From Paracidovorax citrulli (GTDB lineage Bacteria > Pseudomonadota > Gammaproteobacteria > Burkholderiales > Burkholderiaceae_C), in the NCBI RefSeq assembly GCF_900100305.1, contig NZ_FNEY01000013.1:1-64000 (forward strand): a DNA stretch of 64,000 nucleotides, written 5' to 3'. The translations under genes and the position numbers were made by a program. The notes beneath the pieces are model-generated. The model saw nothing but the letters and a program-made list of their open reading frames with translations. It did not search any database and was not told the origin of the DNA. Shown here piece after piece: positions 1 to 64,000 of the stretch (the stretch's first letter is position 1; each line of letters begins with the position of its first letter).

Positions 1-158
1 CCTTCGTTGCGAAAGCGGGCCATCCACTTGTAGCCGGTGCGCAGGCTCACGCCTGCGGCTTCGCTGGCTTGGCGCATCGTCCAGTTCTGCTGGAGCACTC
101 TGTCGACCAGAAGGGCTCGACCTGCGCGGGTCAATCGCGCATGCTTATGACTGTTCAT
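1..158 (-). CDS. IS481-family transposase, N-terminal part (runs off window)
   Basis: The minus strand reads MNSHKHARLTRAGRALLVDR and continues through a helix-turn-helix stretch (QASEAAGVSLRTGYKW) that is typical of the N-terminus of IS481-family DDE transposases. The catalytic core lies outside the window. The start is the ATG at 158-156. About 85 bases separate it from the presumed element end near 243, as expected for the left end of such an element. The transposase points away from the hydrolase genes, so the element lies just upstream of them. Family assignment is by recognition of the N-terminal motif only. Confidence 0.75.
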   Translation of the reverse strand, partial: MNSHKHARLTRAGRALLVDRVLQQNWTMRQASEAAGVSLRTGYKWMARFRNE

Positions 159-243
159 CCGGTGTCCTGTCCTGAGTTGCTGGGGCCTGGTAACCACAGC
201 TTCCCAGGTCGGGCCTGGATGAACAACCTATTGAGACATCACA
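1..243 (-). mobile_element. IS481-like insertion sequence, left end
   Basis: On the minus strand the outer boundary reads TGTGATGTCTCAATAGG, which begins with the TGT expected of IS481 family ends. Immediately outside it, at 244-249, lies CCTAGA. This matches the NCTAGN hexamer that Bordetella IS481 is known to use as target and to duplicate. The other end of the element and the second target copy are outside the window. The boundary at 243 is inferred from the TGTG and CTAG juxtaposition. Confidence 0.65.
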
Positions 244-289
244 CCTAGAGCCGGCTCTCCGCCCCCCAACCCCTTCAGGATCACCGACC

Positions 290-1549
290 GTGGACATAAC
301 AATCTCTCCCCCCGCGCTGCAGTACCGCGTGAACGGCGCGCGGCTGTGGCAGTCGCTGATGGACCTGGCGCGCATCGGCGCCACGCCGAAGGGCGGCGTG
401 TGCCGGCTGGCGCTCACCGCGCTGGACGGCGAGGGCCGCGACCTGTTCGTGCGCTGGGCGCGCGAGGCCGGCTGCAGCGTGCGCATCGACGCCATCGGCA
501 ACATCTTCGCGCGCCGCGCCGGGCGCGACGACAGCCTGCCGCCCGTGATGACCGGCAGCCACATCGACACCCAGCCCACCGGCGGCAAATTCGACGGCAA
601 CTACGGCGTGCTGGCCGGCCTGGAGGTGGTGCGCAGCCTGAACGATGCGGGCATCGAGACCGAGGCCCCCATCGAGGTCGCGGTGTGGACCAACGAGGAA
701 GGCTCGCGCTTCGTGCCCGTGATGATGGGCTCGGGCGTGTTCGCCGGCGCCTTCACCCTGGAGCATGCGCTCGCGCAGCGCGACGGCCACGGCACCAGCG
801 TGGCGGAGGCGCTGGCCGCCATCGGCTATGCCGGCCAGGCGGTGCCCACGCCCGCGGTGGGCGCGTACTTCGAGGCGCACATCGAGCAGGGGCCCGTGCT
901 GGAAACCAACGGCTGCGTGATCGGCGTGGTGCAGGGCGCCCTCGGGCAGCGCTGGTACGACGTGACCGTGCAGGGCATGGAAGCCCACGCGGGCCCCACG
1001 CCCATGGACCTGCGCCGCGACGCGCTGCTGGCCGCCGGCAGCCTGGTGGAAGAGGTGAACCGCATCGCCCTGGCGCACGCGCCGCACGCGCGCGGCACGG
1101 TGGGCGTGCTGGAGGTGTTTCCGAGTTCCCGCAACGTGATCCCCGGCAGCGTGCGCATGACCGTGGACCTGCGCGCCGCCGACGACGCGGTGCTGCTGCA
1201 GATGGACGCCGCCCTGCGCGAAGCCTGCGAGCGCATCGGCGCCGCCCGCCGCACGCCGGTGGCGGTGGAGCAGGTGGTGTACTTCCCCCCGCAGCCCTTC
1301 ACCCCCGAGCTGGTCGAAGGTGTGCGCGCCGACGCGGCTGCGCTGGGCTACAGCGCCATGGACGTGGTGAGCGGCGCCGGGCACGACGCCGTTTACCTGG
1401 CGCGCCTGGCCCCCACGGCCATGGTCTTCGTGCCGTGCGCGGACGGCATCAGCCACAACGAGATCGAGGACGCCGAACCCGAACACCTGGAAGCCGGCTG
1501 CAACGTGCTGCTGCACGCCATGCTGCGCAGCGCGGGGGTGGCCGCATGA
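290..1549 (+). CDS. Zn-dependent amidohydrolase, N-carbamoyl-L-amino-acid hydrolase / allantoate amidohydrolase family (M20)
   Basis: A 419-residue M20-type hydrolase that would cleave N-carbamoyl or ureido amides in the cytoplasm. The metal site is visible as GSHIDTQPTGGKFDGNYG (residues 89-106, His91 and Asp102), the catalytic/bridging acids as NEEGSRF (135-141), then AHIEQGPVLE, the dimer-interface motif AHAGPTPMDLRRDAL and the C-terminal ISHNE histidine. The likely start is the GTG at 290; the ribosome site is poor. The IS481 end lies only 46 bases upstream, so the native promoter may have been displaced. The stop overlaps the ATG of the next gene (ATGA), implying coupled translation. Exact substrate (carbamoyl amino acid, ureidoglycolate or allantoate) cannot be told from motifs alone. 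Confidence 0.85.
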   Translation: MDITISPPALQYRVNGARLWQSLMDLARIGATPKGGVCRLALTALDGEGRDLFVRWAREAGCSVRIDAIGNIFARRAGRDDSLPPVMTGSHIDTQPTGGKFDGNYGVLAGLEVVRSLNDAGIETEAPIEVAVWTNEEGSRFVPVMMGSGVFAGAFTLEHALAQRDGHGTSVAEALAAIGYAGQAVPTPAVGAYFEAHIEQGPVLETNGCVIGVVQGALGQRWYDVTVQGMEAHAGPTPMDLRRDALLAAGSLVEEVNRIALAHAPHARGTVGVLEVFPSSRNVIPGSVRMTVDLRAADDAVLLQMDAALREACERIGAARRTPVAVEQVVYFPPQPFTPELVEGVRADAAALGYSAMDVVSGAGHDAVYLARLAPTAMVFVPCADGISHNEIEDAEPEHLEAGCNVLLHAMLRSAGVAA

Positions 1550-3021
1550 CGATGAAGTTCCTGATCGCGCGCCTCAACCACGAGACCAACACCTTCTCGC
1601 CGGTGCCCACGCCGCTGGAAGCCTTCTCGCCCCGCTACGGGCAGGAGGCACTGCAGGACAACCTCGGCATGCGCACCGCCATGGCGGCCTTCATCGACCT
1701 GGCCCGGAGCCTGGACGCCGAGATGGTGACGCCCGTGTCGGCCATGGCCAACCCCAGCGGCCCGGTGCATGCCGCCGCCTACGACGAGCTCACGCGCCGC
1801 ATCGTCGAGGCCGCGCCCGGCTGCGACGCCATCCTGCTGGACCTGCACGGCGCCATGGTGGCCGAGAACAGCCCCGACGGCGAAGGCGACCTCCTGGAGC
1901 GCGTGCGCGCGGCCGCGCCGGGCGTGCCCGTGGCCGTGGCGCTGGACCTGCACGGCAACATCACGCCCAGGATGATCGCCCACGCCGACGTGATGGTGGG
2001 CTTCAAGACCTATCCGCACATCGACATGTACGAAACCGGCGAGCACGCCGGCCGCCTGCTGCTGGACATGCTGCAGGGCCGGGCGCGCTACACCGTGCGC
2101 TGGCATCCGCTGCCCATGATGGGACACACCCTGCGCAGCACCACGCTGCAAGGCGCGATGCTGCGGGCGGTGGACGCGGCGCGCGCGGCCGAGGCCGAAG
2201 GGGTTCCCGCCGCCACGGTGTTCGCGGGCTTCTCGCTCGCCGACATCGAAGCCCCCTGCATGAGCGTGGTCGTCACCGCCGACGCCGACGACCCCGCGCC
2301 GGCCCAGGCCGCCGCCGACCGCATCGCCGCCGCGATCTGGGAGGAGCGTGCGGAATTCATCTACGACAGCGAACCGCTGGACGCGTCGCTGCGGCGCGCC
2401 CAGGCCCTGGCCGAGGGCGCCGACCGCCCCGTGCTGCTGCTGGACCACAGCGACAACTGCATGTCGGGCGGCACCTGCGACTCCATGGACGTGCTGCAGG
2501 CCGCGCTGGCCGAAGGCCTGGAGGACATCGCCGTGGGCCCGCTGTGCGACCCCGAGGCCGTCGCCGAACTGGTCGCGGCCGGCATGAGCGCGCGCACCAC
2601 CGTCCGCCTGGGCAACAAGGTGCCGCTCACCCAGCTCGGCGTGGCCAAGGAGCCAGTGGCCGTCGAGGGCACGGTGGTGGCCATCAGCGATGGCGAATAC
2701 ACCGTCACCGGCCCTATCTACACCGGCCAGCGCTGCGCCATGGGCCGCACGGTGCTGTTCGACACGGGCAAGGCGCGCATCGTGGTGACCGAGCGCACGC
2801 ACGAACCCTGGGACCTGGGCGTCTTTTCCTGCGTGGGAGTGGACCCGGCGGCCCACCGCTTCGTGCTGCTCAAGTCGCGCATGTACTGCCGGCCGGTGTT
2901 CGTGCCGCTCTCGCACGCGCTGGTCGAATGCGACAGCCCCACCGGGGTGACGACGTCCAACTACGCGCTGTTTCCGTTCAGGAACGTGCGGCGGCCGGTG
3001 TTTCCGCTCGATCCGGCCTGA
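1546..3021 (+). CDS. M81-family metallopeptidase (microcystinase C / MlrC-like)
   Basis: A 491-residue protein starting MTMKFLIARLNHETNTFSP, the hallmark N-terminus of the MlrC family. The C-terminal domain contains LLLDHSDNCMSGGTCDSMDVL, with the expected metal-binding Asp, His and Gly-rich segment. MlrC proteins are Zn metalloproteins; microcystin degradation is the named activity of only one member, and most environmental homologues act on unknown peptides or amides. The 4-base ATGA overlap with the upstream amidohydrolase indicates one operon, so the pair probably acts in sequence on an amide or cyclic ureide substrate. That last point is inference. Transcription converges with the 3074 gene. 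Confidence 0.85.
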   Translation: MTMKFLIARLNHETNTFSPVPTPLEAFSPRYGQEALQDNLGMRTAMAAFIDLARSLDAEMVTPVSAMANPSGPVHAAAYDELTRRIVEAAPGCDAILLDLHGAMVAENSPDGEGDLLERVRAAAPGVPVAVALDLHGNITPRMIAHADVMVGFKTYPHIDMYETGEHAGRLLLDMLQGRARYTVRWHPLPMMGHTLRSTTLQGAMLRAVDAARAAEAEGVPAATVFAGFSLADIEAPCMSVVVTADADDPAPAQAAADRIAAAIWEERAEFIYDSEPLDASLRRAQALAEGADRPVLLLDHSDNCMSGGTCDSMDVLQAALAEGLEDIAVGPLCDPEAVAELVAAGMSARTTVRLGNKVPLTQLGVAKEPVAVEGTVVAISDGEYTVTGPIYTGQRCAMGRTVLFDTGKARIVVTERTHEPWDLGVFSCVGVDPAAHRFVLLKSRMYCRPVFVPLSHALVECDSPTGVTTSNYALFPFRNVRRPVFPLDPA

Positions 3022-3073
3022 GAACGTGGGCGTGGCGCAGACGGAGCGGGCGCACCGTCCTCAGGCCTGCAGG

Positions 3074-3415
3074 CTACTGCACGAGCTGCCAGAAGGTCAC
3101 CTGCGCGAACTTGGCATCGCTGGCCCAGGGGTCCCATATGGTCTTGTCGCCCTTGCTGCGGGCGCCGGGCCAGCCGCCGCCGACGATGAGCGCACCGCCG
3201 CGCGCCAGCGCCCCCACCTGCGACGCAGGAACGGAGCGCCAATGGCGCTGGCCCTGCACATGGTCCATGAGCGCATTGGCATTCATCCACGGCTGGTTGG
3301 GCAGGTATTGCTGAATCACGTACCAGACCGAATGGCTGCAGGAATTGGGATAAAGGGCCGCGGCCTTATCGCAGGCCTGCTGGAGTTTGGCGACCGCTGC
3401 AGCATCTACGGGCAT
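3074..3415 (-). CDS. Small protein with Cys/Trp-rich motif, candidate NlpC-like or toxin-like; function unknown
   Basis: A 113-residue protein, MPVDAAAVAKLQQACDKAAA..., without signal peptide. The ATG at 3415 has an AGGA nine bases upstream and overlaps the stop of the preceding gene by ten bases, which suggests translational coupling. The segment LYPNSCSHSVWYVIQQ places a Cys at the start of a predicted helix, followed by a Gly-rich strand region (GGALIVGGGWPG) and IWDPWASDAKF. That order recalls small cysteine amidases of the NlpC/P60 or T6SS Tae type, but I do not see an obvious catalytic His after the Gly-rich strand. The idea of an amidase effector is speculative; the open frame itself is convincing. 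Confidence 0.55.
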   Translation of the reverse strand: MPVDAAAVAKLQQACDKAAALYPNSCSHSVWYVIQQYLPNQPWMNANALMDHVQGQRHWRSVPASQVGALARGGALIVGGGWPGARSKGDKTIWDPWASDAKFAQVTFWQLVQ

Positions 3416-3976
3416 GGGGTGTGGTCCTGTGTCGATGAAGCCTTTGCGGTCTTCGCGGGGGAGGCACGGTAAAGGCGGGCTGCGCTGTCCCACCGCAGCG
3501 TGGGCAGGCGGTAGTCGCCGCCCTGCGCAGGCGAGCGCACCTGCAGCCGGATTTCCTGCGGAAGGCCGTCGCGCCAGCGACCCGGGCGCACCTCGAGGTC
3601 CTCGGGCGGGTCCACGGGAAAGAGGTGCGGCAACTGGGCCAGGCAACGGCCCGCCTCGTCCACCAGCAGCGGCAGGGGAAAGCGCTCCCATGGGGCATCC
3701 GCCGGCAGGTTGCGGTAATAGACATCGGTTAAACACCGCCACCAGGCGGACCCTGGCCGGCGCCCGGGCCGGTGCCTTGCCCACCGGGCGTTCGGTCAGG
3801 GCACACACGCGCGTCGCGTCGCGGTAGGGCGCCCACGCTGCAGGCAGCACCAGGTCGGCGCCGGGCGGCTGGCAGTGGGCGGGGTCGATGGCCGGGGACG
3901 CCTTGGTCCCCGCCTGGACCGCAGTGGACAGCGCAGCGGCCACCAGCCAGCCGGACCATGAAAGAACTGCGTTCAT
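3406..3976 (-). pseudogene. Exported protein of unknown function, single-base frameshift
   Basis: The start at 3976 gives MNAVLSWSGWLVAAALSTAV, ending QAG: a clear Sec signal peptide followed by a mature domain with paired cysteines (AHCQPPGAD, RVCALTER). The frame is lost at 3731-3733 in a run of three T (minus strand). Removing one T restores RLVAVLTDVYYRNLPAD and then about 100 more sensible residues to the TAG at 3408-3406. The downstream small gene starts inside its end. An exported protein translated just ahead of a possible cysteine amidase resembles an immunity/effector order, but no family was recognised. The frameshift could be real or a sequencing error in a homopolymer. Confidence 0.5.
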
Positions 3977-4224
3977 GGATGCATCAGGAAAAATGGAATG
4001 TTTCGGGCGCTTGCAGAGGCCTGGAGCCTCTGGCACGCATGGGACTGCAGGCGCGAAGTCTCGCCGCGGATTGCGGCAAATCGCTGCAAAACCCATCAGT
4101 TGGAAACTAATTGATTCAAAAATAACAGGCACAGCACAAAAAAGGTCGGGCGGCGCGGCAGAACGGTTGCGCCCCGCGCATACCCGTCGGTCCGGCGTTG
4201 CACCTCCAGGTCACGGCTGCTTCA

Positions 4225-4277
4225 CCCTGGTTAAGCACAATTGCGTACCAGGGTTTCTACGGCAGGCTGACTACAAT
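4225..4277 (+). promoter_or_regulatory. maeB promoter with overlapping inverted repeat
   Basis: The 386-base gap before maeB holds a -10-like TACAAT at 4272-4277. Just upstream is an inverted repeat with arms CCCTGGT (4225-4231) and ACCAGGG (4247-4253) flanking TAAGCACAATTGCGT. The right arm lies where the -35 region should be, so a bound protein would block RNA polymerase. No canonical -35 hexamer is visible. The rest of the gap (3977-4224) is AT-richer around 4100-4140 and shows no gene. Confidence 0.4.
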
Positions 4278-4362
4278 CTCACACCCTAAAACGCCGGCCC
4301 GCCCTGGAGCGCCCGCTTCCTGGCGAGGTCCGGCAGCCCTTCACAGAGCTGGAGACCCCTTG

Positions 4363-6675
4363 ATGTCCGATACCCCCCCGGTCAACACCACGCCTGACAA
4401 ACGCGCCCTGCTGCGCCAAGCGGCCCTCGAATACCACGAGTTTCCGAAACCGGGAAAGATCGCCATCGCCGCCACCAAGCAGATGGTCAACCAGCACGAT
4501 CTGGCGCTGGCCTACTCGCCGGGCGTGGCAGCGCCCTGCGAGGAGATCGTCAAGGACCCCGCCGCCGCCTTCCGCTACACGTCGCGCGGCAACCTCGTGG
4601 GCGTGATCTCCAACGGCACGGCGGTGCTGGGCCTGGGCGACATCGGCGCACTGGCCTCCAAGCCCGTCATGGAAGGCAAGGCCGTCCTGTTCAAGAAGTT
4701 CGCCGGCGTCGATGTCTTCGACATCGAGATCAACGAGAAGGACCCGGCCAAGCTCGTCGAGGTCATCGCCGCCCTGGAACCCACCTTCGGCGCCATCAAC
4801 CTCGAGGACATCAAGGCCCCCGACTGCTTCTACGTCGAGCGCGAACTGCGCAAGCGCCTGAACATCCCCGTCTTCCATGACGACCAGCACGGCACGGCCA
4901 TCACCGTGGCGGCGGCCATGCTCAACGCCCTGAAGGTGGTGGGCAAGGACATCGGCGAGGTGCGCCTGGTCACCTCCGGCGCGGGCGCCGCGGCGCTCGC
5001 CTGCCTGAACCTGCTGCTGAAGGTGGGTCTCAAGCGCGAGAACGTGTTCGTCACCGACCTGGCCGGCGTGGTCTATGAAGGCCGCACCGAGCTGATGGAC
5101 GAGGACAAGATCCAGTTCGCCCAGAAGACCGACGCCCGCACCCTGGCCGAAGTCATCGAAGGCGCCGACGTGTTCCTGGGCCTGTCGGCCGGCGGCGTGC
5201 TCAAGCCCGCCATGGTGGCGAAGATGGCGGCGCGCCCGGTCATCTTCGCGCTGGCCAACCCCAACCCGGAAATCACGCCCGAGGACGCCCACGCCGTGCG
5301 CGGCGACGTGGTGATGGCCACCGGCCGCACCGACTACCCGAACCAGGTCAACAACGTCCTGTGCTTCCCCTACATTTTCCGCGGTGCGCTCGACTGCGGC
5401 GCCACGACCATCACGCTGGAGATGGAGATCGCCGCGGTGCATGCCATCGCCGAGCTGGCCCAGGCCGAGCAGAGCGAGGTGGTGGCCGCGGCCTACGTGG
5501 GCGAGCCCCTGGCCTTCGGTCCCGAATACCTGATCCCGAAGCCGTTCGATCCGCGGCTGATGATCAAGATCGCGCCGGCCGTGGCCCAGGCCGCCGCCGA
5601 CAGCGGCGTGGCCCAGCGCCCCATCGCCGACATGGACGCCTACCGCGACCACCTGCAGACCTTCGTCTATGCCTCCGGCACGATGATGAAGCCCATCGTC
5701 AATGCCGCCAAGCTGGCCGCCAGGAAGCGGGTGGCCTACGCCGAGGGCGAGGAAGAGCGCGTGCTGCGCGCCGCCCAGATCGTGGTGGACGAGAAGATCG
5801 CCCGCCCCACCCTGATCGGCCGCCCGGCCATCATCGCCCAGCGCGTCGAGAAGTTCGGCCTGCGCCTGAAGGAAGGCGTGGACTACGACGTGGTCAACGT
5901 CGAGAACGACCACCGCTACCGCGACTTCTGGCAGACCTACCACCGCATGACCGAGCGCAAGGGCATCACCGTGCCCATCGCCAAGATCGAGATGCGCCGC
6001 CGCCTGGCGCTGATCGCCTCCATGCTGCTGCACAAGGGCGAGGTGGACGGCATGATCTGCGGCACCTGGGGGCACACCGCGCACCACCTGAACTACATCG
6101 ACCAGGTGATCGGCAAGCGCGCCGGCGTGAACACCTACGCCTGCATGAACGGCCTGTTGCTGCCCGACCGCCAAGTGTTCCTGGTGGACACGCACGTCAA
6201 CTACGACCCCACGGCCGAACAGCTGGCGGAGATCACCGTGATGGCGGCCGAGGAAATGATGCGCTTCGGCATCAAGCCCAAGGCGGCATTGCTGTCGCAC
6301 TCCAACTTCGGCTCCAGCACCCAGCCCAGCGCGGTGAAGATGCGGCAGACGCTGGAACTGCTGCGGGTGCAGGCTCCCTGGCTCGAAGTGGACGGCGAGA
6401 TGCACGGCGACGTGGCGCTGGACGCCGCGCTGCGCACCCAGGTCATGCCGCACAGCACGCTGGCCGGAAGCGCCAACCTGCTGGTGCTGCCCAACATCGA
6501 TGCGGCCAACATCTCCTACAACCTGCTCAAGACGGCGGCCGGCGGCGGCATCGCCATCGGCCCCGTGCTGCTCGGCGCGTCCGAGCCGGTGCACATCCTC
6601 ACGGCCAGCGCGACCGTACGGCGCATCGTCAATATGACAGCGCTCACGGTGGCGGACGCCAACGCCGCTCGCTGA
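4363..6675 (+). CDS. maeB: NADP-dependent malic enzyme with C-terminal phosphotransacetylase-like domain
   Basis: A 770-residue protein that would decarboxylate malate to pyruvate and CO2, supplying NADPH and linking the TCA cycle to gluconeogenesis. Residues 1 to about 430 form the malic enzyme domain: [14 protein letters not shown], the catalytic Lys region [26 protein letters not shown] and the nucleotide-binding [12 protein letters not shown]. Residues about 440-760 are phosphate acetyltransferase-like ([16 protein letters not shown], ending in LANP/LVLPN-type strands), usually a regulatory, catalytically dead domain sensing acetyl-CoA. The ATG at 4363 has GGAGA nine bases upstream and gives the family's usual N-terminus (MSDTPP...[10 protein letters not shown]). 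It is followed by a strong terminator. Confidence 0.95.
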
Positions 6676-6725
6676 CCGGCTCGGCCATAGCGAGCGCTAA
6701 CTTTAAGAGGCTCCGAACCCCTCCG

Positions 6726-6764
6726 GCGCCTGCTCAATTATTGAGCAGGCGCTTGCTTTTTGGG
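6726..6764 (+). terminator. Rho-independent terminator after maeB
   Basis: A 12-base-pair stem, GCGCCTGCTCAA with TTGAGCAGGCGC, closes a three-base loop and is followed by TTGCTTTTTG. It lies 50 bases after the maeB stop. Confidence 0.85.
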
Positions 6765-6830
6765 GGTCTTTACGTCACACTACTGGCTCGAAATTTCGGG
6801 TAAACCCGTAGTTTCTGAAAGGTGTAGTTG

Positions 6831-7235
6831 ATGCTGAAGGCCATCGCCATCCGGGCGTACACGGCAGGTATTGCATACGCTCTGGGTGCCGCGTTCGTTC
6901 TGGCCCCTCTCTCGGGGGAAGCCCGGAACGCTCCGTCCCCGGGCGGAACCGACACCATCGCATTGGCCGAACTTCCCACGCAAGGACGCGCCACCTTCCG
7001 TCTCATCCGCGAAGGCGGCCCCTTCCCCTACGACAAGGACGGCAGCGTCTTTGGCAACCGGGAGCGCCTGTTGCCCTCGCACAAGCGGGGCTACTACCGG
7101 GAATACACCGTCAGGACGCCGGGAGCGAGCAACCGTGGTGCACGGCGGATCGTATGCGGCGGCCCCCCGCGCACGCCGGACGCCTGCTACTACACCAGCG
7201 ACCACTACGCGAGCTTTCGGAAGATCGTGGAATGA
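6831..7235 (+). CDS. Secreted guanyl-specific ribonuclease (barnase/RNase Sa family)
   Basis: A 134-residue precursor. Residues 1 to about 32 look like a signal peptide (AIRAYTAGIAYALGAAFVLA, then PLSGEA). The mature part carries the microbial RNase core: GGPFPYDKDGSVFGNRE, GYYREYTVRTPG, RGARRIV and TSDHYASF. By analogy with barnase these supply the general base Glu (YREYT), the phosphate-binding Arg (RGARR) and the general acid His (DHY), all intact. It would hydrolyse RNA outside the cytoplasm, either nutritional or as a weapon. The barstar-like inhibitor gene lies 147 bases downstream on the same strand, which fits the need to protect the producer. The ATG at 6831 follows AAAGG. Confidence 0.85.
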   Translation: MLKAIAIRAYTAGIAYALGAAFVLAPLSGEARNAPSPGGTDTIALAELPTQGRATFRLIREGGPFPYDKDGSVFGNRERLLPSHKRGYYREYTVRTPGASNRGARRIVCGGPPRTPDACYYTSDHYASFRKIVE

Positions 7236-7382
7236 CTTGGCTCCGGGCCTTTGCGGGCAGGAGCCGATGCACAGAACGATCACGGGCCTGCCGACTCTTT
7301 TCCTGAAAACCGCGCCATCCGGGCGGTTTCCGGCGATATTCCTCATTGGTGACTACATAAAGAAAGAGCAGCGGAGATGGAA

Positions 7383-7802
7383 ATGCCACTTCGTAACGAC
7401 CAGGACAACCCACTGCGCGGCGTGCGCCCCAACATAGTGCAGTCGATCCGGGCCTTCCGCGTGCAGGATCTGCAGGCCTCCGCCCAGGCGCTCGGCCAGC
7501 ACTTCCTCTATGCCAACCTTGCGCACGCGCAGACCAAGCAGGACGTCCTGGAACTCATCGCGAGCCAGTTCATGTTCCCCGCGCACTTCGGCAAGAACTT
7601 CGATGCGCTGTACGACTGCATGACCGACCCCTTGCACAAATCGGGCCCGCAGCCCGGCTTCATCGTGGTACTGGAGCAGATTCCCACGACGGTGAAGTTC
7701 GACAAGGAAGCCCGCGAGCAGCTCCTGGACATCTTCCGCGAAGCGGCGGACTACTGGGGCGACCGCAAGATCGCCTTCCGGTGTTTCTATTCTTTTCTGT
7801 AG
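7383..7802 (+). CDS. Barstar-family ribonuclease inhibitor
   Basis: A 139-residue cytoplasmic protein with the barstar fold signature: a strand/helix segment (ELIASQFMFPAHFGKNFDALYDCMTD) that contains the FGKNFDALYD motif binding the barnase active site, and a C-terminal strand rich in aromatics. It would neutralise the secreted RNase encoded just upstream before export. I prefer the ATG at 7383 because GGAG at 7373-7376 is then six bases away; the ATG at 7377 directly abuts that site. A promoter-like TACATAA lies at about 7353, so it could also be expressed independently of the RNase. Confidence 0.85.
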   Translation: MPLRNDQDNPLRGVRPNIVQSIRAFRVQDLQASAQALGQHFLYANLAHAQTKQDVLELIASQFMFPAHFGKNFDALYDCMTDPLHKSGPQPGFIVVLEQIPTTVKFDKEAREQLLDIFREAADYWGDRKIAFRCFYSFL

Positions 7803-7836
7803 CCCGTTCTGCATCCAACAGCCAGGCAGAACGGGC
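7802..7836 (+). terminator. Perfect hairpin after barstar gene
   Basis: Arms GCCCGTTCTGC (7802-7812) and GCAGAACGGGC (7826-7836) pair perfectly over 11 bases and begin within the stop codon region of the barstar gene. There is no T-run after it, so it may act as an mRNA 3' end stabiliser or a weak terminator. Confidence 0.5.
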
Positions 7837-8000
7837 GAACGAGGCTAAAGAGGCCGTGGCAGAGCCCATCCAGATCGCTCTCGCTGCAGGCGCCGAGAAG
7901 ATGCCCACCGACAAGCTCGTGGACGTTTCCCCGCTCGCGCTGCGCATGAGCAGCCCGTTCAATGCGGGTTACTGGCTCGCTGCTGCCTGATTCGGTACAT

Positions 8001-8194
8001 CCCCCTGAGGCGCTGCGGGCCTCCGCGCCGCCGCCAGAAGCGGCTGCTCTTCGGGCACGTCCCCAGCCTGCGCAGGCAGGCTGTGAGCCGCGGCCCTCAG
8101 CCCCTTCTCTCTACGCGCTTCGCGCTACGGGAAGGGGGACGCAGCCGGCGCGGCGGGGCGGCCCTTGCGCGGCTGCTGCCGGCCTGGGCCGTGA
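8001..8194. repeat. Putative dispersed intergenic repeat of Comamonadaceae type
   Basis: The gap 7803-8239 has no convincing gene. From 8001 the sequence runs CCCCCTGAGGCGCTGCGGGC and contains a hairpin with arms CCCCTTC (8101-8107) and GAAGGGG (8131-8137) around TACGCGCTTCGCGCTACG, ending in GGCCTGGGCCGTGAC. I recall near-identical blocks between genes in Acidovorax and relatives. That is memory, and only one copy occurs in this window. Confidence 0.45.
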
Positions 8195-8239
8195 CCGTTT
8201 CAAGCGCCGTGACGGTATCTTGCTGCGGGGTTACATGGG

Positions 8240-9001
8240 TCAGGCGCAGGCCTGCGCCAGGGCCACGTAGTCGGCCACGGGTACTTCCTCGGCGCGGCGC
8301 TGGGTATCGAAGGTGCCGGTGAACTGGCGGGCTTCGAGCCAGCGGCCCAGGGTGTGGCGCAGCAGCTTGCGGCGCTGGCTGAAGGCCACCTGCACGAGTT
8401 CCTCGAGCAGCCGGGGCGCCACCGGCGCGGGAGCGGCGTGCGGCACCATGCGCACGACGGCGCTGTCCACGCGCGGGGGCGGGTCGAAGCTCTCGGGCGG
8501 CACGAAAAGCACGTCTTCCATGGCGTAGCGCCATTGCAGCATCACCGAAAGGCGGCCGTAGTCGCTGGTGGCGGGTTGGGCCACCATGCGGTCGATGACC
8601 TCTTTCTGCAGCATGAAGTGCTGGTCCTCGACGACGTCCACGTGCTCGAGCAGGTGGAAGAGGATCGGGGTGGAGATGTTGTAGGGCAGGTTGCCCACGA
8701 TCCGGATGCGGGTCGCGCCCAGGTCCGCGGCCACCGCGGAGAAATCCACCTTGAGCACGTCGGACTCGATCACGTCGAGCTGCCCGTGGCTGCGCAGGCG
8801 CTGGGCGAGGTCGCGGTCCAGCTCCACCACCGTCAGGCGGCCGAGCCGCTCGACCAGCGGCTGCGTGAGCGCGGCGAGGCCCGGGCCGATCTCCACCATC
8901 GGCTGGCCGGGCGCCGGCGCGATGGCACGGACGATGGCGTCGATGATGGCCTGGTCGGCCAGGAAGTGCTGGCCGAAGCGCTTGCGCGGAATGTGCTTCA
9001 T
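8240..9001 (-). CDS. rsmA: 16S rRNA (adenine1518-N6/adenine1519-N6)-dimethyltransferase
   Basis: A 253-residue KsgA/RsmA enzyme that dimethylates two adjacent adenines in helix 45 of 16S rRNA late in small-subunit assembly. It shows the N-terminal [11 protein letters not shown] signature (residues 6-16), SAM motif [12 protein letters not shown] (36-46), acidic VVELDRD (58-64) and the catalytic NLPYNIST (104-111). Length matches the family. Its ATG overlaps the surA stop by four bases (ATGA), so the two are cotranslated in an lptD-surA-rsmA operon, an arrangement also known in E. coli. Confidence 0.97.
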
Positions 9002-10428
9002 TGCGGCGCGTCGCGGTATTCCACGTAGGCGCGGGCACGGGCTTCCTGGGCCCAGTTGGTGAACGCTTCCTCGAGCTTTTTCTCGCGCACGGCATCGCGC
9101 ACCATGTCGCGCTGCTCGCGCTGCGTGAGCTTGGCCTCGCGCCGCTCCAGCAACTGGATCAGGTGCACGCCGAAGCGCGACACGACGGGCTGGCTGATCT
9201 CGTCCGGCTTGAGGGCGTCCACCGCCTCCTCGAACTCCGGCACATAGCGACCCGGGCCGGCCCAGCCCAGGTCACCGCCCTGCTTGGCGCTGCCGTCCTG
9301 GGAGTGCTCGCGCGCGAGCGTGGCGAAATCGGCCTGGCCCGACAGGATGCGGCGGCGGTACTCGGCCAGCCGCTCCGCGGCGGCGGCTTCGGTCAACTGC
9401 GGCCCGGTGCGCAGCAGGATGTGGCGGACATGGTTCTGCAGGGCCGTGGCGGGAATGCCCGCGCGCGAGCGTTCGATCACGCGCAGCACATGGAAGCCGG
9501 CGGGCGAGCGCACCGGGCCGGCGATGCCGCCCACAGGCACCTGCTGGACGGTCCGCAGGAAGAGGTCCGGGTAGCGGTCGGCCGGGCGCAGGCCCAGTTC
9601 GCCGCCGGTGGGCGCCTCCGGGGCGTCGGAGAGGTCGCGCGCAACCTTGGCGAAGTCCTCGCCGGCCCGCACGCGGTCGGCGGCCTGCTGCGCGCGCTGG
9701 CGGCGCTGCTCCACCACCTCCGGGCTGGCGTTCTCGGGAACGGAGACGAGGATGTGGCCGAGATTCAGCTCGATCTTGGACGGATCGGACATCGCGGACT
9801 GCTGCTGGTCGCGCATGTACTGGTCCACGTCGAGATCGCTCACGCGCACGCGCGACTCCACGTCGCGCTCGCGCAGCCGCTGGATCAGCAGCTGGTTGCG
9901 CAGTTCGCTGCGGAAGCGCTCCGGGCTGATGCCGTCGGCCGCGAGCCGGCGGTGCATTTCCGGAATGCTCACGCTGTTCTGCCGGGCGACGGACTGCTCG
10001 GCCTGGGAAACCGCGTAGTCGTCCACCTTGATGCCGCTCTCGGTGGCCATCTGCACCTGGATCTTCTCGTTGATCAGGCGTTCGAGCACTTCGCGGGCGA
10101 TCACCCGCCGCGGCGGCCGTTCGCCGCCCTGGGCGGCCAACTGGTGCTCCACGCGCGCCACGCGGGCCTGCACCTCGTTGTTGGTGATCGGCTCGGTGTT
10201 CACCACGGCGACGATGTAGTCGGCCTGCCGGGCCGTGTCGGCGCCGCGGGCCGAGGGGCCGGGGTCCGGCAGCGTGATCTGGGGGGCGGCGCGCAGCGAT
10301 GGCGAGGCCGACGGTGCCGACAGCCCCGTGCCGCCGGGCACGCGCAGGCCCTGCGCGCCCGCGGGCGCGACGGAAACGATGGCGGAGGCGAAGCCCGCGA
10401 GGCCCAGGATGAATGCTCGATGGTTCAT
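8998..10428 (-). CDS. surA: Periplasmic chaperone / peptidyl-prolyl isomerase SurA
   Basis: A 476-residue exported chaperone that escorts outer-membrane proteins, including LptD, to the BAM complex. Residues 1-25 form a signal peptide ending PAGAQ. The SurA N-terminal domain spans about 70-185, followed by two parvulin domains at about 205-305 and 325-425 (the second with [24 protein letters not shown] and [14 protein letters not shown]). A long Ser/Pro/Ala linker follows the signal. It is sandwiched between lptD and rsmA. A peptidase- or pdxA-type gene often found near surA is absent here. Confidence 0.96.
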
Positions 10429-10476
10429 GGAAAAGCGTCGGATGCGGATCGGGGCGATGGATCGGGGAACGGGCCG

Positions 10477-12939
10477 TCAGTCGTAGTTGGTGAACCGGCT
10501 CGGCGGAGGCACCGGCTCGCGCAGGTACTGGTAGCGCGGGATGTTCTGCTTGAGCGTCTGGATCGGGTCGGAGCCCAGCGACAGCCGGGAGAAGCCCACG
10601 AATTCGATCTGGAAGAGCAGCCGGGTGGTGGCCGTGGTCACGCTGCTCTGCAGGCGCTCGAGCACCACGCGCCCGATCCAGCAGCAGCTGTCGTATTCGA
10701 AACCGATCACCGTGTCCACGAGCTTGCGGTCCTGCAGGCTGTAGTTCAGGCGGCCCACGGAATACCAGCGCCCCCCGCCCTGCCCGCGGCCCGGGCCCAG
10801 GTTCTGGCCCTTGTCGCCCCAGAGGTCGTTGATGGGCCACTGCCACCCGACGTCGATCTGCTCGCTGGTGCCCCGCTGGAAGCGGTAGGCCGCGTTGATG
10901 ACGCGGTAGTCGCTGGGGTTGTAGCGCGCCCCGATGGTAGAGCGGATGGAACGGCTGGTCTTGGGGTTGTACTGCACGGTGGAGTCGAAGCCCCACTGGC
11001 GCGTCCAGTTGATGCCGGCGCCCACCAGCACGTCCGAGAGGCGCTCGCTCACGGGCGCCTCGCCCGGCATGACCACTTTCTGGTCGCTGAAGCGCAGGCG
11101 CTGGGCAATGCCGAAGCGCGCCGCCTCGCCGCCGTCCTCGGGATCCAGAAGCCGGGTGGTGACGCCCAGGGTGAGCAGGTTGTTGTCCGCGATGCGGTCG
11201 CTGCCGCTGTAGCCGTTCTCGGTGTAGATGGTGGCGAAGTTGAAGTCGTTCGCCGCCGTGTCGTACACCGGGATCATGCTCTGGTCGCGGAACGGCGTGT
11301 AGGTATAGAAGGCGCGCGGCTCCAGCGTCTGCAGGAAGTTGCGGCCGAAGTAGCGCGCGTCGCGCTCGAAGACGAGGCCGCTGTCCAGGCTGAAGGTGGG
11401 CAGCACGCGCGATGCCGTGCGCCGTCCCGTGGAAGGCAGGGCGCTGTCGAAGTCGTATTGCGTGGCGTGGAACTGCAGCCGCGGCGTGATGAACCCCGCA
11501 GGCGCCAGGAACGGCCGGCTGAACTGCGCCATGGCGTAGCTGCGGCGCGCATTGGGCTGGCCGGTGAGCGCACGGTCCGCGCGGAAATCGGTGTAGTCGG
11601 CCTCGACGCTACCATCGAAGCCGCCGGGCAGCGACGACGGCATGTAGCCCCAGTGGATCTGGGGCATGCGGTCGTAGGGTGGCACGATGCGCGCGTTCAC
11701 GTCCTGCAGCGTCTGCCACTTGAGGGTGCGCAGGCTCAGCGACATGTCGTTGGCGCCCCAGAACAGGGTCGCGTCCGCCGGCAGCAGACGCTGCGTGAGC
11801 TGGCTGATGCCGCCGTTGGTCCGGGTGCTGAAATCGCGCCAGTAGTTGTCGTCGCTCACGCGCGTCGCGTCCACGTTCAGCCCGATGCCGCCGATGCCGG
11901 TGTCGAAGACGCCGCGGTGCTTCAGGCCCAGCGCCCAGCGGTCGCGGTTGCGCAGCCGGTCCGACGGCATGTAGTCGCCCCGCAGCTCGCCGCTGTAGGT
12001 CGGCTCCAGGTAGCGGAATTCGCCGCTGGTGCTGACGCCCCGCTTGGACATGACCATGGGGGTGATGGTGGCGTCCCGGTTGGGCGCGATGTTCCAGTAG
12101 TAGGGCTGCGAGTACACGACGCCGCTCACGCTGTCGATGCCCACGGTGGGCGGCAGCAGGCCGGTCTTGCGCTTGTCGGACAGCGGGAACGTGAAGCTGC
12201 CGGGCACCGGCAGGATCGGCACGCCCTGGAACTCCAGCACGCCCCCTTCGGCCGTGCCCACCTGCTCGGCATTGTCGATCTTGATGCTGCGGGCGCGCAC
12301 GATCCAGGCCGGTTTCCAGGTGGACTCGTCGTTCTTCTGGCAGGTGGTGTAGGTGGCTTCGTGGACCAGGGCGCGGTCGCGGTCGATGAAGTCCACGCGG
12401 CGCGCGTCGCCATAGGCGCCGTTCGCGAGGAAACGATAGCTGGCGTCGTCGAAGAAGCCGGAGAACGCATCCACCTGCAGCTCGAGCACCGACCCCTCGT
12501 ACACGTTGCCGGCACGGTTGATGCGCACGTTGCCGCGCGCCTTGGCGAGGTCGTCTGGCACCGCGTAGTCGAGCCGGTCGGCGTGGATGATGGTGTCGCC
12601 GCGCCGCAGCTCGGCATTGCCTTCGACGGTGGCGTTGATGTCGGGCTGGCCGGACACATGGTCGCCCCGCACGAAGATCGGCAGCTTCGGCCGCGCGTCT
12701 TCGGGAATCTTCTCCTGCAGCAGCGGGCTGGACCGCAGGGCGGGTGCGGGCTCGGCCGTGGCGCCGGGGCCGGGGTCGGTCTGCGCGAGCGCTGCCAGCG
12801 GCAGCCCGCACACCATCCAGGCGGCCAGACGGGCCAGCGCCCGCTGCTCGAACCGCGGGGGTTCGGCACGGTCCCGGCGGCGGGCAGGCAGGCGGGAATG
12901 CGTCGGTCGGAGAGGATCGGGCAAGGAAGAAAGGTCCAT
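10477..12939 (-). CDS. lptD: LPS-assembly outer-membrane protein LptD
   Basis: An 820-residue protein that inserts lipopolysaccharide into the outer leaflet together with LptE. The ATG at 12939 gives a long positively charged N-region and a hydrophobic stretch ending LPLAALAQ, the likely signal peptide. An OstA-like jellyroll follows (GNAELRRGDTIIHADRLDYA, then GNVRINRAGNVYEG), then the beta-barrel. Cysteines are placed as expected for the inter-domain disulfides: TTCQKN in the N-domain and the tandem pair in DSCCWIG near the C-terminus. It starts the lptD-surA-rsmA operon; the amgK promoter diverges from it. Confidence 0.96.
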   Translation of the reverse strand: MDLSSLPDPLRPTHSRLPARRRDRAEPPRFEQRALARLAAWMVCGLPLAALAQTDPGPGATAEPAPALRSSPLLQEKIPEDARPKLPIFVRGDHVSGQPDINATVEGNAELRRGDTIIHADRLDYAVPDDLAKARGNVRINRAGNVYEGSVLELQVDAFSGFFDDASYRFLANGAYGDARRVDFIDRDRALVHEATYTTCQKNDESTWKPAWIVRARSIKIDNAEQVGTAEGGVLEFQGVPILPVPGSFTFPLSDKRKTGLLPPTVGIDSVSGVVYSQPYYWNIAPNRDATITPMVMSKRGVSTSGEFRYLEPTYSGELRGDYMPSDRLRNRDRWALGLKHRGVFDTGIGGIGLNVDATRVSDDNYWRDFSTRTNGGISQLTQRLLPADATLFWGANDMSLSLRTLKWQTLQDVNARIVPPYDRMPQIHWGYMPSSLPGGFDGSVEADYTDFRADRALTGQPNARRSYAMAQFSRPFLAPAGFITPRLQFHATQYDFDSALPSTGRRTASRVLPTFSLDSGLVFERDARYFGRNFLQTLEPRAFYTYTPFRDQSMIPVYDTAANDFNFATIYTENGYSGSDRIADNNLLTLGVTTRLLDPEDGGEAARFGIAQRLRFSDQKVVMPGEAPVSERLSDVLVGAGINWTRQWGFDSTVQYNPKTSRSIRSTIGARYNPSDYRVINAAYRFQRGTSEQIDVGWQWPINDLWGDKGQNLGPGRGQGGGRWYSVGRLNYSLQDRKLVDTVIGFEYDSCCWIGRVVLERLQSSVTTATTRLLFQIEFVGFSRLSLGSDPIQTLKQNIPRYQYLREPVPPPSRFTNYD

Positions 12940-13029
12940 GGATTCAACCGGTCGGCGGCGCGCCCGCTCGGGGCGGGCACCGCAGGCCACCCGGACGGGA
13001 GAGACCGGGTTTGTAAAATCGGATTATCC

Positions 13030-14148
13030 ATGAGCCACCCCCGTCCCCCCTCCCCGGCCGCCGCTGCCGGAGCCCACGCCGTCGCGTGGCCCGATCCCGC
13101 CCGCCGCGCCGCGTTCGATGCCTGGCTGGCTCCGCTGGCGACCGCGCACGGCCTGGTGCCGTCCAGCCTGCGCCCCGCCTCCGCCGACGCGAGCTTCCGC
13201 CGCTACCTGCGCATCGACGGCGTGGACGGCGCGAGCCGCATCGTCATGGACGCCCCGCCGGACAAGGAAGACTGCCGCCCCTTCGCGCACGTGCAGCGGC
13301 TGATGGCCGAGGCGGGCCTGAATGTGCCGCGGATCCTGGCCTGGGACGAAGCCCACGGCTTCATGCTGCTGTCCGACCTGGGCCGCGAAACGGTGATCGA
13401 GCGCCTCGACCCGGCGCGCCCGGCCGACGCCCACGCCTGGTACCTGCAGGCCACCGACGTGCTGCTGCAGTGGCAGCAGGCTTCGCAGCCGGACACGCTG
13501 CCGCCCTATGACGCCGCGCTGCTGCGGCGCGAGCTGGCGCTGTTTCCCGACTGGTACCTGGCCCGCCACCGGGGCGTGGCGCTGGACGACGGACAGCAGG
13601 CGACGCTGGCGCGCGCGTTCGACACCATCGTCGCGGCCAACCTCGCCGCGCCCCCGGTCCATGTGCACCGCGACTTCATGATGCGCAACCTGATGGTGCC
13701 CTCCGAAGCCGGCGCCCCCCTGGGCGTGCTCGATTTCCAGGATGCCGTGTGGGGCCCCGTCACCTACGACATCGCCAGCCTGCTGCGCGATGCCTTCATC
13801 AGCTGGGACGAGGATTTCGTCATCGACATTACCGTACGTTACTGGGAGAAGGCCCGGCGTGCGGGCATTCTCGGCAGCGGCAGCGCCTCCGGCTGGGGCG
13901 ACGACTTCGGCGAGTTCTACCGCGCGGTCGAATGGATGGGGCTGCAGCGCCACCTGAAGGTGGCCGGCATCTTCGCGCGGCTCACGCTGCGCGACGGCAA
14001 GCCCCGGTACCTGGCCGACACGCCCCGCTTCATCGGCTACATCCGCTCCACGGCCGGGCGCTACCGCGAACTCGTGCCGCTGCTGCGGCTCATCGACGCC
14101 ATCGAGGGCACCGAAGCCGTGGCCGGCTACGCCTTCGGCCGGGTCTGA
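13030..14148 (+). CDS. amgK: Cell-wall amino-sugar kinase AmgK (aminoglycoside phosphotransferase family)
   Basis: A 372-residue kinase. The family phosphorylates N-acetylmuramate and N-acetylglucosamine at the anomeric position in the peptidoglycan recycling shortcut found in Pseudomonas and many betaproteobacteria. It shows the catalytic loop VHVHRDFMMRNLMV (HxDxxxxN) and the metal-binding LDFQDAVWGPVTYD. The start at 13030 follows a TAAAAT-like -10 at about 13013, giving a very short leader. The divergent lptD places it in the usual neighbourhood, but the partner uridylyltransferase gene murU, often next to amgK, is not here; rsmE follows instead. Confidence 0.85.
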   Translation: MSHPRPPSPAAAAGAHAVAWPDPARRAAFDAWLAPLATAHGLVPSSLRPASADASFRRYLRIDGVDGASRIVMDAPPDKEDCRPFAHVQRLMAEAGLNVPRILAWDEAHGFMLLSDLGRETVIERLDPARPADAHAWYLQATDVLLQWQQASQPDTLPPYDAALLRRELALFPDWYLARHRGVALDDGQQATLARAFDTIVAANLAAPPVHVHRDFMMRNLMVPSEAGAPLGVLDFQDAVWGPVTYDIASLLRDAFISWDEDFVIDITVRYWEKARRAGILGSGSASGWGDDFGEFYRAVEWMGLQRHLKVAGIFARLTLRDGKPRYLADTPRFIGYIRSTAGRYRELVPLLRLIDAIEGTEAVAGYAFGRV

Positions 14149-14245
14149 AGGGGACGGCCCGGGCTCCCGGGCCTTGCCTCCACAACACCGGGTGCCGCCC
14201 ACCGCATTCCCCACTCCATCATCCTCCAACACCGACGACGCCAGC

Positions 14246-14968
14246 GTGAACATTCCCCGCTTCCATTGCCCCGAGCCGCTGTCCAGCGGAGCCGCGCTGG
14301 CCCTGCCGCCCGCTGCCGCGCGCCACGTGCAGGTCCTGCGCCTGCAGCCCGGCGACGCGATCACGCTGTTCGACGGGCGCGGCGGCGAGTACGCGGCCAC
14401 GGTGGCGCGCATGGGCCGGTCCGATGTCGAAGTCCTGGTGGACGCGCACGACCCGGTGGAGCGCGAGGCCGGCCGCAGCGTCCACCTCGTCGTGGGCATG
14501 CCGGCCAACGAGCGCATGGACTGGCTCGTGGAGAAAGCCACCGAACTGGGCGTGGCGCGCATCCAGCCCGTGGCGGCGGCCCGCAGCGTGCTCAAGCTCT
14601 CCGGGGAGCGGGCGCTCAAGCGGCAGGCGCACTGGCAGGCGATCGCCGCGGCGGCCTGTGAACAGTGCGGGCGCAACCGCGTGCCGCGGGTGGAAGCCCC
14701 CTTGCCGCTGGCGGACTGGCTGCGGCTGCCTCCCGCGCCCGGTGCCGCGCGGCTGGTGCTGTCGCTGCGCGAAGGCAGCCGGCCGCTGCACGACGCCGCG
14801 GCGGGTGCCGCCTGCGTGCAGGTGCTGCACGGCCCCGAGGGCGGCCTCGCCCCGCACGAGGAAGACCTCGCCCTGGAGCGCGGTTTCCTGCCCGCGAGCC
14901 TCGGCCCGCGCGTGCTGCGCGCAGAAACGGCCTCGGTGGCGGCGCTTTCGCTGCTGGCGTGCGCATGA
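14246..14968 (+). CDS. rsmE: 16S rRNA (uracil1498-N3)-methyltransferase
   Basis: A 240-residue SPOUT-fold methyltransferase. It has the RsmE start (NIPRFHCPEPL), the PUA-like N-domain, LVEKATELGVARIQPV and the knotted SAM site LHGPEGGLAPHEEDLA with LGPRVLRAETASVAALSLL. The GTG at 14246 sits right before the conserved N-terminus, and no better start or ribosome site is visible. The stop overlaps the ATG of the following mksF gene (ATGA), so the condensin operon is translationally coupled to this rRNA methylase. Confidence 0.93.
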   Translation: MNIPRFHCPEPLSSGAALALPPAAARHVQVLRLQPGDAITLFDGRGGEYAATVARMGRSDVEVLVDAHDPVEREAGRSVHLVVGMPANERMDWLVEKATELGVARIQPVAAARSVLKLSGERALKRQAHWQAIAAAACEQCGRNRVPRVEAPLPLADWLRLPPAPGAARLVLSLREGSRPLHDAAAGAACVQVLHGPEGGLAPHEEDLALERGFLPASLGPRVLRAETASVAALSLLACA

Positions 14969-16392
14969 TGGCGGCGCGCATGGAATCTTCCTCCCCGGCT
15001 CCCGGCGCCGACGCCCCCTGGGCGGACCTGGCGGACGCCGATGCCCTGCTGCCCGGCGGCCCGGACGAGGCGTCGGGCGCCCTGTTCGACTTCTTCCGCG
15101 ACACGGACGCCGCCACGGACGATCCCCTGCTCTGGCGCATCGCGCGCGAGCAGGAGCTGTCGCAGGCGTTGAGCGGGCTGTTCCACGGCCCCGCCGCGCT
15201 GGTGCAGCTGCGCCTGTGGGCGTTCCTGCAGCTCGCCCGCCAGGGCGAGTCCCAGCTGTCCCGCGAGCGCATCGACGAACTCTTCCACGCGCTGCGGCCC
15301 GAGGCGCTGGACACCGTGCTCAAGCGCTTCCGCGACGTGGGCCTGCTGGCCTGGGATGACAGCGTGCGCGCCTATGCGCTGCCCCCCCTCGCGCAGCGCG
15401 TGGCCGGCCTGCTGGCGCCGCTGGCCAGCGGCGACGCGGCCGGGCAGGACGCCGAAGGCGGCGAACTGGCCGCGCTGCTCGGGCAGGTCGTGGGCGCGAA
15501 CCAGCTCGGGGCGCTCGACGCGGGGCAGCTGCAGATGCTGCAGGCGCAGCTCACCCGGCTGCACGGCGAGTTCGCGGACGCGATCGCGAGCGGTTCGGAA
15601 TTCCGGCTGCGCGCGGCGCGCCAGCGCTACGACCGCGCGGCCCTGCTGATCGACCGGGCCTCCGACGCCATTACCGCCATCATCGGCCATGCTCACGGCC
15701 ACATCGCCATGGAACGTGCGGCCCGCGCCCTGGGTCAGGCGCAATCGCGCCTACTGGCGATGGCCAGCCAGTTCAACCGCGCGCTGCAGCAGGTGGACCG
15801 CCAGCGCGTGACGCTCGGCACCACCGGCATCACCAGCACCGATGTGAAGCGCTGGCTGCAGACGCTGCGCCAGCCTGCCGCGCTGCTCGACACCGCGCTG
15901 GCCGTGCCGGTCGGCCTGTGCGCCCTGGCCCCGCATGAACTGCTGGACGTGACCGAGGCCGAGTTCGAGCGCGACCGCCCCACCCAGGGCCCCGCGGAAG
16001 ACCTGCCCGGCGCCCAGGAAGCCCCGGCCGGAACGCTGGCCGCCGTGGCCCTGCCGCGCGAACTGGGCGATCTGTCCGATCTGCTGGCGGCCTGGACGCT
16101 GGAGGCGCCCGCCGGAGAAGCGGCCGGCGGGCCGCGCGACGTGGCCGCCGCGCTGCTCGGCGCCGAGCCTCATTCCGCCCGCTATGCCCAGGTGGCCTAC
16201 AAGGCCCAGTTGCTGCCGCTGCTGGGCGATCCGCAGGCCGGCGTGCTGCCCGGCGCCACCGGGGCGCTCGCGCGCCAGCCCTGGCGCGTGGAATGGGAGG
16301 CGGCCATCCAGGCCCTGGACCACCCCCAGGTGGAACTGGTGAGCCGGGGCCGGCTGGTTCCCGCGGACCCTCCGCCGGATACCGCCGGCTGA
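14965..16392 (+). CDS. mksF: MksF-like kleisin subunit of MksBEF condensin
   Basis: A 475-residue protein beginning MMAARMESSS. It is rich in helices, with a winged-helix-like N-terminal third (RIDELFHALRPEALDTVLKR, about 85-125) and a long helical middle (QARLTRLHGEF to RQRVTLGTTGI). The C-terminal fifth is loosely conserved. In MksBEF complexes the kleisin links the two ATPase heads and recruits the MksE dimer. I recognise it mainly from gene order: kleisin, then a DUF4194-like protein, then an SMC-like ATPase, the F-E-B order of Pseudomonas aeruginosa. It overlaps rsmE by four bases. Confidence 0.75.
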   Translation: MMAARMESSSPAPGADAPWADLADADALLPGGPDEASGALFDFFRDTDAATDDPLLWRIAREQELSQALSGLFHGPAALVQLRLWAFLQLARQGESQLSRERIDELFHALRPEALDTVLKRFRDVGLLAWDDSVRAYALPPLAQRVAGLLAPLASGDAAGQDAEGGELAALLGQVVGANQLGALDAGQLQMLQAQLTRLHGEFADAIASGSEFRLRAARQRYDRAALLIDRASDAITAIIGHAHGHIAMERAARALGQAQSRLLAMASQFNRALQQVDRQRVTLGTTGITSTDVKRWLQTLRQPAALLDTALAVPVGLCALAPHELLDVTEAEFERDRPTQGPAEDLPGAQEAPAGTLAAVALPRELGDLSDLLAAWTLEAPAGEAAGGPRDVAAALLGAEPHSARYAQVAYKAQLLPLLGDPQAGVLPGATGALARQPWRVEWEAAIQALDHPQVELVSRGRLVPADPPPDTAG

Positions 16393-16473
16393 AGCTGCGG
16401 CCTGTTGCCTGCTCCCTGTTTTGGTTTCGTTTTTTCCTGACTGCCTTTTTCGTTTTCGGATGGACCGCTGCCC

Positions 16474-17175
16474 ATGGACGACGCCGCCCTGCTGATCGCA
16501 GAACTCCTCACGCGCCGCTGGCTGCCGCGCAGCCACCCGCGGGTCAAACGCGCGCTGGTCGATGCCGAACTCTTCGCGCAGGTCGAGCAGCGCCTGGCGC
16601 AGTCCGGGCTGCGCTTCGTGGACAGCATCTACGCCGACCATGTCAGCCTCGCCCTGCTGCAACCCGCGCAGAACGCCGTGCTGGGCGAAGGCGCGCTCAA
16701 CGCCAACAACAACCTGGACCTGCCGCGCGACGCGCAGGCCCTGCTGGTGGTGCTCTGGGCGCTCATCGTTTTGCCGAAGCGCGAACGCCAGACCAGCCGC
16801 ACCGAGGCCGAGGGCGATGGCCAGAACGACTTCTTCCCCGGGGCCAAGCCCCTGCCTTCCGCGCGGCTCGTGAGCCCCGTGCTCTCGTACAAGACACTGC
16901 TGGAGGACTACGGCAACCAGCTCGGCAAGAAGCTCCGCCTGGATGCCAACCTCAAGCTGCTGGAGCGCCACGGCTTCATCACGCGGCGCCAGGACGAGAT
17001 CGGCGAAGGCCCGCTGCTGGACGTGCTGCTCGATTACGACGTGCTCGCGCCGCGCATCCTCGACGGCGCCCTGGCCGACGTGCTCGCGCGCGAGCGCGCC
17101 GCGGCACCGGCGGCACCGGACGCTGCCGCCGACGCCGCCGCCCCTTCTTCCGGGTCCGAGACCCCCACGGCCTGA
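16474..17175 (+). CDS. mksE: MksE-like condensin subunit (DUF4194-type)
   Basis: A 233-residue protein. Its conserved core runs from LLTRRWLPRSHPRVKRALVD through YADHVSLALLQPA and ALLVVLWALIVLPKRERQ, with C-terminal winged-helix content (LLERHGFITRRQDEIGEGPL). MksE/JetB proteins form dimers that bind the kleisin and modulate the ATPase. The C-terminal 30 residues are an Ala/Pro-rich low-complexity tail. It lies 81 bases after mksF and 20 bases before mksB on the same strand. Confidence 0.78.
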   Translation: MDDAALLIAELLTRRWLPRSHPRVKRALVDAELFAQVEQRLAQSGLRFVDSIYADHVSLALLQPAQNAVLGEGALNANNNLDLPRDAQALLVVLWALIVLPKRERQTSRTEAEGDGQNDFFPGAKPLPSARLVSPVLSYKTLLEDYGNQLGKKLRLDANLKLLERHGFITRRQDEIGEGPLLDVLLDYDVLAPRILDGALADVLARERAAAPAAPDAAADAAAPSSGSETPTA

Positions 17176-17195
17176 CCGGGCCTCTCCACCCGCAC

Positions 17196-20030
17196 ATGTT
17201 CCACCTGCAAACCCTCGAACTCGTCCACTGGGACTACTGCCAGCGCGTCGCGCTGCCGCTGGACGCCTCCATCATCACCATCGCCGGCCCCAACGGTTCG
17301 GGCAAGACCACGCTGCTGGACGCCATGCGCACGCTGCTGGGCCTGCGCTGCTCGGCCCCGCGCGACTACCGCACCTATGCCCGCCATGCCGGCGCGCAGA
17401 CCGCGTGGCTGCGCGCGGTCGTGGACAACCGCCCGCAGGGCCGCCAGACCTCCAGCCGGCCCTTCGCGCGCCGGCTGCTGTACGCCGATCAGGTCACGCT
17501 CGCCTGCCGCATCGACAAGAACGGCGGCGACTGGCAGCGGCGCTACTGCCTGCTCGACGGCGATGTCTCCATCGAGCAGTTGCGCGATACGCCCGAGAAG
17601 GATCTCGGCTTCATGGGCGTGGAGGCCTGGGGCCGCGTGCTCGGCGCGGCCGGCCTGTCTCCCGCCATCGCCCGCGTGCTGTCGCTCGAGCAGGGGCAGA
17701 CCGACCGGCTGTGCGAATTCAGCCCGCGCGAACTGCTTCGGCTCGTCTTCGACGTGTTCGGCGACCAGCAGGTGCTCGATGCCTACGACCAGGCGCGCGA
17801 ACACCAGCAGCAGCTCTCGCGCGAAATGGCGCAGGCCGAGCGCGAGCTCGACCACAGCCGCGCCCAGCTCACGGAACTGAGCAACCGCGTGACCAGCTAC
17901 AAGACCTGGCAGCTCAAGCTGGCCGAACGCGAGCGGCTCGCCACCGAGGTCCTGCCCGTGCTCGGCTGGCACGGTGAGCGTGAAGGCCTGGCGAAGCAGG
18001 CGCGCGAACTGCGGCGCCAGAAGACACAGCACCGCGCCGCGCTGGCCGAGCAGGCCGCGCAGAACAAGCGCCTGCTCACGCTGCTGGACGAAAGCACCCG
18101 CGCCCAGGCCGATGCCGAGCGCCTGCGCGCCGAACGCGACGAAGCACGCTCGGCCCTGGACGACGCCACGCGCCACGAGGCACCGCTGGAGCAGCTGGCC
18201 AAGCGCGAGGCCGAACTGCTCGCGCTGGTGGACAAGGGCAGCAACGCCGACGAGCTGCAGGCCCACCTGCGGCAACTGCAGGAGCAGGAGTCCGCAGCGC
18301 AGGACGAGCGCTCCGCGCTGCAGCAGCGCCGCCGGATAGCGCAGGACGCCCTCAAGGCGCTCGAAGGCCAGTCGCTGCCGCCCCTGCCGCCCGAGGTGCA
18401 GCAGTTCCGCAGGCGTCTCACGGCCCAGGGGATCGGCCACCAGTTCGTGGCCGAGGTGATCGAGGTGGTGGACGAGGCCTGGCGCGCCGCGATCGAAGGC
18501 GTGCTACGCGGCCACCGCTGGGTGGTGCTGCTCGACAAGGAAAGCGATCTGGCCGAGGCCTACGACATCGGCGAGCGCGAGCGCTACCGCCATTACCTGG
18601 TCGGCCCCGGCGAAAAGCCGCTGCGCGGCGAGCCCGGTACCCTGCTCGCCCATGTGCGCTTCACGGCGCCCGTGCCGCGCTGGCTGGTGCAGCAGTTGCA
18701 GCAGCTGCGCTGCGTGGCCGACCCGCGCGAAGGCAAGCGCCTGGGCGGCACCTGGATCACGCCCCAGGCCTACATGCACGACGGGCGCGGGGCGCGCTCC
18801 ATGTGGGTGGAGCCGCGCGACCACCAGTTCGGCGCCGCCGCCGTGCAGGCGCGCCGCGCCGCCGCCGAGCGCGACCTCGCGCAGATCGACGGCCAGCTCG
18901 CGCCCGTGCTCGACCGGCTCATGGCCCTGAAGCGGCAGATCACCGATACCCGCCGCGCGCTCGAAGGCCACAGCGCCGCGGAAGAGCTGGCGCGCCGCAG
19001 CGAAGAGTTCGCCCAGGCGCGCGAGGAACTGCCGGCGGCCAGGCAGGCGCGCATCGCCGCGGCCCAGCGCTGGCAGCGCCTGGACACCGAGGCTGCGCGT
19101 GTGCACGACCGCCACCGCGCCTTCACGGAGGAACACCAGCGGCTGGAGCAGCAGCTGCGGCGCTCGCGCAGCGATACCGAACGCGCCGCGCAGGAATGGA
19201 CCGCGCGCCGCCGCGGGCACGTGGAGGCCGCAGCGCGCAGCCAGGCGCAGCGCCGCCAGTTCCCCGCCCGCTGGACGGCCGCGGAGACACTGAGCGCACT
19301 GGTGGACGAGTACGTGAACGACACCCAGGCGAAGCTGCGCCTGGCCGCCGTCGAGCAGGAGCTGGAACAGGGCACCTGGGAGCAGGACGCCACCGTGGAG
19401 GAGCGCTATCGCCGCATGGAAGCCACCGTGCGCGAGCAGGGCCTGAGCCTGTCGGACCACCAGGTCAAGAACGCCCAGGCCGGCACGGCCGTGATGAACG
19501 CGCGCGAAAGCTACATCGAGGTGCTGCGCAGCACCGTGCGGCGCTACCGCAAGAACATCCAGGAACTCGGCGCCCTGGCGGGCGTGGAGGTGGCGGCCGA
19601 CCTGCCGCTGCTGGAGAACGACGACACCGTGCTCGCCCAGGCGGGCCTCAAGGTGCATTTCGCGTTCGACGGCAAGGGCAGCATCGGCCTCAACGACGGC
19701 GAGGCCTCGGGCGGCCAGCAGGTCATCAAGTCGCTGATCCTGCTCGTGGGGCTGCTCAAGGACGAGGAAAGCGGCTCGGGCGGCTTCGTCTTCATCGACG
19801 AGCCCTTCGCCCACCTGGACGTGCGCAACATCCAGCTGGTGGGCCACTTCCTGCGGTCCACCCAGGCGCAGTACGTGCTGACCACCCCCATCACCCACAA
19901 CCTGGAAGTGTTCGAGCCGGCCGAGATCACGCTCGTGACCAGCAAGAAGCCCCAGGGCTCGCGCTGGGCCCCGCCCATCGCCGTGGCCAAGCGGCGCGGC
20001 GTGCCGCAGCTGGCGCCGATGGCGGGATAG
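17196..20030 (+). CDS. mksB: MksB-like SMC-family ATPase of condensin
   Basis: A 944-residue SMC-like ATPase, about the length of P. aeruginosa MksB and far shorter than MukB. Residues 1 to about 190 hold the N-terminal head with Walker A (AGPNGSGKTTLLDAM, about 30-44). Two coiled-coil stretches (about 190-400 and 560-800) flank a central hinge-like domain (QGIGHQFVAEVIEVVDEAW onward). The C-terminal head carries the ABC signature EASGGQQVIKSLILL (about 835-850), Walker B and D-loop FVFIDEPFAHLD (about 864-875) and a switch His (TPITHNLE). All ATPase motifs are intact. No Toprim-nuclease gene (JetD/MksG) follows, so this looks like the chromosomal MksBEF type. Confidence 0.82.
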   Translation: MFHLQTLELVHWDYCQRVALPLDASIITIAGPNGSGKTTLLDAMRTLLGLRCSAPRDYRTYARHAGAQTAWLRAVVDNRPQGRQTSSRPFARRLLYADQVTLACRIDKNGGDWQRRYCLLDGDVSIEQLRDTPEKDLGFMGVEAWGRVLGAAGLSPAIARVLSLEQGQTDRLCEFSPRELLRLVFDVFGDQQVLDAYDQAREHQQQLSREMAQAERELDHSRAQLTELSNRVTSYKTWQLKLAERERLATEVLPVLGWHGEREGLAKQARELRRQKTQHRAALAEQAAQNKRLLTLLDESTRAQADAERLRAERDEARSALDDATRHEAPLEQLAKREAELLALVDKGSNADELQAHLRQLQEQESAAQDERSALQQRRRIAQDALKALEGQSLPPLPPEVQQFRRRLTAQGIGHQFVAEVIEVVDEAWRAAIEGVLRGHRWVVLLDKESDLAEAYDIGERERYRHYLVGPGEKPLRGEPGTLLAHVRFTAPVPRWLVQQLQQLRCVADPREGKRLGGTWITPQAYMHDGRGARSMWVEPRDHQFGAAAVQARRAAAERDLAQIDGQLAPVLDRLMALKRQITDTRRALEGHSAAEELARRSEEFAQAREELPAARQARIAAAQRWQRLDTEAARVHDRHRAFTEEHQRLEQQLRRSRSDTERAAQEWTARRRGHVEAAARSQAQRRQFPARWTAAETLSALVDEYVNDTQAKLRLAAVEQELEQGTWEQDATVEERYRRMEATVREQGLSLSDHQVKNAQAGTAVMNARESYIEVLRSTVRRYRKNIQELGALAGVEVAADLPLLENDDTVLAQAGLKVHFAFDGKGSIGLNDGEASGGQQVIKSLILLVGLLKDEESGSGGFVFIDEPFAHLDVRNIQLVGHFLRSTQAQYVLTTPITHNLEVFEPAEITLVTSKKPQGSRWAPPIAVAKRRGVPQLAPMAG

Positions 20031-20187
20031 CGGGGAGGCCGTGGCGGCGCTCGTGGTGCCGGCGGACCGCTGCGACCCGGACGGCTCGAGGAAACGCTCG
20101 AACGCGCCGACCGGCGCTCTACACGGCCAAGCGGGGGGGCCGCGACCGGACCGTCGAGCAAGCGCTTGACCCTGACACCATGGAAGC

Positions 20188-21387
20188 ATGCAAGATCCGG
20201 CCATGACCTCCTCCCTCCGCCGCCCTCTGGGCCTGCTCGCCCTCTGCCAGGGGCTGTTCCTCACCAACAACGTCGTCTTCATCGCCATCAACGGGCTGGT
20301 GGGCCTGCAGCTCGCGCCACGCGGCTGGATGGCCACCCTGCCGGTGATGGGCTACGTGGTGGGCGGAGCACTGTCCACCGGCCCCGTGGCCCGGGCCCAG
20401 AGGCGCTGGGGGCGGCAGGCCTCCTTCCAGATCGGGCTGGCCGTGGCGGCGGCGTCGGCCTTGCTCTGCGCGCTGGCCGTGTGGATGCACGCGTTCTGGC
20501 TGCTGTGCGCTGCCACGCTGATGGCGGGCTACTACAGTGCCAACGGCCAGCTCTACCGCTTCGCCGCGGCCGAGATCGCGCCCGCGCCGCAGCGGGACAC
20601 GGCCATGTCGCTGGTGATGGCCGGCGGCCTGCTGGGCGCGGTGGCCGGCCCCAACCTGGCCAACCACACGCGCGACCTGGTCTCGGTGCCATTCACCGGG
20701 GCCTACCTGGCACTGTTCGTGGTGGCCCTGGTGTCCATGGCCTGCATGGCGGGCATCCGCTTTCCGGCCGCTCCACCGGCGTCGGCGGCCGGCGCTGCCA
20801 CGGGCCGCTCGGTGGCGCAGCTACTGCGCGATCCGGTGTTCGCGGTCGCGATGCTGGGGGCGGCGCTGGGCTACGGAGTGATGAACCTGCTGATGGCGGC
20901 CACGCCGCTGGCCATGCAGGTGTGCGGGCACGCCTTCGGCGACGCGGCCTTCGTGCTCGAATGGCACGTGATCGGCATGTTCGCCCCGGGCTTTTTCACG
21001 GGCCACCTGATCCGGCGATTCGGCGTGCTGCGCATCATGGCGGCCGGCGTGGCGCTCAATGCCGCCTGCGTGGCGATCGCGCTCTCCGGCGTGGAACTGG
21101 CGCATTTCGTGGCCGCGCTCTTCCTGCTGGGCGTGGGCTGGAACTTCCTCTTCACGGGCAGTACCGCGCTGGCGATGCGCGCCTACCGGCCCGAGGAGAA
21201 GGACCGCGCCCAGGCCGCGATCAATTTCGGGGTCTTCGCCACCATGGCGCTGACATCCTTCGCGTCGGGGGCGCTGGTCACCACCCAGGGCTGGACGCTG
21301 CTGAACTACGGCTCCCTGCTGCCCATCGGGCTCACCGGCGCGGGGCTCGCGTGGCTGGCACTGCGGCAACAGCAGCGTCAACCGTGA
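20188..21387 (+). CDS. MFS transporter, 12 transmembrane segments
   Basis: A 399-residue hydrophobic protein with about 12 membrane segments in two halves, separated by a short polar loop (PAAPPASAAGAATGRS, about residue 195-210). Substrate is not evident. The start could be 20188 (MQDPAM) or the ATG at 20203 (MTSSLRR); neither has a strong ribosome site. A half-dyad reminiscent of a MerR-type promoter (TTGACCCTGACACCATGG) lies just upstream but is not convincing. It stands alone, convergent with the M20 peptidase. Confidence 0.85.
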   Translation: MQDPAMTSSLRRPLGLLALCQGLFLTNNVVFIAINGLVGLQLAPRGWMATLPVMGYVVGGALSTGPVARAQRRWGRQASFQIGLAVAAASALLCALAVWMHAFWLLCAATLMAGYYSANGQLYRFAAAEIAPAPQRDTAMSLVMAGGLLGAVAGPNLANHTRDLVSVPFTGAYLALFVVALVSMACMAGIRFPAAPPASAAGAATGRSVAQLLRDPVFAVAMLGAALGYGVMNLLMAATPLAMQVCGHAFGDAAFVLEWHVIGMFAPGFFTGHLIRRFGVLRIMAAGVALNAACVAIALSGVELAHFVAALFLLGVGWNFLFTGSTALAMRAYRPEEKDRAQAAINFGVFATMALTSFASGALVTTQGWTLLNYGSLLPIGLTGAGLAWLALRQQQRQP

Positions 21388-21390
21388 CCC

Positions 21391-22869
21391 TCAGCCCTCC
21401 GCGCCCGGCTCCGGCAGGCTGACCACCACCTGCGCCACGGCGGCCGTGAGCTTCTTGGCGTAGGGCACGTGCAGGAACTCGTTCGGGCCGTGCGCGTTGC
21501 TCTTGGGCCCGAGCACCCCGCAGACCATCATCTGCGCCGTGGGGAAGCCCTGGCTCAGCATGTTCATGAGCGGGATGGTCCCGCCCTGGCCGATGTAGCC
21601 GCAGGGCGCGCCGAAGTGCGCCTGGCTCGCGGCATTGAGGGCGTTCTCGAACCACGGCGTGATCGCCGGCGCGTTCCAGCCGCTGGCGGCGCTGCCGGGC
21701 TCGAACGTCACGCGGGCCTGGTAGGGCGCGTTGTACTCCAGCAGGGCCTTGAGCTTCTGCACGCTTTCGGCGGCATCCACCACGGGCGGCAGGCGCAGGC
21801 TGAGCTTGAAGGCGGTATAGGGCCGCAGCACGTTGCCCGCGTCCTGCAGCGCAGGCAGGCCTTCAGCGCCGGTGACGCTGAGCGTCGGCGTCCAGGTGCG
21901 GTTGATCAGCGCCTGCACCGGGTCGGTGGTGGTCGGCAGCGCGAACGTGGTCGAGCCGCCGCAGTCGTAGTGCGCCCAGGGGAAGCGTTTCGTCACCTCG
22001 TCGCCCAGGATCGCGGCCGTGGCGCGCGCCTGCGCCAGGCGCTCGGGCGGCACCTCGCAGTGGAAGCTCGCGGGCAGCAGGCGGCCGGTGGCGCTGTCCT
22101 CCAGCCGGTCGAGCACCTGCCGCATGATGCGGAACGACGAGGGCACCAGGCCCGACGCATCGCCCGAGTGAACGCCCTCGGTCAGGATCTGCACCTTGAG
22201 CGTGCCGCTCACCATGCCGCGCAGGCTGGTGGTGAGCCAAAGCTGGTCGTAGTTGCCCGCCCCGGAGTCCAGGCAGATCACCAGGGCCACGTCGCCCAGG
22301 CGCGGGCGCAGCAGGTCGATGTAGGGCAGCAGGTCGCGCGAGCCGCTCTCCTCGCAGGTCTCGATGAGCCCGACGATGCGCGGGTGCGGCACGCCCTGGC
22401 GCTGGATCTCCTGCACGGCGGCGATGCTGGCATAGACGGCATAGCCGTCGTCCGCCCCGCCGCGGCCGTAGAGTTTCCCGTCCTCGTATTTCGGCGACCA
22501 GGGGCCCAGGTCCTTGCGCCAGCCGTCGAACTCGGGCTGCTTGTCCAGGTGGCCGTACATCAGCACCGTCTGCTGCGAACCCCGCCGCGTGGCCTCCACC
22601 TCGAAAAACAGCACCGGCGTGCGGCCCGGCATGCGCAGGATTTCCAGGCGCAGGCCGGGGACCTTCTGGGCCTCCACCCACTCCGCGGCATTGCGCAGCA
22701 CGCGGTCGAGCAGGCCCTGTTGTTCCCAGTCGGGCGCGAAACCGGGCGATTTGGCGGGAATGGCGATGTATTCGGTCAGCTGCCGCAGGATGTCGCCGTC
22801 CCAGCGCTGGCTGAGCTGGGACAGGGCCTGGTCGGGCTGGAAGACGGTGGCGGGTACACGGGCGTTCAT
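21391..22869 (-). CDS. M20-family metallopeptidase (dipeptidase-like)
   Basis: A 492-residue metalloenzyme. Metal ligands are visible as LMYGHLDKQPEF (His, Asp), GRGGADDGYA (bridging Asp) and ETCEESGSRD (Glu pair), with a lid domain (LTEGVHSGDASGLVPSS) and the late IPLMNML and HGPNEFLH histidine. Members cleave dipeptides or acylated amino acids; the exact substrate is open. A good ribosome site (GGAGAG) precedes the ATG at 22869. The gene is transcribed in the same direction as the EutR-like regulator upstream, 52 bases away. Confidence 0.88.
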   Translation of the reverse strand: MNARVPATVFQPDQALSQLSQRWDGDILRQLTEYIAIPAKSPGFAPDWEQQGLLDRVLRNAAEWVEAQKVPGLRLEILRMPGRTPVLFFEVEATRRGSQQTVLMYGHLDKQPEFDGWRKDLGPWSPKYEDGKLYGRGGADDGYAVYASIAAVQEIQRQGVPHPRIVGLIETCEESGSRDLLPYIDLLRPRLGDVALVICLDSGAGNYDQLWLTTSLRGMVSGTLKVQILTEGVHSGDASGLVPSSFRIMRQVLDRLEDSATGRLLPASFHCEVPPERLAQARATAAILGDEVTKRFPWAHYDCGGSTTFALPTTTDPVQALINRTWTPTLSVTGAEGLPALQDAGNVLRPYTAFKLSLRLPPVVDAAESVQKLKALLEYNAPYQARVTFEPGSAASGWNAPAITPWFENALNAASQAHFGAPCGYIGQGGTIPLMNMLSQGFPTAQMMVCGVLGPKSNAHGPNEFLHVPYAKKLTAAVAQVVVSLPEPGAEG

Positions 22870-22921
22870 GGGGGCTCTCCTGCTGCTGCGCGGGACATGC
22901 CGCGACGAGCCGATGATTGTG

Positions 22922-23959
22922 CTACAGGGCCTGCGGGGCGCGCCGGCGCAGGGTTTGCGAAGGCGCCTCCCCGAAGAGGGTCTTGTAGTCCTGGGAGAAA
23001 TGGCCCATGTGGAAGAAGCCCCAGCGCTCGGCGATTTCCTGCACCGTCTCGCCCGGCGCGGCCGTGCGCAGCGCGCGGCGGCAGGCGTTCAGGCGCACCG
23101 CCTTCAGGAACTCGGCGGGCGACTGGCCCAGCACGGCGTGGAAGTGGTTCTGCAGCGTGCGCCGGGTCACGTGCAGATGCCGGCACAGGGCGTCCACGTC
23201 CCGGGCGTCGCCGCAGCACGGCTGGCCGGCCCACGCACGCGCCGCCATCACCAGCGCGAAACGGCGCTGGGCTGCGCCCTGCGGAGGTGCCACGGCGGGT
23301 GCCGCTGCGGCGGGATCGCCGCACAGCTGGCGCAGCAGCCGCCGCACCAGCGCCTGGTGCCGGCCGGTGCCCGCCGGCTCCGGGGCCGCCTCGGCGATGC
23401 GCAGCAGCGATTCGATGGTGGCGCACAGCGCGGCATGCGCCGCGGCGTCCACGGGCACGGCGTGTGCGGGGCTGGACAGCAGGACGGCCGCGCCGCGCAG
23501 GCCCATGGCATCGGCCTCGGCACGCAGCCATTCCTGGTCCATGACCACGCCGTAGATGCCGAAGTCTTCCGGCGTGCGCAGCGTGAAACCATCGCTGGCC
23601 CGGGCGCGCAGCACGAAGCGCTGCGCATCGGTGCGCCGCTCGCTGCCGCAGAAATGCAGGGGCCGCGCGCAGCGGGCGTCGGGCACCCCGAACCACACCG
23701 AGCCCCGCCAGGGCGCGCACTGCTGGCTGGTGGGCGGGGAGGTGTGCTCGTGGAAGACCTGCAGGCGCGGGCCGCCCAACCACAGTTCGCGCACCCGGCC
23801 GGCGAAACGGCCGCCGCGCAACTGGTCGTACTGCTGCGACCAGTCCGAGAGCTGGTCGGCATGCTCGTCCACGTCCTCGCTGGCACGGACCCGCCAGCGC
23901 AGTGCGCCCGCAGCCGTGGAAGGCACCAGGGCAGTGCGGGAGGAAAGCGCGGCAGCCAT
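22922..23959 (-). CDS. eutR: AraC-family transcriptional regulator, EutR-like
   Basis: A 345-residue regulator with an N-terminal sensory domain and a C-terminal AraC DNA-binding domain containing two helix-turn-helix units (RHLHVTRRTLQNHFHAVLG and IAERWGFFHMGHFSQDYK, about 260-335). It is divergent from the ethanolamine permease/ammonia-lyase genes, which strongly suggests it activates them in response to ethanolamine, as EutR does in enterics (there with B12). The gene symbol rests on context as much as sequence. A 52-base interrupted inverted repeat lies in the shared promoter region. Confidence 0.78.
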   Translation of the reverse strand: MAAALSSRTALVPSTAAGALRWRVRASEDVDEHADQLSDWSQQYDQLRGGRFAGRVRELWLGGPRLQVFHEHTSPPTSQQCAPWRGSVWFGVPDARCARPLHFCGSERRTDAQRFVLRARASDGFTLRTPEDFGIYGVVMDQEWLRAEADAMGLRGAAVLLSSPAHAVPVDAAAHAALCATIESLLRIAEAAPEPAGTGRHQALVRRLLRQLCGDPAAAAPAVAPPQGAAQRRFALVMAARAWAGQPCCGDARDVDALCRHLHVTRRTLQNHFHAVLGQSPAEFLKAVRLNACRRALRTAAPGETVQEIAERWGFFHMGHFSQDYKTLFGEAPSQTLRRRAPQAL

Positions 23960-24038
23960 GTCGTGGAGCGTTCGGGCGTGGAGTAGGGAATGTGATGCAA
24001 GAAAAGCGCCAGCCCGTGCGAGAAAACCCCGACCCCGC

Positions 24039-24090
24039 TATCCCGGATCGGAAAAAAACCGGCACGGCCCGGTTTTTCCGAATCCGGATA
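24039..24090. promoter_or_regulatory. Imperfect inverted repeat in eutR/eat divergent promoter region
   Basis: The left arm (24039-24062) starts TATCCCGGATCGG and the right arm (24069-24090) ends CCGAATCCGGATA. They pair over about 22 positions with one bulge, across a loop of six bases. It sits between eutR (start 23959) and the permease (24164). It could be a regulator site or a hairpin in the eat leader. Confidence 0.5.
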
Positions 24091-24163
24091 GACGCCGGCG
24101 GCCCGGAATGGGTGCAATGGCGGCACGTCGTCCGTCGGCTTTCCGAACCCAGCAAGGCACTCC

Positions 24164-25573
24164 ATGCACACCTGCGCCTCCACCCCTTCCGATCCGGCCC
24201 ACGCACCGCACCTGAAGAAGGTGCTGGGCACCTTCCAGCTCTGGGGCATCGCCGTCGGACTGGTGATCTCCGGCGAATACTTCGGCTGGAGCTACGGCTG
24301 GGCCAGCGCCGGCACGCTGGGCTTCCTGGTCGCCACCGTGCTGGTGGCCGCCATGTACACCAGCTTCATCTTCAGCTTCACCGAACTCACCACCGCCATC
24401 CCGCACGCGGGCGGCCCCTTCGCCTATGCGCGGCGCGCCTTCGGGCCGGCGGGCGGCTTCGTGGCGGGCTACGCCACGCTGGTGGAATTCGTCTTCGCGC
24501 CGCCGGCCATCGCGCTGGCCATCGGCGCCTACCTGAACGTGCAGTTCCCGTCCATCAACGCCAAGACCATCGCCCTGGGCGCCTACGTGGTGTTCATCGG
24601 GCTGAACTGGGTGGGCGTGGGCATCGCGGCCACGTTCGAGCTGATCGTCACGCTGCTGGCCATCTTCGAGCTGCTGGTGTTCATGGGCGTGGTCAGCCCC
24701 GGCTGGTCGTGGGCGAACTTCGCCCACCTGGGCTGGGCCGGCAGCGACACCTTCAGCGGCGCCACCGTGGCGGGCATCTTCGCTTCCATCCCGTTCGCGA
24801 TCTGGTTCTTCCTGGCGATCGAGGGCGCGGCCATGGCCGCCGAGGAAGCGCGTGATCCGCAGCGCACCATTCCACGCGCCTACATCGCCGGCATCCTGAC
24901 ACTGGTGGCGCTGGCCTTCGGCGTGATGGTCATGGCCGGCGGCGTGACCGACTGGCGCCAGCTCTCCAACATCAACGACCCGCTGCCCCAGGCGATGAAG
25001 GCCCTGCTGGGCGCCAACAGCGGCTGGCTGCACATGATGGTGTGGATCGGCCTCTTCGGGCTGGTGGCCTCGTTCCACGGCATCATCATGGGCTACTCGC
25101 GCCAGATCTTCGCGCTGGCGCGCGCCGGCTACCTGCCCCGTGCCTTCGCCCGGCTCAGCCCGCGCTTCAACACGCCGCACCGCGCCCTGCTGGCGGGCGG
25201 CGCCGTGGGCGTGGCCGCGATCTTCAGCGACGAATGGGTCCAGTTCGGCGGCCAGACGCTCACCGCCAACATCGTCACCATGGCGGTCTTCGGCGCCATC
25301 GTGATGTACATCGTCTCCATGGCCGCGCTGCTGCGCCTGCGCCGCACCGAGCCCGGCATGCACCGCCCCTACCGCGCGCCGCTCTACCCCTTCTTTCCCC
25401 TGCTGGCGCTGGCCCTGGGCGTGGTGTGCCTGATCGCCATGGTGTGGTTCAACACCGTGCTGGCAGCGGTGTTTCTCGCGCTGATGGCGCTGTCGTGGTT
25501 GTATTACGCTGGCACTGCCAGCCGCCGCGCGCAGGCCGCGCCCGACGCGCTGCTGGATGCCTCCCCCCGGTAA
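24164..25573 (+). CDS. eat: Ethanolamine permease (APC family)
   Basis: A 469-residue amino acid-polyamine-organocation transporter with about 12 membrane segments. The N-terminal LGTFQLWGIAVGLVISGEYFG and the GGPFAYARRAFGPAGGF segment are typical of the Eat ethanolamine permeases. It would import ethanolamine for the lyase encoded 16 bases downstream. The ATG at 24164 is the first in frame; no close Shine-Dalgarno is obvious. Confidence 0.92.
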   Translation: MHTCASTPSDPAHAPHLKKVLGTFQLWGIAVGLVISGEYFGWSYGWASAGTLGFLVATVLVAAMYTSFIFSFTELTTAIPHAGGPFAYARRAFGPAGGFVAGYATLVEFVFAPPAIALAIGAYLNVQFPSINAKTIALGAYVVFIGLNWVGVGIAATFELIVTLLAIFELLVFMGVVSPGWSWANFAHLGWAGSDTFSGATVAGIFASIPFAIWFFLAIEGAAMAAEEARDPQRTIPRAYIAGILTLVALAFGVMVMAGGVTDWRQLSNINDPLPQAMKALLGANSGWLHMMVWIGLFGLVASFHGIIMGYSRQIFALARAGYLPRAFARLSPRFNTPHRALLAGGAVGVAAIFSDEWVQFGGQTLTANIVTMAVFGAIVMYIVSMAALLRLRRTEPGMHRPYRAPLYPFFPLLALALGVVCLIAMVWFNTVLAAVFLALMALSWLYYAGTASRRAQAAPDALLDASPR

Positions 25574-25588
25574 CGAAGGGATTCCGCC

Positions 25589-26977
25589 ATGCGCTACCAC
25601 GCCACCCTGGGCGGCCAGGGCCATGTCTTCGACGATCTCCGCCAGGTGATGGCCCACGCCAGCCCGGCGCGCTCGGGCGACTACCTGGCCGGCGTGGGCG
25701 CGGCCACCGCGCAGCAGCGCATGGCGGCGCGCCACGTGCTGGCCGACCTGCCGCTCGCCACCTTCCTGAACGAAGCACTGGTGCCCTACGAGGACGATGC
25801 CATCACCCGCCTGGTCATCGACGGGCACGATGCCGCCGCCTTCGCACCCATCCGCTACATGACGGTGGGCGACTGGCGCAACTGGCTGTTGGGCGACGGG
25901 GCCACGCCCGAAGCGCTGGCCGCGCTCGCGCCCGGGCTCACGCCCGAGATGGTGTCGGCCGTGAGCAAGCTCATGCGCAACCAGGACCTGATCGCCGTGG
26001 CGCGCAAGTGCCGCGTGGTCACGCGTTTCCGCAACACGCTGGGCCTGCCCGGCCGCATCGCCGTGCGGCTGCAGCCCAACCATCCCACCGACGACCTGCG
26101 CGGCGTGGCCGCCTCGGTGCTGGACGGGCTGATGCTGGGCGCGGGCGATGCGGTGATCGGCATCAATCCGGTGTCCGACAGCATGGCCACGCTGGAGGGC
26201 CTGTGCCGCATGTTCGACACGCTGATCCAGGGCCTGGAGATTCCCACCCAGGCCTGCGTGCTGACCCACGTCACCAACACGCTGCAGCTCATGAACGCGG
26301 GCGTGCCGGTGGACCTGGTGTTCCAGTCCATCGGCGGCACCGAGAAGACCAACAGCGGCTTCGGCGTGAGCATCTCCGTGCTCGACGAAGCCTACGACGC
26401 CGCCCTGCAGCTGCGGCGCGGCACCGTGGGCGACAACGTCATGTACTTCGAGACCGGCCAGGGCAGCGCCCTCTCGGCCGGCGGTCACCATGGCGTGGAC
26501 CAGCAGACCTGCGAAGTCCGCGCCTATGCGCTGGCGCGCCGCTACCACCCGCTGCTGGTGAACACCGTGGTGGGCTTCATCGGCCCGGAATACCTCTACG
26601 ACGGCAAGCAGATCATCCGCGCTGGCCTGGAGGATCACTTCTGCGGCAAGCTGATGGGCCTGCCCATGGGCTGCGACATCTGCTACACCAACCATGCCGA
26701 GGCCGACCAGGACGACATGGACACGCTGCTGGTGCTGCTGGCGACCGCCGGGCTGAACTTCCTCATCGGCGTGCCGGGGGCGGACGACATCATGCTCAAC
26801 TACCAGAGCACCTCGTTCCACGATGCGCTCTTCCTGCGCGACACGCTGGGCCTGCAGCGCGCTCCAGAATTCGAGGAATGGCTGCAGCGGCAGGGCCTGA
26901 CCACGGCCGGGGGCCGGCTGCGCGACGGCGCCGCGCCGCTCGCGCTGGCGCACGTGCTGGGCACGCAGGCCCGCTGA
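25589..26977 (+). CDS. eutB: Ethanolamine ammonia-lyase large subunit
   Basis: A 462-residue catalytic subunit of the adenosylcobalamin-dependent lyase that splits ethanolamine to acetaldehyde and ammonia. Highly conserved blocks are visible, including MKLMRNQDL-like SKLMRNQDLIAVARK, RLQPNHPTDDLRGVAASV, GINPVSDSMATLEGL, HVTNTLQLMNAG, QSIGGTEKTNSGFG and MGCDICYTNHAEADQDDMD. A ribosome site (AAGGGA) precedes the ATG. No microcompartment (eut shell) genes are present, so this is the short catabolic type. Confidence 0.97.
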   Translation: MRYHATLGGQGHVFDDLRQVMAHASPARSGDYLAGVGAATAQQRMAARHVLADLPLATFLNEALVPYEDDAITRLVIDGHDAAAFAPIRYMTVGDWRNWLLGDGATPEALAALAPGLTPEMVSAVSKLMRNQDLIAVARKCRVVTRFRNTLGLPGRIAVRLQPNHPTDDLRGVAASVLDGLMLGAGDAVIGINPVSDSMATLEGLCRMFDTLIQGLEIPTQACVLTHVTNTLQLMNAGVPVDLVFQSIGGTEKTNSGFGVSISVLDEAYDAALQLRRGTVGDNVMYFETGQGSALSAGGHHGVDQQTCEVRAYALARRYHPLLVNTVVGFIGPEYLYDGKQIIRAGLEDHFCGKLMGLPMGCDICYTNHAEADQDDMDTLLVLLATAGLNFLIGVPGADDIMLNYQSTSFHDALFLRDTLGLQRAPEFEEWLQRQGLTTAGGRLRDGAAPLALAHVLGTQAR

Positions 26978-27018
26978 ACAGCCCCACCGCCCCCGACGCC
27001 CCCACCGCACGGAACGAC

Positions 27019-27894
27019 ATGGACGACTCCTCCCGCGACGACCAGGCCGCCGACGCGGCTCCCCGGCTCCCACCCCTGCCTGCGGCCACAGGTTCGCAGC
27101 CCTGCGTCACCGCCATGCCCTGGCACCACTGGCGCCAGGCCACGCCCGCGCGCATCGCCCTGGGCCGCGCAGGCGTGGCGGTTCCCACCGACGAGGCACT
27201 GCGCTTCGGCTGGGCGCACGCCATGGCCCGCGACGCCATCCATGCGCCGCTGGATGCCGAAGCCCTGGCCGCCGCGCTGCGCGATGCCGGGTACGAGGTG
27301 GTGCAGGCCCGCAGCCGCGCCGAAGACCGGGCCACCTACCTGCGCCGTCCCGACCTGGGCCGCCAGTTGCACCCGGAAGACGCCATGGCCCTGCAGGCGC
27401 ATGCCGCGCGCGCCGGGGCAACGAAGCCCGCGCTGTGCGTGGTGGTGGGCGACGGCCTTTCGTCGCTCGCCGTGCAGCGCCACGCCGTGCCGCTGCTGCA
27501 GGCGCTGGCGCCGCTGCTGCCCCCCGATACCAGCATGGCGCCGGTCGTGGTGGTGCGCCAGGCCCGCGTGGCGGTGGCCGACGAGGTGGGCGAACTGCTG
27601 GGCGCGGGCCTGAGCGCGATGCTGATCGGCGAACGGCCGGGCCTGAGTTCGCCCGACAGCCTGGGCATCTACCTCACGCACGCGCCCCGGCGCGGGCGCA
27701 GCGACGCGGAGCGCAACTGCATCTCCAACGTGCGGGCCGAAGGCCTGGGCTATGCCGCCGCCGCCTTCAAGCTGGCCTGGCTGATGCGCCAGGCCCGGCG
27801 GCTGGGCGCCACCGGCGTGGCACTCAAGGACGACAGCGACGCCGAATGGGCCCTGCAGGCACAGCGGGCGTCAGCGCGGCTGGGCGGTGGCTGA
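27019..27894 (+). CDS. eutC: Ethanolamine ammonia-lyase small subunit
   Basis: A 291-residue subunit that completes the cobalamin-binding site of the lyase. Conserved stretches include RIALGRAGVAVPTDEALRF, VVVGDGLSSLAVQRH, LIGERPGLSSPDSLGIYLTH and RNCISNVRAEGLGYAAAAFK. The ATG at 27019 with GGAA upstream gives an N-terminal extension of about 30 polar residues. The 3' end overlaps the convergent GGDEF gene by 24 bases. Confidence 0.96.
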   Translation: MDDSSRDDQAADAAPRLPPLPAATGSQPCVTAMPWHHWRQATPARIALGRAGVAVPTDEALRFGWAHAMARDAIHAPLDAEALAAALRDAGYEVVQARSRAEDRATYLRRPDLGRQLHPEDAMALQAHAARAGATKPALCVVVGDGLSSLAVQRHAVPLLQALAPLLPPDTSMAPVVVVRQARVAVADEVGELLGAGLSAMLIGERPGLSSPDSLGIYLTHAPRRGRSDAERNCISNVRAEGLGYAAAAFKLAWLMRQARRLGATGVALKDDSDAEWALQAQRASARLGGG

Positions 27895-29082
27895 CTCCGC
27901 GCCCGGCGCGCCCGCCGCGGGCGGGGGCACCTCGGCCGTGGTGGCCACCTGGTTGCGCCCCGAGCGCTTGGCACGGTACATGGCCTCGTCCGCGGCCGCG
28001 ACCAGCCCGTCCCAGCGATCGCCGGGCTCGAGCACGCCGCCGGCCACCCCGATACTGAGGGTAACGGGCACCGTACGGCCGGCGAACTCGAAATGCGCCT
28101 GCTCCACCGCGGCGCGCAGTTCGCCCGCCAGCACCTGTGCGCCAGCCAGAGGAGTGCGCGGCAGCAGCACCAGGAACTCCTCGCCGCCATAGCGGCCGAT
28201 GAGGTCCTGCGATCGCAGCCGCTCGCCCAGCACATCCACGACGCCGCACAGCACCTGGTCCCCCGCCAGATGGCCCAGGCCGTCGTTGATGCGCTTGAAA
28301 TGGTCGATGTCCAGCATCATCACCGACAGCGGCTCGCCCGAACGCACGGCCTGCGCCACGCAACGGTCCAGCGCCGCGATGGTCGCCCGGCGGTTGGGCA
28401 CGTCCGTGAGCGGATCGCGCGCGGCCATGCGCTCGTTGGCGGCGTCGGCGCGGTCCCGGGCCATGAAAATGAAACCGAAGGACGAAGCCTGCACCGTGAT
28501 GAAAGTGGCCAGAAAGGTCGCGTGCTGCCAGAAGTTCGCCTCCAGCAGGCCCGAAGCCGGCATGTGCCCCGTGATCGCCGCCAGCGCCCGCACCACCAGC
28601 ACGACGGCCTGCAGCCAGATGCCCGCGGCCACCATGCGCGCGCCGTAGCCTTCCGAGCGGTGCCGGCCGAGCGTCCACAGCACCAGCCCCAGCTGGGCCG
28701 GGTAGATGAGGCCCGCCAGTACCAGCCGGGCCGTGTAGTCCCCCAGGAAGGCCACGAACAGGGCGATCGTCAGGAGGACCGGCGGCACGGTGTGCAGCCA
28801 TGGCACCGGCCGCCGCAGGAACTGGTACACGGCCGCCAGCAGGCTCGCGAACACCCCGGCCAGCAGGCCGTTGGCCACCACGATCGACAGCACGTCGGGA
28901 ATCCGGCCGCGCAGCGCGAGCAGCACATAGGCCAGCGACTGCATCAGCAGGGCCGCCGCCCACAGGCCCAGCCCCTCGCGGCGGCGGCGGGCCGCCACCA
29001 GCAGCATCCCCGCCGCCATGACCAGCGAGCCCACGACGGTCATCACCAGCATGGTCGGCAGGTGCAGCAGGGACTCGGACAT
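27871..29082 (-). CDS. Membrane diguanylate cyclase (GGDEF)
   Basis: A 403-residue protein. Residues 1 to about 215 contain six or seven hydrophobic segments with no recognised sensor domain. The GGDEF domain follows (about 235-380): RDPLTDVPNRRA, LDIDHFKRINDGLGH and an intact active site RYGGEEFLVLLP. An inhibitory I-site RSQD lies five residues before GGEEF, so product inhibition is expected. It would make cyclic di-GMP. The ATG at 29082 was chosen because the open frame upstream lacks sense. The convergent overlap with eutC suggests no functional link. Confidence 0.92.
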   Translation of the reverse strand: MSESLLHLPTMLVMTVVGSLVMAAGMLLVAARRRREGLGLWAAALLMQSLAYVLLALRGRIPDVLSIVVANGLLAGVFASLLAAVYQFLRRPVPWLHTVPPVLLTIALFVAFLGDYTARLVLAGLIYPAQLGLVLWTLGRHRSEGYGARMVAAGIWLQAVVLVVRALAAITGHMPASGLLEANFWQHATFLATFITVQASSFGFIFMARDRADAANERMAARDPLTDVPNRRATIAALDRCVAQAVRSGEPLSVMMLDIDHFKRINDGLGHLAGDQVLCGVVDVLGERLRSQDLIGRYGGEEFLVLLPRTPLAGAQVLAGELRAAVEQAHFEFAGRTVPVTLSIGVAGGVLEPGDRWDGLVAAADEAMYRAKRSGRNQVATTAEVPPPAAGAPGAESATAQPR

Positions 29083-29203
29083 GGCGTGGAGCGAAAAAAG
29101 AGCGGTCGTGCCGGGCGCCGGAGAATACGCGAAGGCGCTGCGGCACGCTGCCGCCAGGGTTACAGGCCATGGGCGATGGCGGCGTGCAAAGCGCCGGAAC
29201 GCG

Positions 29204-29788
29204 TCAGTCGTGCTCGAAATGGAACACGGCCGTGCCGGCCATGGCGTTGGGCAGCCAGCGCACTTCCCGCCCCTTCTGCAGGCCGAACGCGTCGAGAACG
29301 CGCAGCCGGTTCTTGTGCGCGAGCACCTCGAAATCCTTGAAGGTGCCGACACGGATGTTGGGCGTGTCGTACCACTGGTAGGGCAGCCGCCGCGTGACGG
29401 GCATGCGCCCGCGCAATACCGACAGCCGGTTGGGCCAGTGCGCGAAGTTCGGGAACGCGACGATGCCCGCCCGCCCCACCCGCGCCGTCTCGCGCAGCAT
29501 CACCTCGGCGTTGCGCAGGTGCTGCAGCGTGTCGATCTGCAGGACCACGTCGAACGAGTTGTCGCCGAACATCGCGAGCCCCTCGTCCAGGTTGAGCTGC
29601 ACCACGTTCACGCCGCGTCGCACGCAGGCCAGCACGTTCGCATCGTCGATCTCGACACCGTAGCCCGTGCAGCCGCGCTCGCGCTGCAGCATGTCGAGCA
29701 GCGCGCCGTCGCCGCAACCCAGATCGAGCACGCGCGCGCCATGGGGCACGAGACGCGCGATCGCGTGCATGGTGGATGGATCGCTCAT
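29204..29788 (-). CDS. metW: Methionine biosynthesis protein MetW
   Basis: A 194-residue SAM-methyltransferase-fold protein with motif [23 protein letters not shown], and the family's [19 protein letters not shown] and [16 protein letters not shown]. MetW is required with MetX for homoserine acylation in many proteobacteria; its exact role is less clear. The ATG overlaps the metX stop by four bases (ATGA), the usual metXW arrangement. Confidence 0.95.
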
Positions 29789-30915
29789 GCGGAGGTCTCC
29801 CTGGCAATGCCGTCGAAGTAGGAACGCATCAGGCCCATGTAGCGCGCATCGTCGAGCAGGAAGGCATCGTGGCCGTGGGGTGCGTCGATCTCGGCGTAGC
29901 TCACGTCGCGCCGGTTCTCCAGCAGGGCCTTGACGATCTCCCGGCTGCGCGCGGGCGAGAAGCGCCAGTCGGTGGTGAAGCTCACCAGCAGGAACTTCGC
30001 CCGGGCGCGGGCGAGCGCCAGAGTGAGGTTGCCGCCGAAGGCGAGCGCCGGATCGAAGTAGTCCAGCGCCCGCGTGATGAGCAGGTAGGTATTGGCATCG
30101 AAGTAATCGCTGAACTTGTCGCCCTGGTAGCGCAAATAGCTCTCGATCTGGAACTCGATGTCCTGCGTGCTGTATCGGGGCGCCAGTCCTTCGCGCAGCT
30201 GCCGGCCGAACTTCTCGTTCATCACGTCGTCCGACAGGTACGTGATGTGGCCGATCATGCGCGCGATGCGCAGCCCCCGCTTCGGGATGGTGCCGTGGCG
30301 GTAGAAGTGCCCGCCGTGGAAGTCCGGGTCGGTGACGATCGCGCGGCGCGCCACCTCGTTGAACGCGATGTTCTCCGCGGTGAGATTGGGCGCGCTCGCC
30401 ACCACCACCGCATGCCGCATGCGCTCGGGGTACTGCAGCGTCCACGACAGCGCCTGCATGCCGCCCAGGCTGCCGCCCAGCACGGCGGCGAGCTGCTGCA
30501 CGCCCAGGCGGTCCAGCAGCCGCGCCTGGGCGTTCACCCAGTCCTCCACCGTCACCACGGGAAAGTCGGCGCCATAGACCTCGCCCGTGTCCGGGTGCGT
30601 GTGCATCGGTCCGGTGGAGCCGAAGCACGAGCCCAGGTTGTTGATGCCGATCACGAAGAAACGGTCGGTGTCCACCGGTTTGCCCGGGCCGATCATGTTG
30701 TCCCACCAGCCCTCGCTGCGGGGCTGCCCCTCGTACACGCCCGCCACGTGGTGCGAGGCGTTCAGGGCATGGCACACCAGCACCGCGTTGGAGCGGTCGG
30801 CGTTCAGGGTGCCGTAGGTTTCGTAGGCCAGCGTGTAGTCGCGGATCGACGCGCCCCCCTGCAGGGGCAGCGGCTCCGCGAAGTGCATGGATTGCGGTGT
30901 GGCGATGAACGACAT
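29785..30915 (-). CDS. metX: Homoserine O-acyltransferase (MetX)
   Basis: A 376-residue alpha/beta-hydrolase that activates homoserine at the start of methionine synthesis. The nucleophile Ser149 lies in [11 protein letters not shown]; other blocks are [31 protein letters not shown] and the C-terminal His of [10 protein letters not shown]. Many proteobacterial MetX paired with MetW use succinyl-CoA, so O-succinyltransferase is likely, though sequence inspection alone cannot settle acyl specificity. The start at 30915 has no Shine-Dalgarno and lies just past an intrinsic terminator controlled by a SAM-II-like element. Confidence 0.93.
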
Positions 30916-30919
30916 GGAT

Positions 30920-30954
30920 GAAAAAACCCGGCATCGCTAAAAACGAGGCCGGGT
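30920..30954 (-). terminator. Intrinsic terminator in metX leader (riboswitch expression platform)
   Basis: On the minus strand ACCCGGC and GCCGGGT form a seven-base-pair stem around a 15-base loop, followed by TTTTTTC and then the metX ATG five bases later. The aptamer's 3' end (AAAGACCCG) can pair with CGGGTTTTT of this terminator, including one G-U pair, giving a mutually exclusive antiterminator. Confidence 0.75.
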
Positions 30955-30974
30955 CGTCGCACTGCACCAACGGT

Positions 30975-31027
30975 CGGGTCTTTAGCTGGATTTATAGAGC
31001 GCCCGCAAGCGGTGGCAAATCGGCGCG
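30975..31027 (-). promoter_or_regulatory. SAM-II-like riboswitch aptamer upstream of metX
   Basis: The minus strand shows in order CGCGCCGATTTG, a CGCTTGC segment, GGGCGC, TATAAAT and AGCTAAAGA. This matches the SAM-II (metA/SAM-alpha) layout: an outer stem (GCGCC/GGCGC), an L1 loop with GATTTG, and a 3' tail AGCTAAA that folds back as a pseudoknot. A -10-like CATAAT about ten bases upstream (31037-31042) would start the transcript at the aptamer's edge. High SAM should favour the terminator at 30920-30954. Confidence 0.8.
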
Positions 31028-31037
31028 TGTCCGGCGA

Positions 31038-31616
31038 TTATGCCAAAGGACCGGGGGCCGGTGCGAACAGCGCGACAAGCCCCAGCACCACGAAGATGAC
31101 GGCCGACACCACGTGCACCGCGCGGATCGGCACGCGCCGGGTGATGCGCTCGCCCAGCCAGACCACCGGCGCGTTGGCGAGCATCATGCCCAGCGTCGTG
31201 CCCGCCACCACCCAGAAATAGGCGCTGTACTGGGCGGCCAGCATGACGGTGGCGACCTGCGTCTTGTCGCCCATCTCGGCGAGGAAGAACGCCACCAGCG
31301 TGGTGCCGAACACGCCGAAGCGCGGAGTGCCGCCCGTCTCGTCGTCGTCCAGCTTGTCGGGAATGAGCATCCACACCGCCATGGCGATGAACGACAGGCC
31401 GAGGATCCAGCGCAGCATCTGCGGCCCGATGACGGTGGTCACCCAGGCGCCCACGGCACCGGCGAGCGCGTGATTGGCGGTGGTGGCCACCAGGATGCCC
31501 AGCACGATGGGCCAGGGCTTGCGGAAGCGGGCCGCCAGGACGAGGGAGAGGAGCTGGGTCTTGTCGCCCATCTCCGCGAGCGCGACGATGGACGTGGATA
31601 CGAGGAAAGCTTCCAT
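31038..31616 (-). CDS. TMEM165/GDT1-family manganese exporter
   Basis: A 192-residue membrane protein of the former UPF0016 family. It has six predicted membrane segments and the duplicated signature ALAEMGDKTQLL (residues 13-24) and FLAEMGDKTQVA, which supply the cation path. Bacterial members export Mn2+ and protect against manganese excess. A yybP-ykoY riboswitch lies directly upstream, which strongly supports the Mn role. Its stop codon lies inside the putative metX promoter. Confidence 0.9.
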   Translation of the reverse strand: MEAFLVSTSIVALAEMGDKTQLLSLVLAARFRKPWPIVLGILVATTANHALAGAVGAWVTTVIGPQMLRWILGLSFIAMAVWMLIPDKLDDDETGGTPRFGVFGTTLVAFFLAEMGDKTQVATVMLAAQYSAYFWVVAGTTLGMMLANAPVVWLGERITRRVPIRAVHVVSAVIFVVLGLVALFAPAPGPLA

Positions 31617-31649
31617 GGGGTGGGGTTATCCGGCCGGATGTGTGGACAG

Positions 31650-31697
31650 CATTGACTGCGCCCCGACTCCGGCCTTGGGATCGGTGCACAGTCAATG
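31650..31697 (-). promoter_or_regulatory. Alternative hairpin, expression platform of Mn riboswitch
   Basis: Arms ATTGACTG (31696-31689, minus) and CAGTCAAT (31658-31651, minus) are perfectly complementary. The first arm contains the 3' strand of the aptamer's basal stem (GACTG). Forming this hairpin would therefore unpair the aptamer, a switch between two states. No T-run follows, so control is likely translational or Rho-dependent. Confidence 0.65.
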
Positions 31698-31811
31698 GTC
31701 TCGCCCAGTCCGGCTGAACCGCGTGCGCCATAGGCCGAGAGGGCCCAAGTTTGTTGACGCATGCCCCCGTGCGCGCATGGCGCCGGGCGGGCTACTCCCC
31801 AGAGACTGCGG
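31688..31811 (-). promoter_or_regulatory. yybP-ykoY manganese riboswitch
   Basis: Minus strand, 5' to 3': CAGTCTCTGGGGAGTAGCC, a variable GC-rich arm, CGTCAACA, a second arm, and GGGCGAGACCATTGACTG. GGGGAGTAG, TCAACA and GCGAGACCA are the conserved landmarks of this class, and CAGTC/GACTG close the basal stem. A TACAAT at about 31815-31820 (minus strand) would serve as -10. Mn2+ binding should raise expression of the exporter downstream. Confidence 0.85.
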
Positions 31812-32036
31812 TGATTGTAGTGCACGCGGCTGTGGCCCCCTCGGGAGCACGGCAGCTCATCCGTAATGGAAAGTTCGGGTAAACACCCATCGCGAACGTT
31901 GCAAGCACGCCAATTTCCCTGCTCCAGGCTGGAACAGTTGGTTGATAATGGTTCGGCTTTTCTGCCTGCAGGAATGCACGTTGCGGTGTTTGGTCGGTTT
32001 CGCGTCTCTGAAATCGTCAGGTTTGCTGATTGCGTC

Positions 32037-32073
32037 GGGCTCCATCGCGTTTTCATGTTTCTTTAAGGAGTCC
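32037..32073 (+). promoter_or_regulatory. SD-sequestering hairpin in first RRM mRNA leader
   Basis: GGGCTCC (32037-32043) pairs with GGAGTCC (32067-32073), including one G-U pair, burying the AAGGAG ribosome site of the 32077 gene. The loop reads ATCGCGTTTTCATGTTTC and resembles that of the paralogue. The whole gap 31830-32076 lacks a gene and probably forms a long 5' UTR; a GATAAT at 31944-31949 is the best -10 candidate. Confidence 0.6.
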
Positions 32074-32076
32074 TTC

Positions 32077-32448
32077 ATGGGCAACAAACTCTACGTGGGC
32101 AACCTGCCCTATTCCTTCCGCGACGACGATCTGCAACAGACGTTCAGCCAGTACGGTTCCGTGGCCAGCGCCAAGGTCATGATGGAACGCGACACCGGCC
32201 GCTCCAAGGGCTTCGGCTTCGTCGAGATGGGCAGCGATGCCGAGGCACAGGCCGCCATCCAGGGCGCGCACGGCCAGAACTTCGGCGGCCGCGACCTCGT
32301 GGTCAACGAAGCCCGTCCGATGGAACCCCGTCCCCCCCGCAGCGGTGGCTTCGGTGGCGGCAACGGCGGCGGCTTCGGCGGTGGCCGCAGCGGCGGCGGC
32401 TACGGTGGCGGCAATGGCGGTGGCTACGGCGGCGGTCGCGGCTACTGA
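32077..32448 (+). CDS. Glycine-rich RNA-binding protein (RRM), copy 1
   Basis: A 123-residue protein: one RNA-recognition motif (residues 3-80) with RNP2 LYVGNL (5-10) and RNP1 KGFGFVEM (44-51), then a Gly/Arg/Tyr tail (GGGFGGGRSGGGYGGG). Such bacterial RRM proteins are commonly cold-induced and may act as RNA chaperones. It is preceded by AAGGAG inside a hairpin and followed by its own terminator. A longer paralogue lies 263 bases downstream, so the pair arose by tandem duplication including the leader. Confidence 0.93.
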   Translation: MGNKLYVGNLPYSFRDDDLQQTFSQYGSVASAKVMMERDTGRSKGFGFVEMGSDAEAQAAIQGAHGQNFGGRDLVVNEARPMEPRPPRSGGFGGGNGGGFGGGRSGGGYGGGNGGGYGGGRGY

Positions 32449-32481
32449 TGTGCCAGCAACCTCCGGGTTGCGAATGGATAC

Positions 32482-32511
32482 AAAAAAGGGCCTCTCGAGG
32501 CCCTTTTTTTA
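32482..32511 (+). terminator. Terminator after RRM copy 1
   Basis: AAAAAAGGGCCTC pairs with GAGGCCCTTTTTTT around a very short loop; a textbook bidirectional terminator 34 bases after the stop. Confidence 0.9.
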
Positions 32512-32668
32512 TTGATGCACAGGCGCAGCAAGGGTGTGGTTCCGCTTGATCTTTTGCAGGCTTTATGGACCATAATGCTTCGGCGAAAAATGTTTTTTTC
32601 GCGTTGCATTGCGGGGATCCGTCAGTTTCGCGCGTAGGGGCTCTTTGTGACCGACCGGCTGCGTTTTC

Positions 32669-32708
32669 GGGACTCCATCGCTTTTTCCATGTGTTTTTGA
32701 GGAGTCCC
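32669..32708 (+). promoter_or_regulatory. SD-sequestering hairpin in second RRM mRNA leader
   Basis: GGGACTCC (32669-32676) pairs perfectly with GGAGTCCC (32701-32708), enclosing the GAGGAG ribosome site seven bases before the ATG at 32712. The loop ATCGCTTTTTCCATGTGTTT matches that of copy 1 closely. Stem and loop are preserved although flanking leader sequence has diverged. Confidence 0.65.
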
Positions 32709-32711
32709 GTG

Positions 32712-33254
32712 ATGGGCAACAAACTGTACGTCGGCAACCTGCCGTACTCCGTGCGCGACAACGATCTCGAGCAGGCGTTCGGCCAGTTCGGCGCCGTGAC
32801 CAGCGCCAAGGTCATGATGGAGCGGGATACCGGCCGTTCCAAGGGCTTCGGCTTCGTCGAGATGGGCAGCGATGCCGAGGCGCAGGCCGCCATCAACGGC
32901 ATGAACGGGCAGGCCCTGGGCGGCCGCAGCATCGTGGTGAACGAAGCACGCCCCATGGAGCCGCGCCCGCCCCGTAGCGGTGGCGGCTTCGGCGGCGGTG
33001 GTGGTGGCGGCTACGGCGGTGGCCGCAGCGGTGGCGGCTATGGCGGTGGCGGTGGTGGCGGCTATGGTGGCGGCTATGGTGGCGGCCGTGGCGACGGCGG
33101 CGGCGGTTACGGCGGTGGCCGCGGCGGCGACAGCGGCGGCGGCTATGGCGGCCGCGGCGACGGCGGCTTCCGCAGCCCGTACGGCTCGGGTGCCCGCAAT
33201 GGCGGCGGCGGTGGCCGCGGCGGCTACGGCGGCGGCAACAACGGCGGCTATTGA
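32712..33254 (+). CDS. Glycine-rich RNA-binding protein (RRM), copy 2
   Basis: A 180-residue paralogue of the preceding gene. The RRM is nearly identical (same RNP1, KGFGFVEMGSDAEAQAAI), but the C-terminal tail is about 55 residues longer, with GGYGGGRGG-type repeats interspersed with Asp and a FRSPYGSGARNG insert. The tail suggests RNA-driven assembly or condensation. Its leader keeps the same SD-hiding hairpin. It ends in a terminator at 33317. Confidence 0.93.
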   Translation: MGNKLYVGNLPYSVRDNDLEQAFGQFGAVTSAKVMMERDTGRSKGFGFVEMGSDAEAQAAINGMNGQALGGRSIVVNEARPMEPRPPRSGGGFGGGGGGGYGGGRSGGGYGGGGGGGYGGGYGGGRGDGGGGYGGGRGGDSGGGYGGRGDGGFRSPYGSGARNGGGGGRGGYGGGNNGGY

Positions 33255-33316
33255 GCCCCTTGCCGGCACGCCCCTCTCGCGGGGGTCCGTGCCAGCCAGC
33301 CACTCCAGGATTTCCC

Positions 33317-33340
33317 AGGCCCCTTCCAAGGGGCCTTTTT
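33317..33340 (+). terminator. Terminator after RRM copy 2
   Basis: AGGCCCCTT and AAGGGGCCT form a nine-base-pair stem around two bases, followed by TTTTCTTTT. Confidence 0.88.
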
Positions 33341-33366
33341 CTTTTACGGCGGCATGCGCCCGCCGA

Positions 33367-34161
33367 TCAGGAGGCCGGGCCAGCCCCGCCGCGCCTGTGC
33401 TTGCGCGGCCGTCCGGCCAGCAGCCGGTCGAACAGGCTGCCGGGCAGCATGCGCAGCAGCTTGGCCACCACGCCCATCTGCCAGGGAATCACACGGTAGC
33501 GCGCGCCTGCCGCGATGGCCGCATACGCCTTGTCCACGAAGTCCCCGGGCTGCATGAGAAACGGCATGGCGTAGCGGTTCTGGCGGGTGAGCGGCGTATC
33601 GATGTACCCCGGGCACAGGGTGACCACCCGCACGCCGCTGGCCCGCAGCTCGCCCCGCAGGCTCTCGCAATAGCTGATCACGGCGGCCTTGCTGGAACAG
33701 TAGGCGCCGTGCCCGGGCAGCCCCCGTATGCCCGCCACGCTGCCGATACCCACCAGCGCGCCGCTGCCGCGCTCGACCATGGCGGACACGAACGGATGGA
33801 AGGTGGCCGCCATGCCGAGGTTGTTGGTCGCGAAGGTCTGCGCCATGACATCGAGATCCTCGCGCTCCGCCGTGTCCATGCCCACGCTGATGCCGGCATT
33901 CGCGATCACCACGTCGGGCAGTCCCAGTTCCGCGATGCAGGCCTTGCCGGCCGCGATGATGCTGTCGGCCTGCGCCACGTCGGCGCCGTACACGCGGAAG
34001 TCGTCCGCCGCGAGGCCGCTGGCGGCCGCCCAGGCCTGGATCTCCGCGGTGCGCCGCGCCACCAGCGCCAGGCGGAACCCGGCCTGCCGGTAGCGCAGCG
34101 CCAGGGCTTGCCCGATACCGCTGGAGGCGCCGGTAATGAAGGCCAGGGGACGAGGGTGCAT
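33367..34161 (-). CDS. SDR-family NAD(P)-dependent oxidoreductase
   Basis: A 264-residue short-chain dehydrogenase: cofactor motif TGASSGIGQALA (10-21), NAG in ANAGIS, catalytic Ser in GSVAGIRG and Tyr/Lys in AYCSSKAA. The C-terminal basic tail (RPRKHRRGG) is unusual. Substrate unknown. It lies 34 bases after lptC on the same strand, in the position where lptA is commonly found, and may be cotranscribed with the Kdo/LPS genes, but no functional link is evident. Confidence 0.9.
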   Translation of the reverse strand: MHPRPLAFITGASSGIGQALALRYRQAGFRLALVARRTAEIQAWAAASGLAADDFRVYGADVAQADSIIAAGKACIAELGLPDVVIANAGISVGMDTAEREDLDVMAQTFATNNLGMAATFHPFVSAMVERGSGALVGIGSVAGIRGLPGHGAYCSSKAAVISYCESLRGELRASGVRVVTLCPGYIDTPLTRQNRYAMPFLMQPGDFVDKAYAAIAAGARYRVIPWQMGVVAKLLRMLPGSLFDRLLAGRPRKHRRGGAGPAS

Positions 34162-34195
34162 GGTGGCCTCTTGGGTTGGATGGCTGGCCCGGATC

Positions 34196-34813
34196 TCAGC
34201 GTGCCGGCGGGGGAATGAGCATTCCGCGCACCCGGCCGCGCAACTGCATGATCTGGTCCAGATTGTCGTAATCCATGTTGTCCGCGGTGAACTGGTCCGA
34301 ACCACGGATCAGCGTGACCGGCTGGTTCGAGCGGACGCGCTCGCTGTTGAGCCAGGCGTGCAGGAACTCCCCGCGGAACTGCAGCCGCGGCAGGGGGTCG
34401 CGGCCCGGCCGGTTGAGCGGTTCGCGCGTGACGACGGCATTGCCGAAGAGCTGCACTTCGGAAGCATCCGCATTGGTGAGCGCCCGCTTCGCCGTGGCCA
34501 CCGTCACGCGCCCGTCCAGGGCCACGGAGCGCATGTGGGCATTGTCGATTTCCAGCGTATCGGTATCCGGGTAGTGCCGCGCGACATCGCCGCGGATCTC
34601 GCTCTGCAGGCGGCCGTTCGCATCGAAGTTCTTGACCGAGAAGCCGCGCATGAAATAGTCGGGCTCGTGCGTGGGCGCCACTTCCTGCGCGGGGCGCACC
34701 GGCTTGGGGGCGTTGCGCACCAGCCACCAGGTGCCCAGGGCCATCAGGCCCATGAGCACCACGGGCAGGTAGAGGGATATGCGGTCCCATGCCTGGCGCA
34801 GGCGGCCCATCAT
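34196..34813 (-). CDS. lptC: LPS export protein LptC
   Basis: A 205-residue protein with one N-terminal membrane anchor (LYLPVVLMGLMALGTWWLV, about 14-32) and a periplasmic jellyroll (YFMRGFSVKNFDANGRL, VQLFGNAVVTRE). It passes LPS from the LptBFG complex to LptA. The first of two consecutive ATGs (34813) overlaps the kdsC stop (ATGA). lptA and lptB, which often follow, are not in this stretch. Confidence 0.93.
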   Translation of the reverse strand: MMGRLRQAWDRISLYLPVVLMGLMALGTWWLVRNAPKPVRPAQEVAPTHEPDYFMRGFSVKNFDANGRLQSEIRGDVARHYPDTDTLEIDNAHMRSVALDGRVTVATAKRALTNADASEVQLFGNAVVTREPLNRPGRDPLPRLQFRGEFLHAWLNSERVRSNQPVTLIRGSDQFTADNMDYDNLDQIMQLRGRVRGMLIPPPAR

Positions 34814-35424
34814 GCGGCGTGCGCCTCCAGCAGCGCCGCGTAGCGGCCACTGGCCACCAGCAGCAGGTCGCAGAACTCGCGCGCCGCGCCGCCGCCGCCG
34901 GGGGCTGCCGTGACATGGTGGGCCACGGCACGCGCTTCGGCATGGGCGTGGTACGGCGCGCAGGCCAGCGCGCAGCGCCGCATCACGGGCAGGTCGGGCC
35001 AGTCGTCGCCGATCGCCGCGGCCTGGTGCCAGCCCAGCCCCAGCTCGGCCAGGATGGCCTCGGCGGCGGGGCGCTTGTCCTCGGTGCCGAAGCGGGCATG
35101 CACCACGCCCAGCGCCTGCAGCCGCAGGCGCAGCGCGGGCGAATCCCGCCCCGTCACCACGGCCGGCACGATGCCGGCCTGCCGCAGCAGCTTGAGGCCG
35201 TGCCCGTCGAGGGTATGGAAGCGCTTGAGGGTCTCGCCCGCCTCGGAGATGTAGAGCCCGCCGTCGGTGAGTACGCCATCGACGTCGAAGAAGGCGACGC
35301 GCACATCCTGCGCGCGCAGCAGCAGCGCGGGGTCGAACTGCAGAACGGGCCGCAGGGCCGGCAGCACGGCCGTGTCCAGCGTGGGGCCGCCCGTCGGGGG
35401 CGTGGGAACGATCCGGCGGTCCAT
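34810..35424 (-). CDS. kdsC: 3-deoxy-D-manno-octulosonate 8-phosphate phosphatase
   Basis: A 204-residue HAD phosphatase of the small, capless tetrameric type. It contains FFDVDGVLTDGGLY (about 45-58) with the nucleophile and acid Asp pair, VTGRDSPALRLR, and AAIGDDWPDLPVM. It releases phosphate from Kdo8P in Kdo synthesis for lipid A core. It shares one base with the stop of kdsD upstream (TGATG). Confidence 0.95.
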   Translation of the reverse strand: MDRRIVPTPPTGGPTLDTAVLPALRPVLQFDPALLLRAQDVRVAFFDVDGVLTDGGLYISEAGETLKRFHTLDGHGLKLLRQAGIVPAVVTGRDSPALRLRLQALGVVHARFGTEDKRPAAEAILAELGLGWHQAAAIGDDWPDLPVMRRCALACAPYHAHAEARAVAHHVTAAPGGGGAAREFCDLLLVASGRYAALLEAHAA

Positions 35425-36443
35425 CAGATGACCTTCGCCCGCATGAGGTCGCCGATGTGGACCACGCCCGCCAGCACGCCGCCTTCCGAGGCGACGAGCA
35501 CGCTGGTGATGGCATGGCGCTCCATCATTTCGGCCGCGTCCGCCGCGAGCGCATCGGGGGCGATGGTGCGCGGCCCTGCATGCATCACCTCGCCGGCCGT
35601 GACGCTGCGCAGGTCCGCGCCGGCCTCGATGCGCCGGCGCAGGTCGCCGTCGGTGAAGATGCCCAGGATGCGGCCCTGCGCGTCCGTGATGGCCGACGCG
35701 CCGAGCCGCTTGGCGCTCATCTCGCGCATCAATTCGCTGAACGAGGCCTCCGGCGGCACGCGCGGCACGTCGGCGCCCGAGCGCATGACGTCGCTCACGT
35801 GCGTGAGCAGCTTGCGGCCCAGCGCGCCGCCAGGATGGGAGCGCGCGAAATCCTCGGAGCGGAAGCCCCGGGCGTCCAGCAGCGCCACCGCCAGGGCGTC
35901 GCCCATGGCCAGCTGGGCCGTGGTGCTGGTCGTGGGAGCCAGGTTGAGCGGGCAGGCTTCGCGCTCCACGCCGCAATCGAGCACCAGATCGGCATGGCGG
36001 GCCAGGGTGGATTCCAAGCCGCCCGTCATCGCCACCAGCGGCACGCCCAGGCGCCGGAGCACCGGCAACAGCACGGTCAGCTCGCCACTCTCGCCGCTGT
36101 TGGAGATGGCCAGCACCAGGTCGCCGGTCGTCACCATGCCCAGGTCGCCGTGGCTGGCCTCGGCCGGATGCACGAAGAAGGCCGGCGTGCCGGTGGAGGC
36201 CAGCGTCGCCGCGATCTTGCGGCCGACGTGGCCGCTCTTGCCCATGCCCATGACCACCACGCGGCCGGAAGTGGCCAGCACGCGGCGCACCACGTCCGCG
36301 AAGGCTCCGCCCACGCGGGCGGCGAGCGCCGAGAGGGCGGCAGCCTCGGTATCGAAGGTTTCGCGGGCCAGGCGCACGGCCCGTTCGGCGGAGAAAGGCG
36401 CAGGCGGCAGGGCCTGCCCCTGCGCGGGGGGGGCGGAAAGCAT
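35424..36443 (-). CDS. kdsD: D-arabinose-5-phosphate isomerase
   Basis: A 339-residue KpsF/GutQ-type enzyme converting ribulose-5-phosphate to arabinose-5-phosphate for Kdo. The SIS domain (about 45-195) shows GMGKSGHVGRKIAATLASTG and SNSGESGEL; two CBS domains follow (LLTHVSDVMRSG..., VTAGEVMHAGP...). It heads the kdsD-kdsC-lptC run and diverges from the Kef-type antiporter. Confidence 0.95.
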   Translation of the reverse strand: MLSAPPAQGQALPPAPFSAERAVRLARETFDTEAAALSALAARVGGAFADVVRRVLATSGRVVVMGMGKSGHVGRKIAATLASTGTPAFFVHPAEASHGDLGMVTTGDLVLAISNSGESGELTVLLPVLRRLGVPLVAMTGGLESTLARHADLVLDCGVEREACPLNLAPTTSTTAQLAMGDALAVALLDARGFRSEDFARSHPGGALGRKLLTHVSDVMRSGADVPRVPPEASFSELMREMSAKRLGASAITDAQGRILGIFTDGDLRRRIEAGADLRSVTAGEVMHAGPRTIAPDALAADAAEMMERHAITSVLVASEGGVLAGVVHIGDLMRAKVI

Positions 36444-36579
36444 CCGCGGATTCTATTCGGCGGCTCCGCACCCGCATGCCCGCGGGCCCGAAAGCCCTCC
36501 GCGGCCCGCGTCACGGTGCCTCTGGGGCGTCCGGCAGGGAAACCCCCGTGAAACCGCCCGCGCTCGGCTAGCATCGGGC

Positions 36580-38565
36580 ATGTCCTCCCTCGCCTTGACG
36601 CTGCTCTACCTGCTGGCCGCCGTGCTGGGCGTGGTGGCCTGCCGCAGCCTCAAGCTGCCGCCGATGCTCGGCTACCTGGCCGCGGGCATCCTGATCGGCC
36701 CGCACGCGCTCGCGCTCACCCAGAACTCCGAGGGAGTGCGCCACCTGGGGGAGTTCGGGGTGGTGTTCCTGATGTTTTCCATCGGCCTGGAGTTCAGCCT
36801 GTCGAAGCTGCGCGCCATGCGGCGGTTCGTGTTCGGGCTGGGCCTGCTGCAGGTGGCGCTCACCCTCACCGCCGGCATGGTGGGGATGCTGCTGCTGTCG
36901 CATTTCGCGGGCGGGCTGTGGCGCATGGGCTGGCAGACCGCGCTGGCGCTCGGCGGCACCCTGGTCATGAGCAGCACGGCCATCGTGGTCAAGCTGATGA
37001 GCGAGCGCGCCGAGCTGGAAAGCGAGCACGGCCGCCGCGTACTGGGCGTGCTCCTGTTCCAGGATCTGGCCGTGGTGCCCCTGCTGGTCCTCATTCCCGC
37101 CCTGGGCTCCTCGCCCGAACGGCTGCTGGTGGCGCTCGGGCTCGCCCTGCTGAAGGCCACCGTGCTCGTGGGCGTCCTGCTGGTGGGAGGCCAGCGCGTG
37201 ATGCGCTGGTGGCTCACCCTGGTGGCGCGGCGCAAGAGCGACGAACTCTTCATGCTGAACCTGCTGCTCATCACGCTGGGCCTCGCCTGGCTGACCGAGG
37301 CGGCCGGGCTGTCCCTGGCGCTGGGCGCCTTCATCGCGGGCGTGCTGGTGTCCGAGACGGAATACCGGCACCAGGTGGGCACGGACATCCGTCCCTTCCA
37401 CGACGTGCTCCTCGGGCTCTTCTTCATCACCGTGGGCATGATGCTGGACTGGCACATCCTGCTGGAACGCTGGGCGCTGGTGCTGGTGCTGCTGACAGTG
37501 CCCCTGCTGCTCAAGGCCGGCGTCATCCTGCTGCTGGCGCGCGGCATGGGCGCCACCACGGGCGTCTCGCTGCGCACCGGCCTCTACCTCGCGCAGGCCG
37601 GCGAGTTCGGCTTCGTGCTGCTCTCTCTCACGCAGGAGCACGGCCTGGTCGAGCCAGCGCTCATGAACCCCGTGCTGGCCGCGATGGTGCTGTCCATGCT
37701 GGCGACGCCTTTCCTGATCCAGTACAGCAACCCGATCGTGATGAAGCTGGTGGCCAGCGACTGGCTGCAGCAGTCGCTGCAGATGACCACCATCGCGCGC
37801 AAGGCGATCAACACCAGCGGCCACGTGCTCATCTGCGGCTACGGCCGCTGCGGCCAGAACCTCGCCCGCATGCTGGAGCGCGAGCACATCCCCTACATGG
37901 CGCTGGACCTCGACCCCGATCGCGTCCGGCAGGCGGCCGCCGCGGGCGACTCCGTGGTGTATGGCGACGCCACGCGGCTGCAGGCGCTGATGGCCGCCGG
38001 CCTGGTGCGGGCCAGCGCCGTGGCGGTGACCTACCTCGACATTCCAGCCACCCTCAAGGTGCTGGCCAACACCCGGGCGCATGCGCCCCAGGTGCCCGTC
38101 GTGGTCCGCACGCAGGACGACCTGTACCTCGACAAGCTGCAGGCGGCCGGCGCCACCGAAGTCGTGCCCGAGGCCATCGAAGGCTCGCTCATGCTCGCGA
38201 GCCATGCGCTGGCCCTGGTGGGCGTGCCCATGCGGCGGGTGCTGCGGCTGGTACAGGACCAGCGCGAAGCCCGCTACAACCTGCTGCGCGGCTACTTCCA
38301 CGGCGCCGACGACGACACGGCCTCCGAGCGCGACCAGGAGCGCCTCGCCACGGTGACCCTGCCGCCCGGCGCCGGCACCGTGGGCCGGCCACTGTCTGAA
38401 CTGCCGCTGCACGCCATGGGCGTGCGGGCGGTCAACCTGCGCCACAAGGATGGGCGCAGCTCCACCCCCACCGACGACAGCGTGCTCTCCGAAGGCGATA
38501 CGCTGGTGATCTCCGGCCACCCCACGGCCCTGGCCCTGGCGGAAGACGCGCTGCTGCGCGGCTGA
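36580..38565 (+). CDS. Kef-type CPA2 cation:proton antiporter with TrkA domains
   Basis: A 661-residue protein. Residues 1 to about 385 have 12 or so membrane segments ([49 protein letters not shown]). An RCK/TrkA-N domain ([15 protein letters not shown], about 420-535) and a TrkA-C domain (about 565-655) follow. It probably exports K+ or Na+ against protons and is gated by a nucleotide. The start (36580) lacks a clear ribosome site. Named Kef-type by architecture; glutathione control cannot be asserted. Confidence 0.88.
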
Positions 38566-38674
38566 AGGCCGCCCGGGCCGGCGCGGCCGGGAACGCCCGG
38601 CACAGCGGCAGGCTCTAAACTGCCGCCCTTTCCCGCCGCGCGCGCCGTGGCCCATCCCTTTTCCCGCCCCCGCC

Positions 38675-39229
38675 ATGCAAGACCTCAGCGTCAACGAATA
38701 CCTTCGCCAGTACATCCGCACCGTGCCCGACTGGCCCGCGGCGGGCGTGCAGTTCCGCGACATCACCCCGCTGCTGCAGGATCCCAAGGTGTTCCGCGTG
38801 CTCATCGATGCCTTCGTGCACCGCTACATGGACCGGGCCCTGCGTCCCGACGTGGTCGCGGGCCTGGATGCGCGCGGCTTCATCCTCGGCGCCGTCGTGG
38901 CCTACGAATTGAACGTCGGCTTCGTGCCCATCCGCAAGAAGGGCAAGCTGCCTTTCACCACGGTCGAGGAAACCTACGAACTCGAGTACGGCAGCGCCAC
39001 GGTCGAGCTGCATGCCGATGCGGTGAAGCCCGGCGACCGGGTGCTGCTGATCGACGACCTCATCGCCACCGGCGGCACCATGATGGCCGGGCGCAGGCTG
39101 CTGGAGCGGCTCGGCGCCACGGTGACCGAAGGCGCCGCCATCGTCGATCTGCCCGAACTGGGCGGTTCCTCGCGGCTGCGCGAATCCGGGCTGCCGCTCT
39201 ACACCCTGGTGGACTTCGCGGGGCATTGA
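38675..39229 (+). CDS. apt: Adenine phosphoribosyltransferase
   Basis: A 184-residue purine salvage enzyme making AMP from adenine and PRPP. Motifs: [32 protein letters not shown] and the PRPP loop [14 protein letters not shown] (about 125-138). It is 109 bases after the antiporter gene. Confidence 0.96.
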
Positions 39230-39269
39230 AGGAGAGCTTCCCCGGAAGGCAGAGCCCGGCACGCCCGGA

Positions 39270-39290
39270 TAGAATGACAATCATTCGCAT
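39270..39290 (+). promoter_or_regulatory. Fur box upstream of the PepSY/flavodoxin reductase gene
   Basis: TAGAATGACAATCATTCGC matches the 19-base Fur consensus at 14 positions, with the core AATGA-N-AATCATT intact. It lies 57 bases before the ATG at 39347, a place suited to repression by Fe-Fur. Confidence 0.8.
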
Positions 39291-39346
39291 GGCAAAGGCC
39301 TGGTGGAGCCCTCTGCCGGGCCATCCGTGCCTTCGCCTTCCCCCCC

Positions 39347-42067
39347 ATGGCCCTCGATCCCGCGCACCCGCATGCGGCGCCCGTCCGCATGCCTCCTTCC
39401 ACCCCGGCCGCGCCGGACCATCGGCGCAGGGCATTCGCATGGCCCGGGCTGCGCGCCGCCGTCGTCCAGTTGCACTGGTTCGCCGGCATCACGGCCGGCA
39501 CCCTGCTCGTGGCCATCGGCCTGTCGGGCGCGCTGCTGGCCTTCCGCGAGGAAATCCTCGACCTGCTCAATCCGGGCGTTCGGCATGTCGCCCCCCAGGC
39601 CGGCCCGGCGCTGACGCCGCCCCAGTTGCTGGAAGCCCTGGCCCGCGACGGCGCCGCCGGGCGCCGCGTGAATGTGCTCACCGTGCAGTCCACGCCGGGC
39701 GTAGCCGCACGGGTCGGCTTCGCCGCCCTGCCCGGTGAGCGCCGCGGCGATACGGAATACCTGCATCCCTACACCGGCGCCGCGCAGCCCGCACTGCGCG
39801 GGGACGGCTTCTTCGAATGGGCCGAAGCCCTGCACCGCTGGCTGCTGCTGCCGCGCGAGCCGGGCCGCGTGGCCTCCGGCGTGCTGGCCCTGTGCCTGCT
39901 GGGCCTGTCGCTGTCCGGGCTGTATCTGCGCTGGCCCCGCCACCCGCTGCGCTGGCGCGCCTGGTTCGCGCTCGACACGCGCCGCAAGGGCCGTCCCTTC
40001 CTCTGGAGCCTGCACGCGGTGGCCGGCACCTGGGTCCTGGCCGTCTATGTGGGGCTCACCGCCACCGGGCTGTACTGGGCCTTCGACACCGTCCGCGACA
40101 CCGTGGACGCATGGGCCGGACAGCCGCGCCCGCCCCGCCAGGCCACGGCCGCTCCAGCGCACGCCGCCAAGACACCGGCCCAGGCAGATCCGGCCCGACC
40201 CATGGATCTCACCGCTGCCTGGCGCGCGTTCTCGCAGCGGGCCCCGGACTGGCAGACGGCCGTGCTGCGGATGCCCCAGCGCGCGGACCAGCCCCTGCAG
40301 ATCCTCTGGCTGGACCGCAACGCACCGCACGACCGGGCCCGCCACCGCATGGTGATCGACACGGTGACCGGCGCGGTCGCCACGGACGACCGCTATGGCC
40401 AGCGCAGCGCCGCGGTGCGCGCGCTCTCCACCTTCTACCCGCTGCACATGGGCACGTACTTCGGCCTGCCCGGCCGCATAGCGGTCACCGCCGCCGCCCT
40501 GGCCCTGCCGCTTTTCGCCGTGACGGGCTGGATGCTCTACCTCGGCCGGCGCCGCCAGCGCAGGGAGGCCGAAACCGCCCGGCAGGCCGTGGCGGTGCCG
40601 GCCGGCCCCCTCACCGCCAGCGGCTCCGCGAACGCAGCGGACACCGTCCTGGTGGCCTACGCCAGCCAGTCGGGAACGGCCGAGCGCATCGCCCGGCAGA
40701 CGGCCGCGGCCCTGCACCAGTCCGGCCTGCCTTCGCAGGTCCGCGCGCTGCAGCATCTCGCGCCGGAAGACCTCGCGGGCCAAGCGCGCATCCTGGTGGT
40801 GGCAAGCAGCTTCGGCGAGGGCGAGCCGCCGGACACGGCGCGGCGCTTCATGCGCCTCCTGCAGCGCGGACCGTCGCGGGGCGCCCATCCGCTCGCGTCC
40901 GTGCGCTATGCGCTGCTGGCGCTCGGCGACCGGCACTACACGCACTTCTGCGGCTTCGGCCATGCCCTGGACGGGGAGCTGCGCCGCTGGGGCGCCCAGC
41001 CCCTGTTCCCGCTGATCGAGGTGGACGGCGGCGATGCCGGCGCCCTGGCCCGCTGGCGCGAAGCGCTCACGGCACTGGAGGGCGCGCGCGCCTGGGCAGC
41101 CGATGCCCCGGCCCTGCAGGCCCCGTCCCTTTCAACGGACCTGGAGTCCTGGCGGCTCGAAAGCCGGGAGACGCTCAACCCCGGCAGCCTGGGCAATCCC
41201 CTGGTGGAGATCACGCTCAAGCCCGCGGTGGCCGGCACCCCGCTCCACTGGCCGGCCGGGGCCCTCGTGGACCTGCTGCCTCGCCAGCCCGCGGACGCGG
41301 TCGGGCGCTGGCTGCGCGAGGCAGGCCTCGACGGCCAGGCCCCCGTCCAGGCCGGTGGAGCGCCCGAGCGGCTGGCCGACGTGCTGGCGCGCAGCGTGTT
41401 GCCCGCCCTGCCGCTACCGGAACGCCTGCATGCGCAGGCCTGCGCGGATGCGCTCGTTCCCCTCGCGCCCCGCACCTACTCCATCGCCTCCCTGCCGGAA
41501 GACGGCGCGCTGCAACTGCTGGTGCGACAGGAGCGGCATGCCCAGGGCCTGGGCATCGCGTCCGGCTGGCTGACCGCGCATGCCCCGCTGGGCAGCATCC
41601 AGACGCTGCGCTTCGTCGAGAACCCGTGCTTCGGCCTCGAAGGCACCGAAGGGCGCCCCTGCCTCTTCATCGGCAACGGCTCCGGGCTGGCGGGCCTGCG
41701 GTCGCTGCTGCGCGCCCGCGTGCGCGCCGGACAACAGCGCAACTGGCTGCTCTTCGGCGAGCGGCAGCGCGCGGCCGACACCCTGTGCGCCGGGGAAATC
41801 GCGCACTGGCAGGCCCGGGGCTGCCTGCCGCGCCTGGACCTGGCGTTCTCCCGCGATGCCGATGCGCCGCACCGCTACGTCCAGGACGCCCTGCGGGCGG
41901 CCATGCCGGAACTGCGCCGGTGGCTGGACGATGGGGCCGTGGTGTTCGTTTGCGGCAGCGCCGAAGGCATGGGCGCGGGCGTGGACCACGTGCTCTCCGA
42001 CGCGCTGGGCGCCGAAGGCATGGATGCGCTCATCGACGCCGGCCGCTACCGCCGCGACGTCTATTGA
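39347..42067 (+). CDS. PepSY-TM / flavodoxin / FAD-NAD(P)H reductase fusion, probable iron (siderophore) reductase
   Basis: A 906-residue inner-membrane flavoprotein. Residues about 35-405 are a PepSY-associated membrane domain with four membrane helices (AAVVQLHWFAGITAGTLLVA, WSLHAVAGTWVLAVYVGL, YPLHMGTYFGLPGRIAVTAA and others) and His residues suited to haem. Residues about 435-585 are flavodoxin-like (VAYASQSGTAERIARQ, SSFGEGEPPDTARRF). Residues about 605-906 form a FAD/NADPH module like that of sulfite reductase (RTYSIASLPE at about 708, FIGNGSGLAGLRSLL at about 771). With the Fur box this fits electron transfer from NADPH to ferric chelates in the periplasm; the acceptor is inferred. Confidence 0.85.
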   Translation: MALDPAHPHAAPVRMPPSTPAAPDHRRRAFAWPGLRAAVVQLHWFAGITAGTLLVAIGLSGALLAFREEILDLLNPGVRHVAPQAGPALTPPQLLEALARDGAAGRRVNVLTVQSTPGVAARVGFAALPGERRGDTEYLHPYTGAAQPALRGDGFFEWAEALHRWLLLPREPGRVASGVLALCLLGLSLSGLYLRWPRHPLRWRAWFALDTRRKGRPFLWSLHAVAGTWVLAVYVGLTATGLYWAFDTVRDTVDAWAGQPRPPRQATAAPAHAAKTPAQADPARPMDLTAAWRAFSQRAPDWQTAVLRMPQRADQPLQILWLDRNAPHDRARHRMVIDTVTGAVATDDRYGQRSAAVRALSTFYPLHMGTYFGLPGRIAVTAAALALPLFAVTGWMLYLGRRRQRREAETARQAVAVPAGPLTASGSANAADTVLVAYASQSGTAERIARQTAAALHQSGLPSQVRALQHLAPEDLAGQARILVVASSFGEGEPPDTARRFMRLLQRGPSRGAHPLASVRYALLALGDRHYTHFCGFGHALDGELRRWGAQPLFPLIEVDGGDAGALARWREALTALEGARAWAADAPALQAPSLSTDLESWRLESRETLNPGSLGNPLVEITLKPAVAGTPLHWPAGALVDLLPRQPADAVGRWLREAGLDGQAPVQAGGAPERLADVLARSVLPALPLPERLHAQACADALVPLAPRTYSIASLPEDGALQLLVRQERHAQGLGIASGWLTAHAPLGSIQTLRFVENPCFGLEGTEGRPCLFIGNGSGLAGLRSLLRARVRAGQQRNWLLFGERQRAADTLCAGEIAHWQARGCLPRLDLAFSRDADAPHRYVQDALRAAMPELRRWLDDGAVVFVCGSAEGMGAGVDHVLSDALGAEGMDALIDAGRYRRDVY

Positions 42068-42072
42068 CGGAA

Positions 42073-42104
42073 GGCGGCGCGGTCCGCGCAGCCGCCCTTT
42101 CAGC
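42073..42104. terminator. GC-rich hairpin between convergent genes
   Basis: GGCGGC and GCCGCC pair across GCGGTCCGCGCA, followed by CTTTC. It separates the reductase gene from the convergent 42100 gene and probably serves both. Confidence 0.5.
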
Positions 42105-43041
42105 GCAGTTCGCCGTACTGCGTATTGCTCAGGTCCGAAGCCGCCCGGTCATGGCCGGACATCTCGGTGTCCTCGACACCGTGGGCCGAAGGCGCGGGCG
42201 GCAGCAACGGCCCGGAACGCACCGTGGTGCCCGGCACGCTGGCCGCGGGCTGGGCACGGCCCGTGGCCGCGGCGCTGCCCAGCGCCCGCCGGAAGGCAGC
42301 GACTTCGTCCGCATCGATCGGGTCGTAGCCCTTGCCGGCCGCTGCGCCGGACCGGGTCCCCTCCACCGGCGCGTACGATGCCGGCGACGGGGGAATCTCG
42401 CGCGGTGCCAGCAGCGACACCGATTCGGCCGCCACGGGCGCCGCATGCACGGGGGCATGGGTGGGCGTGGGCGCTGTGCGGGGCGGCAGCAGGGGCGCCG
42501 GCGCCGAGGCAGGCCCCTGCTTCGGGTGGGCCTGCCCCGGGGCGGGGCCGGCGTGAGAAGGCGCGATCGGGGGATGCGCAGCACCCCGCCCCGGCACCCC
42601 CACCGCCACATGGTCGTTGATGCGCCAATAGACGGCCGTGACGAGGATGTCGAAGCGCGACTTCGCGGTCTGCGCGATCAGGGCTTCGATCTCGCTCAGG
42701 CGCGCGGTCTCTCCGCCATATTCGCGCCCCAGGTCGATCATCACCAGGAACTGCCGGCCCCTCTGGTCGAGCGACAGCACCTTGAACTTGTAGCCCGCCG
42801 ACAGCACGCTCGCGCGCACCATGGCATCGCGCACCACCGTGTAGAGCAGTTCGCGCCGCTCCATGCGCTCGTTCTTGCGGTTGGCGGCGTGGTCGGCCGG
42901 AGCCGCGAGCACCGCGGGCTTGCCGCTGCGGCCCGGCATGAGCGGAACCGTGGCATCCGCGTCCAGCAGCCCGGCCGGCTCCACCGCGGGACGCGGCCGG
43001 GACGAGGGCTTTTTGCGGGAAAACCAGCTGAACAGCGACAT
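42100..43041 (-). CDS. Conserved protein of unknown function with disordered C-terminal half
   Basis: A 313-residue protein starting MSLFSWFSRKKPSSRPRP. Residues about 55-155 form one compact domain (RRELLYTVVRDAMVRASVLS, KFKVLSLDQRGRQFLVMIDL, AQTAKSRFDILVTAVYWRIN) with alternating helix and strand. The rest is Pro/Ala/His-rich and likely unstructured. No signal peptide or membrane span. I do not recognise the domain. Translated in the direction of, and 118 bases after, the cyclic-nucleotide-binding gene. Confidence 0.75.
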   Translation of the reverse strand: MSLFSWFSRKKPSSRPRPAVEPAGLLDADATVPLMPGRSGKPAVLAAPADHAANRKNERMERRELLYTVVRDAMVRASVLSAGYKFKVLSLDQRGRQFLVMIDLGREYGGETARLSEIEALIAQTAKSRFDILVTAVYWRINDHVAVGVPGRGAAHPPIAPSHAGPAPGQAHPKQGPASAPAPLLPPRTAPTPTHAPVHAAPVAAESVSLLAPREIPPSPASYAPVEGTRSGAAAGKGYDPIDADEVAAFRRALGSAAATGRAQPAASVPGTTVRSGPLLPPAPSAHGVEDTEMSGHDRAASDLSNTQYGELR

Positions 43042-43159
43042 GCGGAAGGCCTCTTGCGAGGATGCGGGCGAATGACAGCCAGTGTAGCTGCGGCTCCGCG
43101 CCCCGCCAGAACCCCGCACGGGAACCTGCCGGCATGGTCATTGTCCCGGCGCCCGGGTG

Positions 43160-43672
43160 TCAGGTTGCCGCAACACGACGGCGCCGGTTGCCCAGGCGCC
43201 GGGCCAGTACCGAGCCTGCCGCCATCGCCAGCGCCAGCGCCACGGCCGGCTGCCGGTTGGACAGCTCGGAAAACCGCAGCGCCGTCAACGTCCACAGCTT
43301 GCTGGGCGAACCCGCCTGGACCGTGGCGCTGCGCGGCCGGTGCGAGAAGAAAGCCCCCTCCCCCACCACGGACCCGGCACCCACGATGGCCAGGCGCAGG
43401 CGCCCCTTCTCGTCCTCGTAGTGCACGCTGCAGTTGCCGCTTTCGATGAAGTAGAGCGTCCGGTCCTGCACCCCCTGGGTGAAGAGCGTGTGGCCCGCCT
43501 CCACCTGCATGGGCAGCAGGTAGCCGGCCAGCAGGTCCCACTGCTCCGGCGTGAACGGGTTGTGCAGCCCATCTTCCGCCGTGGACTGGGACACGGCCTG
43601 CACGAGGCCGCCGAGATCGGCCTGGAGCACGGTCGAGGAAGCGGGAGGGGTGGAGGACAGGACGGCATTCAT
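43160..43672 (-). CDS. Cyclic nucleotide-binding domain protein without DNA-binding domain
   Basis: A 170-residue protein with a Crp-type beta-roll (about 45-150): AGHTLFTQGVQDRTLYFIESG, VGEGAFFSHRPRSATVQAG. The phosphate-binding cassette (GEGAFFSHRPRSATV) is recognisable, so a cyclic nucleotide is plausible. The usual Crp/Fnr helix-turn-helix is missing; the C-terminus is a hydrophobic helix (VALALAMAAGSVLARRL) and a basic end. It might be a membrane-associated or regulatory partner. A good ribosome site is not seen. Confidence 0.8.
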   Translation of the reverse strand: MNAVLSSTPPASSTVLQADLGGLVQAVSQSTAEDGLHNPFTPEQWDLLAGYLLPMQVEAGHTLFTQGVQDRTLYFIESGNCSVHYEDEKGRLRLAIVGAGSVVGEGAFFSHRPRSATVQAGSPSKLWTLTALRFSELSNRQPAVALALAMAAGSVLARRLGNRRRRVAAT

Positions 43673-43769
43673 GGTGGCGGGACGGTATCCCCCCGCACCC
43701 CGGCACGCAAGGCAGGTTTACGTCTTCTTACATACGCCGATCCGCCCCGCGGAAACTTGCTGCCGCGCG

Positions 43770-45218
43770 CTACTTCCCGATGCAGAAACTCGAGAAGATG
43801 ACCCCCAGCAGATCGTCGGACGTGAACTCCCCTGTGATGGCGTTCAGCGCCTGCTGCGCCAGCCGCAGCTCCTCGGCCAGGAGGTCGAGCGCGGGGCCGT
43901 CGCACTGCAACTGCGCCGCCGCCTCCATCAGGTGCATGTCCACCGCCCGCAGTGCTTCCAGGTGGCGCGCACGCGCGGTGTAGATGCCCTCCGGCGCGGA
44001 CTGCCAGCCGGCGATGTCCAGCAGCACGCGCCGCAGCCCGTCCAGGCCCTCGCCCGTGCGCGCGGACAGGCGCACGGCGGCAGCCCGGCCGGACGCGGAC
44101 GCCGTGGCGACTCCGCCCTGCCCTGCTGCTGCGGAGCCCTCCGCGCGGTCGCTCTTGTTCCACACATCGACCACGGGCACATGCGCCGGCGCCATGCGGG
44201 CGAGACGGGCCGCGATCTCCGCATCCGCCGCTTCGTAATCCGGCTGGCCCGCGCGCGTGAGATCGTGCAGGAACAGCACCGCGTCGGCCGCGGCGATCTC
44301 CTGCCAGGCGCGCTCGATGCCGATCCGCTCCACCTCGTCGTCGCTCTCGCGCAGGCCCGCCGTGTCGATCACGTGCAGCGGCACGCCCTCGATCTGGATG
44401 GTCTGCTGCACCTTGTCGCGCGTGGTGCCGGCGATCGGCGTCACGATGGCCAGCTCCGCGCCGGCCAGGGCGTTCAGCAGCGAACTCTTGCCCGCGTTGG
44501 GCTGGCCCGCGATCACCACCTTGATGCCCTCGCGCAGCAGCGCGCCCTGCCGCGTGCGCCCCATCACCTCCGCCAGCGTGCGCTGCAGCGCCGCCAGCTG
44601 GCCATGGGCATCCGCCTTGCGCAGGAAATCGATCTCTTCCTCCGGAAAATCGAGCGTGGCCTCCACCAGCATGCGCAGGTGCACCAGCGCATCGCGCAGC
44701 CGGTGGATCTCGTCGGAGAAGGCACCCGCCAGCGAACGGCTGGCGCTGCGCGCGGCGGCTTCGGTGCTGGCGTCGATCAGGTCGGCGATCGCCTCGGCCT
44801 GCGCGAGGTCGATCTTGTCGTTCAGGAACGCGCGCTCGGTGAACTCGCCGGGCCGCGCCAGCCGCAGGCCCGGCAGGCGCGGCCGGCCCGTGGCACGGTC
44901 CGCCTCGCCGGCGGCCTGCAGGCAGCGGGCCAGCAGCAGTTGCAGCACCACGGGGCCGCCGTGCGCCTGCAGCTCCAGCACGTCCTCTCCGGTGTAGCTG
45001 TGCGGCGCGGGAAAATACAGCGCCAGCCCCTGGTCGATGGCCTGCCCCCCGGCATCGCGGAACGGCAGGTAGGTGGCCTCGCGCGGGCGCAGCGCACGCC
45101 CGCAGAGCGCTTCCACCAGCGGGCCGATCCCGCGGCCCGACACGCGCACGATGCCCACGGCGCCCCGCCCCGGTGCGGTGGCGATGGCGGCGATGGGATC
45201 GGTGTGGCGGGGCAGCAT
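43770..45218 (-). CDS. mnmE: tRNA uridine-5-carboxymethylaminomethyl modification GTPase
   Basis: A 482-residue GTPase that, with MnmG, modifies wobble U34 of several tRNAs. N-terminal folate-binding domain ([22 protein letters not shown]), helical domain, inserted G domain (G1 [15 protein letters not shown]2/G3 [11 protein letters not shown] and DTAGLRES, G4 NKSD) and the catalytic C-terminal FCIGK. The ATG at 45218 gives the canonical N-terminus. In many genomes it follows yidC directly; here a peptide-binding protein gene is inserted between. Confidence 0.97.
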
Positions 45219-45354
45219 GGGCAGGACGGCCGCGGGGCGGCGGCAGGGGATGAGGGGAGGCGCGCATGATAAGCCCGCCCCCTGCCTCGGTTGCCCGTCG
45301 CCTCCCCCAAGCTGGGCCAAGGCCCGGAGCTGGGGGCCGGCCCGCCGGCCCGGC

Positions 45355-46941
45355 TTACTTGATGGTGGTCCAGGCCGGCATCGGGCGGTCGTCCGCGCGG
45401 TGCGGCGTGTCCATGCCCTTGCGCATCGCCCAGGGGCGGATCTGGTGGTGCAGCGGCAGGTAGTAGTACTCGTCCTTGACCAGCTTCAGGGCATCGGCGA
45501 GCAGCGCGTCGCGCTTGGCCTGGTCCATCTCCACCTTGATCTGGCCGATCATGCCGTCGAGCTTGGCATCGCTGAACCGGCCGCCGTTGTACACGCCCGC
45601 CGAGGTCTTGCCGTCCTTCGTGGACATCAGCGAATCCAGCGAATAGAGCGCATCGAACGTGGCCACGCCCCAGCCGAACAGGTAGGCATTCACGTCGTTG
45701 TTCATCACGCGCGTGACGAACTGCGACATCGGTGCCGTCTGCAGCGTGGTCTTCACGCCGATGCGCGTCCACATGGCCGTCACGGCCTGACAGATCGCTT
45801 CATCGTTCACGTAGCGGTCGTTCGGGCAATCGAGCTTGATCGCGAAGCCGTTGGGGTAGCCGGCATCGGCCAGCAGCTTCTTCGCGGCCTCGACGTCGTA
45901 CTTGGAGGCACGCTCTTCCAGGGTCTTGCTCCAGCCATGCACCATCGGCGCCACCATGGTGCCGGTGGGCACCGAGAGGTTGCGCATGGTGCGGCTGTGG
46001 ATGGTCGCGGAATCGATGGCCTGGTAGAGCGCCTGGCGCACGCGCTTGTCCTTGAGCGGGTTCTTGCCCGGGGTGCCGGCGCCCGGCAATTCGTCACGGA
46101 ACTGGTCCAGGCCGAGGTAGATGGTGCGGTTCTCGGCCCCTTCGATCAGCTTGATGTCGGGGCTGGACTTCATGCGCGCCAGATCCTGCGGCGGCGGATC
46201 GGGAACGAAGTCCACCTGGCCCGAGATGAGTGCGGCCGAGCGCGTGGCGGCCGACTTGATGGGCGTGAACACCACCTCGTCGATGTTGCCCGTCGGCTTG
46301 TCCCACCAGTTCGGGTTCTTCTTGAGCGTGACCTTCACGTCGGGCTGCCAGCCCACCATGATGAAGGGCCCGGTTCCGTTGGCGTTGCGCGAGGCGTAGT
46401 TCTCTTCCTTGCCGGCGTAGTCCTGCGCCTTCACCGAGTTGTTCTTCTCGGCCCAGGCCTTGTTCATGATGCGCGCCTCGGTCAGCTCGCGCAGCAGCAC
46501 CGGGCTCGGTCCCTTGAGGATCAGGTCCACGGTGAAGTCGTCAACCTTCTTCACTTCCTTCACGCTCTGCACCGACGACTGCATGTTGGACGGCGGCGTC
46601 ATCGCCCGCGTGAGCGAGAACACCACGTCGTCCGCCGTGAACGGGGCGCCGTCGTGGAACTTGACCCCCTTGCGCAGTTCGAAGCGCACCTGCGTGGGCG
46701 AGACCAGCGTCCATTTCGTGGCCAGCGCGGGCTCGACCTGGTAGTTCTTGTCGTAGCGCACCAGGCTCTCGTACACCTGCTGCAGGAAGGCATGCGTGGT
46801 CTGGTGGTTCTGCGCGTGCGGGTCCACGGTCAGGATGTCGTTCGCGCCGGCCCAGCGCAGGGTGGCCGCATGCGCGGCCCCGGCGCCGAGGAGCACGGCA
46901 AGGGCGATCGTTCCGAGGGATAAATTCAAACGCTGCTTCAT
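45355..46941 (-). CDS. ABC transporter substrate-binding protein, family 5 (peptide/nickel type)
   Basis: A 528-residue periplasmic protein with a signal peptide ([20 protein letters not shown], cleavage after AHA) and the SBP_bac_5 layout: [45 protein letters not shown], and the C-terminal [15 protein letters not shown]. It would capture oligopeptides or similar solutes. No permease or ATPase genes are adjacent, so it is an orphan receptor. A ribosome site AGG lies 10 bases upstream of the ATG at 46941. Confidence 0.93.
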
Positions 46942-46999
46942 CTGCAAGCCTCCGGTCAAAGGGGGTCGATGGAAAGACCACTAGCCTAGCAATCCTCGT

Positions 47000-47034
47000 A
47001 CCCAAAAGACAACGGCCACACGCAGGTGGCCGTT
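47000..47034 (-). terminator. Terminator of the rpmH-yidC run
   Basis: On the minus strand AACGGCCAC and GTGGCCGTT pair perfectly around six bases and are followed by GTCTTTTGGG. It lies 67 bases past the yidC stop. Confidence 0.75.
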
Positions 47035-47101
47035 GGGGATTGCCCGGATGGCGCGCCGAAAAACGGCATCCGGATCACGCAGCGAAGCGGATCAGTTCAC
47101 G

Positions 47102-48799
47102 TCAGCGGAACTTCGGCAGGTTGAACTGCGGCGGCACGCCCATGCGCTTGTTGATGATCCACTGCTGGGCGATCGACAGGATGTTGTTCGTCAGCCAGTA
47201 CAGCACCAGGCCGGCCGGGAAGAAGAAGAACATCACGCTGAAGATCAGCGGCATGAACCACATCATCTTGGCCTGCATCGGGTCCGGCGGCGCGGGGTTG
47301 AGCGCCGTCTGCAACAGCGAGCTGGCCGTCATCAGCAGGGGCAGGATGAAGAACGGATCGGGCGAGGACAGGTCGTGGATCCAGCCGATCCAGGGCGCAT
47401 TGCGCATTTCCACGCTCGACAGCAGCACCCAGTACAGCGCGATGAACACGGGGATCTGGATCATGATGGGGAAGCAGCCGCCCATCGGGTTGACCTTCTC
47501 CTCGCGGTAGATGCGCATCATCTCCTGCTGCATCTGCTGCGGCTTGTCCTTGAGGCGCTCGCGCATCTCCATGATCTTCGGGTTGATGGCCTTCATCTTG
47601 GCCATGGAGGCGTATGCCTTGGCGTTGAGCCAGTAGAAGGCGATCTTGAGCAGCAGCACCAGGCCCACGATGGACCAGCCCCAGTTGTTCAGGATCTTGT
47701 GCAGTTGCTCGAGCAGCCAGTAGAGCGGCTTGGCCAGGATGGTGAGCCAGCCGTAGTCCTTCACCAGTTCCAGGCCGGGCGACAGCTTCTCCAGCATGGT
47801 TTCGATCTGCGGGCCGGCGAACAGGCGCGCGTCCAGCGTCTTCGACTGGCCCGGGGCGATCTCGCCCACGGAGGTAATCATGCCCACCGAATAGAGGTTG
47901 GTGTCCACCTTGCGCACGAACAGGTCGCGCTGGATGCCGTCGGCCAGCAGCCAGGCGGTCGCGAAATAGTGCTGCACCATGGCCACGTAGCCGTTGGTGG
48001 ACGACTTGTCGATCTCGGCCTTGCCGCTCTCGATGTCCTTGAACTCGACCTTGTGGTACTTCCTGGCCTCGGTATAGACGGCCGGGCCGGTGAAGGTGGA
48101 GTAGAACGACGACTCTCCCGGCGGCTTGTTGCCGTCGCGCACCAACTGCATGTAGAGCTGCGGCGACACGGGCGTCGTGCCCGTGTTGACCACCTCGTGC
48201 TTCACGGCGATGTCATACGCGCCGCGCTTCACCGTCCAGGTCTTGACCAGCTTCACGCCGCCCAGGTCGGGCGACTCGAAGCGGATGCTGATGTCGTTCT
48301 GCCCGTCCTGCAGGGTGCGGTTGCCCGGCACCACGGTCATGGGCGTCTTGTGCGTGGGGTAGTTCGCGCCACCGATCAGGCCGGTCTGCGCCACATAGAC
48401 GCGCTGGGCGCTGTCGTCCAGCAGCGTGAACGGGCGGGACTTGTCCGCCATGTCGGGATAGCCCAGCAGTTCGCCGTGCGTGAGGGTGCCGCCTTCGCTG
48501 TCGAAGGTCAGGCGCAGCACGTCCGTGGTGACGGTCACGCGCTCGCGCGGCGCTGCAGGGGCCGCGGCCGCCGTGCCGCCGGGCACCTGCTGCGTACCCG
48601 CCGCGGGCGCCGCGCTGGGCGTGGGCACGCTGCCCGGGGCGCTGGCGCCGCCGCCGGCCGGCGCGGACGCCACCTGGGCCGGCACGGGCTCCGGGAAGAA
48701 CGTGGCCTTGTGGCCGTTGTGTACTTGCCATTTGTCCCACAGCAGAACCATGGAAAAGCCAAATATCACCCACAGGATGGTACGGCGAATGTCGTTCAT
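47102..48799 (-). CDS. yidC: Membrane protein insertase YidC
   Basis: A 565-residue insertase. One N-terminal membrane helix (RTILWVIFGFSMVLLW), a Pro/Ala-rich linker, the large periplasmic domain (about 75-355) and five C-terminal helices including MGGCFPIMIQIPVFIALYWV and PAGLVLYWLTNNILSIAQQW. It inserts and folds inner-membrane proteins alone or with Sec. Its ATG overlaps the yidD stop by four bases. Confidence 0.97.
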   Translation of the reverse strand: MNDIRRTILWVIFGFSMVLLWDKWQVHNGHKATFFPEPVPAQVASAPAGGGASAPGSVPTPSAAPAAGTQQVPGGTAAAAPAAPRERVTVTTDVLRLTFDSEGGTLTHGELLGYPDMADKSRPFTLLDDSAQRVYVAQTGLIGGANYPTHKTPMTVVPGNRTLQDGQNDISIRFESPDLGGVKLVKTWTVKRGAYDIAVKHEVVNTGTTPVSPQLYMQLVRDGNKPPGESSFYSTFTGPAVYTEARKYHKVEFKDIESGKAEIDKSSTNGYVAMVQHYFATAWLLADGIQRDLFVRKVDTNLYSVGMITSVGEIAPGQSKTLDARLFAGPQIETMLEKLSPGLELVKDYGWLTILAKPLYWLLEQLHKILNNWGWSIVGLVLLLKIAFYWLNAKAYASMAKMKAINPKIMEMRERLKDKPQQMQQEMMRIYREEKVNPMGGCFPIMIQIPVFIALYWVLLSSVEMRNAPWIGWIHDLSSPDPFFILPLLMTASSLLQTALNPAPPDPMQAKMMWFMPLIFSVMFFFFPAGLVLYWLTNNILSIAQQWIINKRMGVPPQFNLPKFR

Positions 48800-49113
48800 G
48801 AAGTCTTCTTTGGAGAGGAAGGGGTGGGGGTCGCGGCTGCGGCGGCCGTTGCCGGCCGCTCGGTCAGCCGGGAAAACAGGCGTGTCGCGCGCGGCGCTTC
48901 GGCAGACACCGGATCATGGCCGCCATCGCACCACGGATGGCAGCGCGCGAGGCGCCGCAGGGTGAGGTAGGAACCCGCGCCGGCGCCGTGCCGCTCCAGC
49001 GCCTGCAGCGCATAGGCGGAGCAGGTGGGCTCGAAACGGCAGGCCGACCCGAGCCACGGGCTCAGGAAGAAACGGTAGCCGCGCACCAGCGCCATGAGGA
49101 GCGAGCGCATCAT
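48796..49113 (-). CDS. yidD: Membrane protein insertion efficiency factor YidD
   Basis: A 105-residue protein with the invariant block YRFFLSPWLGSACRFEPTCSAYA and CHPWCDGGHDPV. The C-terminal 30 residues are a variable Ala/Thr/Pro tail. It overlaps both rnpA upstream and yidC downstream by four bases, the classic rpmH-rnpA-yidD-yidC order. Confidence 0.95.
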   Translation of the reverse strand: MMRSLLMALVRGYRFFLSPWLGSACRFEPTCSAYALQALERHGAGAGSYLTLRRLARCHPWCDGGHDPVSAEAPRATRLFSRLTERPATAAAAATPTPSSPKKTS

Positions 49114-49640
49114 GGCCGCGCGGCCTCCGGCACGGGCTCGGAAGCCGGCACGGCCGCCGGTGCCGGTGGCCGTGCCGACGGAGCGGGCTTGCCGCCGCGC
49201 TGCGGGCGGACGGCCTGCCCGAAAAGCTGCAGCAGCTCCTCGCGCACGGCGCGCCGCAGCGCGTCGGAGGTCGCGCTCGGAAACTGCTTGCGATCGAACC
49301 CCGCGCGCAGGCGCACCACGTGCGCGGCATGGCCCAGCTGCGGCGCGAACTCCGGCGCCACGGCGTAGATCTGCCGCTTGATGGTGTTGCGCGTCACCGC
49401 GCGCCGCGCCCAGCGCTTGGGCACCATCGCGCCCAGCCACGGGCCGGCGGCATCATGCACGGCAAACAGGGCCTGCGGAGCCTGCCGTTGCGGCAGGGCT
49501 CCGGGCCCTGGATGGGAATCGGAAAGGGTGGCAGAGCCTGCATCGAGGCGCAGGCGGTGCAGGGCGAAATGCGCCGTCCGGGAAATGGTTCCCCCGGCCA
49601 TGGCGGCCTGGAACTGCGGACGGGTCTTGAGCCGGTGCAT
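49110..49640 (-). CDS. rnpA: Ribonuclease P protein component
   Basis: A 176-residue RNase P protein that assists 5' tRNA maturation. It keeps LKTRPQFQAAMAG at the start and the RNR signature RRAVTRNTIKRQIY (about 85-98). It is longer than the usual 110-130 residues because of a Pro/Gly insertion (about 40-60) and an Ala/Pro/Glu-rich tail (about 145-176). The start at 49640 is supported by the conserved N-terminus. Confidence 0.94.
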   Translation of the reverse strand: MHRLKTRPQFQAAMAGGTISRTAHFALHRLRLDAGSATLSDSHPGPGALPQRQAPQALFAVHDAAGPWLGAMVPKRWARRAVTRNTIKRQIYAVAPEFAPQLGHAAHVVRLRAGFDRKQFPSATSDALRRAVREELLQLFGQAVRPQRGGKPAPSARPPAPAAVPASEPVPEAARP

Positions 49641-49791
49641 GGAACCATCCTCGCCCGCGTCACGGGCGGGACGCCGTGGCGGCCTCATACGGATCGGCAA
49701 TCAGGGAAGCGAACGGAACGCGCGGCGGCGAGCGGTGCGGCAGCACGGCCAGGCGGAGCAACGCGGCGGCCTCCCTGAGCGCGAAGCCGTA

Positions 49792-49926
49792 TCAGACGGC
49801 CAGGCGCTTGCGGCCCTTGGCGCGGCGTGCGTTGATGACGGCACGGCCGCCGCGCGTCTTCATGCGCACGAGGAAACCGTGGGTGCGCGCGCGGCGCGTC
49901 TTGGAAGGCTGGTAGGTACGTTTCAT
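49792..49926 (-). CDS. rpmH: 50S ribosomal protein L34
   Basis: A 44-residue protein, [18 protein letters not shown] and so on, matching L34 along its full length. The ATG at 49926 follows GAGG. It leads the rpmH-rnpA-yidD-yidC run and is divergent from dnaA. Confidence 0.98.
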
Positions 49927-50122
49927 GATCGATTCCTCGAAGGTTCTTGGGTTTGCAGGCCCGGCTTCGATCGGCCGGACCCGTTGCGCGGACCACTCAT
50001 AGAAGTGCCGCGCGAGCCGCACGCGCCGCCTGCCCTGAAATCACCGCATCGCACAAGGCAAAGCAGCAAGGCAGGAAGCCGCCCGGGCTTCATCGCCCTG
50101 AACGCATTCAGGGAAACCGGCG

Positions 50123-50151
50123 ATTATCACAGGCTTGGCGGCAAGTGGCAA
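50123..50151 (-). promoter_or_regulatory. rpmH promoter
   Basis: On the minus strand TTGCCA (50151-50146) and GATAAT (50128-50123) are separated by 17 bases, a near-consensus sigma-70 promoter about 200 bases upstream of rpmH. Confidence 0.65.
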
Positions 50152-50215
50152 TGCTCGGGCTGCGGATGCCCGGTGGCCGCACGGTTATAGCAGGCCCGCG
50201 GCCACCCCGCCCAGC

Positions 50216-50276
50216 TTGTGGATAACCCCTTGAAAAGCTACAATCCCAGGCCCTGATCCGTTCCTCCTATCCACAA
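50216..50276 (+). promoter_or_regulatory. dnaA promoter with DnaA boxes; part of candidate oriC region 49927-50291
   Basis: TTGTGG (50216-50221) and TACAAT (50239-50244) are spaced by 17 bases. The -35 lies inside a perfect DnaA box, TTGTGGATAA (50216-50225, reverse of TTATCCACAA). A second box, CTATCCACAA, lies at 50267-50276 just before the ATG. DnaA binding should repress its own promoter. Only two clear boxes and no obvious AT-rich unwinding element are visible in the 365-base rpmH-dnaA gap, so origin function here is possible but not shown. Confidence 0.65.
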
Positions 50277-50291
50277 AAAGAACCCGCCTTC

Positions 50292-51713
50292 ATGACCGAG
50301 GAACCCTCCCGCAGCCCCGACTTCGACACCGACGCCGATCCCGGCCAGGGGCTGTGGCAAGCCTGTGTCGAGCAGCTCGCGCAGGACCTGCCCGAACAGC
50401 AGTTCAACACCTGGATCAAGCCGCTCGTCGCCCAGGTCGCTCCCGACTTCTCCAAGGTCACCCTGCTGGTGGCCAACCGCTTCAAGCTCGACTGGATCCG
50501 CGCCCAGTACGCGGGCCGCATCACCGCATTGCTCGAGGGCCTGTACGGCCAGCCGGTCACGCTGGAGTTAGCGCTCGCTCAGCGGGAAAGCGTTACCCGT
50601 ACGGTGGTTCGCCCCGTGGTGCAGCAGCCCGCGGCCCCGGCGGAGACGCCCATCGGCTCCGCCCCGTCGGACGAGCCAGCGGCCGCGCCGTTCCGCTCGC
50701 GCCTCAACCCGGCACTCACCTTCGAGACCCTGGTGGAAGGCACGGCCAACCGCATGGCGCGTTCCGCCGCCATGCACGTCGCGGGCTCGCCGGGGCACCT
50801 GTACAACCCGCTCTTCATCTACGGCGGCGTGGGCCTGGGCAAGACCCACCTGGTGCATGCCGTGGGCAACCGCCTGCTGCAGGACAAGCCCGACGCCAAA
50901 GTTCTCTACATCCATGCCGAGCAGTTCGTCTCGGATGTGGTTAAGGCCTACCAGCGCCGCACCTTCGACGAGTTCAAGGCCCACTACCACTCGCTCGACC
51001 TGCTGCTGATCGACGACGTGCAGTTCTTCGCCAACAAGGACCGCACGCAGGAGGAGTTCTTCAACGCCTTCGAGGCGCTGCTGGCCAAGAAGAGCCACAT
51101 CGTGATGACCTCGGACACCTATCCGAAGGGCCTCGCGAACATCCACGAGCGGCTCGTCTCGCGCTTCGACTCCGGCCTCACCGTCACCATCGAGCCGCCC
51201 GAGCTCGAGATGCGCGTGGCCATCCTGATCAACAAGGCCCGGGCCGAGAGCGCCGAGATGCCCGAGGAAGTCGCCTTCTTCGTCGCCAAGAACGTGCGCT
51301 CCAACGTGCGCGAACTCGAAGGCGCGCTGCGCAAGATCCTGGCCTATTCGCGCTTCAACCAGAAGGAAGTCTCCATCCAGCTCGCCCGCGAGGCGCTGCG
51401 CGACCTGCTGTCCATCCAGAACCGGCAGATCAGCGTGGAGAACATCCAGAAGACCGTCGCCGACTACTACAAGATCAAGGTGGCGGACATGTACAGCAAG
51501 AAGCGCCCCGCCTCCATCGCCCGGCCGCGCCAGATCGCCATGTACCTCGCCAAGGAGCTCACGCAGAAGAGCCTGCCGGAGATCGGCGAGCTGTTCGGGG
51601 GGCGCGACCACACGACGGTGCTGCACGCGGTGCGCAAGATCGCGGGCGAACGCCAGCAACTGACCGAGCTGAACCAGCAGCTGCACGTGCTGGAGCAGAC
51701 GCTCAAGGGCTGA
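50292..51713 (+). CDS. dnaA: Chromosomal replication initiator DnaA
   Basis: A 473-residue AAA+ initiator. Domain I ([23 protein letters not shown], 15-40), a variable linker, the ATPase domain with Walker [17 protein letters not shown] (about 177-192), Walker [14 protein letters not shown] and sensor II, and the DNA-binding domain with [15 protein letters not shown] and [11 protein letters not shown] (about 405-455). It heads dnaA-dnaN-gyrB. Confidence 0.98.
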
Positions 51714-51872
51714 AAGCGGCCCGCAAGACCACGGTGAAGCCCGCCCGCGTCCAGGAAATGCCCCGGTTCCCGGGCAAAATGCCAGGTTGGCCGAGGGGTG
51801 CCGGCAAAGGCATCGCCCACGCGGCCGCCGGGCGGCCCGGCACCGTCGCACAAATCACTAGGGGTTGAAGAC

Positions 51873-52991
51873 ATGATCGTCCTGAAGGCAACACAAGACA
51901 AGGTTCTCGCGGTACTGCAATCGGTCGCGGGCATCGTCGAGCGCCGGCACACGCTGCCCATCCTGGCCAACGTGCTGATCCGCAAGACCGGCAATGCCCT
52001 GCAGCTCACCACCAGCGACCTGGAAATCCAGATCCGCACCACCGCGGAACTCGGTGGCGACACGGGCGACTTCACCACCACCGTGGGCGCGCGCAAGCTG
52101 ATCGACATCCTCAAGACCATGCCCGCCGACCAGACGGTGAGCCTGGAGTCGCAGCAGTCCAAGCTGGTGCTCAAGGGCGGCAAGAGCCGCTTCACCCTGC
52201 AGTCGCTGCCCGCGGAAGACTTCCCCCTGGTGCAGGAATCCGCCGCCTTCGGCCCCGCCTTCAGCGTGCCGCAGAAGGTGCTCAAGGACCTGCTCGGCCA
52301 GGTGTCGTTCGCCATGGCGGTGCAGGACATCCGCTACTACCTCAACGGCATCCTGTTCGTGGCCGAGGGCAACACGCTGAGCCTGGTCGCCACCGACGGC
52401 CACCGCCTCGCCTTCGCCAGCGCCACGCTGGATGTGGAAGTGCCCAAGCAGGAAGTCATCCTGCCGCGCAAGACCGTGCTGGAACTGCAGCGCCTGCTGT
52501 CGGACGCCGGCGGCGAGAACCAGCCCCACATCGAGATGCAGTTCGCCAACAACCAGGCGAAATTCACCTTCGGCGGCATGGAGTTCGTCACCAAGCTGGT
52601 CGAGGGCAAGTTCCCCGACTACAACCGCGTCATCCCCAAGAACCACAAGAACAGCGTCACCCTGGGCCGCGCGCCCCTGCTGGCCAGCCTGCAGCGCACG
52701 GCCATCATGACCAGCGACAAGTTCAAGGGCGTGCGCCTGAACATCGAACCCGGCACCCTGCGCGTGGCGTCCAACAACGCCGAGCAGGAAGAGGCCGTGG
52801 ACGAGCTCGACATCGACTACGGCGGCGACACCATCGAGATCGGCTTCAACGTCACCTACCTCATCGACGCGCTCGCGAACATGGGCCAGGACATGGTGCG
52901 CGTGGACCTCTCCGACGGCAACAGCTCCGCGCTGATGACCATCCCCGAGAACGACAACTTCAAGTACGTCGTGATGCCCATGCGCATCTGA
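51873..52991 (+). CDS. dnaN: DNA polymerase III sliding clamp (beta subunit)
   Basis: A 372-residue clamp with three repeated domains; MIVLKATQDKVLAVLQSVAG at the start and the C-terminal peptide-binding pocket end VVMPMRI. It encircles DNA and tethers polymerases. The ATG at 51873 is preceded by AGGGG. It is 159 bases after dnaA. Confidence 0.98.
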   Translation: MIVLKATQDKVLAVLQSVAGIVERRHTLPILANVLIRKTGNALQLTTSDLEIQIRTTAELGGDTGDFTTTVGARKLIDILKTMPADQTVSLESQQSKLVLKGGKSRFTLQSLPAEDFPLVQESAAFGPAFSVPQKVLKDLLGQVSFAMAVQDIRYYLNGILFVAEGNTLSLVATDGHRLAFASATLDVEVPKQEVILPRKTVLELQRLLSDAGGENQPHIEMQFANNQAKFTFGGMEFVTKLVEGKFPDYNRVIPKNHKNSVTLGRAPLLASLQRTAIMTSDKFKGVRLNIEPGTLRVASNNAEQEEAVDELDIDYGGDTIEIGFNVTYLIDALANMGQDMVRVDLSDGNSSALMTIPENDNFKYVVMPMRI

Positions 52992-53007
52992 CGCACCGGT
53001 CCCCTGA

Positions 53008-55698
<2,691 letters not shown>

Positions 55699-55713
55699 CG
55701 ACATCGATCTTTG

Positions 55714-55805
55714 TTGTCTAAATAACGCTTAAAAACCGCGCTAGACAATATACAAATCAATAACTTAGGACAACGCCATGGTTAAACAACCCTGGTGGTT
55801 GTCTA
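55714..55805. other. AT-rich junction with three TTGTCTA motifs
   Basis: Between gyrB and the AlbA-type gene the DNA drops sharply in GC. TTGTCTA occurs at 55714-55720 and 55799-55805, and inverted (TAGACAA) at 55742-55748. A hairpin ACAACC/GGTTGT (55786-55802) overlaps the last copy and may terminate the minus-strand gene. The arrangement could be a recombination junction; no recombinase gene is nearby. Confidence 0.35.
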
Positions 55806-55817
55806 GCTAGCTACGGG

Positions 55818-57524
55818 TCAACACAACCGCCAAACCGCAGCTGAGCGGGCCCCATGGGGACGGATCAGTCCAGCCCGCTTCATGCTTTGCATCAAGTTTT
55901 TGACCTTGTTGGCTTTCTGCACGTCAGTCAAAACATCTGGCAGCTTGCGAAGTAGCAAGGCGTCCAGATCCGTTCTAGTGGCTTGACCATACTGCTGCAG
56001 ATAGTCCAGCACCAATTTTTGGTAGTACCGGTCATCCAGACCCCGCTGGTGGATGTACTTCGCCTTCTGCCCCAAGGCATCCGCCATCTTGGCCGAGATG
56101 AAATAGCCGGGCGCACGTCCTTCAATGAGCCCAAGATCGCGCAAACTCCGGGCCTCTGAAGGTGAGAGAGTCAGGCCCTTCTGCACCCTGTCCAGCAGCA
56201 GAACCTGGCCCAAGCCCAAATCCGAGCGCGCCATCAACACCCGCGCGAACTTGGAATCCAGCATCCGCCCCTGCAAGGTCAATTCCACGCGCGGAAACCC
56301 CTGCGCGGTCTGACCAAACTCGTAGTCGGGCAACGGAAACAGCCGCTGGCGCTGAGTCGTAAACATCCGGCGTATTCCGCTGCCCGCCTGCTCGATCATG
56401 CGCAGACGAATCATCGCGTCGACAAGCCACTGGTTGCGATAGTGCTCCGGCGGCGACTGGTGCTCCAGCATCCACGCCACGCTCTCCGGTATGAACTGCC
56501 CCAGATTGCTGAACACCAGCCGATCCGGGTGTTCCACCACATTGATCTTGCCGCCCAGCCCATAGTCTTGGTGCGCCACGCAGTTGTGCAGCGCCTCGCG
56601 CAGCACCCAGTTGTCGTACTGCGGCACAGGCGTGGGGAACAGCGAACCATCGGGCATGTGGTCCAGCGTCACATTGCGAATGCGGGCGCACAACTGCTCC
56701 GTGGCCAGGAGGAAGGGGACGCCAAACGGCTGTGACGTGACCGTATCGTTGCCCGCATCGCGCAGCACCCAGGTCATCTTCGCGTCCGCAGGAGCCAGGA
56801 AGTGCGAGGACTCATCCTTGCCCAACAGCAGCAGGGCTGCCCTGGTCACCCGTCCCTGCTTGGTCACACGGGCCTTGTTCAGCAGCGTGGGCACCGTCAA
56901 TGCCGCCACCTCGGTACGGATCGCCTCGTGCTTTGAAGCGTCGGGCTCGCCACGCACCAAGTACTCGGCGTACCGCACCCGTGCGGCAGCAACGGCCTGA
57001 GGGTCCAGATCATGCAGCGTTGCCTCAGGCACCACCACGCCCGTCCAGTCTTCTGATGTGCCCAGAGCATTCCACAAGCGCGCTTCGTGGCTGGGGTAGT
57101 CCGCCAGTTTCACCAGGTGGCTGTCCACGCGGATGTAGCGTGTGTGTTGAAAGGCCATGGGCGCAGCGCGTGCGGAATGAATTTCGAGCATCACCACCCG
57201 CAGACCGTCACAGTCCAGCTCGTGGAAGGCAAAGTCGGCACGGGGCTGCGTCATTACCTGCAGCCACATCTGCAGAGACTGATTGCCAATCTTCTGCCCG
57301 AACGGATCGAACACCGTACCCAGCACCCGATGGCTGCCATCTTCCACGCCCCACACCAGCCAGGCGCGGTCGCGGCCTTGCAATGCAGCCGTGTTGGCCA
57401 ACCCTGAAATGTAGGCACCGATCTTCTCGGGATCGGCCAAATTCGACTTGAACTCCACCACCGCCTGCTCACGCGGCAGACTCCGCAAGGACTCCAACAT
57501 GGCTCGCAGGGCGGTGGGATTCAT
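55818..57524 (-). CDS. AlbA_2/Schlafen-type ATP-binding protein of type I restriction loci
   Basis: A 568-residue protein. Residues about 10-130 are an AlbA_2 domain (EFKSNLADPEKIGAYISGLAN, GRDRAWLVWGVEDGSHRVLG). A GHKL-like ATPase core follows (REALHNCVAHQDYGLGGKINVVE, LVFSNLGQFIPES) and a helical/winged C-terminus. Such proteins are frequent companions of type I restriction-modification genes, role unclear. The ATG at 57524 overlaps the stop of the upstream HsdR/HsdS scar gene (TGATG). Codon use and GC are lower than in the flanking core. The frame is intact. Confidence 0.82.
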   Translation of the reverse strand: MNPTALRAMLESLRSLPREQAVVEFKSNLADPEKIGAYISGLANTAALQGRDRAWLVWGVEDGSHRVLGTVFDPFGQKIGNQSLQMWLQVMTQPRADFAFHELDCDGLRVVMLEIHSARAAPMAFQHTRYIRVDSHLVKLADYPSHEARLWNALGTSEDWTGVVVPEATLHDLDPQAVAAARVRYAEYLVRGEPDASKHEAIRTEVAALTVPTLLNKARVTKQGRVTRAALLLLGKDESSHFLAPADAKMTWVLRDAGNDTVTSQPFGVPFLLATEQLCARIRNVTLDHMPDGSLFPTPVPQYDNWVLREALHNCVAHQDYGLGGKINVVEHPDRLVFSNLGQFIPESVAWMLEHQSPPEHYRNQWLVDAMIRLRMIEQAGSGIRRMFTTQRQRLFPLPDYEFGQTAQGFPRVELTLQGRMLDSKFARVLMARSDLGLGQVLLLDRVQKGLTLSPSEARSLRDLGLIEGRAPGYFISAKMADALGQKAKYIHQRGLDDRYYQKLVLDYLQQYGQATRTDLDALLLRKLPDVLTDVQKANKVKNLMQSMKRAGLIRPHGARSAAVWRLC

Positions 57525-57883
57525 CAGCAAGGCTCCGAAGAAAAGCTAGCGGTCTCCACCAGCGCCTCGGCCAGACGGGCCTGCACGGACTGGCGTTTGG
57601 CCAGGCGCTGGCGCAGGTCGGCGCACAGGCGGCGCAGGGCGGTGACGCGGGTGACGATGCCGACCACTGCCAGCGGAACATTGGGCCTGTGGAACAGGAC
57701 GTAGTCCGCACTCAAGATACTGTTCTTATCGCGAAATGCAGTATTTCCACGCACCACCACCCGTCCTGCACGCAACGTGTACTCGCGCAGCACCTGGGTG
57801 ATCAGATCCCAGCCAGCGCAGGCAATGGCCGGACTGATGCGCTTCTCGCAAACGTCGGTTTCGCTCCAGTTTTTCTTGTCCAT
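57524..57883 (-). pseudogene. Deletion scar: start of hsdR fused to end of hsdS
   Basis: A 119-residue open frame with two halves from different genes. Residues 1 to about 75 match the N-terminus of a type I restriction subunit R (KRISPAIACAGWD, TLRAGRVVVRGN, ILSADYVLFHRPNVPLAVV). Residues about 76-119 match the C-terminal coiled coil of a specificity subunit S (VTRVTALRRLCADLRQRLAK, then QSVQARLAEALVETA). The join, near 57655, falls inside VVGIVTRV. A single deletion removing most of hsdR, all of hsdM and most of hsdS would explain it. No restriction activity can remain. Confidence 0.78.
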
Positions 57884-57968
57884 GGCTCCTCGCCCGTTCT
57901 TCCAGCCCTGGCCTCACCTATCCACGGCAGGAAGGATCATTATCCGAGAGGAATCCGCATGCAGGCAC

Positions 57969-58645
57969 CTACCCCCGCACCGCCTCCCACTCCAACCCGA
58001 ACTTGAGCAAATACTTCCGCAGCCGGTCCGCATCATTGACCACCGACCGCTGCGTGCGCGACTGGTCGAAGAGCCGCCGCCCCGCCTCCGAGAGCGTGGC
58101 GCACTCCCTGCAGACACGCACCACGGCCTCCAGTTGCAGGCGGTCGAACAGGTCCAGCGTGCGGGCCATGCCAGCGGGCAGCAGGCGGTCCAGCTCCTGA
58201 TCCAGGTCGGCATACGGGCCTTCGCCACGGCCCCCGAGGCCCGCGGCTGAGCCGCCTGTCTGTGCATGGCGCAACTCCCCCGCCGGCTGCCAGAGCCACC
58301 GCAAGCGCTGGATCTCCGCATCGACCAGGGCGGTGGAAATCCGCCCCCGTCCGCCAGGGTCGCCATGCGGGTCACGCTGGCCGACAGGTCGCGGAAATTC
58401 CCGTTCCACGTGGCTTCCGGCGACCGTGCGAACTGCAGGTAGCGGGCCTTGGCCCCGGCGCTGAAGCGCACGGCGCGGCCGGCTTCCTCGGGCACGCGCG
58501 CGAGCAAGTGGTCCACGTTGGGCTCGATGTCCTCGGGGCGCCGCGCGAGGCCGGGCAGCACGTAGGACCAGAGGTTGATGCGGGCGAACAGGTCTTCGCG
58601 GAAGCGCCCCTCGGCGATGACGATGTGCAGATAGCAGTTCGTGCC
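57969..58645 (-). pseudogene. rtcR: Relic of rtcR (sigma-54 activator of RNA repair genes)
   Basis: Only the C-terminal third is left. AEGRFREDLFARINLWSYVL, PEDIEPNVDHLL and ATWNGNFRDLSASVTRMATL are characteristic of RtcR's sigma-54 ATPase end. After a one-base deletion in a run of five C (58344-58348, plus strand) the frame shifts to GRISTALVDAEIQRLRWLWQ and runs to the natural stop. The sensor domain and Walker A region are missing, and no rtcB or rtcA gene is nearby. Confidence 0.75.
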
Positions 58646-58703
58646 GGTAACCCCGCTGGAAGTTGCAACCTTGTCTCGTCGAGCATCAGCTCTGAGCCAG
58701 GAT

Positions 58704-58926
58704 TCAACGCGCAGTCAGAAGATCGGCCCGGTGCGCCTGCAACCAGTTCTCGGTGTGCGCCAGCAATTGCGCGGCCTGCTCTACGCAGGCCTGCAGCGTG
58801 GCAGTGGACACAGGGTCGCCCTCATAGTCGCTCACGCCGCGCTGCCTGCAGCAGTTTGGTGATGCCCGCGGCATCAGGCTGGTGGGCCTGCAGCCGCCCG
58901 ATCGCCAGCAAGTTCTGCAAACTCAT
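58704..58926 (-). pseudogene. HEPN-domain toxin remnant with internal deletion (hepT-like)
   Basis: The ATG at 58926 gives MSLQNLLAIGRLQAHQPDAA and about 13 more residues, then a stop. In the next frame the sequence resumes as DYEGDPVSTATLQACVEQAA and continues to a stop at 58704. The two pieces correspond to the start and end of a HEPN protein of about 140 residues; roughly 60 residues in the middle, including the RX4-6H RNase motif, are gone. It overlaps the end of the antitoxin gene. Confidence 0.65.
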
Positions 58927-59503
58927 CGGCTCCTCCCTGGATGAACAATTTTGGCTTGGCCAGGATGTCGCGCGCAAATGCATCGCCGCTGCGCGCACGC
59001 GTCGCGAATTCCTCAGCCGTATAGAGCACAGGGTTCACCTCGCGGCCCAGTGCCGCATGCAGCGGAAAAATCACCTGTGCCAGTTCCACGAACCCTACGT
59101 CGCCCAGCACCAGCAGGTCCACGTCGCTGCCTGGCGATGGCGTCCCCCGTGCCACCGAACCGAAAACGAGCGCGATGCGGATCCGGTCAGCCAGTGGTGC
59201 CAATGCATCGCGCAGTGCTGGGACCACGCCATGCGTCTTGCGAAAGATCGATGACAGATCGCTGAACAGCGGGTGGCTTGTGTTCGCTTGATAGCGCACT
59301 TGGTTGCCCTGCTGGCTGCGCAGCAGCAGACCCGTAGCGGTGAGCTTGTCCACTTCGCGCGCCAGTGTGCCGGCATGGCTACCTGTAAGCCGTGCCAGCT
59401 CACGGAGATGGAACGTCTGCTGTGGCTGCAGCAACAGCGCAGCCAGTACCCGCTGCCTTGCGGCGGGGAACAGCAGATCCATCAAGGACGAAGTGTTGCT
59501 CAT
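58874..59503 (-). CDS. MNT-type nucleotidyltransferase antitoxin with winged-helix domain (mntA-like)
   Basis: A 209-residue protein. Residues about 10-75 form a winged helix (RQRVLAALLLQPQQTFHLRE, LTGSHAGTLAREVDKLTATG). Residues about 100-170 are a minimal nucleotidyltransferase with the intact catalytic signature LVFGSVARGTPSPGSDVDLL. In MntA/HepT modules this enzyme AMPylates and silences the HEPN RNase. Here the cognate toxin is broken, so the antitoxin may persist as an orphan or as a repressor. A perfect 17-base palindrome lies just upstream of the ATG at 59503. Confidence 0.85.
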   Translation of the reverse strand: MSNTSSLMDLLFPAARQRVLAALLLQPQQTFHLRELARLTGSHAGTLAREVDKLTATGLLLRSQQGNQVRYQANTSHPLFSDLSSIFRKTHGVVPALRDALAPLADRIRIALVFGSVARGTPSPGSDVDLLVLGDVGFVELAQVIFPLHAALGREVNPVLYTAEEFATRARSGDAFARDILAKPKLFIQGGADEFAELAGDRAAAGPPA

Positions 59504-59515
59504 CGGGCTACGATT

Positions 59516-59532
59516 GTCGCCTTAAAGGCGAC
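59516..59532. promoter_or_regulatory. Palindromic operator candidate of the MNT gene
   Basis: GTCGCCTTAAAGGCGAC is a perfect dyad with eight-base arms around one A. It starts 12 bases upstream of the antitoxin ATG on the minus strand. The winged helix fused to the nucleotidyltransferase is the natural candidate to bind it. Confidence 0.6.
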
Positions 59533-59608
59533 GATTACAGGATCATCGTGCTCGATCAAAGATTTATCTCTTGCACGACAATCCCGTGCCTGCCGATTCC
59601 ACCCACCC

Positions 59609-60037
59609 ATGCGCTCCCCCATTGCCATCGTCGATGTCGACAACCCCGCCACCTGGACCCGCTACCGCGCCGGCCTGTGCGCCACCTGCGCGGCCAACTG
59701 CTGCACCATGCCGCTGGAGGTGCAGCTGTCCGATCTGGTGCGGCTCGGGCTGGTGGATGCGTTCGAGGCGGAGCACGAGGAGCCGCGGCACATCGCGAAG
59801 CGGCTGCAGAAGGCGCGGCTGATCGACCACTTCAACCACAAGAACGTGGTGTTCACGATGGCGCGGCGGGCGAGCGGGGACTGCCATTTCCTGGACGCGG
59901 CCACGCGGCGCTGCACGGTGTACGAGGTGCGGCCGGACACCTGCCGGCTGCATCCGCAGAAGAAGAGCCCGCGCCCCGGCTGGTGCGCCTATGGCTCGGC
60001 CACGCAGGGGCAGGACGGCGGCGCACGGCAGCGCTGA
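59609..60037 (+). CDS. YkgJ-type cysteine-cluster protein
   Basis: A 142-residue protein with the Cys pattern CATCAANCC near the N-terminus and GDCHFLDAATRRCTVYEVRPDTCR in the second half. This is the Zn/Fe-binding layout of the YkgJ family, whose function is not established. The ATG at 59609 has no strong ribosome site. It returns to the high-GC style of the core genome. Confidence 0.85.
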   Translation: MRSPIAIVDVDNPATWTRYRAGLCATCAANCCTMPLEVQLSDLVRLGLVDAFEAEHEEPRHIAKRLQKARLIDHFNHKNVVFTMARRASGDCHFLDAATRRCTVYEVRPDTCRLHPQKKSPRPGWCAYGSATQGQDGGARQR

Positions 60038-60209
60038 GCGCGACCCGAGGGCCGTGCGGAAGAGCGACCTCGCGTGACGAAGGTCGTGGAACCGTTGAAC
60101 TGGACTGTAGGACACGGACGGGGCCGTGGGCGCTCCCTGCGCCCACGCGCACGCGGCGCGAGCCATGCTGTGATGGCGGTTTGTCCCACCCACCGCAAAA
60201 GGAGTCCGC

Positions 60210-60647
60210 ATGTCCGAGAAAACCGCTTCCGTCCATTGGCAAGGTGCCGGCAAGACCGGTCAGGGCCAGATCAGCACCGAGACCGGCGCGCTGAAAAGCT
60301 ACCCCTACGGCTTCGGCAGCCGCTTCGGCGACGACCGCACGGGCACCAATCCGGAAGAAATCGTCGGCGCGGCGCATGCCGCCTGCTTCACCATGGCGTT
60401 CGCCTTCGCCTGCGAGAAGGCCGGCATCGCCACGGAAACGCTCGACACCACCGCCAGGGTGCGCCTGGCCAAGGAAGGCGAGGGCTTCAAGATCGACCGC
60501 ATCGCGCTCACGCTCAAGGCCAAGGTGCCGGGCATCGACGATGCGAAGTTCCAGGAGATCGCGGCCGGCGCCAAGGCCAACTGCCCGCTCTCGAAGGCGC
60601 TCGCCGGGGTGCCGGAAATCACGCTGGACGCACAGCTCGTGGGCTGA
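60210..60647 (+). CDS. OsmC-family peroxiredoxin
   Basis: A 145-residue OsmC/Ohr-fold protein. The two expected cysteines are present in HAACFTMAF and ANCPLSKA, with the family's GTNPEEIVGAAHA and the tail PEITLDAQLVG. It reduces organic hydroperoxides in the cytoplasm. A strong ribosome site (AAAGGAG) precedes the ATG. Confidence 0.93.
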   Translation: MSEKTASVHWQGAGKTGQGQISTETGALKSYPYGFGSRFGDDRTGTNPEEIVGAAHAACFTMAFAFACEKAGIATETLDTTARVRLAKEGEGFKIDRIALTLKAKVPGIDDAKFQEIAAGAKANCPLSKALAGVPEITLDAQLVG

Positions 60648-60717
60648 GAGTCCGCGCTGGCATCATTGCCGGCAGCACGCCAGGACCGTGGCCGTGCCAT
60701 CGCCTTGCCGGCCGTCC

Positions 60718-60978
60718 ATGCCCCCTTCCACCCCCAAAGCCCTGCCCGCCATCGATCCCGACCGCTGCACGGGCTGCGGCCGGTGCGTGGCGGTCTGCGC
60801 ACCGCATGTGCTGTCGCTGGACACAGGGGGCAGCCCCGGCCGGGAAGGTGCGCCTTCGCTGCCCTGGGGCCCCAAGCGGTCGGTGCTGCGCGACCCGGCG
60901 GGCTGCACGGGCTGCGCCCTGTGCGCCGTCCACTGCCCATTCGATGCCATCCGGATGGAGCGCACCGGGCCGCGGTGA
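60718..60978 (+). CDS. Small 2[4Fe-4S] ferredoxin
   Basis: An 86-residue protein with two cluster motifs, CTGCGRCVAVC (near residue 18) and CTGCALCAVHCP (near residue 65), separated by an unusually long 35-residue loop. It starts at the ATG 60718 and ends 30 bases before the leader peptide of hom. Electron partner unknown. Confidence 0.85.
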   Translation: MPPSTPKALPAIDPDRCTGCGRCVAVCAPHVLSLDTGGSPGREGAPSLPWGPKRSVLRDPAGCTGCALCAVHCPFDAIRMERTGPR

Positions 60979-61008
60979 AAGTCCGGCATTCCTGTACACT
61001 GCATCGCC

Positions 61009-61113
61009 ATGTCGTTCGCACGCATCCCCAGCCCCCTGTTCCGCGCCCCCGTGGCCGCGGCGGCCTGCTGCGTGCGAATGACGATGATCACCATTACCAC
61101 CGCGGCTGCCTAG
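61009..61113 (+). CDS. Leader peptide of the hom operon (threonine/isoleucine attenuator)
   Basis: A 34-codon frame, MSFARIPSPL and onward, ending MTMITITTAAA then TAG. The run of Thr and Ile codons (ACG ATG ATC ACC ATT ACC ACC) is the hallmark of a thr-type leader, where scarcity of charged tRNA stalls the ribosome and prevents formation of the downstream terminator. A TACACT at 60995-61000 may be the -10. It lies 129 bases before the homoserine dehydrogenase gene. Confidence 0.8.
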   Translation: MSFARIPSPLFRAPVAAAACCVRMTMITITTAAA

Positions 61114-61171
61114 CCTGCGCGCTGGGTGGCCGTTCCGACGGTCGCCTGGTGTCATTCCCTCCTCGAACGAA

Positions 61172-61195
61172 CCCGGCCCGACCGCCGGGTTTTTC
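61172..61195 (+). terminator. Attenuator terminator before hom
   Basis: CCCGGC and GCCGGG form a six-base-pair stem over a six-base loop, followed by TTTTTCG. It lies 58 bases after the leader-peptide stop and 48 bases before the hom ATG. Confidence 0.8.
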
Positions 61196-61242
61196 GTTTC
61201 CGGGCCTGAGCGCCCTTCGTTCGAGAGAAAGAGAGTGACCCG

Positions 61243-62643
61243 ATGTTCAATGATCCCCAATGGCGTCCCCTTCCTGCCGCCGCCCCCGCCAGCGGTGCGG
61301 GCCTGCGTCCCCTGCGCGTGGGCATGATCGGCATCGGCACGGTGGGCCTGGGCACCTGGCAGGTGCTGGCACGCAATCAGGCGCAGATCGCGGCGCGCGC
61401 GGGCCGGGGCATCGAAATCGTGGCGGTGGCGGCCCGCGACCTGGCGCGCGCCAGGCGCGTGCTCGGCGACGGGGCCGCTGGCGTGGAGCTCACCGGCGAT
61501 CCGCTGGCGCTGGCCACGCACCCTGGCATCGACGTGCTGCTGGAGGTGGCCGGGGGCACGGATGCCCCGCGCGAATGGGTGACGGCGGCCATGGGCCTCG
61601 GCAAGCCCGTGGTCACGGCCAACAAGGCGCTGCTGGCGGTGCATGGCAACGCGCTGTTCGCCCAGGCGGAGTCGCGCGGCGTGCCGCTCGCCTATGAAGC
61701 GGCCGTGGCCGGCGGCATCCCGATCGTGAAGGCACTGCGCGAAGGTGCCGCGGCGAACCGCGTGGAATGGCTGGCCGGCATCGTGAACGGCACCAGCAAC
61801 TACATCCTGAGCCGCATGCGCCAGGCGGGCCTGGCGTTCGGCGACGCGCTGGCGGAAGCCCAGGCCCTGGGCTACGCGGAGGCCGATCCCACCTTCGATG
61901 TGGACGGCATCGATGCCGCGCACAAGACCGCCCTGCTGGCGGCCAACGCTTTCGGCATGCCCGTCCGCTTCGACCGTGCCCATGTGGAGGGCATCCGTGG
62001 CGTGGATGCGCTGGATGTGGCCGCGGCGCGGGAGTGGGGCCATGCCGTGAAACTGCTGGGCATCGCGCGGCGGCAGGGGGAATCGGTGGAGCTGCGGGTG
62101 CACCCTGCGCTGGTGCCCGCCACGCACCTGCTCGCGCAGGTGGAGGGGGCGATGAACGCCGTCATGCTGCGAGGGGATGCGCAGGGCATCGCGCTGCACT
62201 ACGGCGCCGGGGCGGGAGCGGAGCCGACCGCCTCCGCCGTGGTCGCCGATCTGGTGGACCTGGCCCGCCAGACGGTGGCGCAGGCCGGCGGCCCCGTCCG
62301 CTGCACGGTGCCGCCGCTGGGCGTGCCGGTCGCGGCATGGGTCGATCGCCCCGTGCTGTGCATGGACGACGTGGTGACCCGGCATTACCTGCGCGTTCCC
62401 TTGCGCGAGGATGCCGAGGGCATCGCGCCGGCCGCACTGGCGCAGTGGCTGGCGCAGGCCGGTGTCGCCGTGGAACGGCTGGATGCCTGGCGTCCCCGGG
62501 GCCACGGCAGCGACCAGGCCCAGTTGCTGGCGCTCACCCGGCCTGCGCGGGACGGCGCCGTTCGCGACGTCCTGCAGCGCGCCGCCCAGGCGGACTGGTG
62601 CCTTGGGGCACCGGCGCACCTGCGCGTCGAAAACCTGGAATGA
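61243..62643 (+). CDS. hom: Homoserine dehydrogenase
   Basis: A 466-residue NAD(P)-dependent enzyme that reduces aspartate semialdehyde to homoserine, the branch point to threonine and methionine. It has the nucleotide-binding GMIGIGTVGLGTW (about 28-40), TANKALLAVHG, GIVNGTSNYILSRM and YAEADPTFDVDGIDAAHK. The C-terminal about 110 residues form a loosely ACT-like domain. Linked to the metX operon by pathway. A ribosome site (GAGAAAGAGAGTG) precedes the ATG. Confidence 0.94.
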   Translation: MFNDPQWRPLPAAAPASGAGLRPLRVGMIGIGTVGLGTWQVLARNQAQIAARAGRGIEIVAVAARDLARARRVLGDGAAGVELTGDPLALATHPGIDVLLEVAGGTDAPREWVTAAMGLGKPVVTANKALLAVHGNALFAQAESRGVPLAYEAAVAGGIPIVKALREGAAANRVEWLAGIVNGTSNYILSRMRQAGLAFGDALAEAQALGYAEADPTFDVDGIDAAHKTALLAANAFGMPVRFDRAHVEGIRGVDALDVAAAREWGHAVKLLGIARRQGESVELRVHPALVPATHLLAQVEGAMNAVMLRGDAQGIALHYGAGAGAEPTASAVVADLVDLARQTVAQAGGPVRCTVPPLGVPVAAWVDRPVLCMDDVVTRHYLRVPLREDAEGIAPAALAQWLAQAGVAVERLDAWRPRGHGSDQAQLLALTRPARDGAVRDVLQRAAQADWCLGAPAHLRVENLE

Positions 62644-62673
62644 CGGCCGGCAGGCCGCGGGGCGAACGGTGAT

Positions 62674-62976
62674 TCAGCGCTTCTGCTTCTGGTAGGCCTC
62701 GTGGGCCGGGACGCCGCGGTCGGTGTCCTTGAGGCCCCGCTCCAGGTCGTCGTGGGCCTGCTTGATCTCCGGATCCGGGTGGCCGTCCGTCATGTCCACG
62801 GCCTGGTCGCGTTCGTGGGGCAGGCGCGCCTCCGGGCTGTTCAGGTTCTGCTGCTCGGCATCCGGTGCGGGGTGTTTCTGGGTGGTGTCGATGCGGCGCT
62901 CGACACGTTGGGGCACGCGGGCGGAAGCGGTGGGATCGGACCCTTGCTGGTCGGAGGAACGGGGGGCTTGGGACAT
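62674..62976 (-). CDS. Small hydrophilic, disordered protein of unknown function
   Basis: A 100-residue, highly charged protein (MSQAPRSSDQQGSDPTASAR and on) with no hydrophobic core, no cysteines, and a Gln/Asp/Lys-rich end (AHDDLERGLKDTDRGV). A strong ribosome site (AAGGAG) sits eight bases before the ATG at 62976, which argues for real translation. Such proteins are often stress-related, but I recognise no family. Confidence 0.65.
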   Translation of the reverse strand: MSQAPRSSDQQGSDPTASARVPQRVERRIDTTQKHPAPDAEQQNLNSPEARLPHERDQAVDMTDGHPDPEIKQAHDDLERGLKDTDRGVPAHEAYQKQKR

Positions 62977-63109
62977 GGGAAATCTCCTTGTGGGCACCGC
63001 CGGGAAGGGCGGTTGGCAGGCAGCTCGGGGTCTGTGGCTTTCCATGCTAGAAAGCGGGCCGCGCCCCGTCTGTAGTCCGCCGCGCACTGGCCTGGCCGGT
63101 ACACTACCA

Positions 63110-63125
63110 CTGTATGTCTCAACAG
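63110..63125. promoter_or_regulatory. LexA (SOS) box over the dinG start codon
   Basis: CTGTATGTCTCAACAG fits CTGT-N8-ACAG exactly. The ATG of the helicase gene lies inside the spacer (63114). A -10-like TACACT at 63100-63105 puts the transcription start at about 63112, so the mRNA would be nearly leaderless. Confidence 0.8.
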
Positions 63126-64000
63126 GAGTGGGCCGCGCAGGCCCTGCAGTCTTTCGATGCGGTGGTGCAGGCCACCGAGGGCTTGCGCAGCCGCGGCGGG
63201 CAGCGGCGCATGGCCGAGCAGGTGGCGCACACGTTCGCGCGGGCACAGCTCGGCAAGGTGGAGGCCGAAGACGGCGACAGCGCGCCTGCGCCGCCCGCGC
63301 GCTCCATCGCGGTGGTGCAGGCCGGGACGGGCGTGGGCAAATCGCTCGCCTACAGCGTGCCGGCGATCGCCATGGCGCTTGCGCGCGGCACGCGCGTGCT
63401 GATTTCCACGGCCACCGTGGCGCTGCAGGAACAGCTCGTGCAGAAGGACCTGCCGGCGCTCGCGGCCCGCATGCCGCAGCCCTTCCAGTTCGCGCTGGCC
63501 AAAGGGCGCGGCCGCTACGTGTGCAAGCTCAAGCTGGAGCGCCTGGCCGGCACCGGGGAGGCCGGTGACGAGGGGCCCGAGGACGACCTGTTCGCCGAGG
63601 AGGAGGCCGCGGCCCGCGCCGCCCGCCCGCGCCACGAGACCGAGGCACGCATGAAGTTCTACGCCACCATGGCCGACGTGCTCGCGCGCGGCGCGTGGGA
63701 CGGCGACCGCGACACGCTGGAATCCCCGCCCGAGCCCGAGGTCTGGAGCCCGGTGGCGGCCGAGGCCAGTTCCTGCACCGGCAAGCACTGCCCGGCCTTC
63801 GGCCAGTGCACCTACTACGACCGGCGCAAGGCCCTGGTGGCCGCGCAGGTGATCGTGGCCAACCACGACCTGCTGCTGTCCTCGATCGGGGCGCGGCTGC
63901 TGCCCGAGCTGGACAACTGCCTGCTCGTGGTGGACGAAGCCCACCACCTGCCCTCCACCGCGCTCGACCAGTTCGCCTGCGAGGCGGACCTGAGCCGGCT
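63114..64000 (+). CDS. dinG: DinG-type ATP-dependent DNA helicase, N-terminal part (runs off window)
   Basis: At least 295 residues of an XPD-like superfamily 2 helicase that resolves R-loops and DNA structures after damage. Walker A AGTGVGKSLAY (about 70), helicase motif Ia LISTATVALQEQL, the iron-sulfur cysteines (VCKLK, SSCTGKHCPAFGQC) and the DEAH box VVDEAHHLP are visible. The C-terminal helicase lobe is outside. Its LexA box identifies it as an SOS gene. Confidence 0.93.
   Translation, partial: MSQQEWAAQALQSFDAVVQATEGLRSRGGQRRMAEQVAHTFARAQLGKVEAEDGDSAPAPPARSIAVVQAGTGVGKSLAYSVPAIAMALARGTRVLISTATVALQEQLVQKDLPALAARMPQPFQFALAKGRGRYVCKLKLERLAGTGEAGDEGPEDDLFAEEEAAARAARPRHETEARMKFYATMADVLARGAWDGDRDTLESPPEPEVWSPVAAEASSCTGKHCPAFGQCTYYDRRKALVAAQVIVANHDLLLSSIGARLLPELDNCLLVVDEAHHLPSTALDQFACEADLSR

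Follow-up and report, generated by a model that had tools for sequence, protein, structure and literature searches.

Upstream of metX in Paracidovorax citrulli lies a leader of about 120 bases that very probably functions as a SAM-II-lineage RNA switch, halting transcription of a methionine gene when S-adenosylmethionine (SAM) is abundant. Within the window, the 64,000-nucleotide stretch of DNA analyzed here, it lies on the minus strand (31047-30916), between an upstream open frame and the ATG of metX (30915), and precedes the methionine genes metX-metW. Judged from sequence comparison, our confidence in the SAM-II homology and in control of metX by termination is high, and we consider it likely that the element acts as a transcription-terminating OFF switch for metX-metW. 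The element is not new in kind; the possible novelty lies in how its antiterminator has been rewired and in how far the branch below the Rfam cut-off extends.

All features of the leader are on the minus strand. It begins with an extended -10-like promoter box, TTTGGCATAAT (31037-31047, with CATAAT at 31042-31037), whose TAA also ends the upstream open frame. The aptamer comprises the P1 5' strand GCGCC (31022-31026), GATTTG (31016-31021), which matches the third strand of the SAM-II/SAM-V triplex, the loop CCACCG (31010-31015), the expected place of the 5' side of P2a, CTTGC (31005-31009), the 5' strand of the pseudoknot core P2b, and GGGCGC (30999-31004), the final five bases of which form the P1 3' strand. 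The exact residue mapping of this core onto the triplex strands of SAM-II and SAM-V is a presumed one. A partly conserved joining segment, TCTATAAATCCA (30987-30998), which includes TATAAAT, leads to GCTAAAGAC (30978-30986), the putative SAM-binding and P2b 3' strand and our proposed antiterminator strand. A linker (30955-30977), whose first CCG is able to extend the antiterminator in the fold of the RNA truncated before the terminator 3' arm, connects the aptamer to an intrinsic terminator hairpin (30926-30954) identified by sequence inspection and a comparative scan. Its arms, ACCCGGC (30954-30948) and GCCGGGT (30932-30926), flank CTCGTTTTTAGCGAT, which includes the antiterminator partner GTTTTTAGC (30936-30944). 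The T-run, read from the sequence, occupies 30921-30926; the terminator as a whole spans ACCCGGC...GCCGGGTTTTTT, and the five bases CATCC separate its end from the ATG. The preliminary description had placed the SAM-II landmarks, in order, after a CATAAT box on this strand and a perfect terminator five bases before the metX ATG, and both were found as described. metX (29785-30915) was assigned by NCBIfam NF047916, 'homoserine O-succinyltransferase MetX' (660.7 bits, cut-off 560), and metW (29204-29788), which overlaps metX by ATGA, by TIGR02081 (236.9 bits, cut-off 189.5). The nearest relatives of MetX among named records are from Paracidovorax, with 99% identity to P. oryzae and 98% to P. cattleyae.

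The motif pattern, composed after inspecting the window sequence, occurs once in the 64 kb even at three mismatches and in none of 100 shuffles. A simple promoter and terminator scan, with a loop limit of 8 and a required -35 box, detected neither signal. It is the comparison with relatives that settles whether the leader is more than a chance arrangement. The motif was present in 64 of 70 metX upstream regions from the family (30 loci, our own included, and 40 more, with seven places of split or partial metX left out). In 61 of these 64 leaders a -10-like box precedes P1 by 12-20 nt (mean 0.0 at three control offsets), and in 63 a hairpin and T-run follow downstream under a permissive rule applied without a chance control. 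The six family regions lacking the motif were L007, L019, L024, L058, L063, and L066. Ten family members (L011, L013, L015, L018, L021, L025, L033, L045, L068, and L070) carry an extra hairpin-like insert between P1 and GCTAAA. All 17 genomes of the genus, our own included, carry the motif exactly once, with exact matches to GATTTG, TTGC, and GCTAAA, and none carries the reversed pattern. Among 80 named relatives, 73 have the motif; one of the other seven has just 25 bases upstream.

The Rfam model for SAM-II (RF00521, SAM_alpha) aligns end to end with the leader and scores 22.4 bits, under its cut-off of 36. The E-value was 0.0042 for 301 bp against all of Rfam, 0.0165 for our own genome, and 0.9 for the whole window; a search of our own genome at E 0.001 returned no match, the 22.4-bit match emerging at a looser limit. 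Because the E-value varies with the search space and the score lies below the cut-off, the match taken alone is doubtful and sub-threshold. A plus-strand match to cyano_het_sRNA (E 6.5) in the Rfam search was taken as noise.

The converse comparison was more decisive. R1, a covariance model built from 53 family leaders excluding the window and with P1 as its sole structure, scores the window at 68 bits (E 1.4e-17, R1 E-values being rough). It also matches 25 of the 30 RF00521 loci found in other lineages of the phylum, the best at E 2.5e-12 (one locus, same class) and 1.7e-9 (other class) and the weakest at E 0.08, with chance matches in the same search starting at E 0.41. Homology to known SAM-II members holds both ways, from RF00521 to the window and from R1 to the RF00521 loci. 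In the order, 36 of 200 genomes contain a match to RF00521 itself that exceeds the cut-off.

The aligned leaders show which parts of the aptamer are held constant. Alignment A1 (53 rows) was drawn from the 64 family leaders by omitting the window itself and the ten with the extra hairpin, and alignment A2 has 16 rows. The core GATTT, TTGC, and GCTAAA is invariant in both, whose rows were retrieved with patterns or models favouring that core, and is present in the window. In SAM-II and SAM-V, according to Huang and Lilley 2018 (PMC6061858), these three segments make up the triplex and the binding strands. In 16 hand-chosen sequences from several lineages, 98.7% of P1 cells are paired, and two pairs show compensated changes, C-G to U-A and C-G to G-C; within the family P1 is invariant or nearly so. 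P2b retains three possible pairs in 16 of 16 sequences, with letters that are constant throughout.

The outer pseudoknot helix P2a, which belongs to SAM-II as described in alpha-proteobacteria, behaves differently from P1: of the stem and pseudoknot whose conservation the preliminary description had anticipated, the P1 stem is conserved and compensated, but P2a finds no support. In the window P2a has at most two Watson-Crick pairs. Pairing of each leader's own P2a strands was indistinguishable from that of swapped strands in the family (2.50 and 2.49 pairs), the order (2.20 and 2.27), the class (2.46 and 2.41), and the genus (1.71 and 1.62), in a test that is blind to a helix of constant letters. 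The same test on 15 distinct RF00521 loci, used as a positive control, gave 4.0 own against 3.2 swapped pairs (1 of 5000 permutations); of 30 loci, six did not fit the motif expression, and removal of duplicates reduced the remaining 24 to 15. Loops come in seven distinct versions in the genus, yet 15 of its 17 genomes share the tail GACCCG. Two or three P2a pairs, for example UCC with GGA, are still possible in many members of the branch. A shifted or hidden P2a in the window was rejected, as the 8 nt after GCTAAA give at most two pairs, and a downstream pairing of GGUG with the loop CACC was dropped when it was found by eye to be missing in the related leader L002. We consider P2a reduced or lost in this branch, as far as the alignments indicate, and for that reason do not call the window element a standard SAM-II member; as a homolog it should nevertheless function like one.

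In this branch, coupling to the terminator seems to have shifted from P2a to the ligand-binding strand. Between the terminator arms is GUUUUUAGC, a sequence complementary to the aptamer strand GCUAAAGAC; the helix of the two has all nine of its pairs in the window and in each of the 17 genus genomes. In the family we scored 63 leaders, one without a terminator by the rule being left out. The 9-mer pairs fully in 15 of them and at least at eight positions in 23 (0.1% and 1.6% in shuffles), and at seven or fewer positions in the other 40. In some leaders both strands differ at positions 7 to 9, as in GCUAAAACG paired with CGUUUUAGC. With a longer strand, the mean pairing energy over the 63 leaders was -15.7 kcal/mol, compared with -10.8 for dinucleotide shuffles and -13.8 for swapped terminators; 0 of 5000 permutations, which ignore relatedness, were as strong, and 39 of the 63 leaders were matched by at most 5 of 100 shuffles. 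Homology, conservation, alternative pairings, and a comparative signal are all observed in these leaders.

Outside the family the picture varies with lineage. Among the 27 best-scoring loci from other orders of the class, 26 have at least eight of nine pairs (2.6% in shuffles), as do five of 20 loci from the order, where 15 have fewer (0.4% in shuffles; one row, L086, was misparsed). None of the 21 RF00521 loci scored outside the class has at least eight pairs; these remained from 29 loci after removal of six off the motif, one duplicate, and one without a terminator, several are near-identical, and in some (L112, L120, and L121) the hairpin was probably mispicked. In such loci, many of which are near-identical, complementarity to the terminator 5' arm is often found in the P2a strand (GGCCGG is one case), and they seem to share that strand with the terminator instead. 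A second antiterminator helix, between the P2b strand CTTGCG and the terminator loop, was tried and rejected (own and swapped -8.14 and -8.14 in the order, -5.06 and -4.99 in the class); the pairing is strong in some order loci, such as L077 (-21.5) and L083 (-20.1).

Folding of the window RNA agrees with this arrangement. Cut before the terminator 3' arm, the RNA has P1 plus the antiterminator helix as its best fold (-29.5), while at full length the terminator fold is preferred (-41.3 vs -34.7 for the antiterminator). Kinetically controlled OFF switches are usually arranged in this way. We hold the specific antiterminator with fairly high confidence within the genus and with moderate confidence for the branch as a whole.

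The preliminary description had assigned the antiterminator role to a different pairing, in which the aptamer tail AAAGACCCG captures the terminator 3' arm CGGGTTTTT. Nine base pairs are possible in the window; in the genus, where the tail is nearly constant, 15 of 17 genomes (our own included) retain the full length. The best fold containing this pairing reaches -34.3, against -34.7 for the other antiterminator. Over 63 leaders, however, no species-specific signal was seen (mean -8.71 kcal/mol for own and -8.86 for swapped strands, with 3699 of 5000 permutations doing at least as well). Two genus members with altered tails, L091 and L099, keep nine of nine pairs in the GCUAAAGAC helix but only eight and seven in this one. 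Moreover, the 3' arm is made last, and its capture would have to beat the local hairpin. We consider this version unlikely, and the GCTAAAGAC/GTTTTTAGC antiterminator better supported by the compared sequences. The SAM-II assignment and the terminator before metX stand, given the two-way homology, the conservation, and the neighbouring genes, whereas the pairing originally proposed for the switch does not.

In the preferred scheme, transcription would start near the 5' end of P1. At high SAM, the ligand would be held by GATTTG, CTTGC, and GCTAAA in a SAM-II pseudoknot, as homology suggests; with GCTAAAG occupied, the downstream hairpin would form and transcription would end before metX. At low SAM, the free GCUAAAGAC is predicted, as polymerase passes, to pair with GUUUUUAGC between the terminator arms, which would delay the hairpin and allow polymerase to enter metX. 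The ligand, its affinity, the kinetics, and the direction of the switch are inferred.

A leader that descends from SAM-II could also have lost its ligand control: without P2a, SAM binding would be too weak and the leader would act as a constitutive attenuator. That P2a was not found in the genus fits this idea. An unused aptamer, however, would hardly retain an invariant core, and GATTTG, TTGC, and GCTAAA are invariant in A1 and A2 and exact in the 17 genus genomes. In addition, a P2a of 2 bp occurs in a metX SAM-II structure and in SAM-V, according to the accessible part of PMC6061858. Loss of ligand control appears improbable to us. A mainly translational switch, with the hairpin beside the ATG masking ribosome access, would suit a hairpin and T-run that end five bases before the ATG, and in L081 the aptamer tail does continue into a likely ribosome site with ATG, but translation control alone needs no T-run, and by the permissive rule 63 of 64 family leaders and 27 of 27 other-order loci have a hairpin with T-run downstream, which makes this reading very improbable.

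A terminating switch of the SAM-II lineage, the reading we favour, has ample precedent. The preliminary description had considered termination worth attention in a SAM-II element, but it does not set this leader apart, since terminated SAM-II elements have been reported before. SAM-II promoters just before P1 and terminators are described in the available text of Corbino 2005 (PMC1273637), the majority of SAM-II elements are called transcriptional in that of Huang and Lilley 2018 (PMC6061858), and a terminated SAM-II leader RNA from Sinorhizobium appears in that of Scheuer 2022 (PMC9373788); SAM-II elements with terminators were already noted in beta-proteobacteria in 2007. The window element shares with RF00521 the P1 stem, the GATTTG/CTTGC/GCTAAA core, the methionine genes, the promoter before P1, and the downstream terminator. 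It differs in the near-frozen P1 sequence of its branch, in its antiterminator strand, in its score under the Rfam cut-off, and in P2a, which is unsupported in its branch but supported in the RF00521 control loci. The core of SAM-V is nearly identical, and its P2a has about 2 bp, but SAM-V is translational with a masked Shine-Dalgarno (PMC6061858), whereas the window element has a terminator after the aptamer. The Rfam search of 301 bp gave no SAM-V match.

The window element is almost certainly the 'metXZ' RNA element of beta-proteobacteria, as judged from its description in the accessible part of Leyn 2014 (PMC4239095). There the element has six conserved blocks, a pseudoknot, and a terminator, and ours satisfies the description as a conserved metXW/metZ leader with a terminator in beta-proteobacteria. 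The genes (metXW or metZ) and the lineage, with 10 of 11 Comamonadaceae genomes in Table 1, are the same. The antiterminator speculated for metXZ in that part of the report uses regions 3 and 4, unlike ours. In the same part, SAM_alpha is reported solely in Rhizobiales and Rhodobacterales and is unconnected to metXZ. A literature search, mostly at title level, found no paper joining metXZ with SAM-II.

A further Rfam family, RF02424, the Bp2_287 'sRNA' of Burkholderia, corresponds to the same genomic element in relatives on the opposite strand. It matches 28 of 150 genomes of the order, one of them above its cut-off, and was not found in the window's own genome. In 11 of 12 fetched loci (L248-L259) the motif is opposite in strand to the RF02424 match. 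In two of these, L250 and L255, the located motif copy adjoins the match and RF00521 overlaps it on the opposite strand; in the twelfth locus, L257, an opposite-strand RF00521 match overlaps. metZ lies downstream in L248, the sole locus with a match above the cut-off. RF02424 is apparently a SAM-II leader read on the wrong strand. Bp2_287 is listed among expressed Burkholderia sRNAs in the available portion of a review (PMC10987360), and a terminated leader would resemble an expressed sRNA.

The branch seems widespread and mostly missed by the standard model, with a rewired coupling of binding to stopping. In the class sample of 229 genomes, 108 had an R1 match with E no higher than 1e-4, three of them from the same family (our own included) and 105 from other orders. 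Of the 30 best class loci, 27 lie outside the family, with metZ nearby in 22, metK in two, and metF in one; at the remaining two, none of five methionine queries matched nearby. Each of the 27 has a hairpin and T-run downstream by the permissive rule. When 20 of the 27 were searched with Rfam, one reached the SAM_alpha cut-off, and in a laxer search all 20 scored 25.2 to 38.1 bits for SAM_alpha. In the 20 loci from the order, metX, metZ, metK, and metH lie downstream, mostly as judged by eye, with three checked by profile. On balance, we lean towards two SAM-II designs: an alpha type that shares its P2a strand with the terminator, and a beta/gamma type that has lost P2a and uses GCUAAAG as antiterminator. 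The latter would occur in about half of the sampled class genomes, mostly below the Rfam cut-off, and would include metXZ and the wrong-strand Bp2_287.

If this is true, an orphan element, metXZ, would be tied to a solved riboswitch class, and one aptamer coupled to termination in two ways would offer a simple comparison. The scores suggest that the Rfam SAM_alpha cut-off misses many beta- and gamma-proteobacterial members. SAM control of metX, metZ, metK, metF, and metH would be predicted in many lineages, and the short antiterminator helix would be directly testable.

Several loci carry variants or additional elements. At L081, a SAM-II element above the Rfam cut-off has a tail, GAGGTCTGC, that runs into an ATG with a likely ribosome site, and may be a translational form preceding a metX-like frame. 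Tandem SAM-II-like elements about 110-120 bases apart were seen at L157, L158, L250, and L255 and in genomes G597 and G601; at L157 and L158 a terminator follows the first element, the second being closer to the following start codon. SAH riboswitches (RF01057) were found at L153 (69.2 bits) and L079 (61.2 bits), loci that also have metK preceded by SAM-II-like elements.

Elsewhere in the window, the open frame at 31038-31616, to which an NCBIfam search assigned no family, resembles by eye a manganese exporter of the UPF0016/GDT1 type, and is preceded by a yybP-ykoY manganese riboswitch (RF00080) on the minus strand at 31623-31812 (53.2 bits, cut-off 45). A match to RF02674 AsdA, an antisense RNA of dnaA mRNA, lies on the minus strand at 50820-50900, with 49.5 bits, just below the cut-off of 52.
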